Source: Woeseiaceae bacterium
GTDB lineage: Bacteria; Pseudomonadota; Gammaproteobacteria; Steroidobacterales; Woeseiaceae
Reading direction: 5' to 3'
Assembly: GCA_030066735.1 (NCBI GenBank)
Contig: JASJBB010000006.1
Location: 1-64,000, forward strand
DNA: 64,000 nt
Shown: one piece after another, positions 1 to 64,000 of the stretch
Layout of the letters: every line of letters starts with the position of its first letter
How positions within the stretch are numbered: position 1 is the stretch's first letter
Program-made: the position numbers and the translations under genes
Notes under the pieces: generated by a model
What the model saw: the letters and a program-made list of their open reading frames with translations, nothing else
Told to the model about the DNA's origin: nothing
Databases searched by the model: none

Positions 1-470
1 GTGACCTGGGCGCGGGCACGGTCGTGCGCCCGAACTGCCATATCGAGGGAGCGAGCACCGGCGCCAACTGCGTGATCGGACCCTTTGCGCGCCTGCGCCC
101 CGGCGCCGAGCTTGCCGACGATGTCAGGATCGGCAACTTCGTCGAGGTGAAGAAGAGCACGATCGCCGCAGGCAGCAAGGTCAACCACCTGACCTACATT
201 GGCGACGCTGAAATTGGGACCGGCGTCAACGTTGGCGCGGGCACCATCACGTGTAATTACGACGGCGCCAACAAGCACAAGACGACGATCGGTGACCACG
301 TATTCATCGGCTCGGGCGTCGAGCTGGTCGCGCCGGTCAGGATTGGCGCAGGCGCCACGATCGGGGCTGGCTCGACCATCACCAAGACAGCGCCCGAGGG
401 TGAGTTGACGATTGGGCGTTCGAAGCAGGTCACGATCAAGGGCTGGCGAAAGCCTACCAAGGAAAAATAG
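1..470 (+). CDS. glmU: GlmU C-terminal part (5' truncated by window edge)
   Basis: C-terminal piece of the bifunctional enzyme that acetylates glucosamine-1-phosphate and then uridylylates it to UDP-N-acetylglucosamine, the precursor of peptidoglycan and LPS. Only the acetyltransferase end is present. It is a left-handed beta-helix with hexapeptide repeats, visible as I-G-x-x-x-x pulses ([30 protein letters not shown]). The [27 protein letters not shown] and NYDG stretches are typical GlmU signatures. The reading frame is open from base 3, so the gene begins outside the window. It ends three bases before glmS, so the two are almost certainly co-transcribed. Confidence 0.96.
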
Positions 471-473
471 AGT

Positions 474-2309
474 ATGTGCGGAATTGTCGGCGCGGTCGCC
501 GAAAGAAACGTCGTTGATATCCTTGTCGAAGGGTTGCAGCGCCTCGAGTATCGCGGCTACGACTCGGCCGGCGTGGCGGTCGTCGACGACGAGAACCAGC
601 TCGCGCTGCGGCGTACCGTGGGCAAGGTGGCCGAACTCGAGGAAAAGATCGCAGCCGATCCGCTCGACGGCAAGATCGGCGTTGCGCACACTCGCTGGGC
701 GACCCACGGCGGCGTGACCGAGGCCAACGCGCATCCGCACGTTTCCGGTGGCCGCATTGCCGTGATCCACAACGGCATCATCGAGAACTTTCAGCCCATC
801 AAGGACGAGATGCTGGCGAAGGGCTATGTCTTCGAATCCGAGACCGATACCGAGGTGGCCGCCCACCTGGTCCATGAATTCGTCAAACAGGGCATGAGCC
901 TGGTGGAGGCTGTCGGCGAGGCCGTCAAGCGCTTCCAGGGGGCGTATGCCCTGCTGGTCGTGGATGCCGAGGATCCCGAGCGCATTGTCGTAACACGGGT
1001 GGCGAGCCCCCTGGTCATTGGCCTGGGTGACGGCGAAAACTACGTTGCCAGCGGCGTGCCCGCCCTGTTGCCGGTCACCCAGCGTTTCATCTATCTCGAG
1101 CAGGGCGACCTCGCCGAGATCCGGCGCGATGGCATCAGCATCTTCGACAGCAACGGCGAAGCGGCCGAACGCGAGGTGCACGAGACGGAGTGGGACAGCA
1201 CGTCGGCTGAAAAGGCGCCCTACGACCACTTCATGCTCAAGGAGATTCACGACCAGCCCAGCGCGCTGGCCGATACCTTGTACGGCAAGGTCGCGAACCA
1301 GCGCGTGCTGCCCGAGGCGCTCGGGCCCAAGGCCGCGGAGCTGCTCAACAAGGTCGAGCACATTCACATCGTCGCCTGCGGCACGAGCTATCACGCCGGC
1401 TGTGTGGGCAAGTACTGGATCGAGGCGATCGCCAACGTGCCGACGCACGTAGAGATCGCCAGCGAGTATCGCTACCGGCATGTCTACGTGCCGGAAAACA
1501 CGCTGTTCGTCACGTTGTCGCAATCGGGCGAAACCGCCGACACGCTCGAGGCGCTGCGCATGGCCAAGGAGCTCGGCTACCTGGGATCGCTGACAATCTG
1601 CAACAGCCCGCATAGCTCCATGGTGCGTGAATCGGATCTCGTCATGATGACGCAGGCCGGGCCGGAGATCGGCGTCGCGAGCACCAAGGCATTCACGACA
1701 CAGTTGTTGTCGCTGCTGATCGTTACGCTGATGATGGCGAAACACCGTAACCTGATCGACGAAGCGAAAGAGCGCGAGTTTGTCGCCAACCTCACCCATG
1801 CCGCGGCCGCGTCCGACCAGGCCTTGCAGATGAGCGATGACCTCAAGGAGCTGGCCAAGGATTTCGCCGACAAGCAGCATGCGCTATTCCTGGGTCGCGG
1901 ACCCATGTGGCCGATCGCCATGGAAGGCGCGCTGAAGCTCAAGGAAATCTCCTACATTCACGCCGAGGCATACGCGGCCGGCGAGCTGAAACACGGGCCG
2001 CTGGCGCTGATCGACGACGAGATGCCGGTGGTGGTGGTCGCGCCCAACAACGAGCTGCTGGAGAAACTGAAGTCGAACATGCAGGTTGTGCGTGCGCGGG
2101 GCGGCCAGCTCTACGTGTTCGCCGACGCGGAAACCGGCATCGAGAGCGAGGAAGGCACGATCGTGATGCAAATGCCGCACGCGGACCGGCTCATCGCGCC
2201 GATCGTGTATACCATTCCGCTGCAGCTGCTCGCCTATCACGTTGCCGTGCTGCTGGGTACGGACGTCGACCAGCCGAGGAATCTCGCCAAGTCGGTGACG
2301 GTGGAATAG
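474..2309 (+). CDS. glmS: Glutamine-fructose-6-phosphate aminotransferase (isomerizing)
   Basis: Makes glucosamine-6-phosphate from fructose-6-phosphate and glutamine, the first committed step to UDP-GlcNAc in the cytoplasm. The protein opens with MCGIVGAVA. Cys2 becomes the N-terminal nucleophile of the class II glutamine amidotransferase domain (about residues 2-220, with HTRWATHG and HNGIIEN). Two SIS sugar-isomerase domains follow (about 285-420 and 455-590). They contain ACGTSYHAG near residue 302, SQSGETADT, and the family end LAKSVTVE. Its 611 residues match the usual length of about 609. It starts 3 nt after glmU, the classic glmU-glmS pairing. No ribozyme or other leader is possible in the 3-nt gap. 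Confidence 0.98.
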   Translation: MCGIVGAVAERNVVDILVEGLQRLEYRGYDSAGVAVVDDENQLALRRTVGKVAELEEKIAADPLDGKIGVAHTRWATHGGVTEANAHPHVSGGRIAVIHNGIIENFQPIKDEMLAKGYVFESETDTEVAAHLVHEFVKQGMSLVEAVGEAVKRFQGAYALLVVDAEDPERIVVTRVASPLVIGLGDGENYVASGVPALLPVTQRFIYLEQGDLAEIRRDGISIFDSNGEAAEREVHETEWDSTSAEKAPYDHFMLKEIHDQPSALADTLYGKVANQRVLPEALGPKAAELLNKVEHIHIVACGTSYHAGCVGKYWIEAIANVPTHVEIASEYRYRHVYVPENTLFVTLSQSGETADTLEALRMAKELGYLGSLTICNSPHSSMVRESDLVMMTQAGPEIGVASTKAFTTQLLSLLIVTLMMAKHRNLIDEAKEREFVANLTHAAAASDQALQMSDDLKELAKDFADKQHALFLGRGPMWPIAMEGALKLKEISYIHAEAYAAGELKHGPLALIDDEMPVVVVAPNNELLEKLKSNMQVVRARGGQLYVFADAETGIESEEGTIVMQMPHADRLIAPIVYTIPLQLLAYHVAVLLGTDVDQPRNLAKSVTVE

Positions 2310-2322
2310 GGGGCCGCGGGCT

Positions 2323-2760
2323 ATGGAGTATTTCAGCGAAACACTGATTGTCCTGATGATCCTGGTCGGAGTCGCCGTGGCGGCCGTCGCGTTCGAGCCG
2401 GCCGATCCCCTGGATAACTGGAAACGACTCACCGAGCGCTACGCGACGAGCGGCTGGCCGGGCGACCCGCAGTTCACGATGCAACAGATTCACTTCGGCG
2501 GTCCGCGGGGTGCGCTGAAGCCGCTGAGCCCCAGTGCGACCTTCGATGTCGAAGTCGATGAATTCGGCCTGTGCCTGGCCGGCCGCGGCATTGGCGCGGA
2601 GGACACCCCCGACATCGTGCGCATTCCCGGCACTCATGTCCGGCCCGCCGGAAAACGCAGGCAAGGGTACGTATTCAAACTCTATGCCGAGCCGGCGGTG
2701 CGCATCCTCGTTGGCGGCGAGCTGGGATCGGAGCTGTTACGCAAGAGCCAGGCGGGCTGA
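2323..2760 (+). CDS. Hypothetical protein with N-terminal membrane anchor
   Basis: A 145-residue protein I do not recognise. Residues about 7-23 (ETLIVLMILVGVAVAAVAF) form one hydrophobic segment, either an uncleaved signal anchor or a signal peptide. The remainder is a small soluble domain with no clear catalytic motif, containing FTMQQIHFGG and VDEFGLCLAGRG. It begins 13 nt after glmS and is probably the last gene of that transcript. No terminator hairpin is obvious in the 94 nt between its end and the convergent gene that follows. Codon use resembles glmS, so it is likely a real native gene. Confidence 0.75.
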   Translation: MEYFSETLIVLMILVGVAVAAVAFEPADPLDNWKRLTERYATSGWPGDPQFTMQQIHFGGPRGALKPLSPSATFDVEVDEFGLCLAGRGIGAEDTPDIVRIPGTHVRPAGKRRQGYVFKLYAEPAVRILVGGELGSELLRKSQAG

Positions 2761-2854
2761 GTTAGTATCGGGCCATCATGGTAGCGCGCCACGACAACAG
2801 GCCCCGCAGGATAGTGGACTCGTGCGGTCACCGGATTCTTAGGGAAAGACCGGG

Positions 2855-3424
2855 CTATTCTGCTTGCCAGGCACTGAGTAGCAGCAGCACTTTTTCTGCA
2901 TTGGCGCGACTGTAAACGAACGCTCCCTCGGCGGAGAAGAGTTCGCCATATTCCGCCGGCCTGGTCGAAACCGCCCACTCGTGGAACTCGCCGACTGCCG
3001 CTCCCATCAACTGTTGCGACTCTGCCGAGAGTGTCGCGGCTACGGACTCAATGCGGCCGTCTTCTCCGAACGCAAACCTGTTCTCATCGTAAGTGATGGA
3101 CACGATACCGGCTGTGCGGAGCCAGTCATTCGATTCGACGACAGTGCACGACACCTCGCGGCCATCAGTGGCGCAGTCCCCGAACTCGAGATGCGTGTTC
3201 AATGCGAGGTCGTATTCGAGAATGCCGCGCACGGCGGGCCGCCCTTCGATTGACCCAAGCGGCCCGAAATTCAGGGTGGGCTCGTCCGCAAACAGCTTGA
3301 TTAGACCTTCGAGGTCTCCGTCATTCTTGAGTGCCTGGAACTCACGAACGCTCTGCTCGTAGTCGGGTTGCGGCGAGCAGGCAAGCAGCAGGCTGGCGAG
3401 AAGAATCGACGCCACGTGCTTCAT
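2855..3424 (-). CDS. NTF2-like (SnoaL-type) lipoprotein
   Basis: A 189-residue lipoprotein. The start MKHVASILLASLLLACS is a lipoprotein signal with lipobox LLAC, so the mature protein begins at Cys16 and is membrane-tethered. The rest has the layout of the NTF2/SnoaL alpha+beta cone: an N-terminal helix (YEQSVREFQALKNDGDLEGLIKLF), a domain with FADEPTLNFGPLGSIEGRPAV, and a strand region with VSITYDENRFAF. The FADEPT...GPLGSIEGR pattern is what SnoaL-like domains show around the cone opening. Function and ligand are unknown. It is the last of four short minus-strand genes of unknown role. Confidence 0.7.
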   Translation of the reverse strand: MKHVASILLASLLLACSPQPDYEQSVREFQALKNDGDLEGLIKLFADEPTLNFGPLGSIEGRPAVRGILEYDLALNTHLEFGDCATDGREVSCTVVESNDWLRTAGIVSITYDENRFAFGEDGRIESVAATLSAESQQLMGAAVGEFHEWAVSTRPAEYGELFSAEGAFVYSRANAEKVLLLLSAWQAE

Positions 3425-3476
3425 GGGTTTTCCAGCTTCTCGACATTCATTGCATTGCGATCAGTGCCGTATAGCT

Positions 3477-3905
3477 CTAGCCGACATCCAGACCATAGCA
3501 CTTCGTATCGGTGTTGTTCTCCAGCAGGTCACGAAGCCGGAAGTTGTACGAATCGGCGTAGTCGCGGATCGAATCGAATGCGTCCCACGCGCCTTCCCCG
3601 CGCAATTCAGCGAAGTTCGCGTAGGTTGCCGCGCCCCCATCGCCGAGAGGGTGATTTCTGCAACGACTGATTCCGTAAACAACTTCGGCTTCTTTCGCCT
3701 CGCCAAAATAGACCCGGGAACCGAGGAATCGATAGTCGCCGGCCGCGAATGCTTCTTCTGCAGCGGCCTCCGGCGACAACTGCGGGTCGATCCCCCAGTA
3801 CTGACCGTCTGCCGGAACCAGCCACGCATACCCGATGACCATCATGGCGACCACCACGGCGAGGCCGGCCGAAAGCAACAGCAGCTGGGAGAGCCTGATC
3901 ATCAT
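3477..3905 (-). CDS. Hypothetical membrane-anchored protein
   Basis: A 142-residue protein with one N-terminal transmembrane or signal segment (about 5-29, LSQLLLLSAGLAVVVAMMVIG). An extracytoplasmic domain with two cysteines (SRCRN and TKCYG) follows; these may form a disulfide. The segment EEAFAAGDYRFLGSRVYFG suggests a small alpha/beta domain. I do not recognise the family. It lies 33 nt downstream of the next gene on the same strand, so co-transcription is likely. The first two codons are both ATG; the second start would lose one residue only. Confidence 0.65.
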   Translation of the reverse strand: MMIRLSQLLLLSAGLAVVVAMMVIGYAWLVPADGQYWGIDPQLSPEAAAEEAFAAGDYRFLGSRVYFGEAKEAEVVYGISRCRNHPLGDGGAATYANFAELRGEGAWDAFDSIRDYADSYNFRLRDLLENNTDTKCYGLDVG

Positions 3906-3938
3906 GCCGTCACCACCTTGCGTGCATCAGCGCTGCAT

Positions 3939-4463
3939 TCACTCATACTCGGTGAGTTGTTCCCATCGTCCATCGCCCCGATGGAAGGATACCAACAGAT
4001 CTTCCATATGCTCGACGGACGCGGGCGGTTCCTTGATGACTTTTGTGATGATACCGGAACTATCTCTGTACGCCGACGACAGCCCGATGTCCGGAGCAAG
4101 GCTGCCGCCAACCTCCAAAGACTCGCCGGAGGGCTTAACCAGCCATACAAGATGAAAGCCCCCGGCCCAGTCGACGCTTCTGATCGTGTCCCGGATAAGG
4201 CCTTCGGCAGGGCTCTTGTCGACTATTCTGTGCTCGTCCGCGTCGACCGCATATACATGTAAGCCCGGAGCATTATCCGGTGGATCATCGCTTGCTTTTT
4301 CGGGGATCGAATCGTCTTTCGGTTCGTCGGGGCTTTTGCTTGACCAGATCGCCACATCCACCAGGTACTTTGCGACCAGCTTGGCGATGATAAACCCCGC
4401 CAGGATGACGACGGCGACAAGACCGATCTTGTCGGCTATTGGTACGATCGCGTCCCAGCTCAC
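3939..4463 (-). CDS. Membrane-anchored protein with possible Imm1-like C-terminal domain
   Basis: A 174-residue protein. Residues about 14-34 are a transmembrane helix, followed by an acidic, proline-rich spacer (about 43-66) and a soluble domain (about 68-174). The end of that domain (WLVKPSGESLEVGG, then a short turn, then LLVSFHRGDGRWEQLTEYE) reminds me of small bacterial Imm1-type immunity proteins, which finish with a strand of the form FLxGDxxWxxxxxWE. This is a resemblance by eye only. If correct, the protein could be an anchored immunity factor, but no toxin gene sits beside it. It is flanked by two other short membrane proteins on the same strand. Confidence 0.6.
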   Translation of the reverse strand: MSWDAIVPIADKIGLVAVVILAGFIIAKLVAKYLVDVAIWSSKSPDEPKDDSIPEKASDDPPDNAPGLHVYAVDADEHRIVDKSPAEGLIRDTIRSVDWAGGFHLVWLVKPSGESLEVGGSLAPDIGLSSAYRDSSGIITKVIKEPPASVEHMEDLLVSFHRGDGRWEQLTEYE

Positions 4464-4514
4464 AGCCTTATCTCGCTAGTGCTGGATGTTTGCGTCAGTA
4501 CTCTCGCCCGAAGA

Positions 4515-4838
4515 TCAGGGCAGCGGCCAGAAAAACAGCGCCAGTACGACAATCGCCCAGTACTCGACAGGTATGAAGAACAGCGTATGCGACGGCGCCT
4601 TGCCGACCACTTCACCCGATTCCTCGTCGATCAGAAGGCCACGCTTCATGTGGTTCAGGAAAACCCCGAGAATCCCCACAAGAACGGCAGCAGCAATGAA
4701 GGCCGCTTGTTTCGGCCAGGCGTTCGCCGTGTAGAAGCCCTGACCGTAAACGGCATCGACAGCAAGCTGCGTCAGAATCAATGCGGCGATGACGATGACC
4801 GGGACCAGCCAGCCGAATCCTCTCCAGACAATCAGCAT
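4515..4838 (-). CDS. Small integral membrane protein
   Basis: A 107-residue, very hydrophobic protein with about three transmembrane helices (near 5-28, 44-62 and 85-104). The start MLIVWRGFGWLVPVIVIA is a pattern I associate with a widespread group of short uncharacterised membrane proteins in Gammaproteobacteria and Bacteroidetes. A charged cytosolic loop (KRGLLIDEESGEVVGKAPSH) between helices two and three contains a GEVVGKAPSHTLFFIPVEYW stretch that looks conserved in type. Role unknown. It is the first gene of the four-gene minus-strand patch. Confidence 0.7.
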   Translation of the reverse strand: MLIVWRGFGWLVPVIVIAALILTQLAVDAVYGQGFYTANAWPKQAAFIAAAVLVGILGVFLNHMKRGLLIDEESGEVVGKAPSHTLFFIPVEYWAIVVLALFFWPLP

Positions 4839-4965
4839 TTCGAGATCTCCTGCGCCAACAGATTCTCTCCAGTTTGCCGCGCGCAGATGCTAGATTCTGA
4901 GACTTCGCTCCCAGTTAGACAGCCAGAGCTACTTTTCCTCGTGAGCCCTCCCGCAGGAGTACGCC

Positions 4966-5859
4966 GTGTTCGCAACGAAAACCTGGACCGCTCTGATATC
5001 CGTGCTGGCCATCGCGGCATGCGGCGGAGGTGGCGGCAACAATTCCTCCGGCAATCCGAACGACCCGGGCGGTGGAGGTCCGCCCCCGCCGCCGCCAGAC
5101 TCCGCGCGGCAGACGACGGATCAGCCGGACCTGTTTGCCGATGAGTATCAGGTGCACGTGATCTACGCTGTGCCCCAGGATGGCGAGGACAACGAGCTGG
5201 ATATCAATGGGGCAATTGCCGGCTCAGTCGCCGCAGCCAATGAGTTTTTTCTGGCGGCGAGCGGCGGCAAGATCGTTCGCTTTGACTTTACGACGGACGG
5301 CGAGCTGGATGTGACCTTCGTGCGCCTGCCAGATCTCGACGCCGAGTACGCTGCGAACGGACTTTTCGCCCGGGAAGCCATTCAGGCGGACGTAGTAGCG
5401 GCCGGATTTACCGCGCCCCGCAAAATCTATCTCGTTTACTACGACGGCACCAACGACAGGGCTTGCGGCGGCGCGCCGCCGCTGGGCACGGGCGACCCGG
5501 TTACCGTTCTGTATCTTCAGGGCGCAGTGCCCGGCTTCCTGCCCTGCGGAGACAACCCGCTAGCGCCAGCTATCGGGCCGGCCGGCTATTGGGAGTGGTC
5601 TGCGGTGCACGAGGTCGTGCACGCTTTCGGCTACGTGGACACCTGCGCGCCAAACTACAACGCGAGCCGCCCCGCGCATGTTGGAGACGATCCGTCGGAC
5701 CTGATGTATGCGGGCCCCGAACCGTGGCTGCCAACGACCGTCGATCCGGGCCAGGACGACTACTATGGCGCCAACGTCCCGGCCGCCTGTGCGCGAAACC
5801 TGTTCTTCAGCGCGTTCCTGGAGCCCCGAGACGGGGATCAGTTGCCGCCCAATTTCTGA
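4966..5859 (+). CDS. Secreted lipoprotein, putative zinc metalloprotease (HExxHxxG)
   Basis: A 297-residue exported protein. Its lipoprotein signal ends at Cys19 (LAIAAC). A Gly- and Pro-rich linker (about 20-46) leads to a globular domain. His215-Glu-x-x-His219-x-x-Gly222 (HEVVHAFG) is a zinc-binding motif, and Asp225 sits three residues after the Gly, where metzincins have a third ligand. Snapalysin-type enzymes (family M7) use Asp there. Met247 in SDLMYAG fits a Met-turn. An alternative third ligand is His238 in AHVGDDPSD. Six cysteines in the mature part could form disulfides. No peptidase propeptide is obvious, and the substrate is unknown. Confidence 0.7.
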   Translation: MFATKTWTALISVLAIAACGGGGGNNSSGNPNDPGGGGPPPPPPDSARQTTDQPDLFADEYQVHVIYAVPQDGEDNELDINGAIAGSVAAANEFFLAASGGKIVRFDFTTDGELDVTFVRLPDLDAEYAANGLFAREAIQADVVAAGFTAPRKIYLVYYDGTNDRACGGAPPLGTGDPVTVLYLQGAVPGFLPCGDNPLAPAIGPAGYWEWSAVHEVVHAFGYVDTCAPNYNASRPAHVGDDPSDLMYAGPEPWLPTTVDPGQDDYYGANVPAACARNLFFSAFLEPRDGDQLPPNF

Positions 5860-5905
5860 TAACAGACCGGCACGGTCGTGGCCTGCCACCACACGCAGAG
5901 GATCG

Positions 5906-5936
5906 AACGGCCGGCATGCCGAGCTTACCGGCCGTT
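5906..5936. repeat. Inverted repeat between convergent genes
   Basis: Perfect 9-bp arms AACGGCCGG and CCGGCCGTT around a 13-base loop, lying in the 95-nt gap between two convergent genes. It could end transcription from either side, but no T-run follows on either strand, so it is not a canonical intrinsic terminator. Confidence 0.45.
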
Positions 5937-5954
5937 AGACGTTCACAGCCATGT

Positions 5955-7535
5955 TCAGATCGACTCCGGCGTCGCCCACTCTCCGAGCGCGGCCTGGTCC
6001 ATGATGATCTCGCGGTGGCAGCTCCAGGTAACCTTGATGGCCTCCGGCGTGCCGATGCCGGCGCCGCGCGGGTCGCCCGCCGGACCGAACCAGTGGTTTT
6101 GCGGCGCGCCCGTGGTTCTCGCGCGCATGCCGCAATAGGTCGTGCCGTTAACGGTCGCGCCGAGCACCTTCTGCTGGAATACCGGGTCGGCGCTGACCAC
6201 GGCGGCCGTCAGGTGGTGCGACATGCGCTCGAGCATCCCCAGCATGTCCTCGAGATCGCCGTCGCCATAGGTAGCGACAACCTGGAACGGGCCGAACAGC
6301 TCGGTGGTCAGCAAATCGAAATGCTCGCCCTTGAGCGCATCGAATGGCACCTTGACCGCCGTTGCTTCGTAGGACCCGTATCGATCCGGGATGCTGTGGC
6401 CTTCGAGCTGCTTTCCGCCGAACATCAGTTCGGCGCCGGGAACAGCCATGCAGGCATCGACGTGCGCCTGGATTTCGTCGTTCGACCACGTGAGCACGGG
6501 ACCGATGGAGAGATTATCCATGCTCCTGCGCGCGGCCAGCGGCCCGAGCTTCGGCAGCAATGAGTCCGCCCAGTTCTCGTGGACGAACAGGATGCTCTGC
6601 GCCGAGCACTTCTGGCCGGACGCGTTGTAGGCGTCCTCGTCCGACTGCCAGGCGACATAGTCCACCCACCGCTCGTCGAAGTCGGGGCCGATCACCTTCC
6701 AGTCGAAGCCGGCATCCTCGATACGAACGCAGCCGTTGACCGCCACCGACGTCGCTTCGGCGACATTGCTCGAGCCCGTGAACTGCACGAGACGAATGAC
6801 GTCATTGGCCTCTTCGATCAGGCGGCCCATGGTCCTGCCGCCACAATGGATGAAGTCCATGTCCTTCGGCTCCAGGCCACAGTGAATCAATAGCCGGACG
6901 AACTGCTCGATGACGATGTCGACGGTCGTGGCCGACTTGAGCAACGGCCGGTTACCCATGAACAGCGCGCCCATCAGCTGCAGCGCCGGAATCTCGAGCG
7001 GGAAATTGAATGGCGCGACGATCACGACGGGGCCATAGGGCCAGCGGTAGCCGTTCGACTGCTGACCGGTTCGGTCACCCGGATTCGAGAAGCCGCGGGC
7101 CAGGAACCGCACGCCATCACCCGCGAAGTTCTCGAGGAACGTGCGGGTCACGGTGACTTCGGCTTTGCACTGGTTCCAGCTCTTCGGCATCACGCGCTGG
7201 ATCAGGCGCGTAAAGAAGTCCTCGACCTCTTTTTCTGCGAGCAACTGCGACGCCCTGGCGCAGACCCGGCCCAGCGCCACATAGCGCTCGACGTTCTTGA
7301 GCGGGTTGTGCAGCCCGGTCTTCGGGCAACTCCTCAGGCCGGCGACGAACGGAGCCACATCCTGGGTGTCCGGCATCTCGATAAAGGGCTCGCCGTTGAG
7401 CGGGTCGGGCACGGTCATGGTCTTCTCGGCCGACACCCACTGTCCGCCGACGAGATTCTGAGCCTGCGCCGGAGCGGCGCCCGTCATGCCGTCGAACGGG
7501 TCGACGGTGGCAAAGGAATTGACGATGTTGGTCAT
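5955..7535 (-). CDS. ALDH12-type delta-1-pyrroline-5-carboxylate dehydrogenase
   Basis: An NAD(P)-dependent aldehyde dehydrogenase of 526 residues, predicted to oxidise glutamate-gamma-semialdehyde / P5C to glutamate in proline degradation. From memory it aligns end to end with the plant ALDH12A1 family, not with bacterial PutA or RocA. Shared landmarks are DPLNGEPFI, GLHNPLKNVERY, FFTRLIQRV, FLENFAGDGVRFLARGF, GQQSNGYRWPYGPV, EDAGFDWKV, APQNHWFGPAGDPRGAGIGT and a final WSCHRE. Catalytic Cys310 sits in SGQKCSAQS and general base Glu273 in RIEDAGFDWK. No proline dehydrogenase gene is adjacent. Family assignment is strong; exact substrate is inferred. Confidence 0.88.
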   Translation of the reverse strand: MTNIVNSFATVDPFDGMTGAAPAQAQNLVGGQWVSAEKTMTVPDPLNGEPFIEMPDTQDVAPFVAGLRSCPKTGLHNPLKNVERYVALGRVCARASQLLAEKEVEDFFTRLIQRVMPKSWNQCKAEVTVTRTFLENFAGDGVRFLARGFSNPGDRTGQQSNGYRWPYGPVVIVAPFNFPLEIPALQLMGALFMGNRPLLKSATTVDIVIEQFVRLLIHCGLEPKDMDFIHCGGRTMGRLIEEANDVIRLVQFTGSSNVAEATSVAVNGCVRIEDAGFDWKVIGPDFDERWVDYVAWQSDEDAYNASGQKCSAQSILFVHENWADSLLPKLGPLAARRSMDNLSIGPVLTWSNDEIQAHVDACMAVPGAELMFGGKQLEGHSIPDRYGSYEATAVKVPFDALKGEHFDLLTTELFGPFQVVATYGDGDLEDMLGMLERMSHHLTAAVVSADPVFQQKVLGATVNGTTYCGMRARTTGAPQNHWFGPAGDPRGAGIGTPEAIKVTWSCHREIIMDQAALGEWATPESI

Positions 7536-7642
7536 ATCTGGTCCTCCGGGGGATGAGCGATTCTAGCCCAGCGGAAGGCGGCTATCGAACTGTGACATTC
7601 GACGTCGCGCGATGGCTGTTTGCGGGGTAGATTTGCACCGTT

Positions 7643-8062
7643 ATGCGGACGTTTCTATACGGATTTATGGCAATCGCGCTGTGGATAAGCGCGCCGGCAC
7701 AGGCCGAGGTGTTCCGCTGTGAAGACCCCGAACAGGGGATCATCTACCAGCAAACGCCGTGCCCCGAGCCTGCAGAGAAGAACGAGGAAGAGGCCGAGTC
7801 GACTGCGGACGAGGCCGCAGTGCCGGCCGGCGAGGCGCCCCGCAGCCGGGCCGTCGTGGGTCGCGACCAGAGCGTCGCGGACGTCGTCGCGGCCGAACAG
7901 GAAGAACAGGCCCGCAATGCAGAAGTGGAGGCCTGCAAGAAACAGTACCGCGATGCGATCGATGCGATCGATCTCGAGATTCAGAACAGCTACACGCCCG
8001 AACAACGCGACTACTACCTCGGGCGCCTGAAGGCCCTGACCGACAAGATGGCGGCCTGCTAG
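7643..8062 (+). CDS. DUF4124-like periplasmic protein
   Basis: A 139-residue exported protein. The signal peptide ends near APAQA (residue 21). Directly after it comes VFRCEDPEQGIIYQQTPCPE, the short two-cysteine module typical of DUF4124 proteins (K/R-C-x-D-x-x-G-x-x-x-Y-x-x-x-P-C). A long acidic, Ala/Glu-rich low-complexity section (about 45-90) links to a helical tail with two further cysteines (VEACKKQ and the terminal C). The tail contains DAIDAIDLEIQNSYTPEQRD, probably a coiled coil. Function unknown. It is a single gene closed by a strong terminator. Confidence 0.75.
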   Translation: MRTFLYGFMAIALWISAPAQAEVFRCEDPEQGIIYQQTPCPEPAEKNEEEAESTADEAAVPAGEAPRSRAVVGRDQSVADVVAAEQEEQARNAEVEACKKQYRDAIDAIDLEIQNSYTPEQRDYYLGRLKALTDKMAAC

Positions 8063-8064
8063 GC

Positions 8065-8099
8065 AAAAAAAACGCGCCCCGGAGGGCGCGCCTTTTTTT
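8065..8099. terminator. Bidirectional intrinsic terminator
   Basis: Seven-base stem CGCGCCC / GGGCGCG with loop CGGA, an 8-A run before it and a 7-T run after it. It therefore works on both strands and ends both the DUF4124-like gene and the convergent cold-shock gene. Confidence 0.9.
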
Positions 8100-8121
8100 A
8101 CCTGGTCAGTCAGTCAGCCAA

Positions 8122-8328
8122 TCAGACTGGAACGACTTCCTCGGCCTGCGGACCTTTCTGGCCGTCAGTGACCTTGAATTCTACTTTCTGGCCTTCCGCC
8201 AGCGTTTTGAATCCCTCGGCATTGATTGCGCTGAAGTGGACGAATACGTCAGGACCATTTTCCTGCTCGATAAAGCCGAAGCCTTTCGCATCGTTGAACC
8301 ACTTCACGGTCCCTGTAACTTTCGACAT
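8122..8328 (-). CDS. Cold-shock domain protein (CspA family)
   Basis: A 68-residue single cold-shock domain that binds single-stranded RNA and DNA and opens RNA secondary structure. RNP1 (KGFGFIE) and RNP2 (VFVHFS) are intact, and the flanks [13 protein letters not shown] and GPQAEEVV are family standard. Length is normal for CspA/CspE proteins. Whether it is cold-induced or constitutive cannot be read from the protein. The upstream gap is long (more than 180 nt to the divergent gene), as for csp genes with regulatory leaders. A Shine-Dalgarno (AGGGAG) lies 8 nt before the ATG. Confidence 0.96.
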
Positions 8329-8500
8329 CTTAGAGTCTCCCTGTGAAACTTTTACTCATGCCCCCCACGGGCCCTTTGGCTGAATAGTGCTGCTTCTTAC
8401 TTATGAGTTCAGGACGACCTAGGCATGGACCATCGGTGCGAAATGCATAAATAGTTGGCGTACATTCAAGCAGGGCGCAGTATATACCCAATGGGCCCCG
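8329..8500 (-). promoter_or_regulatory. Long leader / promoter region of the cold-shock gene
   Basis: About 170 non-coding bases precede the cold-shock ATG on the minus strand. They are unusually AT-rich for this genome. A symmetric TATATA at about 8491-8496 lies between the divergent genes and could be part of a -10 on either strand, but I find no convincing -35. The length fits a structured 5' UTR like those of csp genes. This is inference from position and composition. Confidence 0.4.
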
Positions 8501-8541
8501 AAAAAACCTAGATTGTGCGGCCATATGGGTATGCAGGCCTT

Positions 8542-9519
8542 ATGAAAATCAAGGAAAAACAACGGGTTGTAGCAACTTTTGCGCTTCTCGGCGGGTGCGC
8601 CACAAGTGGCGATTTGCCGCCCGACAGCGCTATTCCGGCCCTCAATGCGGAATCATTGCAGGTTTGTGACTCGCTGCGGCGCTACGATTTTGTCTTCACT
8701 TCGTCGGCCGACGGCGATCGCGACATCTACCAGTTCGAGGCGCGAACGGCGTCGATCCGCAAAATCACGGACAACGACGTCGAAGATCACTGGCCGAGCT
8801 GGTCCCCGGACGGCCGCATGATCGCGTACCAGTCGCAGCCGGAGGGCAATCGCGAGATCTACATCCGGGTGCTGCCGGAAGGCGTGCCGGTCAATTCATC
8901 GCAGCACGACGAACAAGACCTCGTGCCGTCGTGGTCGCCGGACGGCCAGTACATCGTCTACTACTCGTCACGCGATACCGACTGGGACGGCGCCGGCCCC
9001 ATCAAGGGACAGCTGTACGTCATGCGCGTGCAGGGCTCATTCGTCGGCAAGATCCAGACCGAGCAATTCGCGTCGCCGTCGATGATCGCCTGGTCGCCGG
9101 ACTCAACCTCGCTGTTCTATGCGCGCTACGGCGCCGGCAAAGAGGGCATCTACCAGCTGGACCTGCAAACCGGCGAGGAGACGGCCCTGCTGGCGCTCCA
9201 GGGCAAGTACCCGGGCGTGGCGTCCACCAACCCGGCGGCCGGCACGGTCGACTACTACGTAAACGTGGATAACGAAGTCGTGATCTACCAGCTCTCCCTG
9301 GCCGACGGCACGAGCCGCCGCCTGACGCCGGTCGGCGGGCTGCACTACTACGCGCACTGGTCTCCCGATCGGCGCGACCTGCTCGTCACCTCGGCCCAGG
9401 ACGAGACCGGGCAGGCCTATGACATTCGCTGCATCGCCGCGGACGGCTCCTACAACGTGGCCGTTATCGATGATCTCAGCGATGCGCGCAGCGCCGCCTG
9501 GCGCCCCGGGGGTCTGTAG
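8542..9519 (+). CDS. PD40/TolB-like beta-propeller lipoprotein
   Basis: A lipoprotein of 325 residues from the ATG used here. An upstream GTG at 8515 is possible, but the ATG puts a proper lipobox (LLGGC) close to the N-terminus. The body has at least four PD40 blades, each with W-SPD-x-x-x: WPSWSPDGRMIAYQS, VPSWSPDGQYIVYYS, IAWSPDSTSLFYA and HWSPDRRDLLVTS. These resemble the C-terminal propeller of TolB, but the TolB N-terminal domain is absent. It is probably a periplasmic protein-binding scaffold. It ends directly against the next gene (0 nt), so they form an operon. Confidence 0.82.
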   Translation: MKIKEKQRVVATFALLGGCATSGDLPPDSAIPALNAESLQVCDSLRRYDFVFTSSADGDRDIYQFEARTASIRKITDNDVEDHWPSWSPDGRMIAYQSQPEGNREIYIRVLPEGVPVNSSQHDEQDLVPSWSPDGQYIVYYSSRDTDWDGAGPIKGQLYVMRVQGSFVGKIQTEQFASPSMIAWSPDSTSLFYARYGAGKEGIYQLDLQTGEETALLALQGKYPGVASTNPAAGTVDYYVNVDNEVVIYQLSLADGTSRRLTPVGGLHYYAHWSPDRRDLLVTSAQDETGQAYDIRCIAADGSYNVAVIDDLSDARSAAWRPGGL

Positions 9520-10032
9520 GTGGCGGTATCGATACGCCAGGGCGAGTCCGACGATCTCAACAGGCTGGTCGAGATCTACAATCACTATGTCACCGAGACG
9601 CACGTCACGTTCGACACGACGCCGTTTCTCGTGACAGACCGCATCCAGTGGTTCAACCAGTTCACGGCCGAAGGCCCGTATCGCCTGCTCGTCGCGGACG
9701 AGGAAGGCGCCGTGCTGGGTTACGCGACCAGCACCCGGTTCAAGCCGCGCGAAGGCTATGACACGTCGGTCGAGACGACGATTTACCTCGATCCCGATGC
9801 GGGCGGCCGCGGCACGGGACTGCGATTGTATGCGACGCTCATGGACCAGCTTGTCGCCGACCCGGCAGTGCATCGCGCGTACGGCGGCATCGCGCTGCCG
9901 AACGACGCCTCGGTAGCGCTGCACCTGAAACTTGGTTTCGAGCGCGTGGGCTCTTACCATGAGGTCGGCTTCAAGTTCGACAGGTACTGGGACGTGGACT
10001 GGTTTGAGAAGGACGTATCGGGCAATGACTAG
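9520..10032 (+). CDS. GNAT N-acetyltransferase (phosphinothricin acetyltransferase-like)
   Basis: A 170-residue acetyl-CoA-dependent acetyltransferase. The start IRQGESDDLNRLVEIYNHYV, then THVTFDTTPF and the acetyl-CoA loop (IYLDPDAGGRGTGLRLYATL, consensus Q/R-x-x-G-x-G/A), match the PAT/MnaT branch. Members of that branch acetylate amino-acid-like substrates such as phosphinothricin or methionine sulfoximine. LHLKLGFERVGSYHEVGFKF closes the fold. The GTG start follows the previous stop with no gap, suggesting translational coupling. The natural substrate is not evident. Confidence 0.88.
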   Translation: MAVSIRQGESDDLNRLVEIYNHYVTETHVTFDTTPFLVTDRIQWFNQFTAEGPYRLLVADEEGAVLGYATSTRFKPREGYDTSVETTIYLDPDAGGRGTGLRLYATLMDQLVADPAVHRAYGGIALPNDASVALHLKLGFERVGSYHEVGFKFDRYWDVDWFEKDVSGND

Positions 10033-10585
10033 ACAATTGACCGCCGAGGAACTCGAGCAGGGTCTCGACGACATCCTGGCGTCGCCGAAAGACGATGGCG
10101 CGCTCGAACTCATCGTGCGGCGACCCGAGGTTGACGCGCGCGAGAGCCTGGCCGAAGGCCGGCTGGATACCGAGCAAGGCCTGGTCGGCGACAACTGGCT
10201 GAGTCGCGGCAGTCGCCACACGCCGGACGGCGCGGCCGACCCCGAGATGCAGCTCAACATCATGAATGCCCGCGTCGTTGCGCTGGTTGCTGACGATCCC
10301 GAACGCCGCGAGCTCGCCGGCGACCAGCTGTATCTCGACATGGACCTCAGCGACGAAAATTTGCCGCCGGGTACGCGGCTCGCCATCGGCGATGCCATTA
10401 TCGAGGTCACCGAACCGCCGCACACGGGATGCAGGAAATTTGCCGAGCGCTTCGGCAAGGACGCCGTGGTGTTCGTCAACTCCGGGCGGGGCAAACAGCT
10501 GAACTTCCGCGGCATCAACGCCAGGGTTGTCCAGTCAGGCGACATCAGGGTTGGTGACGTCGCCAGGAAGCTCGCCGCCGGCTAG
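10025..10585 (+). CDS. MOSC domain protein
   Basis: A 186-residue protein with a MOSC (molybdenum cofactor sulfurase C-terminal) beta-barrel domain over most of its length. GDNWLSRGSR and QLNIMNARVV come early. LAGDQLYLDMDLSDENLPPG and IIEVTEPPHTGCRKFAERFG follow, the latter with the conserved MOSC cysteine. GIRVGD-type end: SGDIRVGD. MOSC proteins are thought to carry or transfer sulfur for molybdenum-cofactor chemistry. It overlaps the GNAT gene by 8 nt and is the third gene of a tight three-gene operon. I chose the ATG at 10025 because the domain begins shortly after it. Confidence 0.85.
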   Translation: MTRQLTAEELEQGLDDILASPKDDGALELIVRRPEVDARESLAEGRLDTEQGLVGDNWLSRGSRHTPDGAADPEMQLNIMNARVVALVADDPERRELAGDQLYLDMDLSDENLPPGTRLAIGDAIIEVTEPPHTGCRKFAERFGKDAVVFVNSGRGKQLNFRGINARVVQSGDIRVGDVARKLAAG

Positions 10586-10600
10586 AGCGGCGCCGGCCGA

Positions 10601-12133
10601 TTACTGCTGCACCCACGCTTCGAACGCCGCACACATTTCTGGTTCGATGGCCGGAACCGGTCCCACCGTATCGCCCAGCTCCTGTACGACGGGTTCGGGC
10701 CGCTCGAATCGCGGCCACGCGGGCAGCTCGGCGCTGTTCGGGTTGCCGGTCGCCGCAAAGTTGACCCAGTAGCGCTGCATCAACGCGCTGAGGCGGCGGT
10801 CGTGATTCGTCGTCGTCATGTAATCGTCGTGCACGCCGAAGACATAGGGATACTCCGCACCGTGATAGGCGCCGACCTTGTTGCCGCCCGCATCCTGGCG
10901 CTGCCGCGTGAACCAGTACACCCAGGCCTTGCCGCCTGACGCCGTGCGCCGGGCAGCGAGTGACTGCGACGGGCAGGCCATCTCGGCTGCCGTGATCAGG
11001 CGGTCCATCGCACGGCGTGGATCGGTTTCGTCTGCGACCAGGGCAAGCGCTTCGGCGCCGCCCACTTGCGGATACTGCGGGGCTGTCTGCGCCACTTCAT
11101 CCATTGAGATATCGCTGTCGATGGAATCGAGCCACTCGTCCCGGTTGGTGCCAATCATCAGTTCGTGGTCACCGAACTCACCCCGGCCGATCGCAGCCCA
11201 CGTCGATTCGGGGATCAGCTGGTCGTCGACGGCCGGCGAGTGGTAGTGATCGTCGAAGCGTTCCGTGTACAGCTCGAGTAGCCGGGCGGCGTCAACGCTG
11301 CGCAACTCATCCAGGGTTTCAGCGCCAGCGAGCGCGGCGAGCTCCTCGCCCCGGGCCATTTCGTCTTCAACGCCGGGCATGGACAGCCCGAAGCCGGCCG
11401 TGCTTTGCAGAATGGCCCGTTGGAAAAGGTCGCGAGCCGAATCGGCCATCATCAGCGCGAGAATATTTTCGGCGCCCGCCGACTCGCCAAACAGCGTTAC
11501 GCGCCCCGGGTCTCCGCCGAACGTCTCGATGTTGTCCCGGACCCACTGCAGCGCCGCAACGAGGTCCCACAAGCCGAAGTTGGCAGCCGCCTCGCTCGAT
11601 TCCAGTTCCGGGTGCGAGAGGAACCCGAACAGGCCGTGGCGGTAGGCGACGGTCACTACGACAACGCCCTGCTGCGCCAGCGCGTTACCCCGGTAGTTGT
11701 CCTCGTAAGACCAGCCGCTCTTGTTGCTGCCTCCGTGAACCCAGACCATGACGGGCATTCGCGACTGCCGGTTCAGCGACCGTGTCCAGACGTTGAGGTA
11801 CAGGCAATCCTCGCTGACCTCCAGGTCGCCGTAGTACCCGGCGGATGCGCCGAACGTCTCCGCCATGTAGCGGTACCAGTCGAGGATACGCATCGTCTGC
11901 ATGCACGCGGCGGCAAACTCGCCGGTATCGCGCCGCTCGTGTTTCGTCGCCAGCGGTTGCGGCGCGCGCCAGCGGAGTTCGCCCTGCGGTGGCTCTGCAA
12001 ACGGTACGCCCAGGAATGCGGCGACCGTGCCTTCGTATCTGCCGACCAGCCGTTCGCCGTCGACGGTTGCCGTCGGCGCCCTCGAGCAGCCGGCGATCAG
12101 TAGCAGCGCAACGAACGCGAGCAGTCCGCGCAT
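10601..12133 (-). CDS. Type-B carboxylesterase lipoprotein
   Basis: A 510-residue alpha/beta-hydrolase of the cholinesterase / para-nitrobenzyl esterase type. MRGLLAFVALLLIAGC is a lipoprotein signal (lipobox IAGC), so the enzyme is membrane-tethered outside the cytoplasm. Family landmarks: FLGVPFAEPPQGELRW, EDCLYLNVW, PVMVWVHGG, the nucleophile elbow TLFGESAGAENI, and GAYHGAEYPYVF carrying the catalytic histidine. Natural substrates are unknown esters. It ends 3 nt before the start of the BCCT transporter's stop region on the same strand and is probably co-transcribed downstream of it, which may pair uptake with ester hydrolysis. Confidence 0.9.
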   Translation of the reverse strand: MRGLLAFVALLLIAGCSRAPTATVDGERLVGRYEGTVAAFLGVPFAEPPQGELRWRAPQPLATKHERRDTGEFAAACMQTMRILDWYRYMAETFGASAGYYGDLEVSEDCLYLNVWTRSLNRQSRMPVMVWVHGGSNKSGWSYEDNYRGNALAQQGVVVVTVAYRHGLFGFLSHPELESSEAAANFGLWDLVAALQWVRDNIETFGGDPGRVTLFGESAGAENILALMMADSARDLFQRAILQSTAGFGLSMPGVEDEMARGEELAALAGAETLDELRSVDAARLLELYTERFDDHYHSPAVDDQLIPESTWAAIGRGEFGDHELMIGTNRDEWLDSIDSDISMDEVAQTAPQYPQVGGAEALALVADETDPRRAMDRLITAAEMACPSQSLAARRTASGGKAWVYWFTRQRQDAGGNKVGAYHGAEYPYVFGVHDDYMTTTNHDRRLSALMQRYWVNFAATGNPNSAELPAWPRFERPEPVVQELGDTVGPVPAIEPEMCAAFEAWVQQ

Positions 12134-12136
12134 GCG

Positions 12137-13642
12137 TCAGCCCGGGTGGTCCGCCCGCAGCGACTTGACCAGCGATATCGCCATCAACACGCCTACGACG
12201 AGAATCGGCAGCGACACGACGAGCAGCACCGACTGCATGGCCTTGAGCCCGCCAATGAACATCAGCGCTATGGGCAAGACGGCCAGGGCCAGCGCCCAGA
12301 AGACGCGATGCCAGCGCGCCGGGTCGTCGCCCGCCGACAGGTGCAGCGTCGCGCCGGACGCGAGCGAATAGGACGCGGAGTCGTAGGTGGTTGCAGCGAA
12401 CACGATGGACACCACGGCAAAGACGAGGATCACGATTGCGGCGAGCGGCAGCGTCTCGAGCATCGCCACGATTGCAGCGCTGCCGCTGGCCGAGTTCATG
12501 ATGCCGACGAAATCGAGCTGGCCTTCGAGCTGCAGGAACAGGCTGTAATTGCCGATGACCATGTAAAAGACCCAGCTGCCCAGCGAGCCGAAAACGAGCA
12601 TTCCCGTCACGACCTGGCGAATCGTTCGCCCGCCCGAGATGCGGGTGATGAACAGGCCGACGTAAGGAGCGAAAGCGATCCACCACGCCCAGTAAAAGAC
12701 GGTCCAGCTCTCGACGAAACCGGAATCGGTGAACGGGTCGGTCCAGAAATTCATGCGCAGAAAGTTCTGCGTCATTACGCCCAGGCCGTTGAGGCTGGTC
12801 TTGAGCAGGAACACGGTCGGGCCCACGAGCAGTATGAACAGCAACAGGCCCAGCGCGAGGTACATGTTGATGTCGCTCAGCCGCTTGATGCCGCGATTGA
12901 GACCCAGCCAGACGCTGAGCACGAACAGCCCGACGCAGATCGCAACCACAATGACTTCCAGCCCGAAGTCCGTCTCAACGCCGAACATCCAGGCCAGGCA
13001 CGCGGCGATCATCGGTGACGAAAAGCCGAGGCTGGTCGCGGCGCCACCGATCAGCGCGACCATGAACAGGAAGTCGATGAAGCGCGCAACCGGGCCGTGG
13101 TCCCGGCCGCCCAGCAACTCGTTACAGCTCAGGCTGAAGCGCAGGACGTTTTTCTTGCGCACGTAAAACGGGTAGGCGATGGCGATCGCGGGCAGACAAT
13201 AGAATGCCCAGGCCGTGACGCCCCAGTGGAACAGGCCGTAGGTCGACGCCCATTCGGCCGCCGCGGGGCTGCGGGGCTCGGCGCCGAACGGAGGCGCTTC
13301 GAAATAGTAGGCCCACTCCGTGGCGCACCAGTACATCAGGCCCGCGCCGACGCCGGCGCAAAACAGCATCGCAACCCAGCTCAGCGTGCGGAACTCGGGC
13401 TCGCTGTCCTCGTCGCCCAGGCGTACCCGGCCGAACCGGCTCGACGCGAGCCATACGAGAAAGCCGATGGCGGCGACGCTGGCCAACAGGTAGAAGATGC
13501 CGAACTCGACAGCGATGAACTCATACAGCGCATTCAGCCGATCGGCAGCGGCATCGGGAGCGGTGAGTAACGTGATGCCGACGACGGCGATGATGGCGGC
13601 GCAGGCGCCGAAACTCGGCCAGTCGATTCTGCTTTGTTCCAT
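12137..13642 (-). CDS. BCCT-family betaine/choline/carnitine transporter
   Basis: A 501-residue membrane protein with about 12 transmembrane helices, importing quaternary-amine osmolytes with Na+ or H+. BCCT hallmarks are GAGLMYWCATEWAYYFEAPP, YGLFHWGVTAWAFYCLPA and the tryptophan-rich box FYWAWWIAFAPYVGLFITRI, followed by SGGRTIRQV. The C-terminal extension is short (KSLRADHPG), so the long osmosensing tail of BetP is absent. The esterase gene follows 3 nt later on the same strand. The exact substrate cannot be read; a betaine- or dimethylsulfoniopropionate-like compound is possible. Confidence 0.93.
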   Translation of the reverse strand: MEQSRIDWPSFGACAAIIAVVGITLLTAPDAAADRLNALYEFIAVEFGIFYLLASVAAIGFLVWLASSRFGRVRLGDEDSEPEFRTLSWVAMLFCAGVGAGLMYWCATEWAYYFEAPPFGAEPRSPAAAEWASTYGLFHWGVTAWAFYCLPAIAIAYPFYVRKKNVLRFSLSCNELLGGRDHGPVARFIDFLFMVALIGGAATSLGFSSPMIAACLAWMFGVETDFGLEVIVVAICVGLFVLSVWLGLNRGIKRLSDINMYLALGLLLFILLVGPTVFLLKTSLNGLGVMTQNFLRMNFWTDPFTDSGFVESWTVFYWAWWIAFAPYVGLFITRISGGRTIRQVVTGMLVFGSLGSWVFYMVIGNYSLFLQLEGQLDFVGIMNSASGSAAIVAMLETLPLAAIVILVFAVVSIVFAATTYDSASYSLASGATLHLSAGDDPARWHRVFWALALAVLPIALMFIGGLKAMQSVLLVVSLPILVVGVLMAISLVKSLRADHPG

Positions 13643-13671
13643 AGTGCGACGCAGTTTGACAGAATGCGTGC

Positions 13672-14232
13672 GTGACTACCAAGCCGTACAAAAGCGTCCT
13701 GCGCTTGCCGAAGAAACACCGCGGCGCCGCCGAAAAGGCCGGGCAGGTCGACGTGCGCCGGCTGCTCGCGCAACAGTCGCTGCGTGATGCGGTAATCGGA
13801 GCGCTGATCGTCATCATCCTGTTCAGTCTCCTGTGGGCGATGCTATCGACGCTCGTCAACCGGATTTTCCCGTGGATGACCGTTCTGCTCGGTGTTGCGA
13901 TCGGCCTTGTCGTGCGCCGCGCCGGGCGCGGTCTCGACTGGCGGTTCCCGGCCCTGGCCGCCCTGCTCACCCTTGTCGGTGCGGTCGTTTCCAACGTCGT
14001 CGTGGCCGCCGCTTTTACGGCCGATGAGCTGGGCACCAGCACATTCACGATCCTGCGCGCCGCAACCTCGATGACCTGGCCGGTCTTCTTCCGGGAAGTG
14101 ATTTCGGCGGCCGATGTGGTGTATGCTTTTTGCGGCGCCGGGGCGGCGGCGTTCTACGCCAACCGGCGGTTACTGAGAAGCGAGTACAGCGCGTTGCGCA
14201 AGTGGCGGGAACAGCAGGCCCAGGCCGACTGA
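13672..14232 (+). CDS. Hypothetical multi-pass membrane protein
   Basis: A 186-residue protein starting at GTG. A basic N-terminal tail (about 1-40) precedes four hydrophobic segments (about 42-62, 66-84, 92-114 and 147-163). The tail contains KKHRGAAEKAGQVDVRRLLAQQSLRD. It ends with a charged helix (RSEYSALRKWREQQAQAD). I recognise no family. It is transcribed divergently from the BCCT gene with only 29 nt between starts, so the promoters must overlap the coding starts. It converges on the HD-domain gene, 13 nt away. Confidence 0.65.
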   Translation: MTTKPYKSVLRLPKKHRGAAEKAGQVDVRRLLAQQSLRDAVIGALIVIILFSLLWAMLSTLVNRIFPWMTVLLGVAIGLVVRRAGRGLDWRFPALAALLTLVGAVVSNVVVAAAFTADELGTSTFTILRAATSMTWPVFFREVISAADVVYAFCGAGAAAFYANRRLLRSEYSALRKWREQQAQAD

Positions 14233-14245
14233 CCGGCGCGCAGCG

Positions 14246-15280
14246 TCACACGGGCATCAACAGTCCCTTGGATTCAATCGCCCGGCCGGACAAGGCGGCC
14301 AGCTGCCGCTTGACCAGCATCTCCAGGTCGTTCACCGCATTGACGATGCCAATGAAATACGGCGGTTCGCGCCTGAGCAGGCTCCAGTCACCCGATTCGA
14401 TGACCCGAACGAGATGCGAAATGTTGTTGGCGATGGCATCGATGTACGGATTCTGTCCGTCGTACAGTACCTCGATGTAGCGATAGACGCGGTTGAACTT
14501 GCGGTGCAGGCGGTCGCGCATCACTTGCTGGTAGAAGACCGGGGTCTTCTTCAGCAGGTCCTCGCCGGAACGATAGCGAACGCTGTACTCGCCCGGTTTG
14601 GCGTTTTCGACGGCGACGCCGCCCACGACGAACTCGTTGTACAGCCGGTCGCGGCACTTCTCGAGGTAACAGCGATCGGCCATCTGCGCGATCATGTCGG
14701 CCGTGCCGATCAGGTGACCACAGATGATGTCGCGCGGATCGTCGAGTTCGATCCTGTCGAGCTCAACCTCGTAGCCGGTGAAGTGGACGATCATGCTCGC
14801 AACGGCCACGTCCTTCGACATGCCGTGTTCGGGCAGGTAGCGGCGCAGGAAGTCGGCGCTGCGCGAGACATGATAAAGCGTGAACTCGGCGCCGTTGGCA
14901 AACTCGGCGTCGCGTTCCTCGTGACGGATGTAACCGGCGTCGTGGAACAGTGAGATGATGATCGCCATCTGCGCGCGGCGAGCGCCGAGCCGGTCCTTGG
15001 GCTCCACGCTGCGCTCGTAGCCGGCGATGAGCCGCGCCACGGCGAGCGTCATGTCGAGCGTGTGCTGCAGGTCGTGGTAGGTCGTATCGCAGCCGCGATA
15101 CCCCGGGTAGCGGCCGGTAAACAGCCGCTCGAAATCGTAAAACGCGAGCCAGATCTTGTCGTACGGGGCGCCAGGAAAGGTCTCGCTGAACAGCTCGTAA
15201 ACGGCATTGCGAACCGCGACAGGATCGGAGACCTGCACGGTGTTCGTGACGTCGTAATCGTTACGCCGATCCTGGGACAT
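14246..15280 (-). CDS. HD-superfamily metal-dependent phosphohydrolase (PDEase-like)
   Basis: A predicted cytosolic phosphohydrolase of 344 residues. The metal-binding pattern is H...HD...D: YHDLQHTLDMTLAVARL, then IISLFHDAGYIRHEER, then a later IGTADMIAQMAD. The YHxxxH start resembles class I cyclic-nucleotide phosphodiesterases, but the substrate cannot be assigned. The C-terminal third (KFNRVYRYIEVLYDGQNPYI) is helical. I chose the ATG at 15280; an in-frame TTG at 15325 would add 15 residues. The 164 nt upstream of it, before xthA's 3' end, show no gene. Confidence 0.82.
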   Translation of the reverse strand: MSQDRRNDYDVTNTVQVSDPVAVRNAVYELFSETFPGAPYDKIWLAFYDFERLFTGRYPGYRGCDTTYHDLQHTLDMTLAVARLIAGYERSVEPKDRLGARRAQMAIIISLFHDAGYIRHEERDAEFANGAEFTLYHVSRSADFLRRYLPEHGMSKDVAVASMIVHFTGYEVELDRIELDDPRDIICGHLIGTADMIAQMADRCYLEKCRDRLYNEFVVGGVAVENAKPGEYSVRYRSGEDLLKKTPVFYQQVMRDRLHRKFNRVYRYIEVLYDGQNPYIDAIANNISHLVRVIESGDWSLLRREPPYFIGIVNAVNDLEMLVKRQLAALSGRAIESKGLLMPV

Positions 15281-15444
15281 GATGCGTTTCTTGTGGGCGG
15301 GTGCGCTGTGTCGGGTATCACTCAACCAGGCTCTCCGCGCTTGTTCTTATGGCCACAAATGATACACGTAGCGCATCCTGCCAACAGGGCAAAATTCCGA
15401 AATATGTCATGTACTTGCGTGTTTCGCAGGTGTCGAAAAATTTG

Positions 15445-16212
15445 TCACATTGCGAATTCGGCAACGACCGGCGCGTGATCCGACGGCCGCTCCCAGGCTC
15501 TCGGCTCCTTGTCGACGAAGCTGGCCTTGCAGCGCGCGGTCATGGCGTCACTGGTCAGTATGAGGTCGATGCGCAAGCCCGCGTTGCGGCGAAAACCGGC
15601 GGCGCGGTAATCCCACCAGCTGAACGACTTCTCGGGCTGGTCGAATTTGCGGAACACGTCGGTCAGGCCCAGGTCGATCAGCTTGCCGAGCGCTGCGCGC
15701 TCCTTCGGGCTGCACAGGATGGCGTCGCCCCACTTTTCGGCGTCATACACATCCTCGTCCGCGGGCGCGATATTGAAGTCGCCGAGCACGACGACGTTTT
15801 CATGGCGAGACATCTCGTCTTCGAGGAAATCGCGCAACGTCGCGAGCCAGCGTAACTTGTAGTCGTACTTCTCCGAACCGACCTCGGAGCCGTTCGGAAT
15901 GTAAAGGTCCACGACGCGGACGCCGCCGATGGTCGCGGCAAGCACCCGTCGCTGCGGATCGTCGAAGCCCGGAAATTCGAGCACCGGGTCGGCCGGCGCA
16001 GTTTTGCTGATTACGGCGACCCCGTTGTACGTTTTCTGGCCGTTGGCGAGCGACTCGTACCCGGCTTCGCGCAGCTCGTCCACCGGGAACGCTTCGGTGA
16101 CCTGCTTGATTTCCTGCAGCACCAGTACGTCGGGGTCGTGCGCCTGCAGCCATTCCAGCACGTGCGGCAACCGCACTTTCATCGAGTTGACGTTCCAGGT
16201 GGCTATTTTCAC
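15445..16212 (-). CDS. xthA: Exodeoxyribonuclease III / AP endonuclease
   Basis: A 255-residue EEP-superfamily nuclease that cuts DNA at abasic sites and trims 3' blocks in base-excision repair. All motifs are present: IATWNVNSM, LVLQEIKQ (catalytic Glu), YNGVAVISK, VDLYIPNG, VVLGDFNIAP, LRIDLILTS and the final SDHAPVV (catalytic Asp-His). The GTG start overlaps the stop of the upstream prlC gene by GTGA, so translation is coupled. The frame stays open further upstream, but that part runs inside prlC and lacks family homology, so the GTG is the right start. Confidence 0.95.
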   Translation of the reverse strand: MKIATWNVNSMKVRLPHVLEWLQAHDPDVLVLQEIKQVTEAFPVDELREAGYESLANGQKTYNGVAVISKTAPADPVLEFPGFDDPQRRVLAATIGGVRVVDLYIPNGSEVGSEKYDYKLRWLATLRDFLEDEMSRHENVVVLGDFNIAPADEDVYDAEKWGDAILCSPKERAALGKLIDLGLTDVFRKFDQPEKSFSWWDYRAAGFRRNAGLRIDLILTSDAMTARCKASFVDKEPRAWERPSDHAPVVAEFAM

Positions 16213-18227
16213 CGTTCGATTCCCGACTGCCGCAGCAGCGCATCTATTTGCGGCCGGCGCCCGCGAAAAGCGACGAAGGCCTGCATGATGTCCCGGCTGC
16301 CGCCGACCTCGAGGATTTCGCGACGAAAGCGCTGGGCCGTCTCGGCATCGAAGATGCCGGCTTCCTCGAACGCCTCGAAGGCGTCGGCGGCCAGCACTTC
16401 GGCCCATTTGTAGCTGTAGTAGCCCGCGGCATAACCGCCGGCGAAAATGTGCGAAAAGCTGTGCGGCAGGCGGTTGTAAGCGGGCGCCGGTATCAGTGCA
16501 ACCTCGTCACGCACCTCGGCGAGGACCTTCATGGCGAGGTCGTTCTGAGCAGACGTGTATTCGGCATGCAGGCGAAAGTCGAACAGGGCGAACTCGAGCT
16601 GCCGCAGCATCGCCATCGCGGCGCCGGTATGGCGGCTGTCCTCGAGCCGCTCGAACAGTTCGGGCGGCAACGGTTCGCCCGTGTCGACATGCTGCGAGCA
16701 ACGCTGCAGGACCTCGAGATTCCAGGCGAAATTCTCCATGAACTGGCTCGGCAGTTCGACGGCGTCCCACGGCACGCCGTTGATGCCGGCAATGCTCGGG
16801 TAATCGATACGGGTCAGCAGGTGGTGCAGCATGTGCCCGAATTCGTGGAACAGGGTCACGACGTCTTCGTGCGTCAGCAGCGAAGGATGCTGCGGGTCGG
16901 CGGGCGGAAAGTTGCACACCAGGTACCCTACGGGCGGCGTCGCTTGGTCGTTGAGGTTCTTGCGAATGATGCACTCGTCAATCCACGCACCGTTGCGCTT
17001 GCCGCTGCGCGCGAACAGATCCACATAGAAGCCGCCGATGAGCGCCCCCGTCGTGTCCTGTACCGAGAAGTAGCGGACGTCCTCGTGCCAGCGCGCAACG
17101 TCATCCCGGGAGGACAACCGGATGCCGTACAGGCGCTCCGCCAGCTCGAACAGACCGTTCATGACGGTGCCGACGGGGAAGAACTGCCGCAGCTCCTCAT
17201 TGGAAACCGAGTGTTTCTTCTGCTTGTATTTCTCGAACCAGTAGGGCGCATCCCAGGGCTCGAGCGCGAAGCCGGCGAACTCGGTGACGCTGGCGAGTTC
17301 CTGCTGAGCTGCAGTTCGCGAGTGACTCGCCAGTTCGCGCAGGAAGCCGATGACTTCGTCGGTCGAGCCGGCCATTTTCGTCGCCAGGGAATACTCGGCG
17401 TAGCTGTCGAAACCGACCAGCCGCGCAGCCTCGTAGCGGGCCGCCAGGATGGTCTCGATGTTCTCGCTGTTGTCCCAGTCGCTGTTGCCGCATTCGTCCG
17501 ATGCGCGCGTGACCCAGGCCCGGTACATGGCCTCGCGCAGCTTGCGGCTGTCGGCGTGGCGCATGACCGCGTCGTAGGTCGGGTAGTCGAGGGTAAGCAG
17601 CCAACCCTGCCGGTCGCGCTTGCGGGCCTCGGCCACGGCGCGCGCCACGACCTGGGCCGACAGGCCCTCCAGTTCGGCCTCCTCGGCGACCGGCAGGCTC
17701 CAGGCGTCCTGCGAGTCCTGAATATTGTGCTCGAACGAGGCCTGCGTGGCCGCGAGCTGCTGCATGATCGCCTTGAACCGCGCCTTGTCGTCATCGGGCA
17801 GGTCTACCCCGGCCAGCCGGAAGTCGCGCAACGCGTGATCGACCACGCTGATACGCGCCGGGTCCGCATTGTTGCTCAGGCCTTCACGGACAGCGGCATA
17901 AGCGCGCTGCAATCGCGAGTTCTGTGATATTTCGGTGCCATGCTCGGTCAGTAATGGGAGGGCGGCATTGTAGGCTTCGCGCCACTCCTGCGATTCGAGT
18001 ACGCCCTGCAAGTGCGAAACCGGTGACCAGACACGGGCCAGCTCGTGCTCCATGTCTTCGAGCGGCAGGACGAGCGACTCGAAGTCGGGGCTGGGATCGG
18101 CGTCGAGCAGTTCGTCGAGCTTTTGACGATGCTCTGCGATAAGCTCGCGAAGCGCCGGCAGGACCTGCTCGGGCGCAATCTCATCGAATCGCGGAAGCGA
18201 TCTCGTGTCGAGGAGAGGGTTGGACAT
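16209..18227 (-). CDS. prlC: Oligopeptidase A (M3 family)
   Basis: A cytosolic zinc oligopeptidase of 672 residues that degrades short peptides, including cleaved signal peptides. The active site is LFHEFGHMLHHLLTR (HExxH). FYVDLFARSGKRNGAW precedes it, and GYAAGYYSYKWAEVLAADAF at the C-terminus is a hallmark of M3 enzymes. The length fits PrlC (about 680). The ATG at 18227 (MSNPLLDTRSLPRFDEI) matches the family start; a GTG six codons earlier is less likely. It is transcribed with xthA and lies back-to-back with glutathione reductase. Confidence 0.96.
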   Translation of the reverse strand: MSNPLLDTRSLPRFDEIAPEQVLPALRELIAEHRQKLDELLDADPSPDFESLVLPLEDMEHELARVWSPVSHLQGVLESQEWREAYNAALPLLTEHGTEISQNSRLQRAYAAVREGLSNNADPARISVVDHALRDFRLAGVDLPDDDKARFKAIMQQLAATQASFEHNIQDSQDAWSLPVAEEAELEGLSAQVVARAVAEARKRDRQGWLLTLDYPTYDAVMRHADSRKLREAMYRAWVTRASDECGNSDWDNSENIETILAARYEAARLVGFDSYAEYSLATKMAGSTDEVIGFLRELASHSRTAAQQELASVTEFAGFALEPWDAPYWFEKYKQKKHSVSNEELRQFFPVGTVMNGLFELAERLYGIRLSSRDDVARWHEDVRYFSVQDTTGALIGGFYVDLFARSGKRNGAWIDECIIRKNLNDQATPPVGYLVCNFPPADPQHPSLLTHEDVVTLFHEFGHMLHHLLTRIDYPSIAGINGVPWDAVELPSQFMENFAWNLEVLQRCSQHVDTGEPLPPELFERLEDSRHTGAAMAMLRQLEFALFDFRLHAEYTSAQNDLAMKVLAEVRDEVALIPAPAYNRLPHSFSHIFAGGYAAGYYSYKWAEVLAADAFEAFEEAGIFDAETAQRFRREILEVGGSRDIMQAFVAFRGRRPQIDALLRQSGIER

Positions 18228-18302
18228 GGCGCAGGATATTAGCACGCCTCATGCTGGTTGGAGCCTGCGACGGCGGTCCATTTATTCGGAAAGGAAACAA
18301 CT

Positions 18303-19638
18303 TTGAGCAGCAAATTCGATCTCATCGTCATTGGCGGTGGCAGTGGCGGCATCGCGCACGCGCGGCGCGCGGCCGAGTACGGCGCGAAGGTCGCCGTCAT
18401 CGAGTACGGTCGCCTGGGCGGCACCTGCGTCAACGTGGGCTGCGTACCCAAGAAGGTCATGTGGTACACGGCGGCACACCGGCATCACATGGAGCATGCG
18501 GCCGACTATGGTTTCGATGTGTCCGTAGACGGTCACGACTGGGCAACGCTCAAGGAGCGGCGCGATGAGTACGTGAAGCGCCTCAACGGCATCTACGAAC
18601 GCAACCTGGCCGGCAGCGGCGTAACGTACATAACGGGAGCGGCGAGCTTCGCCGATCCGCATACCGTTGCTGTCGGCGACGACCGGTACACGGCGGACCG
18701 GTTCGTCATTGCGACCGGCGGTCGTCCCAGCGTCCCGGACATCCCCGGCGCGGAGTTGGGCATCACGTCCGATGATTTTTTCGAGCTGGAGCAGCGGCCA
18801 CAGCGAGTCCTCATTGCCGGCAGTGGTTACGTCGCCGTGGAACTTGCAGGGGTTTTCAACGGTCTCGGCAGCGACGTACAGCTCGTTGCGCGCAAAGACG
18901 GCATCGTGCGCAGTTTCGATGCAATGCTGTCAGAGCAGCTAATGGACGCGATGCGCAACGATGGCATCAAGCTGGACTTCGGCGTCGTTCCCGCCGCCCT
19001 CGAGAAGACCGCAGACGGCATCGTGCTGCACGCAGAGAATGGCCGCGCTTTCGGGCCCGTCGACACCGTGATATGGGCTATCGGCCGCCATCCCAACGTC
19101 GCGGGGCTCGGGCTCGGGAACGCCGGCGTCGAAATGGACAAATACGGCTTCATCCCGACCGACCTCTTCCAGCAGACCAACGTCGAGCACATTTTCGCTA
19201 TCGGCGATGTCACCGGGCGCGCGGCGTTGACGCCGGTTGCGATTGCCGCGGGCCGGCGCCTGGGCGACCGGCTGTACGGCGGGATGGAAGGACGCCACCT
19301 GGACTACGAACTGATTCCGACGGTTATTTTCAGTCATCCGCCGATGGGCACCGTCGGGCTGACGGAAGCCGAGGCGTGCGCCAGGTATGGTGACGACATC
19401 AAGGTGTACACGTCGGCATATGTGCCGATGTATTACGCGCTCGGCGAGAAGAAACAACGCTCCATGATGAAGCTGATAACAACAGGCGAAGATGAAAAGA
19501 TCGTCGGCTGCCACATTATCGGCGATGGCGCTGACGAGATGCTGCAGGGATTTGCGGTCGCGATCCGCATGGGCGCCACCAAGTCGGATTTCGACGACAC
19601 GGTCGCCATTCATCCGACCAGTTCGGAAGAGCTCGTGA

Positions 19639-19649
<11 letters not shown>
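18303..19649 (+). CDS. gor: Glutathione-disulfide reductase
   Basis: An FAD enzyme that reduces oxidised glutathione with [25 protein letters not shown] is the FAD dinucleotide fold, [17 protein letters not shown] carries the redox-active disulfide (CxxxxC), and [17 protein letters not shown] binds [13 protein letters not shown] and the C-terminal [12 protein letters not shown] supply the FAD site and active-site His-Glu pair. I start at TTG 18303, which has a good ribosome site (GGAAAGGA, 6 nt spacing) and gives 448 residues, near the E. coli length of 450. A start at 18258 would add 15 unlikely residues. The 3' end overlaps convergent aroE by 11 nt. Confidence 0.93.
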
Positions 19650-21485
<1,836 letters not shown>

Positions 21486-21556
21486 TCACGATATAAACAC
21501 AATAATTTTTTATTTTCCCTGTATTTAGGTAGGGTTTCTACGCTTAGGGCATTATT

Positions 21557-21585
21557 TTGCGCCGAAACCGTAATAATTCTAAGAA
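21557..21585 (+). promoter_or_regulatory. Candidate promoter for the ECF sigma operon
   Basis: The 120-nt gap between hemB and the sigma gene is markedly AT-rich. On the plus strand TTGCGC and TAAGAA are spaced by 17 bases, a plausible sigma-70 promoter ending about 18 nt before the sigma start. The sequence CCGAAACCG inside the spacer could instead belong to an ECF-type -35. No transcription start is known. Confidence 0.3.
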
Positions 21586-21602
21586 GCGCCGGGTCATCTC
21601 GT

Positions 21603-22109
21603 ATGCATAGCAGCAACGCAGCCGCACACAGGCGGCAGAGGTTCGATCAGTACGTGGCCGTCTACCACCAGGATATGTACCGCTACGCCGCGTGGCTGAG
21701 CCGCGACCAGGCGATTGCTCAGGACGTGGTGCAGGAGGCGTTGCTGCGCGCCTGGAAATCGCTCGATAACCTGCGTGACGAGGGTTCGGCGAAACAATGG
21801 CTGCTGACGATCGTGCGGCGGGAAAACGCCCGGTTTTTCGAGCGTAAACGGCTCGAGACGGTCGACATCGACAACCTGACGGCCTCGCAGGAGGCGCTGT
21901 TGGGGGTGGAGGAGAACAACGAGCTCGACGACATGCGAAAGGCAATCTACGAGCTCGATGATGAATACCGCGAGCCGCTCGTGCTGCAGGTCCTGATGGG
22001 TTACAGCACGAACGAGATCGCCGAGCAAATGGGGCTCAAGCAGGGCGCAGTGCTGACCAGGCTGCACCGGGCAAGAGCCAGGCTCAAGGACAGAGTGGCA
22101 GATCAGTGA
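21603..22109 (+). CDS. ECF-type RNA polymerase sigma factor
   Basis: A 168-residue alternative sigma factor. Region 2 runs from about 12 to 80 (FDQYVAVYHQDMYRYAAWL, DVVQEALLRAWKSL, AKQWLLTIVRRENARFFERKR). Region 4 spans about 110-165 (LDDEYREPLVLQVLMGYSTN, EIAEQMGLKQGAVLTRLHRA). Regions 1 and 3 are absent, which defines an ECF sigma. The ATG at 21603 is used because the upstream open frame is antisense to hemB and has no sigma homology. The next gene, an anti-sigma factor, overlaps by GTGA. The sigma probably drives its own operon. Confidence 0.93.
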   Translation: MHSSNAAAHRRQRFDQYVAVYHQDMYRYAAWLSRDQAIAQDVVQEALLRAWKSLDNLRDEGSAKQWLLTIVRRENARFFERKRLETVDIDNLTASQEALLGVEENNELDDMRKAIYELDDEYREPLVLQVLMGYSTNEIAEQMGLKQGAVLTRLHRARARLKDRVADQ

Positions 22110-22813
22110 ATTGCGAACAGTACAGAGAGGCGATAGCCGCAGAACCGGGCTTCGATGGGGGCGCCGGTCATCTCAGCGAATGCGAAGCCTGCCAGGCATA
22201 TCGACGCGAGATGCTGGCGCTCGACGAGACGATCGGTCGGGCGCTCGCAATCGACGTTCCCGAGCTCGCCGTGCCGGACCTGCCCGAGATCGAGACCGAC
22301 AATGTCGTGGCGCTGCCGCGCCGGCGCTGGTCGGCCCCGACGATGCTGGCCATGGCGGCGACCGTGGTGCTGGCGGCGTTCATCGGCATGCGCATGCTCG
22401 ACACGGGCCCGCAACATGACTCCCTGGCTGACCAGCTGCTCGCTCACCTCGAGCACGAACCTTACGCACTGCGCGTCACGGATGAGCCCGTCAGCGACGC
22501 CAGGCTGGCATCGGTCGTCCCGGCGAACCTGGCCGAGATGGACCACAGCGCGGGCCTGATCACCTACGCGCGTACTTGCGAGATCAACGGCCGCGACGTG
22601 CCGCACCTGGTTATCCAGGGCGAACGCGGGCCTGTTACATTGCTGCTGATGCCGCACGAAAAAGTGGCCGCGCCGGAGTCCTTTACCGGCGAGAACATCA
22701 AAGGCGTTATCTTGCCCGTCGGCGAGGGCAGCATTGCATTGTTCGGCGATCGCGAAGAAGCGCTCGACCGAATCAGTGAAGAAGTTCTGAATTCGGTAAC
22801 GTGGAGCACCTGA
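22106..22813 (+). CDS. Zinc-binding anti-sigma factor, DUF3379-like
   Basis: A 235-residue single-pass membrane protein. The cytoplasmic part carries the zinc anti-sigma motif H22-x3-C26-x2-C29 (GHLSECEACQAY) plus Cys3, as in DUF3379 proteins. A transmembrane helix lies at about 79-97 (TMLAMAATVVLAAFIG). The periplasmic domain (about 100-235) has one further cysteine (YARTCEING) and ends with EEALDRISEEVLNSVTWST. It would hold the preceding sigma factor inactive and release it on a signal, perhaps through the cysteines or periplasmic domain. It overlaps the sigma gene by 4 nt. Confidence 0.87.
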   Translation: MNCEQYREAIAAEPGFDGGAGHLSECEACQAYRREMLALDETIGRALAIDVPELAVPDLPEIETDNVVALPRRRWSAPTMLAMAATVVLAAFIGMRMLDTGPQHDSLADQLLAHLEHEPYALRVTDEPVSDARLASVVPANLAEMDHSAGLITYARTCEINGRDVPHLVIQGERGPVTLLLMPHEKVAAPESFTGENIKGVILPVGEGSIALFGDREEALDRISEEVLNSVTWST

Positions 22814-22870
22814 CGCCCGTTGCCGTTACCAACGCCCAGCTAGGGCAAAAAAACCTGAGGAGAGAGAGAA

Positions 22871-23221
22871 ATGTCTGAGAAAAAAGTCGTAAAGCCTGTC
22901 GCCCTGGCTGTGGGCGCCGCCCTTGCCGGTTCGTTTGCCCTGTCCAGCAGCATCGCCAGCGCCGATACGGTCGAGAGCCCGTTTGCAATGTCGACACTGT
23001 CGGCTGGTTACATGCTCGGCACGGGCGAAGGTTCCTGTGGCGGCGACAAGGAAGGCAAGGACAAGGAAGGTGAAGGCAGCTGCGGTGAAGGTTCCTGTGG
23101 CGGCGACAAGAAAGACAAGGAAGGCGAAGGCGCCTGCGGTGAAGGCTCCTGCGGCGGCGACAAGGAAGACAAGGAAGGTGAAGGCGCCTGCGGTGAAGGC
23201 TCCTGCGGTGGCTCGATGTAA
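22871..23221 (+). CDS. HvfA-like low-complexity Cys-rich peptide precursor (EG(S/A)CG repeats)
   Basis: A 116-residue protein with two parts. The first 50 residues are a Sec-type signal/leader (KPVALAVGAALAGSFALSSS, then SPFAMSTLSAGYML), typical of HvfA-family precursors. The rest is low-complexity sequence containing seven EG(S/A)CG motifs; all seven cysteines (56, 71, 76, 89, 94, 107, 112) are in them. In HvfA of Haemophilus influenzae the EGKCG motifs are converted by MNIO enzymes (DUF692 plus a DUF2063 partner) to oxazolone/thioamide groups that bind copper. No such enzymes are in this window. The gene follows the sigma/anti-sigma pair by 57 nt, with a strong ribosome site (AGGAGAGAGAG). 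Family match is by eye; modification is inferred. Confidence 0.85.
   Translation: MSEKKVVKPVALAVGAALAGSFALSSSIASADTVESPFAMSTLSAGYMLGTGEGSCGGDKEGKDKEGEGSCGEGSCGGDKKDKEGEGACGEGSCGGDKEDKEGEGACGEGSCGGSM
23027..23218 (+). repeat. Tandem 54-nt repeats in the HvfA-like gene
   Basis: Coding repeats: a 60-nt unit (23027-23086), two 54-nt units (23087-23140 and 23141-23194) and a 24-nt partial unit. Each full 54-nt unit encodes 18 residues of the form EGSCGGDKxDKEGEGACG, with two CG motifs. The DNA copies are close to identical, so copy-number change by slippage or recombination is likely. Confidence 0.9.
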
Positions 23222-23253
23222 GCCCCCGGCACTTTCTGCATTGAATGCCGAAG

Positions 23254-23281
23254 AAGCCCGCGCCTTGCGCGGGCTTTTTTG
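23254..23281 (+). terminator. Intrinsic terminator after the HvfA-like gene
   Basis: Nine-base stem AAGCCCGCG / CGCGGGCTT with a five-base loop CCTTG, followed by a T-run. It closes the sigma operon 33 nt after the stop codon and separates it from tag. Confidence 0.92.
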
Positions 23282-23296
23282 TGCTTTACTTCCGTC

Positions 23297-23887
23297 ATGA
23301 GCAAACCGGTAAAGCGCTGCAAGTGGGCCGAGGGCGTCAGCCTCGATTACATTGCCTACCACGATCAGGAGTGGGGCGTGCCGGTCCGCGATGACCGGGT
23401 GCAGTTCGAGTTCCTGATTCTTGAGGGTGCGCAGGCCGGCCTGAGCTGGTCGACGATCCTCAACAAGCGCGCCGGCTACCGCAAGGCTTTCGCCGATTTC
23501 GATCCACACAAGGTCGCCCGTTTTACCGACAAGCGCGTCGAAAAACTGCTGCAGGACCCGGGCATCGTTCGCAACCGTCTCAAGGTGCAGTCCGCGGTGA
23601 CCAACGCCAGGGCCTTCCTGGCCGTGCAGGAGGAATTCGGCAGCTTCAGCGATTACATCTGGGGGTTCGTCGACGGCAAGCCCATCCAGAACCGGTTTCG
23701 CAAGGATGCCGATATTCCGGCGACGTCCGCCGAGTCGGATGCGCTGAGCAAGGATCTCAAGAAACGCGGATTCAAGTTCGTCGGCAGCACGATCGTCTAC
23801 GCGCACATGCAGGCAACCGGCCTGGTCAACGATCATGTCATCGGTTGTTTTCGTCATAAGCCCTGCCAGCGGCTTGCAAAAACCTGA
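23297..23887 (+). CDS. tag: DNA-3-methyladenine glycosylase I
   Basis: Removes 3-methyladenine from alkylated DNA in base-excision repair. The 196 residues open with KRCKWAEGV and contain YIAYHDQEWGVPVRDD, LEGAQAGLSWSTIL and GFKFVGSTIVYAHMQATGLV. VNDHVIGCFRH follows near the end. The N-terminal cysteine and a late His/Cys pair form the zinc-snap site of the Tag family. Its ATG lies 16 nt after the preceding terminator, so it needs its own promoter or limited readthrough. The length is normal. Confidence 0.95.
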   Translation: MSKPVKRCKWAEGVSLDYIAYHDQEWGVPVRDDRVQFEFLILEGAQAGLSWSTILNKRAGYRKAFADFDPHKVARFTDKRVEKLLQDPGIVRNRLKVQSAVTNARAFLAVQEEFGSFSDYIWGFVDGKPIQNRFRKDADIPATSAESDALSKDLKKRGFKFVGSTIVYAHMQATGLVNDHVIGCFRHKPCQRLAKT

Positions 23888-23938
23888 TCGCGGGCGGATC
23901 ATCGGCCCCACAAGAAAAGCAGAAATGAGGGGACCGTG

Positions 23939-24385
23939 ATGTCTGATGAATTCATCGATGACAGGCCGACGATAACGTTCTGGATCATCAGTGGCGCAGC
24001 GCTGATCTGGAACCTGCTGGGGTTATTCATGTACGTCAGCACCCGCACCGCCACGTCGGAGAGCTACGCTGCACAGGGCTATACGCAGGATCAGATCGCG
24101 TTCATCAACTCGACGCCCGAGTGGGCGTTGTCGGCCTTCGCGATTTCCGTGACGGCTGGCGTGCTCGCAAGCCTGTTCATGCTATTGCGCAAGTCCTGGG
24201 CGTTCCCCATGTTCGTCCTGTCGTTTGCGGCCATCCTGGCCGTCAATGTCAACACCTTCGTGCTGATGGATACGGTGGGTGTTCTTGGCACGGTGCCGGT
24301 CTACGTCCAGTCCGCCGTCATCCTGGTCGGCATTCTGCTGGTCGTCTATTCGCGTGCGGCGAAATTGAGAGGCTGGCTGACCTAG
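23939..24385 (+). CDS. Four-helix membrane protein of unknown function
   Basis: A 148-residue protein with four transmembrane helices (about 9-29, 63-85, 89-110 and 116-137), three or four of them close together. The loop after helix one carries ATSESYAAQGYTQDQIAFIN, with a following STPEWALSAF, a pattern I have seen in a group of uncharacterised small membrane proteins in Bacteroidetes and Gammaproteobacteria. The ATG at 23939 has a better-spaced ribosome site (AGGGG) than the GTG at 23936. Its stop shares CTAG with the convergent subtilase. No function is assigned. Confidence 0.72.
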   Translation: MSDEFIDDRPTITFWIISGAALIWNLLGLFMYVSTRTATSESYAAQGYTQDQIAFINSTPEWALSAFAISVTAGVLASLFMLLRKSWAFPMFVLSFAAILAVNVNTFVLMDTVGVLGTVPVYVQSAVILVGILLVVYSRAAKLRGWLT

Positions 24386-27300
24386 TTACCGATACGAATG
24401 ACGGTGATGGCCTGCAGGCCGTTGGGCGTGTTGTGGCCGACGCCGCCCAGGTAAATCGTGTTCGTCTGCAGGCCGCTCCAGGATACGGTGACATCCTCGG
24501 AAGAGCCCGCGTTGACAAATGACGGGCCGGACACCGTCATGTTGCCCTGGTCGTCGACCAGCCCGAAAGACCACGTAAGCAGCTGGTAGTTAGCGCCGGG
24601 GCCGCCGGACACATTGTCCGTCGCAAAACCGTGGACCAGCGCCGCGTAGCGGCCGGCAGTGGGATACAGGAAATTGACTTCCTCGTTCGACGTCGGTTCG
24701 CCGCTTTCGCCGACGCGGACGCAATTGACATTGTCGGCGCAGAAATAGATGTAGAGGTCGAGGTCGTCATCGCCGTCGGTCAGCGTGTCGAACAGGGCAA
24801 AACGCAGGTAGGCCTGCTCGGGCGGCACGTCTATCAGGTGTGCGGTTACGCCGTTGTCTGTGCGGAACGTGAAAGTCTTCGTTGGATCGTCGTCGACAAA
24901 GCCGTTGATGACAAGCGGCAGCCGCAGACCGTGCGGGGTTGGCGTGTAGGCCCCCGTGTAGCCGAACTGGACCGGGAAGCTCACCGAGCCGTCAATGCCG
25001 AATTGTGTGACTTCCGCGGGCGCCGTCACGCTGATCGGCCGAATCGCGAGCGGGCTGCGAACCGTCTGCTCGTTGTTGATCCACGCTATCGAGCCGAAGC
25101 GCCACAGGTCGAGCGGCCCGGACTGCATCGTGAACGTCACGTCGAACTCGGCGGAGGCTCCGGGTTGCAGCGACACGATGGGTGGCTCGACGGTAACGCC
25201 AATGCCGGCCGGGGGCTCGATGTCGACCGTGTAGTTCGCGGCCTCATCGCTCGTATTGGTTACGCGCCGCGCAACCGTTCGCTGGTTGGCGAGTCGGCCG
25301 ATGGCGATCGCCGGCTGATTGAGGTCGGCGGCAGCGAACGAGAATCCGGCCGCCTCCAGCTCGTCACAGCGCGTCTGGCCGACCGCCGGCGACGCCGTGC
25401 CGCAGGCAAAGGCGTCGTACTCGTCGTTGCTGACGTCATAGATCAGGCCGGGATTCAGGGCGGCGTTGGGCACGATGTGGCCGGCCCCGAAGTCGAAAGG
25501 ATGCGCGGGCGTCTCGCCGTCGTCGGTCGTGATGTCCTGGCGCGCGCTGGTCATCAGCGCCGACTTGATTGCGGCGGGCGTCCAGTCAGGATGGGCCTCG
25601 AGCAGCAGCGCGGCGACACCGGCGACGTGTGGCGTGGACATCGACGTTCCGGACAGGTACGCAAAATTCTCCCCGGGCATGGCATTGGCCGCATCCGGCG
25701 TGAAACCGGCGAGTATGTTGATGCCCGGTGCCGTTACGTCGGGCTTCAGGATATCGCCTGCCGGCCCGGGTCCCCGCGCTGAAAACATGGCCATTCGGTT
25801 GCCCGTGTCGTTCTCCTCGATGAACAGCTGTTTATCGAGCGTCACGGTCACGACGTTGCCCGCATCGATCTCGGCAAGGAACAGGTTGCCGTCGGCCTGG
25901 CCCACCATCAGCGCGGGAATGTCAGACAGCCCGGAAGTGCCATTCATTACGATCGGGTCGCCCGCGATGTTGTATACCAGTGCCGCCGTCGCGCCGGCAT
26001 CGGCTGCATTGGCGACCTTGACGTCGAAATCGCAGCCGCCGCGCTGGATGAAAGCGATCTTGCCCGACACCTCGGATCCGTTGACGAGCGCCTGGCAGGC
26101 ATCGGAAGTCGTCCCCGTGCCGCCGTCGTCCAGCGTCTCGTCGTTATCGTCGACCAGCACCAGGTCGCCTTCGACGGCCCCGCCGTCGACCAGTTGCGGC
26201 GTGAAGTTGGCTTCCTTGACCGGGTACTTGCCGACGATCGACGTTGGCGCCGTTACCTCCATCGCCTCGATGGAGGACTTGCCGTCACGGCTCGATGCGG
26301 CGGCGGCGATCACCCAGGGGCCCCCGGCCGGCGAGCCGACGGTACTGAGGTTGGGCCCTTCATTGCCGGCGGCGACGACCGCTACGACACCGGCTTTGGC
26401 GGCGGCCATCAGCGCAAGGTCGTCGGGCGCAGTCAGGCGATCGAGCGAACTGCCGACAGAGTAATTGATCACATCGACGCCGTCCGCAACCGCCATGTCG
26501 ATCGCGTTGGCCAGGTCGGACGTGTTGCAGCTGGCCCTGAGGTCGCCGGGGCGCAGCCAGCAGGCCTTGTAAACAGCGATGCGGGCCCGCGGCGCGATCC
26601 CCTGCACGCGGCTGATGAAACGGCCGAATATCGACGCCCTGACCTTGTTGCCGGCGGCCGTGGTCGCGGTGTGCGTGCCGTGGCCATCGACGTCGCGCGC
26701 GGACCGGATCTCGCCGTCGTCGATGGGCCCGCCGGCTTCGGCGCCGTCGATGAACCAGCGGGCGCCGATCAGCTTGTTGTTGCAGTCCGTGTCCTCGAAC
26801 TGCTCGCCGGCATCGCAGGCCCCGTTCCACGTCTCGAGTGGTTCGTAGACGAGCGTGTCGTCGCGCACCCGGTAGCGCCGGCACAGCCAGCGGCCGAGCA
26901 GCGAATTCTCCGCCCAGTCGCCGCGGCACAGTCGCGGCCGGTCGGCTTCCTGCGTGTCCTCGAGCGCCGGGTGACCTGGCGCAATACCGCTGTCGATGAT
27001 GCCGATCACGATGTCCTCGCCGTCGAGCGCCGCGGGGCCGCGCAGGCCGTCGGTGCGGTTGAAGAGGTCGAGGAAGTCGAGGCTGTGGCTGGTGGCCAGC
27101 GGCCGGACCTCGTCCTCCCACACGTGCAGCACCTCGGGCAGGCTGGCGAGTTTGTGGGCCTGAGACGGATGCATGCGGGCGGCGAAACCGTTCAGTCCGA
27201 AGCGATAACGATAGATCAGCTCGGAGTCCGCGCCCGCACGGGCAATGACCCGATCCTGCGCCTCCTGCAGCCTGGCCGTGTAGCTCTGCATGGCCGCGCT

Positions 27301-27546
27301 CGATTTGTCGAGGCGCACCCGGGGAACGACGCGGGCGCCGGGTTGCGCCGCGTGGAGCTGGGCGGCGTGATACTGCGCCGCCGAGGGCTCGGCGAGTTGC
27401 ACGATATAGACCTTGCGCGCAGTCTCGTCCTCGCTGCCGGCGAGTCTTATTGCCCCGAGGCTGCCGGCATCGCGCAGCTCGGTCTCGTGCTGCGCCAAAG
27501 CGCAGACCGGCAACAGCATGGCGGTTAGGAGCAAGGACCGGAGCAT
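24382..27546 (-). CDS. Secreted subtilisin-like serine protease with PA domain
   Basis: A 1054-residue exported protease. After the signal peptide (about 1-19) comes an I9-type propeptide (VYIVQLAEPSAAQYH through FAARMHPSQAHKLASLPEVL). The S8 catalytic domain follows, with Asp in IVIGIIDSGIAPGH, His in DVDGHGTHTATTAAG and Ser in LSGTSMSTPHVAGVAALLLE. A PA domain is inserted between His and Ser (about 440-590, IAFIQRGGCDFDVKVANA). After the catalytic domain is an Fn3-like region typical of plant subtilases, then a C-terminal domain that may be a pre-peptidase C type (DDLDLYIYFCADNV). It probably degrades extracellular protein. Confidence 0.93.
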   Translation of the reverse strand: MLRSLLLTAMLLPVCALAQHETELRDAGSLGAIRLAGSEDETARKVYIVQLAEPSAAQYHAAQLHAAQPGARVVPRVRLDKSSAAMQSYTARLQEAQDRVIARAGADSELIYRYRFGLNGFAARMHPSQAHKLASLPEVLHVWEDEVRPLATSHSLDFLDLFNRTDGLRGPAALDGEDIVIGIIDSGIAPGHPALEDTQEADRPRLCRGDWAENSLLGRWLCRRYRVRDDTLVYEPLETWNGACDAGEQFEDTDCNNKLIGARWFIDGAEAGGPIDDGEIRSARDVDGHGTHTATTAAGNKVRASIFGRFISRVQGIAPRARIAVYKACWLRPGDLRASCNTSDLANAIDMAVADGVDVINYSVGSSLDRLTAPDDLALMAAAKAGVVAVVAAGNEGPNLSTVGSPAGGPWVIAAAASSRDGKSSIEAMEVTAPTSIVGKYPVKEANFTPQLVDGGAVEGDLVLVDDNDETLDDGGTGTTSDACQALVNGSEVSGKIAFIQRGGCDFDVKVANAADAGATAALVYNIAGDPIVMNGTSGLSDIPALMVGQADGNLFLAEIDAGNVVTVTLDKQLFIEENDTGNRMAMFSARGPGPAGDILKPDVTAPGINILAGFTPDAANAMPGENFAYLSGTSMSTPHVAGVAALLLEAHPDWTPAAIKSALMTSARQDITTDDGETPAHPFDFGAGHIVPNAALNPGLIYDVSNDEYDAFACGTASPAVGQTRCDELEAAGFSFAAADLNQPAIAIGRLANQRTVARRVTNTSDEAANYTVDIEPPAGIGVTVEPPIVSLQPGASAEFDVTFTMQSGPLDLWRFGSIAWINNEQTVRSPLAIRPISVTAPAEVTQFGIDGSVSFPVQFGYTGAYTPTPHGLRLPLVINGFVDDDPTKTFTFRTDNGVTAHLIDVPPEQAYLRFALFDTLTDGDDDLDLYIYFCADNVNCVRVGESGEPTSNEEVNFLYPTAGRYAALVHGFATDNVSGGPGANYQLLTWSFGLVDDQGNMTVSGPSFVNAGSSEDVTVSWSGLQTNTIYLGGVGHNTPNGLQAITVIRIGN

Positions 27547-27550
27547 GGGG

Positions 27551-28111
27551 TTACTCGTCTTTGTAGCCCGTTACTTCTTCGCGCGTAAACTCCACGCCAA
27601 GGCCCAACGCGATCCGATTGACGAAGTTGAAGTAAGCGGTCACCAGCGAGAGGTCGAGGATATCCTTGTCGCTGAGGCCGACGGCGCGCAGCTCGCCGAG
27701 GTCGCTCTCGGTCATTGCCGAAGGCGCCGTGGTCAGCTTTTCGGCATGCCGGACGATGTTGGACAGGCGCGGTTCCAGCGTTTCGAGACCATCCGCGGAC
27801 ATCAGCAGCTCGAGGGTTTCGTCGTCCTTGATGTGGCGGCGCAGCGCTTGGGCGTGATGATTCACGCAGTAGGCGCAGTCATTGTTGGCCGACACGACGA
27901 CCGCGATCGCCTCGCGCTCGGCGCGCGATAGCCCCGACTTGCCGAACATGACGGTCATGTACAGGTCGAGATGGTTCTGCATGGCCTCGGGGTTGAGGCT
28001 GTGAACCTTGAGTATGTTGGAAACCTTGCCGCGCTTCGCTACGAGCTCGGCATAAATCGTTCCCAGTTGTCCGTCTGCTTCCGCAACGTCGACTTCGTCA
28101 ATCCAGGACAT
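27551..28111 (-). CDS. AhpD-fold peroxidase-related enzyme (CMD domain)
   Basis: A 186-residue protein of the carboxymuconolactone decarboxylase/AhpD superfamily, in the group often annotated as peroxidase-related. The redox motif NDCAYCVNHHAQALRRH has CxxC followed by HH. The start IDEVDVAEADGQLGTIYAEL and the end YFNFVNRIALGLGVEF are family patterns. It may be an alkylhydroperoxidase, but the substrate is not known. I used the ATG at 28111, because the upstream frame runs into the TonB-domain gene without homology. That gene overlaps by 14 nt, so they are likely one operon. It ends 4 nt before the subtilase start. Confidence 0.85.
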   Translation of the reverse strand: MSWIDEVDVAEADGQLGTIYAELVAKRGKVSNILKVHSLNPEAMQNHLDLYMTVMFGKSGLSRAEREAIAVVVSANNDCAYCVNHHAQALRRHIKDDETLELLMSADGLETLEPRLSNIVRHAEKLTTAPSAMTESDLGELRAVGLSDKDILDLSLVTAYFNFVNRIALGLGVEFTREEVTGYKDE

Positions 28112-29207
28112 CGCTCCTCGCCACCGCTGTCCGGGCGTCTGCGTCGACAGATTCGTTCTCGTTGTGTTCGACAAACCCGAAACTCGCGCCTTGCTCGCCG
28201 AACACGAAAACCCGGCAGTCGCTCGCACCTTTGGGCAACGACCAGGCTTTGCCCGCCTCGACGGGCCCTTCGAGACGATCCCTCTCGCACCGCACTTCGA
28301 ATCGTTCGACGTTACCACTCAGGGCGGCAAAAGAGAACGTCCGGCGCGCGGGAACATAGGTCCACAATGGCCGTCCTTCATTGCCGCCGCCCGGATTGGC
28401 GATCGTTGCGCGGGCGGTGATAGCCGCGTCTCCGGCCAGGTTGCGTTCCAGGTCCGCGACGAGCCCGGAGATCTTCTCGAGGTCCGCTTCACTCCCCGTC
28501 TCACGGCGCAGCAGCCGCAGCGTGCGATCAGCGGCCGCGAACTGCGAGTGCTCCATCTCGAGTTCGAAGAGCCGGCGCAGCAGTTCACGGCGATCTTCGC
28601 CGTCCAGCGAATTGGCGTTGCTGACGCCGAGTGCGCGACGGTAGGCGTCGAGCTTGCCGGTCGAGTCGCCTTCTGCGCCCTCGACCCGGCCGATCATCAG
28701 CCAGAGCATGGTGGACTCGTACAGGTTCCACCCGCCGATTTCAGCCGCCTGGTTCACCGAGGTTCGCGCTTCCAGGAATTCCTCGTTGAAGAGGTGGCGA
28801 ACTATGCGCCGATACCGGCGCAGGAAGTTCGAGGTTGCGAGATCGCGGCCATCGTGGATCTCGAAACGAATGTCGGTCGTGTTGTCGACCAGCGCCTCAC
28901 CGGTCGGTTCGAATCGCCACTCCGGTACCCGTTCCATAACGGAGTCTTCGAATACCACGCCGCCAACGGAGTTCATGATGATGGGGTCTGCCGCCTTGCC
29001 GCCGGCCGTGATGATGAAGTTGACCCGAACCCAGCCTTCCTGGCCGGAGCGCACCCTGGACGGATAATCCGGTGCCGCCTGACTGACCGGCGCCGGGGCG
29101 GCGGGCTTGTTCTGAATGTCGAAGTCGTATTTCTGCGCAGCCGCGGGCGTGACGAGCGTCAGCGCAGCGGCGGCGGTGACGAATGGTGCGATCAGGCGAG
29201 TGGTCAT
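28098..29207 (-). CDS. Exported protein with a TonB C-terminal-like domain
   Basis: A 369-residue protein with a cleavable-looking signal peptide (TPAAAQ, about residue 24). A TonB-C-like domain lies at about 40-120: APDYPSRVRSGQEGWVRVNF, then ITAGGKAADPIIMNSVGG and WRFEPTG. The rest (about 125-369) has no domain I can name; the middle is helical. TonB proteins are normally anchored by an N-terminal helix; here the segment looks cleavable, so the protein may be periplasmic and not an energy transducer. It starts upstream of the peroxidase-related gene. Confidence 0.72.
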   Translation of the reverse strand: MTTRLIAPFVTAAAALTLVTPAAAQKYDFDIQNKPAAPAPVSQAAPDYPSRVRSGQEGWVRVNFIITAGGKAADPIIMNSVGGVVFEDSVMERVPEWRFEPTGEALVDNTTDIRFEIHDGRDLATSNFLRRYRRIVRHLFNEEFLEARTSVNQAAEIGGWNLYESTMLWLMIGRVEGAEGDSTGKLDAYRRALGVSNANSLDGEDRRELLRRLFELEMEHSQFAAADRTLRLLRRETGSEADLEKISGLVADLERNLAGDAAITARATIANPGGGNEGRPLWTYVPARRTFSFAALSGNVERFEVRCERDRLEGPVEAGKAWSLPKGASDCRVFVFGEQGASFGFVEHNENESVDADARTAVARSDVLD

Positions 29208-29309
29208 GGCTCCCCTCCCGGCCGCGACGGGCGCGGTGAGTGTCTGGTTGTTGTTTCTTATAGATGGGTCATGGCGCCCGAAAGTTGCGCCGGGTCGAAA
29301 AAAGTCTCG

Positions 29310-30215
29310 CTATTCCTTTGCGAGCCAGTCCCGCGGCCGCAGGTAGTCACGGTACAGGAGCTCCTCCGGCGAGCCCGGTTCCGGACTCCAGTCGTACTTC
29401 CAGGTGACCAGCGGCGGCAGCGACATCAGGATCGACTCGGTCCTGCCGCCCGACTGCAGGCCGAAGATCGTGCCGCGGTCGTAGATCAGGTTGAACTCGA
29501 CATAGCGCCCGCGCCGATACAGCTGGAACTGCCGTTGCCGATCCCCGTAGGGGTGGTCCCTGCGCTTCCTGACGATGGGGCGGTAGGCCGGCAGGAAACT
29601 GTCGCCGGCGGATTGCAGGAACTCGAAACTGCGATCGAAGCCGGCCTCGTTGACGTCATCGAAGAACAGCCCGCCGACGCCGCGCGTCTCACCGCGGTGC
29701 TTGAGGTAGAAATACTCGTCACACCAGGTCTTGTAACGCTCGTAGAGGCCGTCGCCGAAACCGTCGCACGCCGCGCGCGCAGCCTCGTGCCAGGCGATGA
29801 CGTCCTCTTCGAACGGGTAATACGGGGTCAGGTCGAAACCGCCGCCGAACCACCAGACCGGGTCGACGTCGCCCGCCGTGAAAAACCGGAAATTGGCGTG
29901 CGTTGTCGGCACATACGGGTTGCGCGGATGGATCACGAGCGAGACACCGACGGCCTGGAAGCCACTGCCCGCGAGGTCCGGCCGGCCCTTGGTTGCCGAC
30001 GGGGGCAGCTGGTCGCCGAACACGTGGGAGAAGCCAACGCCGGCTTTCTCGAACACGTCCCCTTCGCTCATCACGCAGCTCAAGCCGCCACCGCCACCGG
30101 GCCGCTGCCAGCTGTCCCGGCGAAAGCTCGCCTTGCCGTCGAGCTGCTCGAGTTCGCTGACGATGCGGCCCTGCAGCGACCGCAGGTATTCCTTGACCTG
30201 GTCGAGTTCCTTCAT
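29310..30215 (-). CDS. hemF: Oxygen-dependent coproporphyrinogen III oxidase
   Basis: Converts coproporphyrinogen III to protoporphyrinogen IX in heme synthesis under aerobic conditions. The 301 residues contain [74 protein letters not shown], and an end with [19 protein letters not shown]. These are diagnostic of HemF and not of the radical-SAM HemN. Its ATG overlaps the stop of tsaC by ATGA. This is the last gene of the dprA-smg-topA-tsaC-hemF series. Confidence 0.97.
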
Positions 30216-30763
30216 GACGCGCGGGCCCGAATGACGGCGCCTGTCGCCAGGTCCCGAATCTCCGAGGGACCCGATGCGGGGCCGCAGTCGCCGGGCACGA
30301 TGAAGTCGACGACGCCCTCGAACTGGCGGCGCAAAACGAAGCGATTGCGGGCGACGGGCTTGCCCGCAATATTGGCGCTCGTGGATACGATAGGCGCGGC
30401 AACGGCGTTGCAGATCGCGGCCGCCGTGGGGTTGGTCGTCAACCGGACGGCAACGCCGGCGTGTCCACCCCTGACCAGCGGTGAGACGTGTGGCTTTACA
30501 GGGGCGATCCAGGTCGTTGGAGTCGCCGCGTCGGCGGCAGGCAGGGCGCTGCCATCGGGCTCGATCCAGCCGTCGAGCTGTGCCGGGTTCGCGGCAATCA
30601 GTATCAGGCCCTTGCGCGGATCCCGGCGCTTGATGCGCAACAGGCGCAACAGTGCGTCCTCGTCGTCGGGCATGCAGCCCAGCCCGAACACGCCTTCGGT
30701 CGGGTAGGCGATTACGCCGCCACCGAGTAGCACATCCGCTGCTTTCGCGATCGACAGTTTCAT
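30212..30763 (-). CDS. tsaC: Threonylcarbamoyl-AMP synthase (Sua5/YrdC domain)
   Basis: Makes threonylcarbamoyl-AMP from threonine, bicarbonate and ATP for the t6A37 modification of tRNAs that read ANN codons. The 183 residues are one YrdC domain: [56 protein letters not shown] and [15 protein letters not shown]. Length matches TsaC (about 190) and not the longer Sua5 with its extra domain. It lies 9 nt after topA and overlaps hemF by 4 nt. Confidence 0.95.
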
Positions 30764-30772
30764 CGAATCAGG

Positions 30773-33175
30773 TTACCCGGACTTTTTCTTGGCCTTCTTT
30801 TTGGTCTTTTTCCTGGTTTTCTTTTTTGCGGTCTTCTTCTTTGCAGCCGTCTTTTTCTTTGCTGCTTTTTTCTTGCCGCGACGGCCGCGTGCGGGGGCGG
30901 CGGCGAGCAGTTCCTTGCACTCTTCGAGCGTCAACGATTTCGGCTCGCGGTCCTTCGGCACGCGGGCATTCTTAGCCTTGTCGGTGATGTATGGGCCGTA
31001 GCGGCCGTTAAGCACCTGGATGCCCTCGTCCTCGAAATCGAGGATCAGGCGCTCGGCGTCGGCTTTCTTTTTCTCGGCGACCAGCTCGAGCGCCCGCGGC
31101 AGCTCGATCGTGTACGGGTCGTCTTCCTTCATGGACACGTACTTGTCGCCATAGCGCACGTACGGGCCGAAGCGGCCGATACTGGCGGACACCGGCTCAC
31201 CTTCCGGCGTTTCGCCGAGCTTGCGCGGCAGCTTGAACAGTTCGAGCGCATCCTCGAGCGTCACGTCGGCCATCTTCTGCCCGGGGCGCAGCCCGGCGAA
31301 CTTCGGCTTTTCCTCGTCGTCCTTGGTGCCTATCTGAACGAACGGTCCGTAGCGTCCCATGCGCACGGTGACGGGTTTGCCGCTCTTCGGATCGATCCCG
31401 AGGTCGCGCGCCTGGGCAACCTGCTCGCGCGTAACAGATTCTTCCTTGTCGTCGCACAGGTCCTTGAACGGGCGCCAGAAGTTGTCGAGCAGCGGCACCC
31501 ATTCCTTCTCGCCGAGCGACACGGCGTCGAGGTCGTCCTCGAGGCGCGCCGTGAAGTCGTAGTCGACGTACTGGGTGAAATGGTCGGTCAGGAAGCCGTT
31601 GACGATGCGGCCGATGTCGGTCGGGATGAAGCGCTTGGCGTCCATCTCGACATACTCGCGATTCTTGAGCGTGGCGATGATGCTGGCGTAAGTCGACGGC
31701 CGGCCGATGCCGTACTCCTCGAGCGTTTTGACCAGGCTTGCCTCGGTGAACCGCGGCGGCGGCTCGGTGAAGTGCTGCTCCGGGCGCAGCTCGTCGAGGT
31801 TGATGACGTCGCCCTCGGCGATCTCGGGCAGCAACCGGTCGCCCTCGTCGTCCTTGTTGTCGTCCTGGCCTTCCTTGTAGACGGCCATGAAGCCGGGCTC
31901 CACCAGGATGGAGCCGTTGGCGCGGAACAGGTTGCCGTCCTCTGCCGGGCCCGCCGCCAGGTCGACAGCAACTGTGTCGAACACGGCCGGCACCATCTGG
32001 CAGGCCATCGTCCGTTTCCAGATCAGTGAATAAAGCTTGTACTGGTCTTCGTCGAGCGCCGCCTTGAGCGACTCCGGGGTGCGCGCCACCGACGTCGGGC
32101 GGATAGCCTCGTGGGCTTCCTGGGCATTTTTCGACTTGTTCTTGAACTCCCGCGGCTCATCCGGAACGTTCTGCTTGCCGTAACGGTCGGCGATGACTTC
32201 ACGAATCTCGTCGACGGCCAGACCGGCCAGCGTGACCGAGTCGGTACGCATGTAGGAGATCAGGCCCACATTGCCCTCACCCGGAAGCTCGATACCTTCG
32301 TAGAGTTTTTGCGCAACGCGCATCGTCCATTGGGTGTTGAATCCGAGTTTGCGGGAAGACTCCTGCTGCAGCGTCGAGGTCGTAAACGGGGCGGCCGGGT
32401 TCCTGCGCCGCTGGCGCTTGGTGACGGTGACCGTCGTCAGCTTGCCGTCAGCCGCGTCGAGCAGCGTCTTCTCGACGTCGCGCGCCTGTTCTTCGTTCTC
32501 GAAACTGAACTGCTCGACCTTGTCGCCCTTGTAACTGATCAGGCGCGACGCGAACGGTTGCTCATCCTTGCTGACGTCGGCCTCGATAGACCAGTACTCG
32601 CGCGCCTTGAATGCTTCGATTTCCTGTTCGCGCTCGACAATCATCCGCAGCGCCGGACTCTGCACCCGGCCGGCCGACAGGCCGCGCTGGACTTTCTTCC
32701 ACAACAGCGGCGACAGGTTGAACCCGACCAGGTAGTCGAGCGCCCGCCGGGCTTGCTGCGCGCCGACGAGATCCGACGACAGGTCGCGCGGGTTGTCGAT
32801 CGCATCCTTGACCGCGGTTTTGGTGATTTCGTGGAACACGACGCGGTGCACAGCCTTGCTGTCGAGAGCGTTTTTTTCCTTGAGCAGCTCGATCAGGTGC
32901 CAGGAAATTGCCTCGCCTTCGCGGTCGGGGTCAGTCGCGAGATACAACGCATCGGCCTTCTTGAGGGCGCGGATGATCGTGTTGACGTGCTTCTCGTTCT
33001 TTTCGATGACCTGGTACTTCATCGAGAACGCATTGTCGGGGTCGACCGCGCCGACCTTGGGCACGAGATCGCGCACGTGACCATACGAGGCAAGGACGTC
33101 GAAGTCCTTGCCGAGGTACTTGCTGATCGTCTTGGCCTTGGCGGGCGACTCAACGATGACGAGATTCTTTGACAT
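30773..33175 (-). CDS. topA: DNA topoisomerase I (type IA)
   Basis: Relaxes negative supercoils by single-strand passage. An 800-residue enzyme with a Toprim domain (about 3-135: VIVESPAKAKTISKYLGK, YLATDPDREGEAISWHL) and an active-site Tyr in VGLISYMRTDSVTLA. The C-terminus has no four-cysteine zinc ribbon; it has three Topo_C-type repeats (MGRYGPFVQIG, IGRFGPYVRYGDKYVS, NGRYGPYITD) and then a Lys/Ala/Thr-rich tail of about 40 residues. That form is typical of xanthomonad-like and actinobacterial TopA. I began at the ATG that gives MSKNLVIVESPAKAK; seven extra upstream codons are possible. Confidence 0.96.
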   Translation of the reverse strand: MSKNLVIVESPAKAKTISKYLGKDFDVLASYGHVRDLVPKVGAVDPDNAFSMKYQVIEKNEKHVNTIIRALKKADALYLATDPDREGEAISWHLIELLKEKNALDSKAVHRVVFHEITKTAVKDAIDNPRDLSSDLVGAQQARRALDYLVGFNLSPLLWKKVQRGLSAGRVQSPALRMIVEREQEIEAFKAREYWSIEADVSKDEQPFASRLISYKGDKVEQFSFENEEQARDVEKTLLDAADGKLTTVTVTKRQRRRNPAAPFTTSTLQQESSRKLGFNTQWTMRVAQKLYEGIELPGEGNVGLISYMRTDSVTLAGLAVDEIREVIADRYGKQNVPDEPREFKNKSKNAQEAHEAIRPTSVARTPESLKAALDEDQYKLYSLIWKRTMACQMVPAVFDTVAVDLAAGPAEDGNLFRANGSILVEPGFMAVYKEGQDDNKDDEGDRLLPEIAEGDVINLDELRPEQHFTEPPPRFTEASLVKTLEEYGIGRPSTYASIIATLKNREYVEMDAKRFIPTDIGRIVNGFLTDHFTQYVDYDFTARLEDDLDAVSLGEKEWVPLLDNFWRPFKDLCDDKEESVTREQVAQARDLGIDPKSGKPVTVRMGRYGPFVQIGTKDDEEKPKFAGLRPGQKMADVTLEDALELFKLPRKLGETPEGEPVSASIGRFGPYVRYGDKYVSMKEDDPYTIELPRALELVAEKKKADAERLILDFEDEGIQVLNGRYGPYITDKAKNARVPKDREPKSLTLEECKELLAAAPARGRRGKKKAAKKKTAAKKKTAKKKTRKKTKKKAKKKSG

Positions 33176-33281
33176 AGGGCGCTCAGATACGGACAACCGC
33201 GGACAATGCCGCGGTTGAATACAATGGCAGACGCCGGCCTGTCAAGAAAATCGGTTTCGAACGGGCTGCATTAGCTCCCGC

Positions 33282-33304
33282 AGGAGCCCGCCCCGGCGGG
33301 CGAT
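33282..33304 (+). repeat. Dispersed palindromic repeat, copy 1
   Basis: AGGAGCCCGCCCCGGCGGGC followed by GAT. The core GCCCGCC-CC-GGCGGGC is a near-perfect hairpin. The same 23 bases occur at 36622-36644 and the first 22 occur in reverse at 46573-46594. It lies between topA and smg, 4 nt before the smg stop codon on the complementary side. Confidence 0.85.
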
Positions 33305-33307
33305 TCC

Positions 33308-33784
33308 CTAATGAATCGACCCCGTACTCTCTTCGAACACGAGGTCTTCCATCCTGGCGTACGCCAGCTCTTGTCCGGGCTGGCTGAAAAGCACCATCAG
33401 GACGACCCACTTGATCTGCTCGACGTCGATATCGGCGGATTCGAGCGCCAACAGCCGGTCGACCAGGATCTCGCGCTGCTGTGGCGACAGGATGCCGATC
33501 TGCTCGAGATAGGCGATGTACCCGCGACACGCAGCGTCCAGCCGTTCCTGTTCGAAGTCGTTGTAGACGCGCAGGCCATGCGAGGTCTGGGCGTGAAAGG
33601 CGATGCTTTCCTGGTGGTCGGTCAGCCCGTCGAGCCAGTCCAGCGCACGATCGATCTCGGTGTCTGTGAAGCCGGCGCGGGAGAGTTCATCGCGCAGTTC
33701 GTTCTGATCAGCTTCAGGTTCTTCATCCGTGTCGACGTAGGTCTCAAACAGGTACATGAGTACGTCGAGAACATTTTCTTTCAT
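33308..33784 (-). CDS. smg: Smg family protein (DUF494)
   Basis: A 158-residue cytosolic protein found next to dprA and topA in many Beta- and Gammaproteobacteria. It begins MKENVLDVLMYLFETYVDTD and contains ELSRAGFTDTEIDRALDWLD and GYIAYLEQIGILSPQQRE. It ends with DVEQIKWVVLMVLFSQPGQE, all typical of DUF494. Its molecular role is not established. Its 49-nt distance to upstream dprA suggests co-transcription. Confidence 0.95.
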   Translation of the reverse strand: MKENVLDVLMYLFETYVDTDEEPEADQNELRDELSRAGFTDTEIDRALDWLDGLTDHQESIAFHAQTSHGLRVYNDFEQERLDAACRGYIAYLEQIGILSPQQREILVDRLLALESADIDVEQIKWVVLMVLFSQPGQELAYARMEDLVFEESTGSIH

Positions 33785-33833
33785 TCCTGGAGCGGCTCCC
33801 TATCGTTCCTGATCCAGTTTTGTCGTCCGGTGT

Positions 33834-34745
33834 CTATCGGCCAAGCAGGGAATAGCGTCCACCAGACAGCGATTCGACTTCTCCCTGTAGCTCCAGGATC
33901 AGAAGCATGGAGGAAACCTGGTCGATCGTCAAACCGGAAGTTGCGGCCAGTTCGTCGACGCTGACCGGGTCGAAACCGATGAATTTGCGCAGCTGCGCGT
34001 AGTCGCCATCGTCGAAATCGGGCGAATCGGTCTTCGTTGTTGATTCCAAAGAACTTTGTAGCAGGTGCGATGACAGGGGCGCGAGTTCCGCCACGACGTC
34101 CTCGGCCGTTTCAACGAGCTTGGCCCCCTGGCGGATGAGCTTATGACAACCTCGCGAAAGCGGATTATGGATAGAGCCCGGTATCGCGAAGACTTCGCGT
34201 CCCTGTTCGCCGGCAAGGCGCGCCGTAATCAGCGAGCCGCTGCGGCGCGCCGCCTCCACGACCAGCGTCCCGAGGCTCATACCGCTGATCAGCCGGTTGC
34301 GCTGCGGAAACAGCGCCTTGTCCGGATGCGTGCCGAGCGGAAACTCGCTGACCAGCGCGCCGCGGGCGGCGATCTCGTGGGCCAATTCGTAATTCGATGC
34401 CGGGTAGACCCGGTCAATACCGTGACCCAGGAAGGCGATCGTGCCGGCCCCGGCGTCGAGCGCGCCGCGATGCGCCGCGGTATCGATGCCCTCGGCAAGG
34501 CCGCTGACGATGCAAAAACCGGCGCCGCCCAGGTGTCGAGCGAACTCGAACGCGGTGCGCCGCCCGGCCTCCGTCGGATTGCGGCTGCCGACGATGGCGA
34601 GCGCCGGCATGTGCAAAAGCTCGACGTTACCTTTTACAAACAGGCGCTCGGGCGCCCGCGGTATTTGCTCGAGCAGTTCCGGGAAGTCGTCGTCGCCCTT
34701 CGTGACGAGGTGATTGCCCGGCGACTGCAGCCATTCGTCGTTCAT
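33834..34745 (-). CDS. dprA: DNA processing protein DprA, N-terminally short
   Basis: Loads RecA onto incoming single-stranded DNA during natural transformation. The Rossmann-fold core is complete: LAIVGSRNPTEAGRRTAFEF, FCIVSGLAEGIDTAAHRGAL, TIAFLGHGIDRVYPASNYEL, VSEFPLGTHPDKALFPQRNR, ISGMSLGTLVVEAARRSGSL and ITARLAGEQGREVFAIPGSI. A C-terminal winged helix follows (VDELAATSGLTIDQVSSMLL). The usual N-terminal SAM-like domain of about 50-60 residues is absent; an in-frame stop lies just before the ATG and a terminator lies immediately upstream. The remaining 303 residues could still be functional. Confidence 0.92.
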   Translation of the reverse strand: MNDEWLQSPGNHLVTKGDDDFPELLEQIPRAPERLFVKGNVELLHMPALAIVGSRNPTEAGRRTAFEFARHLGGAGFCIVSGLAEGIDTAAHRGALDAGAGTIAFLGHGIDRVYPASNYELAHEIAARGALVSEFPLGTHPDKALFPQRNRLISGMSLGTLVVEAARRSGSLITARLAGEQGREVFAIPGSIHNPLSRGCHKLIRQGAKLVETAEDVVAELAPLSSHLLQSSLESTTKTDSPDFDDGDYAQLRKFIGFDPVSVDELAATSGLTIDQVSSMLLILELQGEVESLSGGRYSLLGR

Positions 34746-34756
34746 GACCGCAGTCT

Positions 34757-34784
34757 AAAAAAAACGGCGCCCGAAAGCGCCGCC
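34757..34784 (-). terminator. Intrinsic terminator of the LysM gene
   Basis: Read on the minus strand: six-base stem CGGCGC / GCGCCG with a six-base loop, then eight T's (34757-34764). It lies between the LysM gene and dprA, 12 nt before the dprA start. Confidence 0.85.
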
Positions 34785-34808
34785 TTTATTTGCTGTAGCT
34801 CTTCAAAA

Positions 34809-35864
34809 TCAGGTCGGGTTTCTCACGAAGTCTTCGGTATGGATGGCCTGCGTGGCCTCCATGACCAGTCCGTAGGAGATGCGGTCGTAGGTCTTGAAGA
34901 CCATGACCGTGCCGGCTTCCTCGTCAGGCAACCGGACGTTGCCGCCCTCGACGCGATCGCGCACCACCGCGCCGCGCTGCCAGACCGTCAGCACGTCGCC
35001 CACACCGAGGCCGTGGTTCGAGCCGCGGTTCATGACGACGACGTTGTACTGGCCGATCTGCGTGACGCCGCCAACGACGGCGACGATCTGCCCGTCAATA
35101 TTGCTGGTCGGCGCTTTCGGGAAGAAGTTGAGCGGGATTTCCACCGACGTCGGTATCAGCCGGTCGCCCTGCTTGGCTTCCTGCTTCGAGGAAACCAGCG
35201 CCATCGACGCCGGATCGCCACTCTTGCGGATCATGCCCTCGCCGATCTCGATGCCCTGGTAACCGATCAGGTCATTGGTTTCGGGATCGACCAGGCGGTC
35301 GCCGATCTTGACGATGTTGAACCGCTCGCCCGGTTGCGCGCTCGTGCCGCGGATGTAAACGACATTGCCGGCAGACGCGATCATGTGGTCGCCCTTGGTG
35401 GCGAGCAAGTAAGGCAGCCGGTCGACTTCGCCGCGCTCGATGACGACGCCGCGGCTCAGGAACGCTGCGATCGAATCGTACGAGACGCTGGTGATGGCTT
35501 CGGTCAGCGGCGTGCTCCGGGCTTCCGGCGAGAGCCGGTAGGTGCCGGCCTGGCCCACCGTGACGCGAGGCGTACCGTCGATGTAAACCAGTGCAAGGAC
35601 GTCACCCGGGTAAATAAGGTGCGGGTTCTCGACCTGGGGATTGATGTACCAGATTTCCGGCCAATACCATGGGTCCTTGAGAAACGTAGCGGCGATATCC
35701 CAGAGGGTGTCGCCTACCTGAACGACATACTCATCGGGAGCGTCTTCGGCTATGCGCGCGCTGCCCTGCGAGAAAGCGGTCAGCGTGCCCAGCGTGAGCG
35801 ATGCGATGAACGCAACCGCAATCATCCGGAGACGGTTATTCAGGCGATCTTTGCTGAGGGACAT
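34809..35864 (-). CDS. LysM domain exported protein
   Basis: A 351-residue exported protein that probably binds peptidoglycan. A signal peptide (about 1-33) is followed by a LysM domain at about 44-95 (EYVVQVGDTLWDIAATFLKD, then PWYWPEIWYINPQVENPHLI and YPGDVLALVY). The long rest (about 110-351) is beta-rich and of a type often found in the LysM gene next to dprA in Gammaproteobacteria (RLSPEARSTPLTEAITSVSY, VVMNRGSNHGLGVGDVLTVW). Its role is not known. A strong terminator separates it from dprA. Confidence 0.88.
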   Translation of the reverse strand: MSLSKDRLNNRLRMIAVAFIASLTLGTLTAFSQGSARIAEDAPDEYVVQVGDTLWDIAATFLKDPWYWPEIWYINPQVENPHLIYPGDVLALVYIDGTPRVTVGQAGTYRLSPEARSTPLTEAITSVSYDSIAAFLSRGVVIERGEVDRLPYLLATKGDHMIASAGNVVYIRGTSAQPGERFNIVKIGDRLVDPETNDLIGYQGIEIGEGMIRKSGDPASMALVSSKQEAKQGDRLIPTSVEIPLNFFPKAPTSNIDGQIVAVVGGVTQIGQYNVVVMNRGSNHGLGVGDVLTVWQRGAVVRDRVEGGNVRLPDEEAGTVMVFKTYDRISYGLVMEATQAIHTEDFVRNPT

Positions 35865-35916
35865 GGTTTCCTCGTGCTCCAGTCAAGGTCGGGGACCTGT
35901 GGCTTTTAGGCGTTGG

Positions 35917-35922
35917 TATAAT
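35917..35922. promoter_or_regulatory. TATAAT-like -10 element in the LysM/def gap
   Basis: A perfect TATAAT on the plus strand (ATTATA on the minus) in the 234-nt gap between two divergent genes. No TTGACA-like -35 sits at the right distance on either strand, so assignment to LysM or def is open. The rest of the gap is AT-rich and holds no gene that I can see. Confidence 0.3.
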
Positions 35923-36098
35923 ATGTCGTTCCGGTGCCGCTGAGACTGCTAATTACGTCACATTTCCGGCCCCAAGTACCTGTAACAAGGCGGAATTTCT
36001 GGCGGCATTGTCTGTCATCTTATTCAATGAAGTCAAACATTTAGGTCGCATTTTAGTCAATTTACACGAGTTACCGGCGGAATTGCCGCAAGGAAATT

Positions 36099-36620
36099 AT
36101 GGCAAAACTAAAGATTTTGGAATTCCCGGACCCGCGGCTCAGGACGAAAGCCGCCCCGGTCGAAAAGGTCGATGACGCACTGCGACAGCTGATGGATGAC
36201 ATGTTCGAGACCATGTATGCCGCCCCGGGTATCGGGCTGGCGGCAACCCAGGTCGACGTCCATCGTCGCCTGCTCGTCGCGGACGTTTCGCGCGATGGCA
36301 GCGAGCCGCACGCGTTGATCAACCCGGAGATCGTCGAGAAAGATGGCGTCACCGCAACCGAGGAAGGCTGCCTGTCGGTGCCGGGCTATTACGAGGAAGT
36401 AGAGCGGGCCGAGCACATTCGCGTGCGCTACCTCGATCGCAACGGTGAGACCGCTGAAATGGAAGCCGAGGGTCTGCTCGCCGTCTGTATCCAGCACGAG
36501 ATGGACCATCTCGATGGCAAGCTGTTCGTCGACTACCTGTCGGAAGCGAAACGCATGCGCATCCGCAAAAAGCTGGTCAAGGAGCAGCGGCACCGCAGCC
36601 CGGAGGCCGTAGCGCTGTAG
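36099..36620 (+). CDS. def: Peptide deformylase
   Basis: Removes the formyl group from nascent proteins with a ferrous or zinc centre. All three motifs are present: [24 protein letters not shown] (metal Cys) and [19 protein letters not shown] (two metal His, catalytic Glu). The 173 residues match type I enzymes of Gram-negative bacteria. It is followed by fmt after 34 nt, which makes the start/N-formyl cycle operon def-fmt-rsmB. Between them is a dispersed palindrome. Confidence 0.97.
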
Positions 36621-36621
36621 T

Positions 36622-36644
36622 AGGAGCCCGCCCCGGCGGGCGAT
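36622..36644 (+). repeat. Dispersed palindromic repeat, copy 2
   Basis: Identical over 23 bases to the copy at 33282-33304, in the 34-nt gap between def and fmt. On its own it could form a 7-bp hairpin within the polycistronic transcript. Confidence 0.85.
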
Positions 36645-36654
36645 AATTCTCGCC

Positions 36655-37581
36655 ATGGAACTCCCCCGCATCATTTTCGCCGGCACGCCCGATTTTGCGC
36701 TGGCTTCGCTGCAGGCGCTCGTTGCGGCGGGCCACGTGCCGTGCGCCGTGTTGACGCAACCCGATCGTCCGGCCGGCCGCGGCAAGCAGCTCACCGCCAG
36801 CCCGGTCAAGAAGTTCGCCGAGGCGGAAGGCATGCCGGTTCTGCAGCCGGCCACTCTGCGGGACGACGACGAGGTCGCAACGCTCGCCGATCTCGAGCCG
36901 GACGTGATGATCGTAGCGGCTTACGGGTTGATACTGCCCCAGGCCGTGCTCGACGTGCCGCGCGCCGGCTGTCTCAACGTTCACGCATCGCTTCTGCCGC
37001 GCTGGCGCGGCGCCGCGCCGATCCAGGCGGCGATTCTCGCGGGCGACGCGCAAACCGGCGTGTGCCTGATGCAGATGGAGGCCGGGCTCGACACGGGCCC
37101 GGTGTTTGCCTGCGCGCCCGTCGATATCGGGGCGCACGAGAGCGCCGGCCGGCTGCACGACCGCCTGGCCGCGGCGGGAGGCGAGCTGCTCGTCACGCAT
37201 CTCGACGACATCCTGGCCGGGGGCCTCGAAGCAAGGCCGCAAGACGACGCGCTCGCGACCTACGCTCCCAAGGTCCGGCCCGCCGACGCGCAGCTCGACT
37301 GGCAGCTGGATGCAGCCGAACTGGAACGCATGGTGCGGGCCTACAACCCCGCGCCCGGCGCGTGGTTCATGGCCGGCGACGAGAGAACCAAGTGCTGGGA
37401 GGCTCGCCGGGTGGCCGGCGATGCAACGCCGGGCACGGTGCTGGCCGCGGGTGCGGACGGCGTGGTCGTGGCCTGCGGGCAGGGCGCGTTGCGGCTCGAG
37501 ACGCTGCAACGTCCCGGCAAGCGGGCTGTCACCGCGGCCGAGTACGCGGGGCAGATCGACTTTTCCGGCCGGCGGCTGTGA
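36655..37581 (+). CDS. fmt: Methionyl-tRNA formyltransferase
   Basis: Formylates Met-tRNA(fMet) with 10-formyl-THF for translation start. The 308 residues contain [38 protein letters not shown] (formyl-THF site with catalytic Asn and His), [20 protein letters not shown] and a C-terminal OB-like domain with [10 protein letters not shown]. The stop codon overlaps the rsmB start by GTGA. Product assignment is safe. Confidence 0.97.
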
Positions 37582-38906
37582 CCGGCATCAAACGCGGGGC
37601 CCGGTTGCGGGCGGCGGCCGCCCACACGGTTGACGATGTGGTGACAGCGGGCCGCTCGCTGGATGCGGCGCTCGCCGAGCGGGAGCAGCAACTGCCGCCC
37701 GACGACCTGCCGCTGTTCCGGCTGCTCAGTTACGGAACCCTGCGCTACCACTGGCGACTATCCCAGTGGATCGGCGCCTTGCTCGATCGACCGCTAAAGC
37801 GTCGCGACAGCGTGGTCAACCAGCTGTTGGCTATCGGCCTGTATCAGCTCGCCGAGACGCGCATTCCGGATCATGCCGTGGTCTCGCAAACTGTCGAGGC
37901 GGCCCGCACGCTGCGGCGGCCCAAGCTGGCGCCGCTCGTCAACGCAATCCTCAGGCGTGCACGGCGCGACCGGATTTTCGATCAGGAGCCGTCTGATGAG
38001 AGTGCGGCGCACAATCATCCCGCCTGGCTGCTCGACCGGCTGCGCGCGGACTGGCCGGACGACTGGCGCGCTATCGTTGAGGCGAACAACGGCCGTGCGC
38101 CGATGTGGCTGCGCGTTGCGCCGTCCGCCGGACCGGTGGCGGGTATGCGGGAGCGACTCGAACAGGAAGGCATAGCGAGCGACGAGCTGGCGGGCGCACC
38201 CCAGGCGCTGCGGCTTGCCGAACCCGTGCCTGTCGAGCGGTTGCCGGGATTCGCCGACGGGCAGCTGTCGGTGCAGGACGCGGCCGCGCAGCTGGCGGCG
38301 CCCTGGGTGCTTGCCGGGGGTGGCCGCAGGGTGCTCGATGCCTGCGCCGCGCCGGGCGGCAAGACCGGTCACTTGCTCGAACTCGGGGGCGATAGCGTCG
38401 ACGTGACGGCGATCGACCGCGACCCCGACCGGCTGCTCGTCGTCGCCGGGAACCTCGAGCGGCTGGGGCTGGATGCAACCCTTATCGCCGCCGATGCATC
38501 GAAAACAGGAGAGTGGTGGGATGACCGGCCGTTCGACGCCATCCTGCTCGACGCGCCCTGTTCGGCGACCGGCGTCATACGGCGGCATCCCGATATCAAG
38601 CACCTGCGCCGCGCCGCCGATATTGACGAGCTGGCGCGCCTGCAAGCCGCCCTGCTCGACGCATTGTGGCCGCTGCTGGCGCCTGGCGGGCGCCTGATGT
38701 ACGTGACGTGCTCGGTGCTGCAGCAGGAAAACGATGACGTGGCAGGGGGCTTCCTGGCCAGGACGCCCGACGCCCGGGAAGACAACGTGTTGCATGATTA
38801 CAACATCCGCGATCTAATGCGGGACAAGGCCTGCGGCCAGCAAATCCTGCCCGGAACGGCAGGAATGGATGGCTTTTATTACGCAGGACTGACGAAGGTC
38901 TCCTGA
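37578..38906 (+). CDS. rsmB: 16S rRNA (cytosine-967-C5)-methyltransferase RsmB
   Basis: Methylates C967 of 16S rRNA. The first 150 residues are a NusB-like helical domain ([40 protein letters not shown]). After it come the SAM fold [38 protein letters not shown] and the two catalytic cysteine motifs [20 protein letters not shown] and [17 protein letters not shown] start at 37578 (442 residues in total, near the usual 430); the frame is open upstream but runs inside fmt. Translation is coupled to fmt by the overlap. Confidence 0.95.
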
Positions 38907-38913
38907 GAAAACC

Positions 38914-39516
38914 ATGTCACGCGCAGCCACCAACAAGCCACGCCAGCTCGCGGCCCTTGCCGCCAGCCTGGTCGTGCTTGCCGGGCTGTGGCAGCCGACT
39001 CTCGCCCAGGACAGCATCGAACGCGCCGGTTACTTCGAGGTGCGTTCGGCGTCGACCCGGCAGGTCGGTGGCGTGCACACGCTGGACGCGAGATTGCAGC
39101 TCGTGCTCAGCAGCGAAGCGCTCGCGGCGTTGTCGAGCGGCGTTCCGCTCGTCATCGAGCTGCAATTGCAGTTGATCCGCGACCGGCGCTTCTGGTGGGA
39201 CGATGCGGAAGCCGACCTCGCGGTGCGTTTCGAGCTGGAATACCGTCCACTCAGCCAGAGATACATAGTCCGCAACACCAACAGCGGTGACCAGGATTCC
39301 TTCGCAACACTCTACTCGGCGCTGAACAACCTCGGCCGGGTGCAGGGTCTGCCCGTGATAGATGACGCGTTGCTCGAGCCCGGTGACGATTACCGGATTC
39401 GACTGCGCGCCATGCTCCAGACGCAGCAATACCCGGCGCCGCTCAGGCTGCTGTTTTTCTGGCGCGGCGAGTGGCAGCTGCAAAGCGAATGGTATGAATG
39501 GTTGCTAGAACGCTAA
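38914..39516 (+). CDS. DUF4390 exported protein
   Basis: A 200-residue protein with a cleavable signal peptide (about 1-31, ending PTLAQ). The mature part is DUF4390: RLQLVLSSEALAALSSGVPL, VIELQLQLIRDRRFWWDDAE, ADLAVRFELEYRPLSQRYIV, and RLLFFWRGEWQLQSEWYEWL at the end. Such genes are conserved between rsmB and ntrY in Beta- and Gammaproteobacteria, but the function is unknown. It begins 7 nt after rsmB. The last 19 nt overlap the ntrY start. Confidence 0.9.
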   Translation: MSRAATNKPRQLAALAASLVVLAGLWQPTLAQDSIERAGYFEVRSASTRQVGGVHTLDARLQLVLSSEALAALSSGVPLVIELQLQLIRDRRFWWDDAEADLAVRFELEYRPLSQRYIVRNTNSGDQDSFATLYSALNNLGRVQGLPVIDDALLEPGDDYRIRLRAMLQTQQYPAPLRLLFFWRGEWQLQSEWYEWLLER

Positions 39517-41720
39517 AACGGGCATCGTATACGGTACTCGCGGCGACCGGCGTCGGGCTGGTGCTCGTCGCGTTGTTCCTGCTGAGCCGGACGGCACAGA
39601 ACTCCGACGATTTCGATCGCCTGCACAACGTCATCCTCGCGATCAACATCGCGGGCGTCATGGTGCTGTTCGTGTTCCTGGTCGGCAACCTCGCCCGGCT
39701 GTTCCGCGAATACCGCACGCACGTGCCCGGCGCCAAGCTCAAAGCGCGCATGGTCGGCATGTTCGTCGGCCTGGCCGTGCTGCCGCTGCTCGTCGTGTTC
39801 TACTTTTCGATGCAGTTCATCAATCGCGGCATCGATACCTGGTTTAACGTCGAGGTGGGCGAGGGCCTCGAGAATGCGCTCACGCTGAGTCGTGCGGCAC
39901 TCGAGATACAAATGCGCCAGCACCTGTACTCGACTCAACAGATCTCGCAGCGGCTCAGTGACGTCAGCGAACGGCAGCTGATCTTCGAACTGAGCATGCT
40001 GCGCCGGGAAAGCGGCGCCAGCGAAATCACCATTTACGGCCCGAACAACCAGATCCTGGCGACGAGTTCGGACAATTCGGCAGGCAGTCTGCCGCGGCCG
40101 CTGGCCGAGGAAGTGCTGCTGCAGATGCAGCAAAACCGCCCCTACGTGGTGCTCGACCCCGACTACTCCGAGATCCGGACGGCCGTGCTGTTTCGCTACC
40201 GGGGACAATCGGAGCCGCTCGGCGTGCTGCAGGCGCACTTCCCGGTCACCGAACGCCTCGCCCGCATGGCGAACAGTGTCGAAACGTCTTATGCCGAATA
40301 CCAGGAGCTCGTATTCCTGCGCGAGCCGCTGAAGAGCACGTTCTCGCTGACGCTGACCGTCGTACTGATGCTCAGCCTGCTGGCCGCTATCTACGGCGCG
40401 TTCATTTTCTCCCGGCGGCTGGTTGCGCCGATTCAGGACCTGGTCGCCGGTACCCGCGCGGTCGCCGAGGGCGACTTCGATACGCGGCTGCAGGCGCCAA
40501 CGAAGGACGAGATCGGCTTCCTGATCAGCTCCTTCAACGACATGACGCAACGGCTCGCGGCTGCGCGCCAGGAAGCGAGCCTGTCCCAGGCGCTGGTCGA
40601 GGCGGAACGCGCCAACCTCGAAGTGATACTGGCGCGGTTGTCGACGGGCGTGCTTGCGCTCGAGAACGATCTGCGCATTCGCACCGCCAACCAGGCGTCG
40701 GGCGCGATCCTGGGTATCGACCTCGAGAGCCGCAGCGGCGACTTCCTGACCGACATCGCCAGACACAGCCCGTTGCTCGAGCAATTCGTCGACGTCGCGC
40801 GGATGCACCTCGCGGCGGGCGAAACGGAATGGCGCGAGCAGATCGTGCTGCGTGGCGAAGTGGGGCGCCGGGTACTGACCTGCGCCTGCACCACGCTCCC
40901 GGGCGACGAGAGCCATTCGCCCGGCTACGTCATCGTCTTCGACGACATTACCGCGTTGCTGCAGGCGCAGCGCGACGCCGCATGGGGTGAAGTGGCGCGC
41001 CGTCTCGCTCACGAGATCAAGAATCCGCTGACACCGATCCAGTTGTCGGCCGAGCGCATGCGGCGCAAGTATCTCCACACCATGAACGAGGAAGAGGCGC
41101 AGATCCTCGACCGCGCGACGCACACGATCGTGCAGCAGGTCGAAGCCATGAAAGAAATGGTCAACGCGTTCAGCGACTATGCGCGCGCACCGGATATCGA
41201 CGTTGGCCGGTTCGACCTGGACAAGCTCGTGCACGAGGTTGTCGATCTGTATCGCGCGCAGGAAAGCGGCATCGAGATCGTGTTGACGTCCGACCCGACA
41301 ATGCCGTTGATCGAGGCCGACATCGGCCGCGTCCGGCAGATCCTGCACAACCTGGTGCGCAATGCGACCGAGGCGCTGGAGAACACTCGCGACGGCCGCA
41401 TCGAGGTTCATGTCAGCCATGCCGAGATCGATGGCGTGGACGTCGTGCAGATTCGGGTAGAGGACAACGGCCCGGGCTTCCAGGAGGGCGCCGTGAGCCA
41501 GGTTTTCGACCCCTACGTCACCACAAAAACGAAAGGCACTGGCCTTGGCCTTGCGATCGTCAAAAAGCTGGTCGAGGAGCACATGGGTTCGATACGCGCC
41601 TACAACAATGCCGAGGGCGGAGCGGTCATCAGCGTCCGGCTGCCGCTTAACGAGGCGGCGCGCGAGTCGATAATCGCCAGTGCGCCGCGCCGTGCCGAAC
41701 AAAGGAGGGAGAAAGCGTGA
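39498..41720 (+). CDS. ntrY: NtrY-like membrane sensor histidine kinase
   Basis: A 740-residue sensor kinase. Three N-terminal transmembrane segments (about 10-32, 45-65, 90-112), a periplasmic domain, a fourth helix near 285-308, HAMP (about 308-362), PAS (about 375-480), HisKA with phosphoacceptor His505 in VARRLAHEIKNPLTPIQLSA, and an HATPase domain (N box HNLVRNATEALENT, G1 DNGPGF, G2 TKGTGLGLAIVKKLVEEHMG). This is the NtrY architecture, a partner of the NtrX regulator encoded next. The signal is not known; nitrogen or redox status has been proposed for the family. It is preceded by DUF4390 and overlaps ntrX by 4 nt. Confidence 0.92.
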   Translation: MVARTLKRASYTVLAATGVGLVLVALFLLSRTAQNSDDFDRLHNVILAINIAGVMVLFVFLVGNLARLFREYRTHVPGAKLKARMVGMFVGLAVLPLLVVFYFSMQFINRGIDTWFNVEVGEGLENALTLSRAALEIQMRQHLYSTQQISQRLSDVSERQLIFELSMLRRESGASEITIYGPNNQILATSSDNSAGSLPRPLAEEVLLQMQQNRPYVVLDPDYSEIRTAVLFRYRGQSEPLGVLQAHFPVTERLARMANSVETSYAEYQELVFLREPLKSTFSLTLTVVLMLSLLAAIYGAFIFSRRLVAPIQDLVAGTRAVAEGDFDTRLQAPTKDEIGFLISSFNDMTQRLAAARQEASLSQALVEAERANLEVILARLSTGVLALENDLRIRTANQASGAILGIDLESRSGDFLTDIARHSPLLEQFVDVARMHLAAGETEWREQIVLRGEVGRRVLTCACTTLPGDESHSPGYVIVFDDITALLQAQRDAAWGEVARRLAHEIKNPLTPIQLSAERMRRKYLHTMNEEEAQILDRATHTIVQQVEAMKEMVNAFSDYARAPDIDVGRFDLDKLVHEVVDLYRAQESGIEIVLTSDPTMPLIEADIGRVRQILHNLVRNATEALENTRDGRIEVHVSHAEIDGVDVVQIRVEDNGPGFQEGAVSQVFDPYVTTKTKGTGLGLAIVKKLVEEHMGSIRAYNNAEGGAVISVRLPLNEAARESIIASAPRRAEQRREKA

Positions 41721-43084
41721 GCGTTTCTCATGTTCTGGTTGTCGATGACGAGGCCGATATCCGGGCTCTGATTCAGGAAATTCTGAGTGATGAAGGCTAT
41801 GAGGTAACCGCCGCCGCCGACGCGAACGAGGCGCGCGGCGCGCGGGCCGACAAGCGATTCGACCTGATACTGCTCGACATCTGGATGCCCGACACTGACG
41901 GCATTACATTGTTGCGCGAGTGGTCCGAGGGTGGCGACCTGAAATGCCCCGTCGTGATCATGTCGGGTCACGGAACGGTCGACACGGCCGTCGAAGCAAC
42001 CCGGCTCGGCGCGTTCGATTTCGTCGAAAAGCCGCTGTCGCTCGCCAAACTGCTGCGAACGGTGGAGGCGGCGCTGGAGTCGGCGAACAAGGCCCCGGCC
42101 GGTTCGCCCAGCATGTTGCCGCCGCTGTTGACGCCCGTAGGGCGCAGCAAACTGATGCACGCCCTGCGCGAGAAAGTGCAACAGTATGCGCGTCACGAAC
42201 AAAGCGTCCTGATCCGGGGCGAACCCGGCACCGGTCGCGGCGCGTTCGCCCGCTACCTGCACGGGCTGAGCCGGCGTGCCGACGAACCCCTGATCAGCAT
42301 TACAGCCGCATCGCTGACCGACGGCAACGCCGAGGAGCAACTCTGCGGGCGCGAGGCCGACGGTGAGATTACGGCCGGGGCGTTCGAGCGCGCAGGCAAG
42401 GGCACGCTGGTCATCGACGACCTGGCCGATCTCAACGACACTGCCCAGAAGTTGCTGCTCGCAACGCTCGAGGATGGCACGTACCGTCGCGTGAACGGCC
42501 ACAGTGACATCAGGCTCGATGCACGCGTCGTCGCCACGGTTGGCGCCGACGTCGACGCGCAGGTCGAGCAAGGCAAGCTGCGGCGCGATCTCGTCGCCAA
42601 TTTGTCGGTACTGGCGCTCAGGGTTCCGCCGCTGCGGGACTACCCGGAAGACGTACCGGAACTGCTGGCCTATTACGTCGACAAGCTGGTCGACAGCGAG
42701 CGCCTGACGTTCAGGCGCTTCAGCGTGGCCGCGCAAAACCGGCTGCGCAATTATCCGTGGCCCGACAACGTGCGCGAACTCAAGAATCTCGTGCGGCGCC
42801 TGTTGCTGACCGGCTCGGACGACGACATTTCGCTGGAGGAGGTCGAAGGCGAGATCAGCTCGGGCGCGTCCACCGACGAGCCCCTGGTCAAGCAGGACCT
42901 GTTGTCACTGCCGCTGCGGGAGGCGCGCGAGCAGTTCGAGCGCGCCTACCTGCAACAGCAGCTCGTGCTGTGCGACGGCAAGGTCGGACAACTGGCCAAG
43001 CGCGTCGGCATGGAGCGCACGCACCTGTACCGCAAGCTGCGTTCGCTCGGCGTGGATTTCAAATCGGTTACGGCTGAGGACTAG
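41717..43084 (+). CDS. ntrX: NtrX-like response regulator with degenerate AAA+ domain
   Basis: A 455-residue regulator. Receiver domain (1-120): phosphoacceptor Asp54 in LILLDIWMPD, Thr/Ser and Lys in IMSGHGT and FVEKPLS. The central AAA+ domain is degenerate: Walker A is GEPGTGRG (168-175; Arg174 replaces the usual Lys), the GAFTGA loop that contacts sigma-54 is missing (CGREADGEITAGAFERAGKG replaces it), and Walker B is TLVIDDLADL. A Fis-type HTH (about 415-445, LAKRVGMERTHLYRKLRSLG) is intact. It can probably bind DNA but not activate sigma-54. A similar missing loop is known for alphaproteobacterial NtrX. Confidence 0.92.
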   Translation: MSVSHVLVVDDEADIRALIQEILSDEGYEVTAAADANEARGARADKRFDLILLDIWMPDTDGITLLREWSEGGDLKCPVVIMSGHGTVDTAVEATRLGAFDFVEKPLSLAKLLRTVEAALESANKAPAGSPSMLPPLLTPVGRSKLMHALREKVQQYARHEQSVLIRGEPGTGRGAFARYLHGLSRRADEPLISITAASLTDGNAEEQLCGREADGEITAGAFERAGKGTLVIDDLADLNDTAQKLLLATLEDGTYRRVNGHSDIRLDARVVATVGADVDAQVEQGKLRRDLVANLSVLALRVPPLRDYPEDVPELLAYYVDKLVDSERLTFRRFSVAAQNRLRNYPWPDNVRELKNLVRRLLLTGSDDDISLEEVEGEISSGASTDEPLVKQDLLSLPLREAREQFERAYLQQQLVLCDGKVGQLAKRVGMERTHLYRKLRSLGVDFKSVTAED

Positions 43085-44249
43085 CGCCGCTCCAGACGTC
43101 GATATCTGCGTCGGCGTCGGTGAGTATCGGCTCGAAACGGCCGTCATCGTGGAAACGCAGTCCCGGCGACTCGAAGTCTTCGGCAGTCAGGCCGCGCATC
43201 AGTTGCAGTGCGCGCTGCCCGGGATCGAGGGACGGCCCCGCCGGCCGTAGCTGGATCGTGGAGACGACCGATCCCTCCACGAAACGCCCGTTACCGTCGA
43301 GCGTCGTCACCAGGATCGGCGCGATGCCCTTGATGCCCGCGACGCTGATGCCGTAATAGGTCGCGAAGTTCCCCAGGCTGTAGGCGATCAGCCGGCCGTT
43401 GTAGCGCTCCATGGCGCGCACGACGTGCGGCCCGTGGCCAATGACGAGGTCCGCGCCGGCATCGACAACCATGCGCGAGAACTTCACGACGTCGCCGCGC
43501 GGCTCGCCGTAGTACTCCTCCTCGGCGAACGGCAGGTTGGTCGCATCGACGCCCTCGGCGCCGCCGTGGAACGTCACCATGACGATGTCGTGAGACGCGG
43601 CGAATTCCCGCACGGTTTGCTCGGCAAGTTCGTAGTCGAGCAGCATGTTCGACTCCCGGGTCACGGCATAGGCAAGCACCGCCACCTTCAGGCCGCTGGC
43701 TTCGAAGCTCGCGAAATCGCCCTCGCGCCCCGAATGCCGGATGCCCACGGCGGCAAGCGCCTGCATCGTCGCGGTACGGCCCTCCTCACCGAAGTCGCGC
43801 GCATGATTGTTGGCGAGACTCATCACGTCGAAGCCCGCGGCAGCGTAATAGCCGGCGTAGCGCGTCGGCGACCGGAACAGGTAGCAGGCGTTCGGATTGC
43901 TGCATTTCTTGGCGGGCTCGCCGCCGTCCACGAGCACGCCTTCGAGATTGCCGAACGCGATGTCAGCCGCGGACAGCACCGGCGTCACGGCGGAGAGAAA
44001 GCCGACCCCGTCGTCATCAGGAAGGTGGTTTTCGGGGTAGTCGGTACCGAGCATCATGTCGCCGACCGACGCGATCGTGATGCGCATGGCGCTCTTGTCC
44101 GGTTCCGGCGGGGCTGGCGGCGGCAGGGGCTCGGCCGGCCGCACCGGTTCCGCAGGCTCGGGCGCCGGGGACGGCGGCTCGGTCGTCGTTGCGCAACCCG
44201 CCAGGCCGGCGGCCAGCGCCGTCAATACCAGCCGCAGCGCGCTAGTCAC
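43068..44249 (-). CDS. CapA-family lipoprotein (PGA_cap / metallophosphatase-like)
   Basis: A 393-residue lipoprotein (lipobox LAGC, Cys19). After a Pro/Glu-rich linker (about 24-52) comes a CapA-type domain: ASVGDMMLGTDYPENHL, DIAFGNLEGVLVDGG, GFDVMSLANNHARDFGEEG and VVDAGADLVIGHGPHVVRAM. These are the metal-binding motifs (D, N, H, HGPH) of the calcineurin-like fold in poly-gamma-glutamate synthesis protein CapA. No other cap genes are present, so the role is unlikely to be a poly-glutamate capsule. Its end overlaps the convergent ntrX by 17 nt. Confidence 0.88.
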   Translation of the reverse strand: MTSALRLVLTALAAGLAGCATTTEPPSPAPEPAEPVRPAEPLPPPAPPEPDKSAMRITIASVGDMMLGTDYPENHLPDDDGVGFLSAVTPVLSAADIAFGNLEGVLVDGGEPAKKCSNPNACYLFRSPTRYAGYYAAAGFDVMSLANNHARDFGEEGRTATMQALAAVGIRHSGREGDFASFEASGLKVAVLAYAVTRESNMLLDYELAEQTVREFAASHDIVMVTFHGGAEGVDATNLPFAEEEYYGEPRGDVVKFSRMVVDAGADLVIGHGPHVVRAMERYNGRLIAYSLGNFATYYGISVAGIKGIAPILVTTLDGNGRFVEGSVVSTIQLRPAGPSLDPGQRALQLMRGLTAEDFESPGLRFHDDGRFEPILTDADADIDVWSGASPQP

Positions 44250-44832
44250 CGAGACGAATGCGCAACACGTCGATCTGCGCGGCCCGCAGCCGGCTGCGCA
44301 GCAGGTTGAGTTCGTCGAGATCGTCGGTCGGACCGATGCGCACGCGATGATACGTCTTGTCGTCGATCATCACTCTCTGGATCTGCGATTCTATGCCGTG
44401 CAGCGCCAGTTCCGCGCGTCGCCGGTCGGCGTCTGCGTGCAGCGTGAACGACCCCGCCTGCAACACGTAAAGCCCGGGCTCGACGATGGCCTGCGGCTCC
44501 GCATCGACGGCGACGTCCGGCTCTTCCTCGGGGATGACGACCTCGAAGTTCGGCAACATGTCGTAGAACGTAAATCGCGATTCACGCTCCTCGGCAGGCG
44601 GCGGCGCGGCCACCTCGGTCTCGTCATTGTCATCGATTGAGCCTTGCAGGCTTGCCGGTTGCGGCGCCTCGGTTGCCGCCACGACGACCGGCCGCCTGTC
44701 CTTGACGTACACGGCAAAAGCGACGGCGAGCCCCAGCGCCAGGCCGAACAGCATCCAGAGCCAGCCCGGGTAGTCCTGTTGCCGGCTACGGTTGTTGCGG
44801 CGACTCGAGCGGCGGCGTTTGCGCTGGGCCAT
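44242..44832 (-). CDS. SPOR-domain membrane protein (FtsN-like)
   Basis: A 196-residue single-pass protein. The cytoplasmic N-terminus is very basic (QRKRRRSSRRNNRSR), followed by a transmembrane helix (about 26-43), a Pro/Glu-rich linker and a C-terminal SPOR domain (about 118-195: PGLYVLQAGSFTLHADADRR, RVRIGPTDDLDELNLLRSRL). SPOR binds denuded septal peptidoglycan, and the layout is that of FtsN. The argS-ftsN-like pair is a common gammaproteobacterial order. The start shares TAATG with the argS stop. Whether it is essential like FtsN is not shown. Confidence 0.87.
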   Translation of the reverse strand: MAQRKRRRSSRRNNRSRQQDYPGWLWMLFGLALGLAVAFAVYVKDRRPVVVAATEAPQPASLQGSIDDNDETEVAAPPPAEERESRFTFYDMLPNFEVVIPEEEPDVAVDAEPQAIVEPGLYVLQAGSFTLHADADRRRAELALHGIESQIQRVMIDDKTYHRVRIGPTDDLDELNLLRSRLRAAQIDVLRIRLGD

Positions 44833-46565
44833 TACATGGTCTCCGGAGCGGAAACGCCGAGGATCGCCAGACCGTTCGCGATGACGATCCGCGTGGCGCT
44901 GATCAGCGCCAGCCGTGCGTCGCGCAGCGCCGCATCGTCGACGATGAACGCGTGCGCGTTGTAATAGGTGTGAAAGTCGTTGGCCAGGTCGCGCAAATAA
45001 TGCACCAGGTGCTGTGGCGCACGGTTTGCCGCCGCCAGGTTGATGACCTCCGAATAGCGGCTCAACGTGGTCATGAGCGCTTTTTCCTGCGGCTGGTCGA
45101 GCCGGGCCATGCTGGCGCGGCCGTGACTGTCGTCCCACTCCAGCGAGCGTTCGGCGAGTTGCCGGAACACGCTCGCGATGCGGGCATGCGCGTACTGGAT
45201 GTAATAGACGGGGTTATCGTTCGATTCCGACTTGGCAACGTCGAGATCGAAGTCGAGATGCTGATCGTTGCTCCGCGACACGTAAAAGAACCGGGCGGCG
45301 TCATTGCCGACTTCCGCGCGCAGCTGCCGCAACGTTTCAAACTCGCCCGAGCGCGTGGACATCTGCACTTTCTCGCCGCCGCGGAACAGTGCGACGAACT
45401 GCACGAGATCGACTTCGAGATCCTCGGCGGCATAACCCATCGCGGTGAGGCCGCCGCCGACGCGCGATATGTAGCCGTGGTGATCCGCGCCGAGCACATC
45501 GATCAACAGATCGAAGCCGCGCTCGCGCTTGTCGTAGTGGTACGCGATATCCGAGGCAAAATAGGTCCTGGCGCCGTTCGCGCGCACGACCACACGGTCT
45601 TTCTCATCGCCAAAGTCGGTCGCACGGAACCACATTGCACCGTCCTTCTCGTAGACCTTGCCGCTCTTCTCCAGCTCGGTCAGCGCGGCGTCGATGCGGC
45701 CCTCTGTTGTCAGGCTCTGTTCCGAATACCAGCGGTCGAACGTCACGCCGAACTCGGCGAGATCTTCCTCGATGTCGGCACGGATCGATTCCAGCGCCTG
45801 CTGGCGAATGAGCGCAAACGTCTCGGCGCCCAGCCCTCGCCTGGCGCGCCCGATCAGTTCGTCGATGACCATGTCCCTGTCGCCGTCGGGCAGGTCATCG
45901 AGCAGATCGTCGAGCACAGCGACGCCCTCTGCTTCGATTTCCCCGGCGATGTCGCGGATGTAGTCACCGCGATAGCCGCCTTCGGGAAAATCGAACGACC
46001 GGTCCAGTGCCTCGAGCCAGCGCAGGTAGACGCTGAGACCCAGGATGTCCATCTGGCGCCCCGCGTCGTTGACGTAATACTCGCGTTCCACCGGGTAACC
46101 CGCCGCTTCGAGCAGGTTGCCGACGGTTGCGCCGTAGGCGGCAAGCCGGCCGTGGCCGACGTGCAACGGACCCGTCGGGTTCGCGGACACAAACTCGAGC
46201 AGGATGCGCGGCTGCTCGCGTTGCGATTGACGCCCGTATTCGTCGCCCTGTTCGAGGATGCTGTTCAGCTCGCCGTGATAGGCGCTAGCGCCGAGGTGGA
46301 AGTTGATGAAGCCCGGGCCGGCAATTTCGACCTTGTCGAGCTCGCCGCTGTCACCCATGTGCTCGACCAGCCGCGCCGCGATGTCGCGCGGGCTCATGCG
46401 GGCGGGCTTCGCCAGCCGCATCGCGATGTTGCTGGCGAAGTCGCCGTGGCTTGCGTCGCGCGTGCGCTCGATAGTGGCCGCGACCGGGAGATCGGCAGCG
46501 GCTTCGGCAAGCTCCGGCAGTTGCGCCAGGGCCGTTTCGAGTATGTCAGCAACGATTGATTTCAT
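44832..46565 (-). CDS. argS: Arginyl-tRNA synthetase
   Basis: Charges tRNA(Arg). A class I synthetase of 577 residues. The HIGH signature is ANPTGPLHVGHGR; the KMSK-type loop is EKVQMSTRSGEFETL, which like other ArgRS enzymes is not a strict KMSK. The N-terminal ArgRS domain (PVAATIERTRDASHGDFASN, ...FINFHLG) and the C-terminal anticodon-binding DALR domain (ISRYSEVINLAAANRAPQHL-like region) are present. Its stop overlaps the start of the SPOR gene by one base, and priA lies upstream, 49 nt away. Confidence 0.97.
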   Translation of the reverse strand: MKSIVADILETALAQLPELAEAAADLPVAATIERTRDASHGDFASNIAMRLAKPARMSPRDIAARLVEHMGDSGELDKVEIAGPGFINFHLGASAYHGELNSILEQGDEYGRQSQREQPRILLEFVSANPTGPLHVGHGRLAAYGATVGNLLEAAGYPVEREYYVNDAGRQMDILGLSVYLRWLEALDRSFDFPEGGYRGDYIRDIAGEIEAEGVAVLDDLLDDLPDGDRDMVIDELIGRARRGLGAETFALIRQQALESIRADIEEDLAEFGVTFDRWYSEQSLTTEGRIDAALTELEKSGKVYEKDGAMWFRATDFGDEKDRVVVRANGARTYFASDIAYHYDKRERGFDLLIDVLGADHHGYISRVGGGLTAMGYAAEDLEVDLVQFVALFRGGEKVQMSTRSGEFETLRQLRAEVGNDAARFFYVSRSNDQHLDFDLDVAKSESNDNPVYYIQYAHARIASVFRQLAERSLEWDDSHGRASMARLDQPQEKALMTTLSRYSEVINLAAANRAPQHLVHYLRDLANDFHTYYNAHAFIVDDAALRDARLALISATRIVIANGLAILGVSAPETM

Positions 46566-46572
46566 CGGGGCG

Positions 46573-46594
46573 TCGCCCGCCGGGGCGGGCTCCT
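46573..46594 (-). repeat. Dispersed palindromic repeat, copy 3
   Basis: On the minus strand AGGAGCCCGCCCCGGCGGGC followed by GA; 22 bases identical to copies 1 and 2. It is located in the 49-nt gap between priA and argS. Confidence 0.85.
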
Positions 46595-46614
46595 ACGAAG
46601 GACGCGCAATTCTA

Positions 46615-48819
46615 CTAGAACAACTCAATGGGATCGACGTCGATCGACCAGCGAACCTTGCGCGCGACCGGGTCGTTCTCCAGTGCCGGCCGCAGTTCCG
46701 CAAGAACCTCGTGCAGCCGCCGGCGATCGGAGCTCTGGATCAACAGTTGGGCCCGGTAGCGGCCCGCCTTGCGGGCCATGGGCGCATCGACCGGTCCGAG
46801 CACTCTCAGGAACTCGGTCTGCAGGTCTTCGATGTGGCGGCGGGCAACGTCGAGCAACGTGTGCGCATCCTGCTTGCCGTGCGCGGCGGAGCGCAGCAGC
46901 GCCAGCCAGGTGAATGGCGGCCATCGCGTTTCCTCGCGCTCGGCGAGTGCGTCCGCTGCAATCCTGGGATAGCCGCCCTCGATGAGGTGCTGCCAGAACG
47001 GGTTGCCGGGAAATGCCGTCTGTATCAACACTTCGCCCTGGCGCGATTCGCGGCCCGCCCTGCCGGCAACCTGGATAATCGACTGCGCCATTCGCTCGGC
47101 CGAACGAAAGTCGGTGCCGAACAGCCCCTGGTCCGCGTTGACGATGCCGACCAGCGTGAGCTTCGGGAAGTGATGCCCCTTGGACAGCATTTGCGTACCG
47201 ACCAGGATGTCGGCGCTGCCCTCGGCCGCAATTTCCAGCGCCTCGTGGATTGCGCCGCGACGCTGCATGCTGTCGGAGTCGATGCGCTGGATGCTGCGCT
47301 CCGGGAAGTGGCCGCGCAGCGCGTCCTCGAGCCGCTCTGTGCCCTCGCCCAGCGGCCGAACGCCGGCGCCGCAGGCGGTGCAATGCTCGTCGAGCGGGCG
47401 CTCCGCGCCGCAGTGATGACATCGCAACGCGCGGTCGCGGGCGTGCACGGTCATGCGCGAGTCGCAGCGATTGCATTCGGCGACATGGCCGCAGGCCGAG
47501 CAGATCAGCGTCGGCGCGAAGCCGCGCCGGTTCAGGAAGATCAGCACCTGGCCGTCGTGGTCGAGATGTTCGCGAATCGCGCGCAACAGCGGTTCGCTGA
47601 GCCCGTCACTGGCCGGCGCCCGACCGAGGTCGACGAGGCCAAAGCGCGGCGGGCGCGCGCCTCCCGCCCGTCCGGGTAATTCGAGCCGGGTGAAGTTACC
47701 GCTGCGGCAGTGTTGCAAGACCTCGAGCGTCGGCGTTGCCGAGCCGAGCACGACCGGCACATCACGGCGTTTGCCGCGTGCGATCGCGAGATCCCGCGCC
47801 GAGTAACGCAAGCCTTCCTGCTGTTTGAAGGAATGATCGTGCTCTTCGTCGATGACAATGAGACCGAGGTCGGGTACCGGCGTGAACACGGCCGAGCGGG
47901 TGCCCACGAGAAGGCGCGCCGCGCCCGAACGCGCGTCTCGCCATGCTGCGAGCCGGGCGGAATCGGTCAGCCCGGAGTGCATGACCGCAGGCGCGATGCC
48001 CAGGCGCCGCGTCAGGCGCGTAACCAGTTGCGGAGTCAGGCCGATCTCGGGAACGAGTATCAATACCTGCCGGCCGGCGTCGAGTACATCGCCAATCAGT
48101 TGCAGGTAAACCTCGGTCTTGCCGCTGCCCGTCACTCCATCGAGCAGGTAAACGCCAAAGCCACTGCCTGACCGGATGCGTTTGAGAGCCGCCCGCTGGT
48201 CCGGATTGAGGTCCGGCCCCGGTTCGGCATTCTGGACATGCGGCGGTTCGGGCGCGTCGGCAACCGCTTCGAAGCGCTGCGCGTAGCCCTTCTCGAACAG
48301 CCCTTTCGCGGCGCGGCGCCAGGTTGGCACAAGGTCGGTCAGTGAATCCTCGTCGACGCCGTTGCCGCCCGCATCGATGAGCAGCTCCAGCAATTCGGCC
48401 TGGCGCGGCGCCCGTTTCGCGAGCGAATCGATGTCGGCCGACGCGCCGGCATCGGTGATGGCGACGAAGCGCAGGACCGGGTTGAGCGCTTTGCCCTGGC
48501 GTAACAGTGCCGGCAGGGCGGACGCGACAACCTCGCCGACAGGATGGTGGTAATAGTCGCTCGTAAAGCGAATCAGCCAGAGGTCGTCCGCCGAAAGCAA
48601 CGGCTGGTCGTCGAGCGTTCGAGTGCAGCGCCGGACCTTGTCGGCGGGCAGGCTCGTGCCGTCCGCCTGGTCGAGGACCAGGCCAACCTGCTGTTTGCGG
48701 CCGAATGGCACGAGCACGCGGCTGCCGGCCAGCGCCTCCGGTCCGGACTTGGCGGGCAGGTAATCGAACGCGTGCGACAGCGGCACGCTGATGGCGACCT
48801 TGAGAATTCTATTTGACAT
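46615..48819 (-). CDS. priA: Primosomal protein N' (replication restart helicase)
   Basis: A superfamily 2 helicase of 734 residues that reloads DnaB at stalled forks. Walker A: LLDGVTGSGKTEVYLQLIGD. Walker B: LGLIVIDEEHDHSFKQQEGL. Eight zinc cysteines are grouped in CSACGHVAECNRCDSR and RCHHCGAERPLDEHCTACG. The 3'-BD domain start is VAISVPLSHAFDYLP. Helicase motifs VQMLSKGHHFPKLTLVGIVN-like (GTQMLSKGHHFPKLTLVGIV) and QVAGRAGRESRQGEVLIQT are intact. Length matches E. coli PriA (732). Confidence 0.97.
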   Translation of the reverse strand: MSNRILKVAISVPLSHAFDYLPAKSGPEALAGSRVLVPFGRKQQVGLVLDQADGTSLPADKVRRCTRTLDDQPLLSADDLWLIRFTSDYYHHPVGEVVASALPALLRQGKALNPVLRFVAITDAGASADIDSLAKRAPRQAELLELLIDAGGNGVDEDSLTDLVPTWRRAAKGLFEKGYAQRFEAVADAPEPPHVQNAEPGPDLNPDQRAALKRIRSGSGFGVYLLDGVTGSGKTEVYLQLIGDVLDAGRQVLILVPEIGLTPQLVTRLTRRLGIAPAVMHSGLTDSARLAAWRDARSGAARLLVGTRSAVFTPVPDLGLIVIDEEHDHSFKQQEGLRYSARDLAIARGKRRDVPVVLGSATPTLEVLQHCRSGNFTRLELPGRAGGARPPRFGLVDLGRAPASDGLSEPLLRAIREHLDHDGQVLIFLNRRGFAPTLICSACGHVAECNRCDSRMTVHARDRALRCHHCGAERPLDEHCTACGAGVRPLGEGTERLEDALRGHFPERSIQRIDSDSMQRRGAIHEALEIAAEGSADILVGTQMLSKGHHFPKLTLVGIVNADQGLFGTDFRSAERMAQSIIQVAGRAGRESRQGEVLIQTAFPGNPFWQHLIEGGYPRIAADALAEREETRWPPFTWLALLRSAAHGKQDAHTLLDVARRHIEDLQTEFLRVLGPVDAPMARKAGRYRAQLLIQSSDRRRLHEVLAELRPALENDPVARKVRWSIDVDPIELF

Positions 48820-49007
48820 AACTACAGGCCAGCGGTGTCAACCGCTCGCCCGCCGGGGCGTTATTACACTGTGACACGGTAGATCACCCCGCGGCTGAGT
48901 CAAGAGGGCCAATAGAAGATGGATCTTCGACGAAAATCGACAGTGGGTTGCCCCGCGTGAACGCCAGTGCCGGCGTTTTTGCGGTATCTTGCACCCGCGG
49001 GCATTCG

Positions 49008-49562
49008 ATGGGAGCAGACGCGCTGCAACGGGAACAGCAACTGAACCGGTTCCTGGCCGAGGTGGAGCGGCGCGCGCTGCGCATCGCGGAGATCGCCGTG
49101 CGAGATCGCGACGAAGCCCTCGATCTCGTGCAGGAGGCGATGATCAAGCTGGTGCGTAACTACAGCGATCGCGCCGGCGATGAATGGGCGCCGTTGTTCT
49201 ACCGTATCCTGCAGAACGGGATTCGTGACTGGCACCGGCGCCAGAAGGTGCGTAACCGCGTCATGGTGTGGTTCGGCAAAGGTGCGGCTGCCGATGACGA
49301 CTACGACGTCACCGCGCAGGCGCCGGACCCGGCCGGACGCACGCCCGAGGCGCAGCTGCAGGCGGACGAGGCGCTGCGACGCCTCGAGGATACGGTGCAC
49401 GAACTGCCCGCCCGACAGCGCGAGGCGTTCATGCTGAGGACGTTTGAAGGACTCGACGTCGCCGGCACGGCAGTCGCAATGGGTTGCTCTGCAGGCAGCG
49501 TCAAGACACATTACTCCCGGGCGGTACATACGCTCCGGGAAAAACTGGGAGACCACTGGTAA
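49008..49562 (+). CDS. ECF-type RNA polymerase sigma factor
   Basis: A 184-residue sigma factor with region 2 (about 8-80: FLAEVERRALRIAEIAVRDR, DEALDLVQEAMIKLVRNY, PLFYRILQNGIRDWHRRQKV) and region 4 (about 122-180: LPARQREAFMLRTFEGLDVA, GTAVAMGCSAGSVKTHYSRA). Between them is an acidic linker (AAADDDYDVTAQAPDPAG). I prefer the ATG at 49008; an earlier ATG at 48948 would add 20 residues without homology. Its stop shares TAATG with the next gene, a DUF3619-type protein, so the two are probably a sigma/anti-sigma pair. It is a different ECF group from the one at 21.6 kb. Confidence 0.9.
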   Translation: MGADALQREQQLNRFLAEVERRALRIAEIAVRDRDEALDLVQEAMIKLVRNYSDRAGDEWAPLFYRILQNGIRDWHRRQKVRNRVMVWFGKGAAADDDYDVTAQAPDPAGRTPEAQLQADEALRRLEDTVHELPARQREAFMLRTFEGLDVAGTAVAMGCSAGSVKTHYSRAVHTLREKLGDHW

Positions 49563-49933
49563 TGACAGACACTCGTAACAACGAGCAACTGGAGCAGCAG
49601 GCCAAGGTCCTGTTCGACAGTAGCGTCGAGGAGCTCGATGCCGCCACGTTGTCCCGGCTGAACCAGGGCCGGCACAAGGCGCTGGAAGAACTCCGCCGGC
49701 CGGCTGTCGTCACCTGGGGCCGGTGGGCGCCGGTTGCCGGCGTCGCCGCCGCGGCCGTGGTCGCGGTCGTCATGATCAATGGCCCGGCCGGTGAAGTGCC
49801 GGCCAATGGCGCAGTCACCGTGACGGACTTCGAAATGCTGCTCGAGGCGGACAGCCTCGAGATGCTGGAGGACCTGGAGTTTTACAGCCTGCTCGATGCG
49901 GTCGATGCGGAAGCGCAAGGAAATGTCGGTTAG
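49562..49933 (+). CDS. DUF3619-like membrane protein, probable anti-sigma factor
   Basis: A 123-residue single-pass protein. The soluble N-terminus (NEQLEQQAKVLFDSSVEELD, ATLSRLNQGRHKALEELRR) resembles DUF3619. A transmembrane helix lies at about 58-74 (PVAGVAAAAVVAVVMIN), followed by a short acidic tail (DFEMLLEADSLEMLEDLEFY). It overlaps the sigma gene by one base and the next gene by 11 nt. Position, topology and size suggest an anti-sigma factor, but it lacks the zinc motif seen at 22.1 kb. Functional assignment is inferred. Confidence 0.78.
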   Translation: MTDTRNNEQLEQQAKVLFDSSVEELDAATLSRLNQGRHKALEELRRPAVVTWGRWAPVAGVAAAAVVAVVMINGPAGEVPANGAVTVTDFEMLLEADSLEMLEDLEFYSLLDAVDAEAQGNVG

Positions 49934-50156
49934 CCGCAGCGCGTTGATCGGCTCGCTGCTCATGGGCGCGAGCCTGGTGCTCGCGGCTGACGAGGAACTG
50001 CCCGACCCGGATTTCCTGGAGTACCTGGGAACCTGGGAGGCGTCGGACGAGGACTGGTTGCTATTCGAAGAACCGGTGACCGCCGAACTGGAAGAACGGA
50101 CCGATCCCGTGCCCGAGACGGGCAAAGAATCGACGGAGAAGACGGATGAAAGCTAG
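49923..50156 (+). CDS. Small acidic exported protein
   Basis: A 77-residue protein with an N-terminal signal sequence (SRSALIGSLLMGASLVLA, cleavage likely after ALA-A) and a strongly acidic mature part (about 55 residues, rich in E, D and T). No family known to me. Similar short genes often sit between DUF3619 and DUF3106 genes. The ATG at 49923 has a ribosome site (AAGGA) inside the previous gene; the frame is open a little further upstream. Overlaps the next gene by 11 nt. Confidence 0.65.
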   Translation: MSVSRSALIGSLLMGASLVLAADEELPDPDFLEYLGTWEASDEDWLLFEEPVTAELEERTDPVPETGKESTEKTDES

Positions 50157-50628
50157 AACACTGCCGCGACTGACACTGATCGCAATGCTGCTGACCGCGC
50201 CGCTGGCGATGGCTGACGATGCCGGTGTGACCTGGAACGATTTGAGTGAGGATCAGCAAAGGGTGTTGCAGAGCTTTGCCGAGAACTGGGACCAGCTGGC
50301 CCCGGAACGCCAGGCGCGTCTGTCGAGAGGCGCAGACCGCTGGGCCGGCATGTCACCCGAGCAACGCCGGGACGCGCAGGGACGCTTCCGGCAATGGCGC
50401 GACCTGCCCGCTGACCGCCAGGATCAGATCCGCGAGCGTTATCGCCAGTTCCGTGACATGTCTCCCGCCGAGCAGAAACGCGTGCGCGACAATTTCCGTC
50501 GCTACCAGAGGATGTCCATCGAGCGGCGGCAGCAGCTTCGCGATCGCTTTCGCGACATGACGCCGGAGCAGCGCAAGCGCCTTAGAGACCGCGCCACGGA
50601 CCGGCCTCGACCCTCGCAACGGCGCTAG
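50146..50628 (+). CDS. DUF3106 exported protein with 18-residue repeats
   Basis: A 160-residue exported protein. The signal peptide (about 1-23) ends AMADD. The mature region is a run of about seven Arg/Gln-rich repeats, each 18 residues, of the form (L/M)SPEQRxxLRxRFRQWRD: LSEDQQRVLQSFAENWDQ, LAPERQARLSRGADRWAG, MSPEQRRDAQGRFRQWRD, LPADRQDQIRERYRQFRD, MSPAEQKRVRDNFRRYQR and two shorter ones. The mature part is highly charged and helical. DUF3106 has no assigned function; the repeats resemble those of metal- or stress-sensing periplasmic helical proteins. End of the ECF operon. Confidence 0.85.
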   Translation: MKARTLPRLTLIAMLLTAPLAMADDAGVTWNDLSEDQQRVLQSFAENWDQLAPERQARLSRGADRWAGMSPEQRRDAQGRFRQWRDLPADRQDQIRERYRQFRDMSPAEQKRVRDNFRRYQRMSIERRQQLRDRFRDMTPEQRKRLRDRATDRPRPSQRR

Positions 50629-50705
50629 TCAACTACGTATATTTCCCCCGTAGCCTGTGTATACCGATATTGGTAGAGTACGCCCGTCCCACGGGAGGCT
50701 AAACC

Positions 50706-52247
50706 ATGAAAATCGGTGTACCGAGAGAAATTCACGCGGGTGAACAACGCGTCGCAACCACCCCCGACGTCGCGTCCCAGCTCATCAAGCTCGGCTACAG
50801 CGTCGCCATCGAGGCGGGCGCCGGAGCCGCGGCCAAGTTCCCTGACAGCGAATACGAGGCGGCGGGCTGCGAAGTCCTCCCGAAGGCCAAGGATGTCTGG
50901 AAACAGTCCGATATCATCCTGAAAGTCCGGGCGCCGGAACAGGGCGAGGAAAAGAAACTTCGCTCCGACCAGACGCTGATCAGCCTGATCATGCCCGGGC
51001 AGAACCCCGAGTTGCTCGACACATTGACCAGGAGTGGTGGCACCACCCTGGCGATGGACATGGTCCCGCGTATCTCCCGTGCGCAAAAGATGGACGTGCT
51101 GAGCTCGATGGCGAACATCGCGGGTTACCGCGCGGTCGTCGAGGCGGCGCAGCACTTCGGCCGCTTCTTCACGGGCCAGATTACGGCCGCCGGCCGCATT
51201 CCGCCGGCGACCGTGCTCGTCATCGGCGCCGGTGTCGCCGGACTGTCGGCAATCGGTGCGGCCAAGAGCATGGGCGCCATCGTCCGTTCATTCGACACTC
51301 GCCCCGAGGTCAAGGAGCAGGTCGAAAGCATGGACGCCGAGTTCCTGATGCTCGACTTCGAGGACGACGAGGACGGGTCGGGCGAAGGCGGTTATGCCAA
51401 GGTCATGAGCGACGAGTTCATCGCCGCCGAGATGGCGCTGTTCGCCGAGCAGGCGAAAGAGGTCGATATCATCATCACGACCGCGCTGATTCCGGGCAAG
51501 CCGGCGCCGCGCCTGATCACGGCCGAGCACGTCGAGCTGATGAAGGAAGGCAGCGTCATCGTCGACCTGGCAGCCGAGACCGGCGGCAACTGCGAGCTGA
51601 CCGTGCCTGGTGAGGTCGTGGTGAGAAACGGTGTGACGATTATCGGTTACACGGATCTGCCGAGCCGCCTCGCCACGCAGTCGAGTCAGCTCTATGCAAC
51701 CAACCTGCGGCACCTGCTGTCGGACATGACGCCCGAGAAAGACGGCCAACTGGTTGTCGACTTCGAGGACGAGGTCGTTCGCGGCGCCACGATTTGCAAG
51801 GACGGCGAAACGACGTATCCGCCGCCCGCCCCGAAAATATCGGCGGCGCCGCCGAAGCCGGCCGAGGAGCCGGCGCCGGTCGTCCCGATCGAGGAAAAGG
51901 AGCCGTCCGTCGCCGGTCCGATCATCGGCATGGTGATTGGAGGCCTGGCGCTGCTCGGGCTGGGTGCAGTGGCGCCGCCGTCGTTCATGGCGCACTTCAC
52001 GGTCTTCGTGCTCGCCTGCTTCGTCGGCTACATGGTCATCTGGAACGTGACGCCGGCGCTGCATACGCCGCTCATGAGCGTGACCAATGCGATCTCGAGC
52101 ATCATCATCATCGGCGCGCTGTTACAGATCAGCTCGGCCGACAAGCTGATCATGTGGATCGCCGTCGCGACCGTTGGCATAACGGCCATCAATATCGCGG
52201 GCGGCTTCGCTGTCACGCGCCGCATGCTCGAAATGTTCAGGAAGTGA
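50706..52247 (+). CDS. pntA: NAD(P) transhydrogenase subunit alpha
   Basis: The membrane enzyme moves hydride between NADH and NADP, driven by proton flow. The 513 residues hold domain I (NAD binding: [60 protein letters not shown]) and, after a Pro/Glu-rich linker (about 375-398), about four membrane helices of domain II. Length matches E. coli PntA (510), so this is the fused alpha subunit. The ATG follows a good ribosome site (GGGAGG). pntB begins 7 nt later. The 77 nt before it hold no strong terminator. Confidence 0.97.
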
Positions 52248-52254
52248 GGTTGTC

Positions 52255-53658
52255 ATGATTAACCAAGGAATCGTCAACGTCTCCTACATCATCGCGACCA
52301 TCCTCTTTATCCTCGCGTTGGGCGGATTGTCCAACCAGGAAACGGCAAGGCGCGGTAACTGGTACGGCATCATCGGCATGGCGATCGCACTGATCGCGAC
52401 GGTGTTCGGTGAAGTCACCGCAAACTACGACAAGCTGATCGTGGCGCTGCTCGTCGGTGGCAGCGTCGGCTTGCTGCTGGCGCGTCGCGTACAGATGACG
52501 CAGATGCCTGAGCTCGTCGCCATACTGCACAGCCTCGTCGGTGTCGCAGCGGTTGCGGTCGGTTTTGCGAACTTCATGGATCCCGGGCGTCTTGCGCACT
52601 ACGCAGGCATCGAGCTTACGATCCACGACATCGAAACCTACATCGGCGTGCTCATCGGCGCCGTGACGTTCTCGGGTTCGGTCATCGCATTCGGCAAGCT
52701 GTCCGGTCGTATCAGCGGCAACCCGATGATCCTGCCGGCACGTCACTGGCTCAACCTGATGCTCCTGCTCGGCGCTATCTACTACGGCTACGAGTTCGTG
52801 CAGCAGTCGGCCGCAGGCGGCGGGCTCAACCCGCTGATCATCATGACCGTGCTCGCGCTGCTGTTCGGCATCCACATGGTCATGGCCATCGGCGGCGCCG
52901 ACATGCCTGTTGTCGTTTCCATGCTCAACAGCTACTCGGGCTGGGCGGCATCCGCAACGGGCTTCATGCTCGGTAACGACCTGCTGATCGTTACGGGCGC
53001 GCTCGTCGGTTCGAGTGGCGCGATCCTCAGCTACATCATGTGCCGCGCGATGAACCGCAAGTTCCTGGCCGTGATAGCAGGCGGCTTCGGCACCGAGAGC
53101 GGCGCCGCGGCGAAGGGCGGCGGCGAAGACCAGGGCGAGGTTGTCCCGGTCGAGGCGCTCGAGACCGCAGGCATGCTGGCCGGCGCCAAGGAAGTCATGA
53201 TCATCCCGGGTTACGGCATGGCCGTCGCCCAGGCGCAGCACACGGTCTTCGAAATCACGCGAACTCTACGCGAGAAAGGCGTCAACGTGCGTTTCGGCAT
53301 TCACCCCGTTGCGGGCCGCATGCCGGGCCACATGAACGTGTTGCTCGCCGAAGCCAAGGTGCCTTACGACATCGTGTACGAGATGGACGAGATCAACGAG
53401 GACTTCCCCGACGTCGACGTATCGGTCGTCATCGGCGCCAACGATATCGTCAATCCGTCCGCGCAAACGGACCCGGAAAGCCCGATTGCGGGCATGCCGG
53501 TGCTCGAATGCTGGAAGGGCACAACGTCGATCGTGCTGAAACGCAGCATGGCCACCGGCTATGCCGGCGTGCAGAACCCGCTGTTCTTCCTCGACAACAC
53601 ACGGATGCTGTTCGGGGACGCCAAGGCGACGCTGGACGAGGTACTGAAGGCGCTTTAG
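52255..53658 (+). CDS. pntB: NAD(P) transhydrogenase subunit beta
   Basis: A 467-residue partner of PntA. About nine membrane helices (1-275) carry domain II, with [20 protein letters not shown] and [21 protein letters not shown] cytosolic NADP-binding domain III follows (about 290-467): [60 protein letters not shown] and [20 protein letters not shown]. All features are as in E. coli PntB (462). The stop shares bases with the convergent hydrolase gene (53655-53658). Confidence 0.97.
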
Positions 53659-54533
53659 TTCTCGCCGCGGAGCTGCTCGCGAAACAGGTCGACTGTCGAG
53701 CGCAGCACCACTCCGCGGGCAAGCAGATCCGGCTCGAAGAAGCCGAAGCCGTGATCTGCGCCTTCGAGCAGAATTATCGATGCTTCGATACTGGATGAGG
53801 CCGCCTCCCGGGCGGCCTCGCCGTTATCGGCCGTTATCACATTGTCGGCGCTGCCATGAATAACCAGGACCGCGCCCTCGTAGGCGCCGATGGCTTCGAG
53901 CGGCTTTGTTCGCTCCATGTCGAGAAACCACCGTTCGCCGAGTTGTTGCTCCTGTCCCCAGGGCGTAACGAACAGCGCTGACCCCTCTGCTGTCGCCGTC
54001 GCACGCAATCGCCGGTAGTTTTCCGCGCCACCGAAATAATCGATCATGGGCTCCTTGCCGTTCAGTGCAACGGGCGCCCAGAGCGCAATAGCGGCATGGC
54101 GCTCGCTTGCGGCAAGCATCGCGAGCCGCCCACCCATGCTGTAACCCACCATGCCGACGCGGCGCGCATCGATTCCCGGCTGCTGCATGGCGAACCGCGT
54201 CGCCGACTCGAGGTCATGCAACATGTTTGTAATGTTGTTGTGGGTAAATGCCTCGGTACTGTCACCGCAACCTGGGAAGTCCATCCTGATCGAAGCGATG
54301 CCACCCTCTGCAAGCATCGACGCAAGTTCGGCAAAGGCGCCATTTTCCTGCCGCGTTCCGCCGTGGCCGTGCACGAGCACGACCAGCGGTGCGGCAGTGT
54401 CCGATTCGGCATCCGGCATCGTCAACGTCACCGGCACCTGGATGCCCCGCGACTCGATCCAAAGGTCGCTATCGGCGGCCAGTGCCGGCCCGGTGACCAG
54501 CAGTGTGGCGAATAACATAAACCTGTCAAGCAC
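53655..54533 (-). CDS. Exported alpha/beta hydrolase (dienelactone-hydrolase-like)
   Basis: A 292-residue enzyme with a signal peptide (about 1-19). Core motifs: [17 protein letters not shown] (oxyanion region), [12 protein letters not shown], nucleophile elbow [12 protein letters not shown], later an Asp in [17 protein letters not shown] and the catalytic His in [11 protein letters not shown]. The class is that of serine hydrolases/peptidases of the dienelactone hydrolase fold. Substrate unknown. It is convergent with pntB and lies back-to-back with an HNH gene. Confidence 0.85.
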
Positions 54534-54589
54534 GCGACATTATTTGCATTTTGGCCCACGTTGGGCAAACTACGTGACGAGGTGCTTTG

Positions 54590-55243
54590 ATGCTTGCAGG
54601 AGTCGCTAGTGACATCTCGCAGCAAGTGCTGCGAACCGACGTTGCCGGTATGCCACTCGAGTGGATCGACTACCGGGAAGCGGTTCGCCTGTATCACTCG
54701 GACCAGGTAGCGTACGACTGCGGCACGCTTCTCTACACGGTCTTCGGCGGCTACTCGAGCTTCGATGGCCGGCGCAGCAAGGTCGACGTCAACTCCATCA
54801 TCGCAACGCACGGCACCAGCCACAGCCTGGCGCGCAATCGCGACAAGTACGTTCCGCCGCTCAACAACCGGACCCTGTTCAAACGTGATGCGAACCTGTG
54901 CCTTTATTGCGCGATGCGCTATCCCACGCGCGACCTGACGCGCGATCACATCACGCCGATCTCGCAGGGTGGCAAGGACCTGTGGACCAACGTCGCGACG
55001 GCTTGCCGCCGCTGCAACAACTACAAGGGCGGCCGCACGCCCGAGCAGGCGGCGATGCAGCTGATCGCGGTGCCGTTCACTCCGACGTATGCCGAGTACA
55101 TCTACCTGAAAGGCCGCCGCGTGCTTGCCGACCAGATGCAGTACCTGCTCGCCCACATCCCACGTTCCAGTCCGTTGCACGCCCGGCTCTCGGATCACCT
55201 CGCTGACGGTACCGAGATCGTAGACGTACACTTTCACGAGTAA
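54590..55243 (+). CDS. HNH endonuclease
   Basis: A 217-residue protein with a McrA-type HNH nuclease domain at about 95-145: CLYCAMRYPTRDLTRDHITP, then ISQGGKDLWTNVATACRRCN and NYKGGRTPEQA. The two CxxC pairs hold the structural zinc and the D-H...N...H/N residues form the catalytic site. The N-terminal part (about 1-90) contains WIDYREAVRLYHSDQVAYDC and has no known domain. The ATG at 54590 (ribosome site GAGGTG) is preferred to the TTG one codon earlier. Its biological role is unknown; no restriction-modification partner is nearby. Confidence 0.85.
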   Translation: MLAGVASDISQQVLRTDVAGMPLEWIDYREAVRLYHSDQVAYDCGTLLYTVFGGYSSFDGRRSKVDVNSIIATHGTSHSLARNRDKYVPPLNNRTLFKRDANLCLYCAMRYPTRDLTRDHITPISQGGKDLWTNVATACRRCNNYKGGRTPEQAAMQLIAVPFTPTYAEYIYLKGRRVLADQMQYLLAHIPRSSPLHARLSDHLADGTEIVDVHFHE

Positions 55244-55261
55244 GGTCGCTGGCTCGGTTGA

Positions 55262-55328
55262 CCGGCAACATCCTGTTGCCGGCCCTTCGGGCGCACTTCG
55301 TGCGTCCAAAATCGCTCCCGGCGATTTT
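55262..55328. repeat. Cluster of three perfect hairpins
   Basis: Three symmetric hairpins in 67 bases between the HNH gene and the exonuclease gene: CCGGCAACA-TCC-TGTTGCCGG (55262-55282), then an 8-bp-arm hairpin with loop TTC (about 55289-55306, one G-T mismatch), then AAAATCGC-TCCCG-GCGATTTT (55308-55328). None is followed by a T-run on the plus strand. They look like a composite dispersed repeat, but only one copy is in this window. Confidence 0.7.
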
Positions 55329-55402
55329 GTCGCTGCGCTTTAGTTCTCGCGAGCAACTATCCCGGACGCGCGCCCACATCGTCGCGCAGCTATACTTCGT
55401 GA

Positions 55403-56293
55403 ATGCAGTACCTCATTGACGCGTCCGTTTACGTATTCCGTGCCTACTATTCGATGCCCGACGATATGGTTGATGCGGAGGGCAATCCGGTTAATGCGCT
55501 CTACGGCTATTGCCGGTTCCTCGGTGACTTCATCGAACAGGTCAACCCGGAGCACGTGGCGGTGCTGTTCGACGAGAGTCTTTCCACGTCGTTTCGCACG
55601 GAGATCTATCCCGAGTACAAGGCCAATCGCGACCCGGCGCCCGAGGAGCTCAAGCGCCAGTTCGGGCAATGCCGCCGTTTCACCAACGCGCTCGGCCTGC
55701 TCGCCTGGGGCAGCCCGCGCTACGAGGCCGACGACCTCATCGGTACGCTGGTCGAGCACGGGAGGAGCGTAAACCGGCCGTCGACTATCGTGAGTCGCGA
55801 CAAGGACCTGGCCCAGCTGCTGACGCCCGAGGACGTTTTCTGGGACTTTGCCGGCAAAGGCAAGATCGGCTACGACCAGGTGCCCGAGGTCTTCGGTGTC
55901 CGGCCCGAGCAGATTGCCGATTTCCTGGCGCTGGCCGGTGATGCCGTCGACAACATCAAGGGCGTGCCGGGTGTCGGCAAGAAGACGGCGACGGTGCTGC
56001 TCGAGGCTTTCGGCAGCCTCGACGGGATCTACGACAACCTCGACCGGGTTCACGAAGTCAACGTGCGCGGTGCCAAGACGCTGGGCAACAAGCTGGACGT
56101 TCACCGCGACGACGCCATGCTGGCGCGCCAGCTGACCGGCATCGCCTGCGACGCACCCATCGACGATGCGGAGGCCGCCATGCAGCGCGCGAAGCCGGAC
56201 CTGGGTGACATTAACAACCTGTTTGATGAGGCCAACATCGGCACGGCGCTGCGTCGCCAGGCCGAGCGCATTGCCGACCTGAGCCGCGATTGA
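55403..56293 (+). CDS. 5'-3' exonuclease (Xni / FEN-like)
   Basis: A 296-residue PIN-fold 5' nuclease like the N-terminal domain of DNA polymerase I, but free-standing. Acidic metal ligands lie in LIDASVYVFRAYYSM, VAVLFDESLSTSFRTEIYPE, RYEADDLIGTLVEHG and IVSRDKDLAQLL. The helix-hairpin-helix is ALAGDAVDNIKGVPGVGKKT. No polymerase follows. E. coli Xni is similar but shorter (about 250). It may trim flaps or act in RNA-primer removal. The downstream kinase gene overlaps its stop. Confidence 0.88.
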   Translation: MQYLIDASVYVFRAYYSMPDDMVDAEGNPVNALYGYCRFLGDFIEQVNPEHVAVLFDESLSTSFRTEIYPEYKANRDPAPEELKRQFGQCRRFTNALGLLAWGSPRYEADDLIGTLVEHGRSVNRPSTIVSRDKDLAQLLTPEDVFWDFAGKGKIGYDQVPEVFGVRPEQIADFLALAGDAVDNIKGVPGVGKKTATVLLEAFGSLDGIYDNLDRVHEVNVRGAKTLGNKLDVHRDDAMLARQLTGIACDAPIDDAEAAMQRAKPDLGDINNLFDEANIGTALRRQAERIADLSRD

Positions 56294-57036
56294 GAGACAC
56301 CTTCCGCAAGACCGGGCCCGAGTCCGCGTTCGACATGTTCGAGGCGGAAGCAGACGGCCTGGTCGAACTGCGCGACGCGGGCGAGGTGCGGGTGCCGGAA
56401 GTGATTGACGTCGGTGTAATCAATGGCCAGGCGTACATCGATATCGAAAAACTGGAGCTCGAGCCAACAACGCGCGACATTGAACGGCGCTTTGGCGAAC
56501 AGCTGGCGCGCCTGCACCGCCACACACAAGCGCACTACGGCTGGTTTCGCGATAACACGATCGGCCTGACGCCCCAGCACAATGAACAATGCGACGACTG
56601 GATCGAGTTCTTTCGCGAGCACCGCCTGGGCTTCCAGGTCGAACTCGCCGTCGCGAACGGGTATGGCGAGGACATCGCGCAGCTCGGCCAGGGGCTGGCG
56701 GAAAAGCTGCCGGAACTGTTCGACGGCTACACGCCAGAGGCATCGTTGCTGCACGGTGACCTGTGGGGCGGTAATTGGGGGGCCGTGGCCGGGGAGCCGG
56801 TCATGTTCGACCCGGCGGTCTATTACGGTGACCGTGAAACCGACATTGCAATGACCATGGTATTCGGTGGTTTCGGTCGTGCGTTCTACGAGGCCTACGA
56901 GTCAAGCTGGCCGATGGCGGCGGGGCACGAGCAACGGCTCAAGCTCTACCAGCTGTATCACATCCTCAATCACCTGAATCTCTTCGGCCATTCGTATCGC
57001 GCCAGAGCGATCGACCTGATGCGGGCCCTGGCGTAA
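56290..57036 (+). CDS. Fructosamine/ketosamine kinase family protein, N-terminally short
   Basis: A 248-residue protein of the fructosamine-3-kinase family, which phosphorylates sugar-protein adducts so they can be released. The C-lobe is intact: ASLLHGDLWGGNWG (catalytic HGDxxxxN), VMFDPAVYYGDRETDIAM (metal-binding DPA) and KLYQLYHILNHLNLFG. The N-lobe begins only at RKTGPESAFDMFEAEADGLV, missing about 35-40 residues including the glycine-rich loop usual in family members. The TTG start overlaps the exonuclease stop (TTGA). Either it uses a start not recognised here, or it is a truncated form; activity is uncertain. Confidence 0.75.
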   Translation: MRDTFRKTGPESAFDMFEAEADGLVELRDAGEVRVPEVIDVGVINGQAYIDIEKLELEPTTRDIERRFGEQLARLHRHTQAHYGWFRDNTIGLTPQHNEQCDDWIEFFREHRLGFQVELAVANGYGEDIAQLGQGLAEKLPELFDGYTPEASLLHGDLWGGNWGAVAGEPVMFDPAVYYGDRETDIAMTMVFGGFGRAFYEAYESSWPMAAGHEQRLKLYQLYHILNHLNLFGHSYRARAIDLMRALA

Positions 57037-57056
57037 CTACCGGAGCGGTGGGCAGG

Positions 57057-57827
57057 TCAGCCCGGGAACTCACTGAGGTCGTCGGACTCCTCGACCTCGA
57101 TCAGGTCGCCCAGGAAATCCTCATCGAATGCATAGAGCATCGTTCCTTCGGGGGCCTGTACCGCCACGAAGGCGCCTTCGTAGCCCGGGAACTTCTCGTG
57201 CGGCAGACCGTGCCGCTTGATCGCGGCAAACAATGCCTCCTTGTCCCGACAGACAAAGCAGAGTGACGGCGCTTTCAATGCAATGCTCTCCGAGAGTCCG
57301 AGCGCCGCACCACCGACATCAAAGCGCATGTGCGTGGTCGGCTCCTCGCGCATGCGTAACAGGTTTGGCGCAACTGGCGCCCAGAACCGCGCCGACCGCA
57401 TGGCGTCGCGAACCGGTAATGACACTTCAAACCACGTGCCGAGGATCGAGTCGTCGTCGAACTCGTCATTGCCCGTGAACGTCCGCGCCTCGAGCATCGT
57501 CACCTGGTGCCCGTCGCGGTCTCTGAGAGCGATATGGTTGAACACGTCCTCGTCGAGATGCATGAATATGAAATCGAAGCCGTGGTCCGCCATCGAGCGC
57601 GCGCGCTTCGCGAGGTCGGGTTGTACGAACGTAACGGCGGGCGCGTCAAACGTTCGGTCATGCAGGCCGATATTGAGCAGGCCGTCGCCGACCACCGCGT
57701 ACTTGTGCGGCCAAACGTCACCGATTTCCTGCTCGGTAAAGCCGATCAGCTTGTAAAAACTCAGGGACTCAATGATGTCCGGCGTGCGGATGCTGAATTC
57801 GAGGAAGCGGCCGAGGCTGCTGCTCAC
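57057..57827 (-). CDS. VOC-superfamily protein (glyoxalase/dioxygenase-like)
   Basis: A 256-residue protein of two tandem vicinal-oxygen-chelate modules (about 5-118 and 126-245). The first contains FLEFSIRTPDIIESLSFYKL, IGFTEQEIGDVWPHKYAVVG and HIALRDRDGHQVTMLEAR; the second WFEVSLPVRDAMRSARFWAP and FVAVQAPEGTMLYAFDED. Metal ligands are not fully clear. Possible functions: lactoylglutathione lyase-like or a dioxygenase. The gene follows hemH with a 4-nt overlap on the minus strand. Confidence 0.82.
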   Translation of the reverse strand: MSSSLGRFLEFSIRTPDIIESLSFYKLIGFTEQEIGDVWPHKYAVVGDGLLNIGLHDRTFDAPAVTFVQPDLAKRARSMADHGFDFIFMHLDEDVFNHIALRDRDGHQVTMLEARTFTGNDEFDDDSILGTWFEVSLPVRDAMRSARFWAPVAPNLLRMREEPTTHMRFDVGGAALGLSESIALKAPSLCFVCRDKEALFAAIKRHGLPHEKFPGYEGAFVAVQAPEGTMLYAFDEDFLGDLIEVEESDDLSEFPG

Positions 57828-58936
57828 CGCTCGGCACCCATGGCCAGCGCTCGCTCGCGGGATTTGTCGTACTGCTGCGCGGCGTCGCTGGCGTTCCAGT
57901 CCGACGAGGATTCCGGCCAGCCGCCAATGTGCTTTTCGACAAGGCGCGTAAGGAACTCGATGTGGTCGTCACGCGCATTGAGGCAGGGAATGTACGTGAG
58001 CTCGCCACCCCCGGCTTCCTCGAAGATCTCGGCGTTTTGCATTGCGATCTCCTCGAGCGTTTCGAGACAGTCGGCAGCGAAGCCCGGGCACACGACGTCG
58101 AGGCGCGACAGGCCGGCCTTGCCGAGTTGCTCGACCGTCTCGTCGGTGTACGGGCGCAGCCATTCCTGCCGGCCGACCCGGGACTGGAACGTGACCACGT
58201 AGTCATCGTCGGCAAGCTCCAGCGATTCGGCAACGAGCCGTGCCGTCTTGTGGCACTGGCAATGATACGGATCGCCGTCGAGCAGGTTTTGCCGCGGCAG
58301 TCCGTGGAACGAGAACAGCAGCTTGTCACCTGACCCGTGCTGTTCGCGGTACTCGCGAATGCTTTGCGCCAGGGCCGCGATGTAACCGCGCGAGTCGTGA
58401 TAATGATTGATAAAACGAAACTCTGGGACCCAACGGCGTTTGCGCAGCGCCCGGGTAACGTCGTCGAATACCGAACCGCTGGTCGTACCCGAGTACTGCG
58501 GGTACAGCGGCAGGCAAACGACGCGCCGCGCCCCTTTTTCATAGAGACGCTCGAGGGCCGAGTCGATCGACGGCCGGCCGTATGACATGCCGAGTTCAAC
58601 GTGGACAGGGCCCGACATGCGGGCGCCGAGCTGGCGGCCGATACCGTCGGCGATGTCCTGTGAGTGGAGCAGCAGCGGCGAGCCGTGCTCGGTCCAGATC
58701 TTCTCGTACGCCTCGGCCGAGCGTGAAGGCCGCAGGTTCAGGATGACGCCGTTGAGAATCAGCCACCACAACGGCCGCGGCAGTTCGACCACGCGCGGGT
58801 CCCAGAGGAACTGCTTGAGGTAGCGCCGGACCGCCTTGCGCGTGGGCGCGTCGGGCGTGCCAAGGTTGACGACGAGAATTCCAAGGGACTCGGGGAACCC
58901 ATGTTCGTATTGCGGTGATGACTGGTACGACGGCAT
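57824..58936 (-). CDS. hemH: Ferrochelatase
   Basis: Inserts Fe2+ into protoporphyrin IX, the last step of heme synthesis. The 370 residues include GILVVNLGTPDAPTRKAVRR, YLKQFLWDPRVVELPRPLWW, HVELGMSYGRPSIDSALERL, PLYPQYSGTTSGSVFDDVTR, LLFSFHGLPRQNLLDGDPYH (catalytic His), VTFQSRVGRQEWLRPYTDET and VVCPGFAADCLETLEEIAMQ. Three cysteines (YHCQCH and FAADC) could be ligands of the Fe-S cluster seen in some ferrochelatases, but this is not certain. Length normal. Confidence 0.97.
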   Translation of the reverse strand: MPSYQSSPQYEHGFPESLGILVVNLGTPDAPTRKAVRRYLKQFLWDPRVVELPRPLWWLILNGVILNLRPSRSAEAYEKIWTEHGSPLLLHSQDIADGIGRQLGARMSGPVHVELGMSYGRPSIDSALERLYEKGARRVVCLPLYPQYSGTTSGSVFDDVTRALRKRRWVPEFRFINHYHDSRGYIAALAQSIREYREQHGSGDKLLFSFHGLPRQNLLDGDPYHCQCHKTARLVAESLELADDDYVVTFQSRVGRQEWLRPYTDETVEQLGKAGLSRLDVVCPGFAADCLETLEEIAMQNAEIFEEAGGGELTYIPCLNARDDHIEFLTRLVEKHIGGWPESSSDWNASDAAQQYDKSRERALAMGAER

Positions 58937-59047
58937 CTGGCTGAGCCTGGTTACAAACGCCGTAACAGTAAACGAATGGCCAGCCTTGCGCCACCGGGCG
59001 GGGCTATAATCCCTTGTCCCGAAAGAAGTTGTTACAAGAATCGAGCC

Positions 59048-59485
59048 ATGGAACCATTACCTGTTAACGAACCCGAGCAGCCGCCGACGTGGACCCTGAT
59101 CCGCGATGCCGCCGTTCTGCAAGTCAAACTGATCGTCGACGGGCTGCGCGACCTGCTGCTGGTGCCCGCGTCGCTGGTGGCGGCCATCATCAGCCTGGTC
59201 AAGACAACTGACGGCCAGCCTGGAGACGAGTTCTACAGGCTGGTGAGCGTAGGCAAGCAGTCGGAGCGCTGGATCAACCTGTTCGGCGCACTCAGGAACG
59301 CGCCTGCGCACGTGGTTGAGGAACACTATTTCGGGACGGCGGACATCGACGAGATCGTGACCCGCGTCGAGTCATTCGTCGTCGATGAGTACCAGCGCGG
59401 TGGTGTGACCAAGCAGGCGCACGACAGGCTCAATGAAGCGATCGAGCGCATGCGCAATCGCAAGGGGCCTACGCCGCCTCCATAA
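59048..59485 (+). CDS. Hypothetical protein with one hydrophobic helix
   Basis: A 145-residue protein of unknown function. The start WTLIRDAAVLQVKLIVDGLR, DLLLVPASLVAAIISLVK contains a long, partly hydrophobic helix (about 16-52), so it may be a monotopic membrane protein. RLVSVGKQSERWINLFGALR and IDEIVTRVESFVVDEYQRGG are helical. The ATG at 59048 gives the best start; an earlier ATG at 58976 lies in the gap with no good ribosome site. The 3' end overlaps the convergent thiolase by 17 nt. Confidence 0.75.
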   Translation: MEPLPVNEPEQPPTWTLIRDAAVLQVKLIVDGLRDLLLVPASLVAAIISLVKTTDGQPGDEFYRLVSVGKQSERWINLFGALRNAPAHVVEEHYFGTADIDEIVTRVESFVVDEYQRGGVTKQAHDRLNEAIERMRNRKGPTPPP

Positions 59486-60755
59486 TCGCGGTAACGCCCA
59501 TGCCGCCGGCCGTGCAGACAGAGATCAGGCCGCGGCCCGAACCCTTCTCCGCCAGCAGCTTGGCCATCACGCCCACGATGCGAGCGCCGGTCGCCGCGAA
59601 CGGATGGCCCATCGCGATGCTGCCGCCCTTGACGTTGAGCTTCGACAGGTCGATGGGTCCCATCGGCTCGTTGCGGCCCAGGCGGTCTCGGCAGAATTTC
59701 TCCGACTGCCAGGCCTTGAGCGTGGCGATCGTCTGCGCCGCGAATGCTTCGTGAATTTCGTAGAAATCGAAATCCTGCAGCCGCAGGTTGGCGTCCTTCA
59801 ACATCTCCGACACCGCATAGGCGGGCGCCATGAGCAGGCCTTCGTCATTGACGAAGTTGACGGCCGAGGCCTTGGCGAAAGTCAGGTAAGCGGAAATCGG
59901 CAGGTTCTTGTTGCGCGCCCAGTCCTCCGAGGCGAGCAGAACGGCCGCCGCGCCGTCAGTCAGCGGCGTGCTGTTGCCGGCGGTCATCGTTCCGTCTTCG
60001 CTTCTGTCGAACACCGGCTTCAGTGCAGCGAGTTTCTCGAACGTCGAGTCGCGGCGAATATTGTTGTCTTCCTCGCAATCCATGAACGGCACTACGAGGT
60101 CTTCGTACCAGCCCGCGTCATAGGCCGCGGCCGCCTTCATGTGGCTGGCCAGCGCCAGCTGGTCCTGGTGCTCGCGCGGTATGTCCCACTTCTTCGCGGT
60201 GATCTCCATGCTCTCGCCCATCGACAAGCCGGTCCGCGGCTCGGTGACGGCCGGGAACTGAGGTTTGAAGTGGCGGGGCCGGAACTTGAAGAACGGCAGG
60301 AGCCGCTGCACGGGCGAGCGGGCGCGATGCATTTCCATGAGCACCGCGCGGAAGTCGTCGTTGAACACGATCGGGGCGTCGGAGATCGAGTCGACGCCGC
60401 CGCCGATGCCGCATTCGATCTGGCCGAGCGCGATCTTGTTGGCCACGAGGATGCATGCTTCCAGGCTGGTGCCACAGGCGCGTTGCAGGTCCAGTCCCGG
60501 CGAGCGGGGCGACAGGCCGGAATCGAGCAATGACTCGCGCGCCAGGTTGAAATCGCGCGAGTGCTTGATGACGGCGCCCAGCACGACATCGCCCATTGTC
60601 TGGCCCTTGAGATCGTACCTGTTGACGAGACCGTCCAGCGCCGCCGACATCATCTCCTGGTTGGAGACGTCGCGATAGATGGAGTGGGAACGGCAAAAGG
60701 GAATTCGGGATCCCCCGACCACGGCAACTCGAATCGCGCGACCATCGTGCAGCAT
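59469..60755 (-). CDS. Acetyl-CoA C-acyltransferase (FadI-like thiolase)
   Basis: A thiolase of 428 residues, acting in fatty-acid beta-oxidation or anaerobic degradation. The nucleophilic Cys is in LDLQRACGTSLEACILVANK; the second active-site Cys is in ISVCTAGGMGVTAIMEAA at the C-terminus; GGSIAMGHPFAATGARI supplies His. VDSISDAPIVFNDDFRAVLM and EIHEAFAAQTIATLKAW are FadI/FadA2-type. Length is close to E. coli FadI (436). The ATG at 60755 has a ribosome site (GAGG); the open frame above it has no thiolase homology. There is no fadJ nearby. Confidence 0.92.
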   Translation of the reverse strand: MLHDGRAIRVAVVGGSRIPFCRSHSIYRDVSNQEMMSAALDGLVNRYDLKGQTMGDVVLGAVIKHSRDFNLARESLLDSGLSPRSPGLDLQRACGTSLEACILVANKIALGQIECGIGGGVDSISDAPIVFNDDFRAVLMEMHRARSPVQRLLPFFKFRPRHFKPQFPAVTEPRTGLSMGESMEITAKKWDIPREHQDQLALASHMKAAAAYDAGWYEDLVVPFMDCEEDNNIRRDSTFEKLAALKPVFDRSEDGTMTAGNSTPLTDGAAAVLLASEDWARNKNLPISAYLTFAKASAVNFVNDEGLLMAPAYAVSEMLKDANLRLQDFDFYEIHEAFAAQTIATLKAWQSEKFCRDRLGRNEPMGPIDLSKLNVKGGSIAMGHPFAATGARIVGVMAKLLAEKGSGRGLISVCTAGGMGVTAIMEAA

Positions 60756-60827
60756 GCTTTCCTCCGTTCGGACTTGTGGCTTCCTTTGCGGACGTAACTT
60801 TACACGAAAATACGTTACATTGGCCGC

Positions 60828-62180
60828 ATGTGGCGGACTAGCAACTGGCGTGAGGAGATTCGTGAGCTGCTGAAGCTGGCGGGGCCGCTGATCGTCAATA
60901 ATCTGTCGATCGCGGGCATGCAGTTCGCGGATGCGGTCATGGCCGGCCGGCTCGGTGCGGAGTCGCTCGCTGCCGTTGCGGTGGGCGCAAGCGTCTGGTT
61001 CTTCGGGTTCGCATTGTGCCTCGGTGTCATGATGGCGATCTCGCCAATCGCGGCGCGTCATTACGGTGCGGGCAATCCCGAGTTGATCGGGCGTTACACG
61101 CGCCAGGGCATGTACCTGGGGCTCGGTATCGGCATCGTGCTGATCGCGCTGGTCAACGCGACGGTCGGGCCGTTACTGCTGCAGATTGGCGTGGATGACA
61201 GTTTCCGCGAGCTGACCGTGGGCTACGTCAAGGCCATCATCTGGGGCGGCCCCGCCATTTTCGTGTTCCTGGCGCTGCGCTTCACCACCGAGGGGATCGG
61301 ACGAACCCGGCCGATCATGTACGCATCGATATTTTCGCTCGTGTGCAACGTGTTCCTTAACTATGTCTTCATGTTCGGCCACTTCGGCGCGCCCGCGCTG
61401 GGCGCCGTCGGCTGCGGACTGGCCAGCGCGATCACGATGTGGCTGCTGATGTTCGTTCTTGTTACGTACATGATGATGAGCCCCAACTATGCGCCGCTGA
61501 AGATATTTTCGCGCATGGCTCCCGTGCGGCCCGATGTGCTCAAGGAAATCATCGTGCTCGGCGTGCCCATCGCCATCACGATCACGGCCGAAGCGGGCCT
61601 TTTCAACGCCGTCTCGATCCTGATGGGCACCCGCGGCGCGGCGATAGCGGCCGCGCACCAGGTCGCGATCAACTTCGCGGCAACCATGTTCATGATCCCG
61701 CTGGCGCTGAGCTCGGCCATCACGGTACGCGTTGGTCACGCGTTGGGCTCGGGCAATGGCGAAGCCGCGCGTTTCAGTGGCGCGCTCGGGATTGTGGTCT
61801 GTGCGGCGTTCATGAGCGTGTCGGCGGCGTTCCTGCTCGTGTTCCGCGATGCTGTCGTCAACCTGTACACGAATGACCCGTCCGTGACCGCGATCGCGAT
61901 CAGCATGCTGCTGATGGCGGCCATCTTCCAGGTGGCCGATGGCGTACAGATCGGCGCCGCCGGCGCGCTGCGCGGCTACAAGGACACGCGCATGCCGATG
62001 CTCATCAACATCGTCGCGTACTGGGTGATCGCGTTTCCGCTGGCCTACCTTGCGACCGTGACTTACCGGCTCGCGCCCGCCTATACCTGGGGCGGATTCG
62101 TCGCCGGACTGTCGGCTGCCGCAATCCTGCTAACCTGGCGCTACATGCGGGTGTCGCGGAAGTATCTTGCCGCGGACTAG
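60828..62180 (+). CDS. MATE-family multidrug/sodium antiporter (NorM-like)
   Basis: A 450-residue protein with 12 transmembrane helices, exporting cationic drugs or metabolites with Na+ or H+. The start REEIRELLKLAGPLIVNNLS, IAGMQFADAVMAGRLGAESL and the second-half repeat EIIVLGVPIAITITAEAGLF match NorM-type MATEs, as do GTRGAAIAAAHQVAINFAAT and VADGVQIGAAGALRGYKDTR. The substrate is not evident. It is divergent from the thiolase and shares CTAG with the convergent DUF924 gene. Confidence 0.94.
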   Translation: MWRTSNWREEIRELLKLAGPLIVNNLSIAGMQFADAVMAGRLGAESLAAVAVGASVWFFGFALCLGVMMAISPIAARHYGAGNPELIGRYTRQGMYLGLGIGIVLIALVNATVGPLLLQIGVDDSFRELTVGYVKAIIWGGPAIFVFLALRFTTEGIGRTRPIMYASIFSLVCNVFLNYVFMFGHFGAPALGAVGCGLASAITMWLLMFVLVTYMMMSPNYAPLKIFSRMAPVRPDVLKEIIVLGVPIAITITAEAGLFNAVSILMGTRGAAIAAAHQVAINFAATMFMIPLALSSAITVRVGHALGSGNGEAARFSGALGIVVCAAFMSVSAAFLLVFRDAVVNLYTNDPSVTAIAISMLLMAAIFQVADGVQIGAAGALRGYKDTRMPMLINIVAYWVIAFPLAYLATVTYRLAPAYTWGGFVAGLSAAAILLTWRYMRVSRKYLAAD

Positions 62181-62842
62181 CCCCCCTGGCCGAAGTCCGG
62201 GGCGTCGCCCGCGAGATACTCGTCTTCTTCGGGCGTGTTTTCGCGTCCCAGCAGATTGTTGCGGTGCGGGAAGCGGCCGAACTGCGCGATGATGTCGCGG
62301 TGCAGCTCGGCGAACGTGGCCATGGTCTCGAAGGTCTCGCGGTACGTCGGGGATACTGCCTCCGCGAGGCGGTGGAATATCTCCACGGCCATCTCCTGAG
62401 CTTTCAACGACTCGGCGTGCTGCAGCGGCATGTAGAAGAACGCCTGCTGGATCGGGGTGAGGCCCTTGTCTTTTTTCTCGCGGGCCCCCTCGACGCAGAG
62501 CTTCAGCGCTGCCCGGTCCATCGCGAACGCGTCCGCAGTATTGCGATAGATATTGCGCCGGAACTGGTCGAGCAGCAGGATCAGCGCGAGCCGGCCGTGC
62601 GAGTCGGCGGCCCAGTGATCGAGTTCGCCCGCCGACGCCTTTTCGATCTCGTCGGAAAACTCCTTCTTGCACTCGAGATCGAAGACTTCGTCTTCGCCGA
62701 ACCAGATGTCCATGCGCCGGTCGATCTGCGGGGCCGTCATGGCGTACTCTCTGAACCAGAAAGCCAGTATCGCGTCGACGCGTGCCTGGTCGGCCGGCGG
62801 CAGGGACGAATTTGCCGTTTCTCCCGGTGGTGTTTCCAACAT
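62177..62842 (-). CDS. DUF924 family protein
   Basis: A soluble helical protein of 221 residues (from the ATG at 62842; an earlier GTG or ATG at 62905 adds 21). Conserved DUF924 features: AILAFWFREYAMTAPQIDRR, MDIWFGEDEVFDLECKKEFS, LALILLLDQFRRNIYRNTAD and QFGRFPHRNNLLGRENTPEE. HRNNLLGRENTPEEDEYL is a signature of the family. The structure is TPR-like; function unknown. Convergent with MATE. Confidence 0.92.
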   Translation of the reverse strand: MLETPPGETANSSLPPADQARVDAILAFWFREYAMTAPQIDRRMDIWFGEDEVFDLECKKEFSDEIEKASAGELDHWAADSHGRLALILLLDQFRRNIYRNTADAFAMDRAALKLCVEGAREKKDKGLTPIQQAFFYMPLQHAESLKAQEMAVEIFHRLAEAVSPTYRETFETMATFAELHRDIIAQFGRFPHRNNLLGRENTPEEDEYLAGDAPDFGQGG

Positions 62843-62937
62843 CGCTCGATTCCCCAGTGGCCGCAAAAATGCGAACCAGTTCACAATTTGGGCGGGACAG
62901 GCCATTTAAGGTCATGTCTGTGCCGAGACTGTAGCAG

Positions 62938-63408
62938 ATGATGACGGTTCAGACGTTCAAACCCCTTGGATTACTGGCGGCCGGGCTGTTGTGCCTCGGG
63001 CTGGCCGGTTGCGGCGGGCCCGCCGAGGGACCCGAGGCCGCCTTGCGCTCCTGGGTGGCGCAGGGCCAGGAACTCGCCGAGGACAAGAACCGCCGCGGGC
63101 TCGTCAACATGATCTCGCCCGACTACGTCGATGCGCGGGGCAACTCACGCGATGACATCAGCGACCTGTTTCGCATCTATTTCCTGCGCACGCAGACAGT
63201 GGCACTGATCACCAGGATTGATGAACTCAATGTCTTCGGCGACGACGCCGGGGAAGTGGTGTTGACGGTCGGCATGGCCGGCACCAATGAAGGGACCTTC
63301 GGATTCAGCGCGGATGCCTACAAGTTCGAAATGGAGTTCGAGCGGGACGGCGACGAATGGCTGCTGACATCAGCGCGCTGGGGCGAACTCGGGGGAGACT
63401 TGCGCTAG
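62938..63408 (+). CDS. Lipoprotein, NTF2-like fold
   Basis: A 156-residue lipoprotein. The signal ends LCLGLAGC (Cys25). The mature part begins AALRSWVAQGQELAEDKNRR and contains LVNMISPDYVDARGNSRDDI and WLLTSARWGELGG at the end, a cystatin/NTF2-like small alpha+beta fold. ATG-ATG doublet at the start (62938 or 62941). Related in design to the lipoprotein at 2.9-3.4 kb but not closely similar in sequence. Followed after 16 nt by another lipoprotein. Confidence 0.75.
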   Translation: MMTVQTFKPLGLLAAGLLCLGLAGCGGPAEGPEAALRSWVAQGQELAEDKNRRGLVNMISPDYVDARGNSRDDISDLFRIYFLRTQTVALITRIDELNVFGDDAGEVVLTVGMAGTNEGTFGFSADAYKFEMEFERDGDEWLLTSARWGELGGDLR

Positions 63409-63424
63409 TCCGGGGGGGCTTGGC

Positions 63425-63919
63425 ATGAGAAAGAACGTACACGCGGCGGTTGCCGCATTCACACTGTTTGCCCTGGCCGGCTGCGCCAGCACGGGCGACC
63501 TTGTCACCGCGCCATCGGTCGATCTGAAAAACGTCGAGGCGACGGAACTCGGCTTTTCGGGCCAGACTTTCCTGCTGGCGTTCGATGTGCGGAACCCGAA
63601 CCCGTTCCCGCTGCCGGTGAGCACCGTTTCCTATGGCGTCGAACTCGACGGCTACCGGTTTGCGACCGGCTCGACGGCCGCGGGCTTCACGGTACCGGCA
63701 TCGGGGCAGGCGCAGTTCGCCATCTCGGTGGAACTGGACCTCCTGAAGACGGCTCCGCCGCTGCTCTACATCGTCAAGGACAGCCGCGAGCGTGACGTAC
63801 CCTACGAGCTCAAGGGCGAGTTCGGCCTCGATATCCCGATGACCGGCCCGGTGCACTTTCAAAACAGCGGTGCGGTGCGACTGGACGAGATCAGCCGGCA
63901 GGCCTTCAAGCGGCACTAA
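63425..63919 (+). CDS. LEA14-type (LEA2) lipoprotein
   Basis: A 164-residue lipoprotein with lipobox LAGC (Cys20). The mature domain (about 32-150) is a WHy/LEA2 beta-sandwich: VDLKNVEATELGFSGQTFLL, AFDVRNPNPFPLPVSTVSYG and PYELKGEFGLDIPMTGPVHF. NPNPFPLP is the hallmark NPN-x-x-P motif. LEA2 domains protect against dehydration in plants and are found in many bacterial lipoproteins of unknown role. Probably forms a short operon with the preceding lipoprotein. The window then ends in 81 non-coding bases. Confidence 0.88.
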   Translation: MRKNVHAAVAAFTLFALAGCASTGDLVTAPSVDLKNVEATELGFSGQTFLLAFDVRNPNPFPLPVSTVSYGVELDGYRFATGSTAAGFTVPASGQAQFAISVELDLLKTAPPLLYIVKDSRERDVPYELKGEFGLDIPMTGPVHFQNSGAVRLDEISRQAFKRH

Positions 63920-64000
63920 AATTCCTGTAGTGCCAGCTAGTTAAGTTACGCGAGTAACCTTAGGCGCGCACGTTCGCCTGGCATATACTCGGAGGCTCGG

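Follow-up and report, generated by a model that had tools for sequence, protein, structure and literature searches.

Among the closest described systems to the locus analysed here are HvfABCX/oxazolin of Haemophilus influenzae and the fontiphorin system FonABC, for which the available portions of both accounts describe a precursor with an exported leader and EGxCG repeats, together with enzymes of the HvfB, HvfC and HvfX families carrying the RR and DF motifs of the Lys-Cys group (PMC13097082, PMC13419390). EGxCG repeats and a putative leader recur here, and the same enzyme families and motifs recur in genes of relatives. A survey of MNIO enzymes considered, in its available text, five genes on either side of each MNIO gene (PMC12452194), and therefore a split layout, with precursor and enzymes encoded apart, falls outside it. 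The same portions of that survey mention sigma genes for Buf1 and not for Buf2, name none in the section on EGKCG precursors, and report that, for Buf1 and Buf2 alike, a sizeable share of the precursors does not adjoin MNIO genes (PMC12452194). The three genes described below very probably represent one half of a captophorin/oxazolin-type (HvfA) copper-peptide system, whose halves would lie in trans and be linked through an ECF regulon of their own.

In the window, that is, the whole analysed stretch of 64,000 nucleotides from a Woeseiaceae bacterium, a three-gene operon lies on the forward strand. It comprises an ECF sigma factor of 168 aa (21603..22109), an anti-sigma factor of 235 aa belonging to DUF3379 (PF11859; 22106..22813), whose GTG start overlaps the sigma stop, and an HvfA-family RiPP precursor of 116 aa (22871..23221), followed by an intrinsic terminator-like hairpin at 23249..23281 that was located by sequence scan. 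The initial annotation had proposed this arrangement with one closing terminator, and the coordinates, the stem and the conservation of the gene order in relatives all bear it out. The sigma factor matched Sigma70_r2 and r4_2 above the Pfam cut-off, as well as the NCBIfam subfamily PRK12517 (203.8 bits versus a cut-off of 197). Between the anti-sigma stop and the peptide start, a short inverted repeat, GCCC-N5-GGGC, was found at 22834..22846 on the same strand, and a repeat of this kind, defined by a loose pattern, precedes the peptide gene in 45 of 50 named relatives; no Rfam match at gathering score was obtained within 21000-24000, and a simple scan of 21400-23400 returned no sigma-70 promoter. 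The host bacteria are akin to marine Woeseiaceae MAGs, and Woeseia has been reported, in the accessible part of one study, as dominant on copper surfaces in seawater, where rpoE genes are abundant (PMC6917582). The peptide gene follows the anti-sigma gene in 34/34 same-genus genomes having the latter (two of them truncated at the end of a contig), and in all 33 same-genus loci where the contig extends far enough, the sigma gene comes before the anti-sigma gene; therefore, the operon is not a chance arrangement. The peptide gene was also found after the anti-sigma gene in eight of nine order-level genomes outside the family, the exception (G058) having neither peptide nor MNIO, and in 50/51 named loci, mostly from Woeseiaceae MAGs and partly from the same genomes as the other counts.

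The peptide, whose leader or signal sequence was assigned by eye, contains exactly the seven EG(S/A)CG motifs initially counted, five with Ser (EGSCG) and two with Ala (EGACG), and every Cys lies inside one of them. Its HvfA-like identity was upheld by the NCBIfam HvfA-family repeat domain NF050137 (43.9 bits, cut-off 19.5). Since it scored 28.7 bits against the 95 required by the HvfA equivalog NF050188, it is a relative of the HvfA family and not an HvfA equivalog. Repeated EGKCG (Lys-Cys) motifs are absent from it. Among the 281 motifs within the genus (36 rows, with two genomes counted twice), position 3 was Ser in 241, Lys in 15 and Ala in 13, and in seven of eight order-level peptides outside the family it was Lys in 54/59 motifs. 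A strict HvfA-type leader pattern was recognised in 34 of the 36 same-genus rows and two of seven order-level peptides, and not in L005, while a loose pattern covered 36/36, 7/7 and L005. According to the available part of its description, FonBC accepts A, R and T at position 3, Ser being unnamed there (PMC13097082). The occurrence of Ser or Ala instead of Lys at this position counts against the reading preferred here. No paper with the term EGSCG was returned by a literature search, and such natural substrates offer a means to probe how HvfB-type enzymes read the residue preceding Cys.

No MNIO or DUF2063 gene had been seen in the window, and the peptide had consequently been called an orphan, with modification enzymes either located elsewhere or dispensed with. 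Genomes of relatives speak against an orphan peptide lacking any enzyme, and the term is probably wrong in the functional sense, because they have a distant enzyme locus. An HvfB-like MNIO was identified in 33/36 same-genus genomes at one fixed place, in the order nth-DUF1841-hvfB-hvfC-hvfX and adjoining rsxCDGE. MNIO, DUF2063 and DoxX occur together in all 33 loci read, and nth and DUF1841 lie upstream of the MNIO as far as the contigs reach, with no DUF1841 match in L070. The proteins of L065, the only ones scored in this way, exceeded the NCBIfam equivalog cut-offs for HvfB (424 versus 360 bits), HvfC (305 versus 142) and HvfX (137 versus 80). The RR and DF motifs, reported for Lys-Cys-group MNIO enzymes in the available part of the fontiphorin study (PMC13097082), were present in all 32 same-genus MNIOs that the script retrieved from this locus, and the likeness to that group is drawn from these motifs. 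A local precursor of the xGxCG type beside the MNIO was considered and rejected, given that no peptide carrying at least two xGxCG motifs was present in the fetched flanks and that the DUF1841-MNIO gap spans 20-232 bp in same-genus loci. On one Woeseia contig, the peptide and enzyme loci are 2.1 Mb apart. In another family, locus L230 (genome G197) forms one divergent cluster, with sigma-DUF3379 opposite an EGSCG peptide-MNIO-DUF2063-DoxX set.

The two loci share a promoter-like motif of ECF type, GTAATAA-N15-GGTC. Its copy in the window (21570..21595, forward strand), overlooked in the first reading, lies upstream of the sigma gene, with GGTC ending 7 nt before the ATG, and is the sole match there when one mismatch is allowed (0.22 expected by shuffles). 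Autoregulation of the sigma gene is predicted from this position. The exact motif was found upstream of the sigma gene in 33/33 testable same-genus loci and upstream of the MNIO gene in 31/32, whereas elsewhere in the same 470 kb neither the motif (0 sites) nor the reversed pattern (0 matches) occurred. It is quite improbable that another sigma factor reads the motif or that its presence reflects chance in upstream DNA: each of the 64 same-genus upstream sites counted has a spacing of exactly 15, and the motif also accompanies diverged loci of the sigma-DUF3379 type in other parts of the class (4/37 outside the genus), upstream of L221, L225 and L233 and, in L220, facing an MNIO. In favour of such an explanation, the motif is missing before several order-level MNIO genes; it precedes the MNIO in four of six order-level genomes with the anti-sigma factor and in 3/10 order-level MNIO loci, several of which come from genomes without the anti-sigma factor. 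It was found neither in L230, nor on the sigma side of L090, nor within 1500 bp of the three extra MNIOs of G015. Outside the genus, then, the sigma-MNIO motif link is looser. Control of the peptide operon by its sigma factor, as first suggested, is made likely by the shared motif, and the relatives' separate HvfB-HvfC-HvfX locus with the same motif strongly supports the placement of modification enzymes elsewhere in the genome. A literature search returned no paper pairing GTAATAA with an ECF sigma factor.

The whole-genome search for DUF692 and DUF2063 genes that had been recommended was run, and no MNIO (PF05114) or DUF2063 (PF09836) match was obtained anywhere in the 3.34 Mb of the organism's own genome, whose assembly is 85% complete. 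These unmatched profiles would agree with a species truly without the enzymes, its unmodified peptide serving as a thiol-rich buffer, either of metals or of redox state. Such a loss is very unlikely, however, since the tested neighbours of the enzyme locus are missing too: neither DUF1841 nor an orthologous RsxC was found, and a 10.6-kb DNA probe, used without positive control, matched over no more than 65 bp. Therefore, an assembly gap most likely accounts for the missing enzyme locus. DUF1841 is present in 20/22 genomes (G001-G022), contig ends lying there in G002 and G020, and orthologous RsxC in 21/22. The exception, G011, seems to have lost RsxC, with no rsx match beside nth; because rsx can thus be lost in the genus, the absence of RsxC is a weaker sign of a gap. 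Besides the window's own genome (G000), only G002 has the peptide without MNIO, and its contig ends inside rsxG. Furthermore, the reduced genomes G004 and G011, in which the locus is intact except for the enzymes (DUF2063 is likewise absent, but nth, DUF1841, DoxX and the motif are retained), also gave no match in searches for the anti-sigma factor, the peptide and MNIO. Overall, the peptide was found in 45/50 genomes with MNIO (none being found in the other five) versus 2/10 without (Fisher p=2e-5, kinship ignored). That an enzyme gene is known from relatives only, and none was seen in the organism itself, counts against the preferred reading.

Under the trans-encoded pathway proposed here, a periplasmic signal, either copper or thiol oxidation, would inactivate the membrane anti-sigma factor, and the freed sigma factor would transcribe its own operon together with the distant enzyme operon. 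HvfB and HvfC would then turn the cysteines of the EG(S/A)CG repeats into 5-thiooxazoles, and the exported peptide would bind copper in the periplasm; copper or metal buffering is inferred by analogy with the HvfA family. In 36 whole genomes, the motif matched 87 times versus 27 for the reversed control pattern; 49 matches sit at sigma or MNIO genes, and the other 38 are not far above the control. Among the 20/38 extra sites inspected, some precede genes for AhpC/TSA-like proteins (L143 by Pfam; L136, L146 and L213 by eye), MsrP (L148, 458 versus 207 bits) and thioredoxin-like proteins (L139 by Pfam, L210 by eye). These sites favour a variant in which the distant enzymes modify the peptide, with oxidative or thiol stress in the periplasm as the main stimulus of the regulon and copper only incidental. 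This is a real possibility, though it is held with less than even confidence, considering that the extra sites exceed the control so little, that one of them precedes a BufA2 bufferin gene (L212, 128 versus 60 bits), that the HvfA family binds copper in published work, and that in Caulobacter, according to the available part of the study, sigma-F genes answered chromium and cadmium and none of the oxidants tried (PMC3511200).

The anti-sigma factor scored 113.4 bits against DUF3379 (gathering score 33.2), its sole Pfam match. The ZAS type is defined by HxxxCxxC plus one more conserved Cys or His. In the anti-sigma factor, C3, H22, C26 and C29 provide this combination and are conserved in at least 90% of 71 relatives; therefore, the designation "zinc anti-sigma" appears fair by motif. 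One long helix was predicted at 77-97 and taken by eye as a membrane helix, and the C-terminal domain carries nearly invariant H114, C158 and H167. For residues ~130-235, matches to the RseB/MucB periplasmic fold stayed below the tool's safe level (91-104 residues superposed at rmsd 3.1-3.9 A, with Z 7.3-7.7), and the five best Foldseek rows of this kind had E 0.04-0.12, so that no such resemblance is asserted. In the class, DUF3379 occurs in 39/274 genomes. For the 38 loci above the cut-off besides the own genome, the fetched flank contains an MNIO in seven cases and an EGxCG peptide in three, one of the latter from the same genus; DUF3379 is thus not tied to HvfA throughout the class. No common partner emerged among the next genes of the 19/38 loci read by eye, and a search of the available literature returned no paper using the name DUF3379. 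The analysis proposes a function for this family. Tentatively, DUF3379, with its nearly invariant H114, C158 and H167, may be a periplasmic copper or thiol sensor that controls one ECF sigma factor and thereby a thiooxazole peptide pathway encoded in trans. In one Woeseia this control may extend to the BufA2 bufferin, and genes for periplasmic redox repair possibly belong to the regulon as well. This would constitute a marine-sediment copper-peptide regulon, whose Ser/Ala-Cys variant may tune chemistry or metal preference.

More generally, a shared promoter and joint absence, instead of neighbourhood, can lead to the enzymes of an HvfA-type precursor that looks like an orphan, and the short exact motif can be used to predict the regulon. 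No published account of the split layout was found in titles and abstract openings among the best matches listed. The following comparisons refer to the available portions of the cited papers. Unlike HvfABCX/FonABC, precursor and enzymes are apart here, with MNIO and DUF2063 not beside the precursor, which sits instead with an ECF sigma factor and a DUF3379 anti-sigma factor, and the repeats are EGSCG/EGACG instead of EGKCG (PMC13097082, PMC13419390). The locus resembles Buf_EGKCG/oxazolin clusters in its precursor repeats of two motifs and its DoxX and DUF2063 partners (PMC12452194). The regulatory arrangement recalls sigma-F/NrsF of Caulobacter crescentus, where an ECF sigma factor and a membrane anti-sigma factor with conserved, probably periplasmic cysteines govern a small regulon whose MNIO-DUF2063 operons are located apart from one another but share one promoter motif, and which includes YedY of the MsrP family (PMC3511200). 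However, the Caulobacter anti-sigma factor is NrsF (DUF1109, six TM), the promoter is GTAACC-N16-CGAA, and the precursors are DUF2282 proteins, each beside its MNIO (PMC3511200), whereas the window has an anti-sigma factor matching DUF3379 only and the motif GTAATAA-N15-GGTC, which set it apart from sigma-F/NrsF.

The operon comprises, on the forward strand of the window, an ECF sigma gene (21603-22109), a DUF3379 anti-sigma gene (22106-22813; Pfam 113 bits, cut-off 33), whose GTG start overlaps the stop of the sigma gene, and a 116-codon peptide gene, hvfA (22871-23221), followed on its 3' side by a terminator-like hairpin (23249-23281). It is flanked upstream by a divergent hemB (ALAD) gene and downstream by a methyladenine glycosylase gene. 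The peptide scored 43.9 bits with NF050137, the HvfA-family domain of NCBIfam (cut-off 19.5), being the only such match in its genome, and fell below the HvfA equivalog cut-off (28.7 vs 95 bits). All seven of its cysteines lie within EG(S/A)CG motifs, five with Ser and two with Ala. Additionally, a short inverted repeat, GCCC-N5-GGGC (22834-22846), separates the anti-sigma gene from hvfA, and a similar repeat was observed in 45 of 50 named relatives; it might have a role in relative expression.

This arrangement is conserved. The anti-sigma was found in 34 of 36 other same-genus genomes, followed in all 34 by an EGxCG peptide whose leader is similar (cut by the contig end in two) and preceded by the sigma gene at all 33 loci with a long enough contig. 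A scan of named genomes, mostly Woeseiaceae MAGs that overlap in part with these 36, recovered 51 loci, 50 of them with the peptide; the one locus lacking it is a 57-residue match from a Zixiibacteriota record. These nearest named relatives suggest that the window, too, comes from Woeseiaceae. Among genomes from the order's other families, the peptide occurred in eight of nine with an anti-sigma match, and neither peptide nor MNIO was found in the ninth (G058). Further HvfA-family precursor matches, some strongly repetitive, were located elsewhere in genomes G003 (C276:8221-8289), G040 (C21:44376-44747), G051 (C38:9336-9410) and G059 (C17 and C25).

The initial annotation reported no MNIO or DUF2063 gene in the window and proposed searching the rest of the genome; the absence was confirmed and extends further, since profile searches with PF05114 and PF09836 returned no match in the whole 3.34-Mb assembly (173 contigs, 85% complete). 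In the genus, MNIO genes were present in 33 of 36 genomes, and at the 33 loci examined, one per genome, MNIO (hvfB), DUF2063 (hvfC) and DoxX (hvfX) genes always occurred together. As far as the contigs extend, the order was nth, DUF1841 (identified by Pfam), the MNIO cluster and rsxCDGE, except at L070, with no DUF1841 match before the cluster. The proteins of one locus, L065, exceeded the NCBIfam HvfB, HvfC and HvfX equivalog cut-offs, and no peptide with at least two xGxCG motifs was detected in the 33 stretches. In Woeseia sp. OFTM247, one 3.6-Mb contig holds both loci, the sigma-hvfA operon around 2.908 Mb and hvfBC around 0.814 Mb, where the DoxX is only 28% like the query.

Several observations bear on why the enzymes are missing from the window's genome. 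A 10.6-kb enzyme-block probe from G012 matched only 65 bp of it (no positive control), and its RsxC is only a 37% paralog, compared with 66-81% orthologs in 21 of 22 same-genus genomes. DUF1841 was missing there and in G002 and G020, being present in the other 20 genomes compared, and contigs end at the enzyme locus in both G020 (MNIO contig) and G002 (rsx contig). The simplest account is an assembly gap. True loss of the enzyme genes is less likely. In G011, the one genome without an RsxC ortholog, nth and DUF1841 are present with no rsx match beside them, so rsx can be lost in the genus.

Comparison of the sequences upstream of both loci revealed a common promoter-like motif, GTAATAA-N15-GGTC. 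In the window it lies at 21570-21595, the only match allowing up to one mismatch, and its GGTC ends 7 nt 5' of the sigma ATG, so the message may have no leader or almost none. The exact motif preceded the sigma gene at all 33 same-genus loci where this could be tested, the present one among them (one more was cut by the contig start), and the MNIO gene at 31 of 32 (one cut), the sole miss, L069, reading GTAATAT; no further copy and no reversed-pattern match occurred in the 345 + 125 kb of those loci. Among named peptide loci, the motif with spacing 15 was found in 47 of 50, the other three starting too near the anti-sigma gene to show it. In whole-genome counts, the sigma-side site was present in 21/21 same-genus genomes with the anti-sigma and the MNIO-side site in 18/19 with MNIO, the remaining one being cut; in order-level genomes with the anti-sigma, these values were 6/6 and 4/6. 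Under narrower limits, seven of nine order-level sigma loci and three of ten MNIO loci were positive, two of these three coming from one genome and some of the ten from genomes lacking the anti-sigma. Therefore, the link between loci is tight within the genus and looser outside it.

The two loci also tend to be absent together. Genomes G004 (90% complete) and G011 (89%), both of 1.5 Mb, gave no match for anti-sigma, peptide family or MNIO; both keep the nth-DUF1841-DoxX-lpdA region and the motif, with MNIO and DUF2063 missing from that region, and in G011 the remaining motif precedes an ATG with five codons between it and the stop. Because these genomes may be close relatives, their losses may represent one event. 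In G037 (98% complete), rsxC and DUF1841 share one contig, and MNIO, anti-sigma and peptide were without match. Across 60 genomes, the peptide was present in 45 of 50 with MNIO, including four peptides read directly, versus 2 of 10 without (p=2e-5, uncorrected for shared ancestry); with HMM matches alone, the values were 41/50 and 2/10 (p=3e-4, likewise uncorrected). Five MNIO genomes (G043, G045, G053, G055 and G056) yielded no such peptide match.

Over 36 whole genomes, the motif matched 87 times versus 27 for the reversed control: 27 at sigma genes, 22 at MNIO genes and 38 elsewhere. As these extra sites together barely exceed the control, each single one is a weak candidate regulon member. 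Twenty of the 38 were read, and eight of these fell inside an ORF of at least 150 aa; three of the examples named below are among the eight, and for them the overlapping ORF is on the other strand. Extra sites preceded genes for MsrP in G039 (458 vs 207 bits), AhpC/TSA-like proteins in G018, G020 and G021 (Pfam-checked for G021 alone) and a thioredoxin-like protein in G010, and the second exact site of the window's genome precedes a DUF3179 gene (L129:933-2000, C168). OFTM247 carries eight sites versus one for the reversed control; two are the sigma and MNIO sites, and others include AhpC/TSA-like, thioredoxin-like and DUF1223 genes, as well as a BufA2 bufferin precursor with a second MNIO behind the same motif (L212, G060:C1:210000-217000, 2012-3535). 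In two same-genus genomes, an exported-looking protein of 65-67 aa follows a motif site (L132:1556-1753; L134:1525-1728).

The evidence from sequence consists of operon layout, a separate enzyme locus, a shared motif and joint absence. HvfB/HvfC-type enzymes are reported to turn EGKCG cysteines into 5-thiooxazole, the products binding copper (PMC13097082, PMC13419390). Since FonBC reportedly accepts Ala, Arg or Thr at motif position 3 (PMC13097082), EGACG would be a directly precedented substrate and EGSCG a plausible one. Sensing of a signal would release sigma from the anti-sigma, the hvfA and enzyme operons would be induced jointly, and the peptide product would buffer copper. The anti-sigma model (mean pLDDT 85, pTM 0.55) starts with N-terminal helices, has a long helix at 77-97 and ends in an alpha-beta domain, its resemblance to RseB/MucB being no higher than the tool calls common; H114, C158 and H167, at least 90% conserved in 71 relatives, are candidate sensing residues.

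A linked form of the system, with all parts in one place, occurs in one genome from another family of the class (L230, G197:C6:103000-109000, 2358-5999), where sigma-DUF3379 lies on one strand and an EGSCG peptide-MNIO-DUF2063-DoxX cluster runs divergently from it; its MNIO shows 61% identity, and the exact motif was not found at this locus. In other gammaproteobacterial families, MNIO genes 35-40% identical to the HvfB query flank ECF-DUF3379 (L219, L220, L221, L238, L239 and L249), with the motif oriented towards the MNIO gene in L220.

The component parts all belong to named families, and it is the arrangement that differs. According to a survey of MNIO enzymes, Buf1 clusters can contain sigma factors, and some Buf1/Buf2 precursors are unlinked to MNIO (PMC12452194); a precursor encoded away from an MNIO is therefore not in itself a novelty. 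A literature search, with most subscription journals outside its reach, found no paper for DUF3379, EGSCG or GTAATAA-N15-GGTC. The differences are that hvfA sits in an ECF-DUF3379 operon, that the enzymes are encoded in trans downstream of the motif shared with it, and that the peptide motif shows a Lys-to-Ser shift across the genus. GLGLRR or GLGFRR with ERDFN occurred in 32/32 script-selected same-genus locus MNIOs (L070 was missed), resembling the Arg-Arg and Asp-Phe that Lys-Cys-group enzymes are reported to carry (PMC13097082), a likeness judged by motif; the full pattern was missing in L004, L008, L078 and the extra G015 MNIOs L051, L052 and L054. Finally, the Caulobacter sigma-F regulon is described as consisting of YedY and two DUF2282-DUF692-DUF2063 operons, of which one includes DoxX (PMC3511200), a grouping that the MsrP and bufferin genes near the motif parallel.
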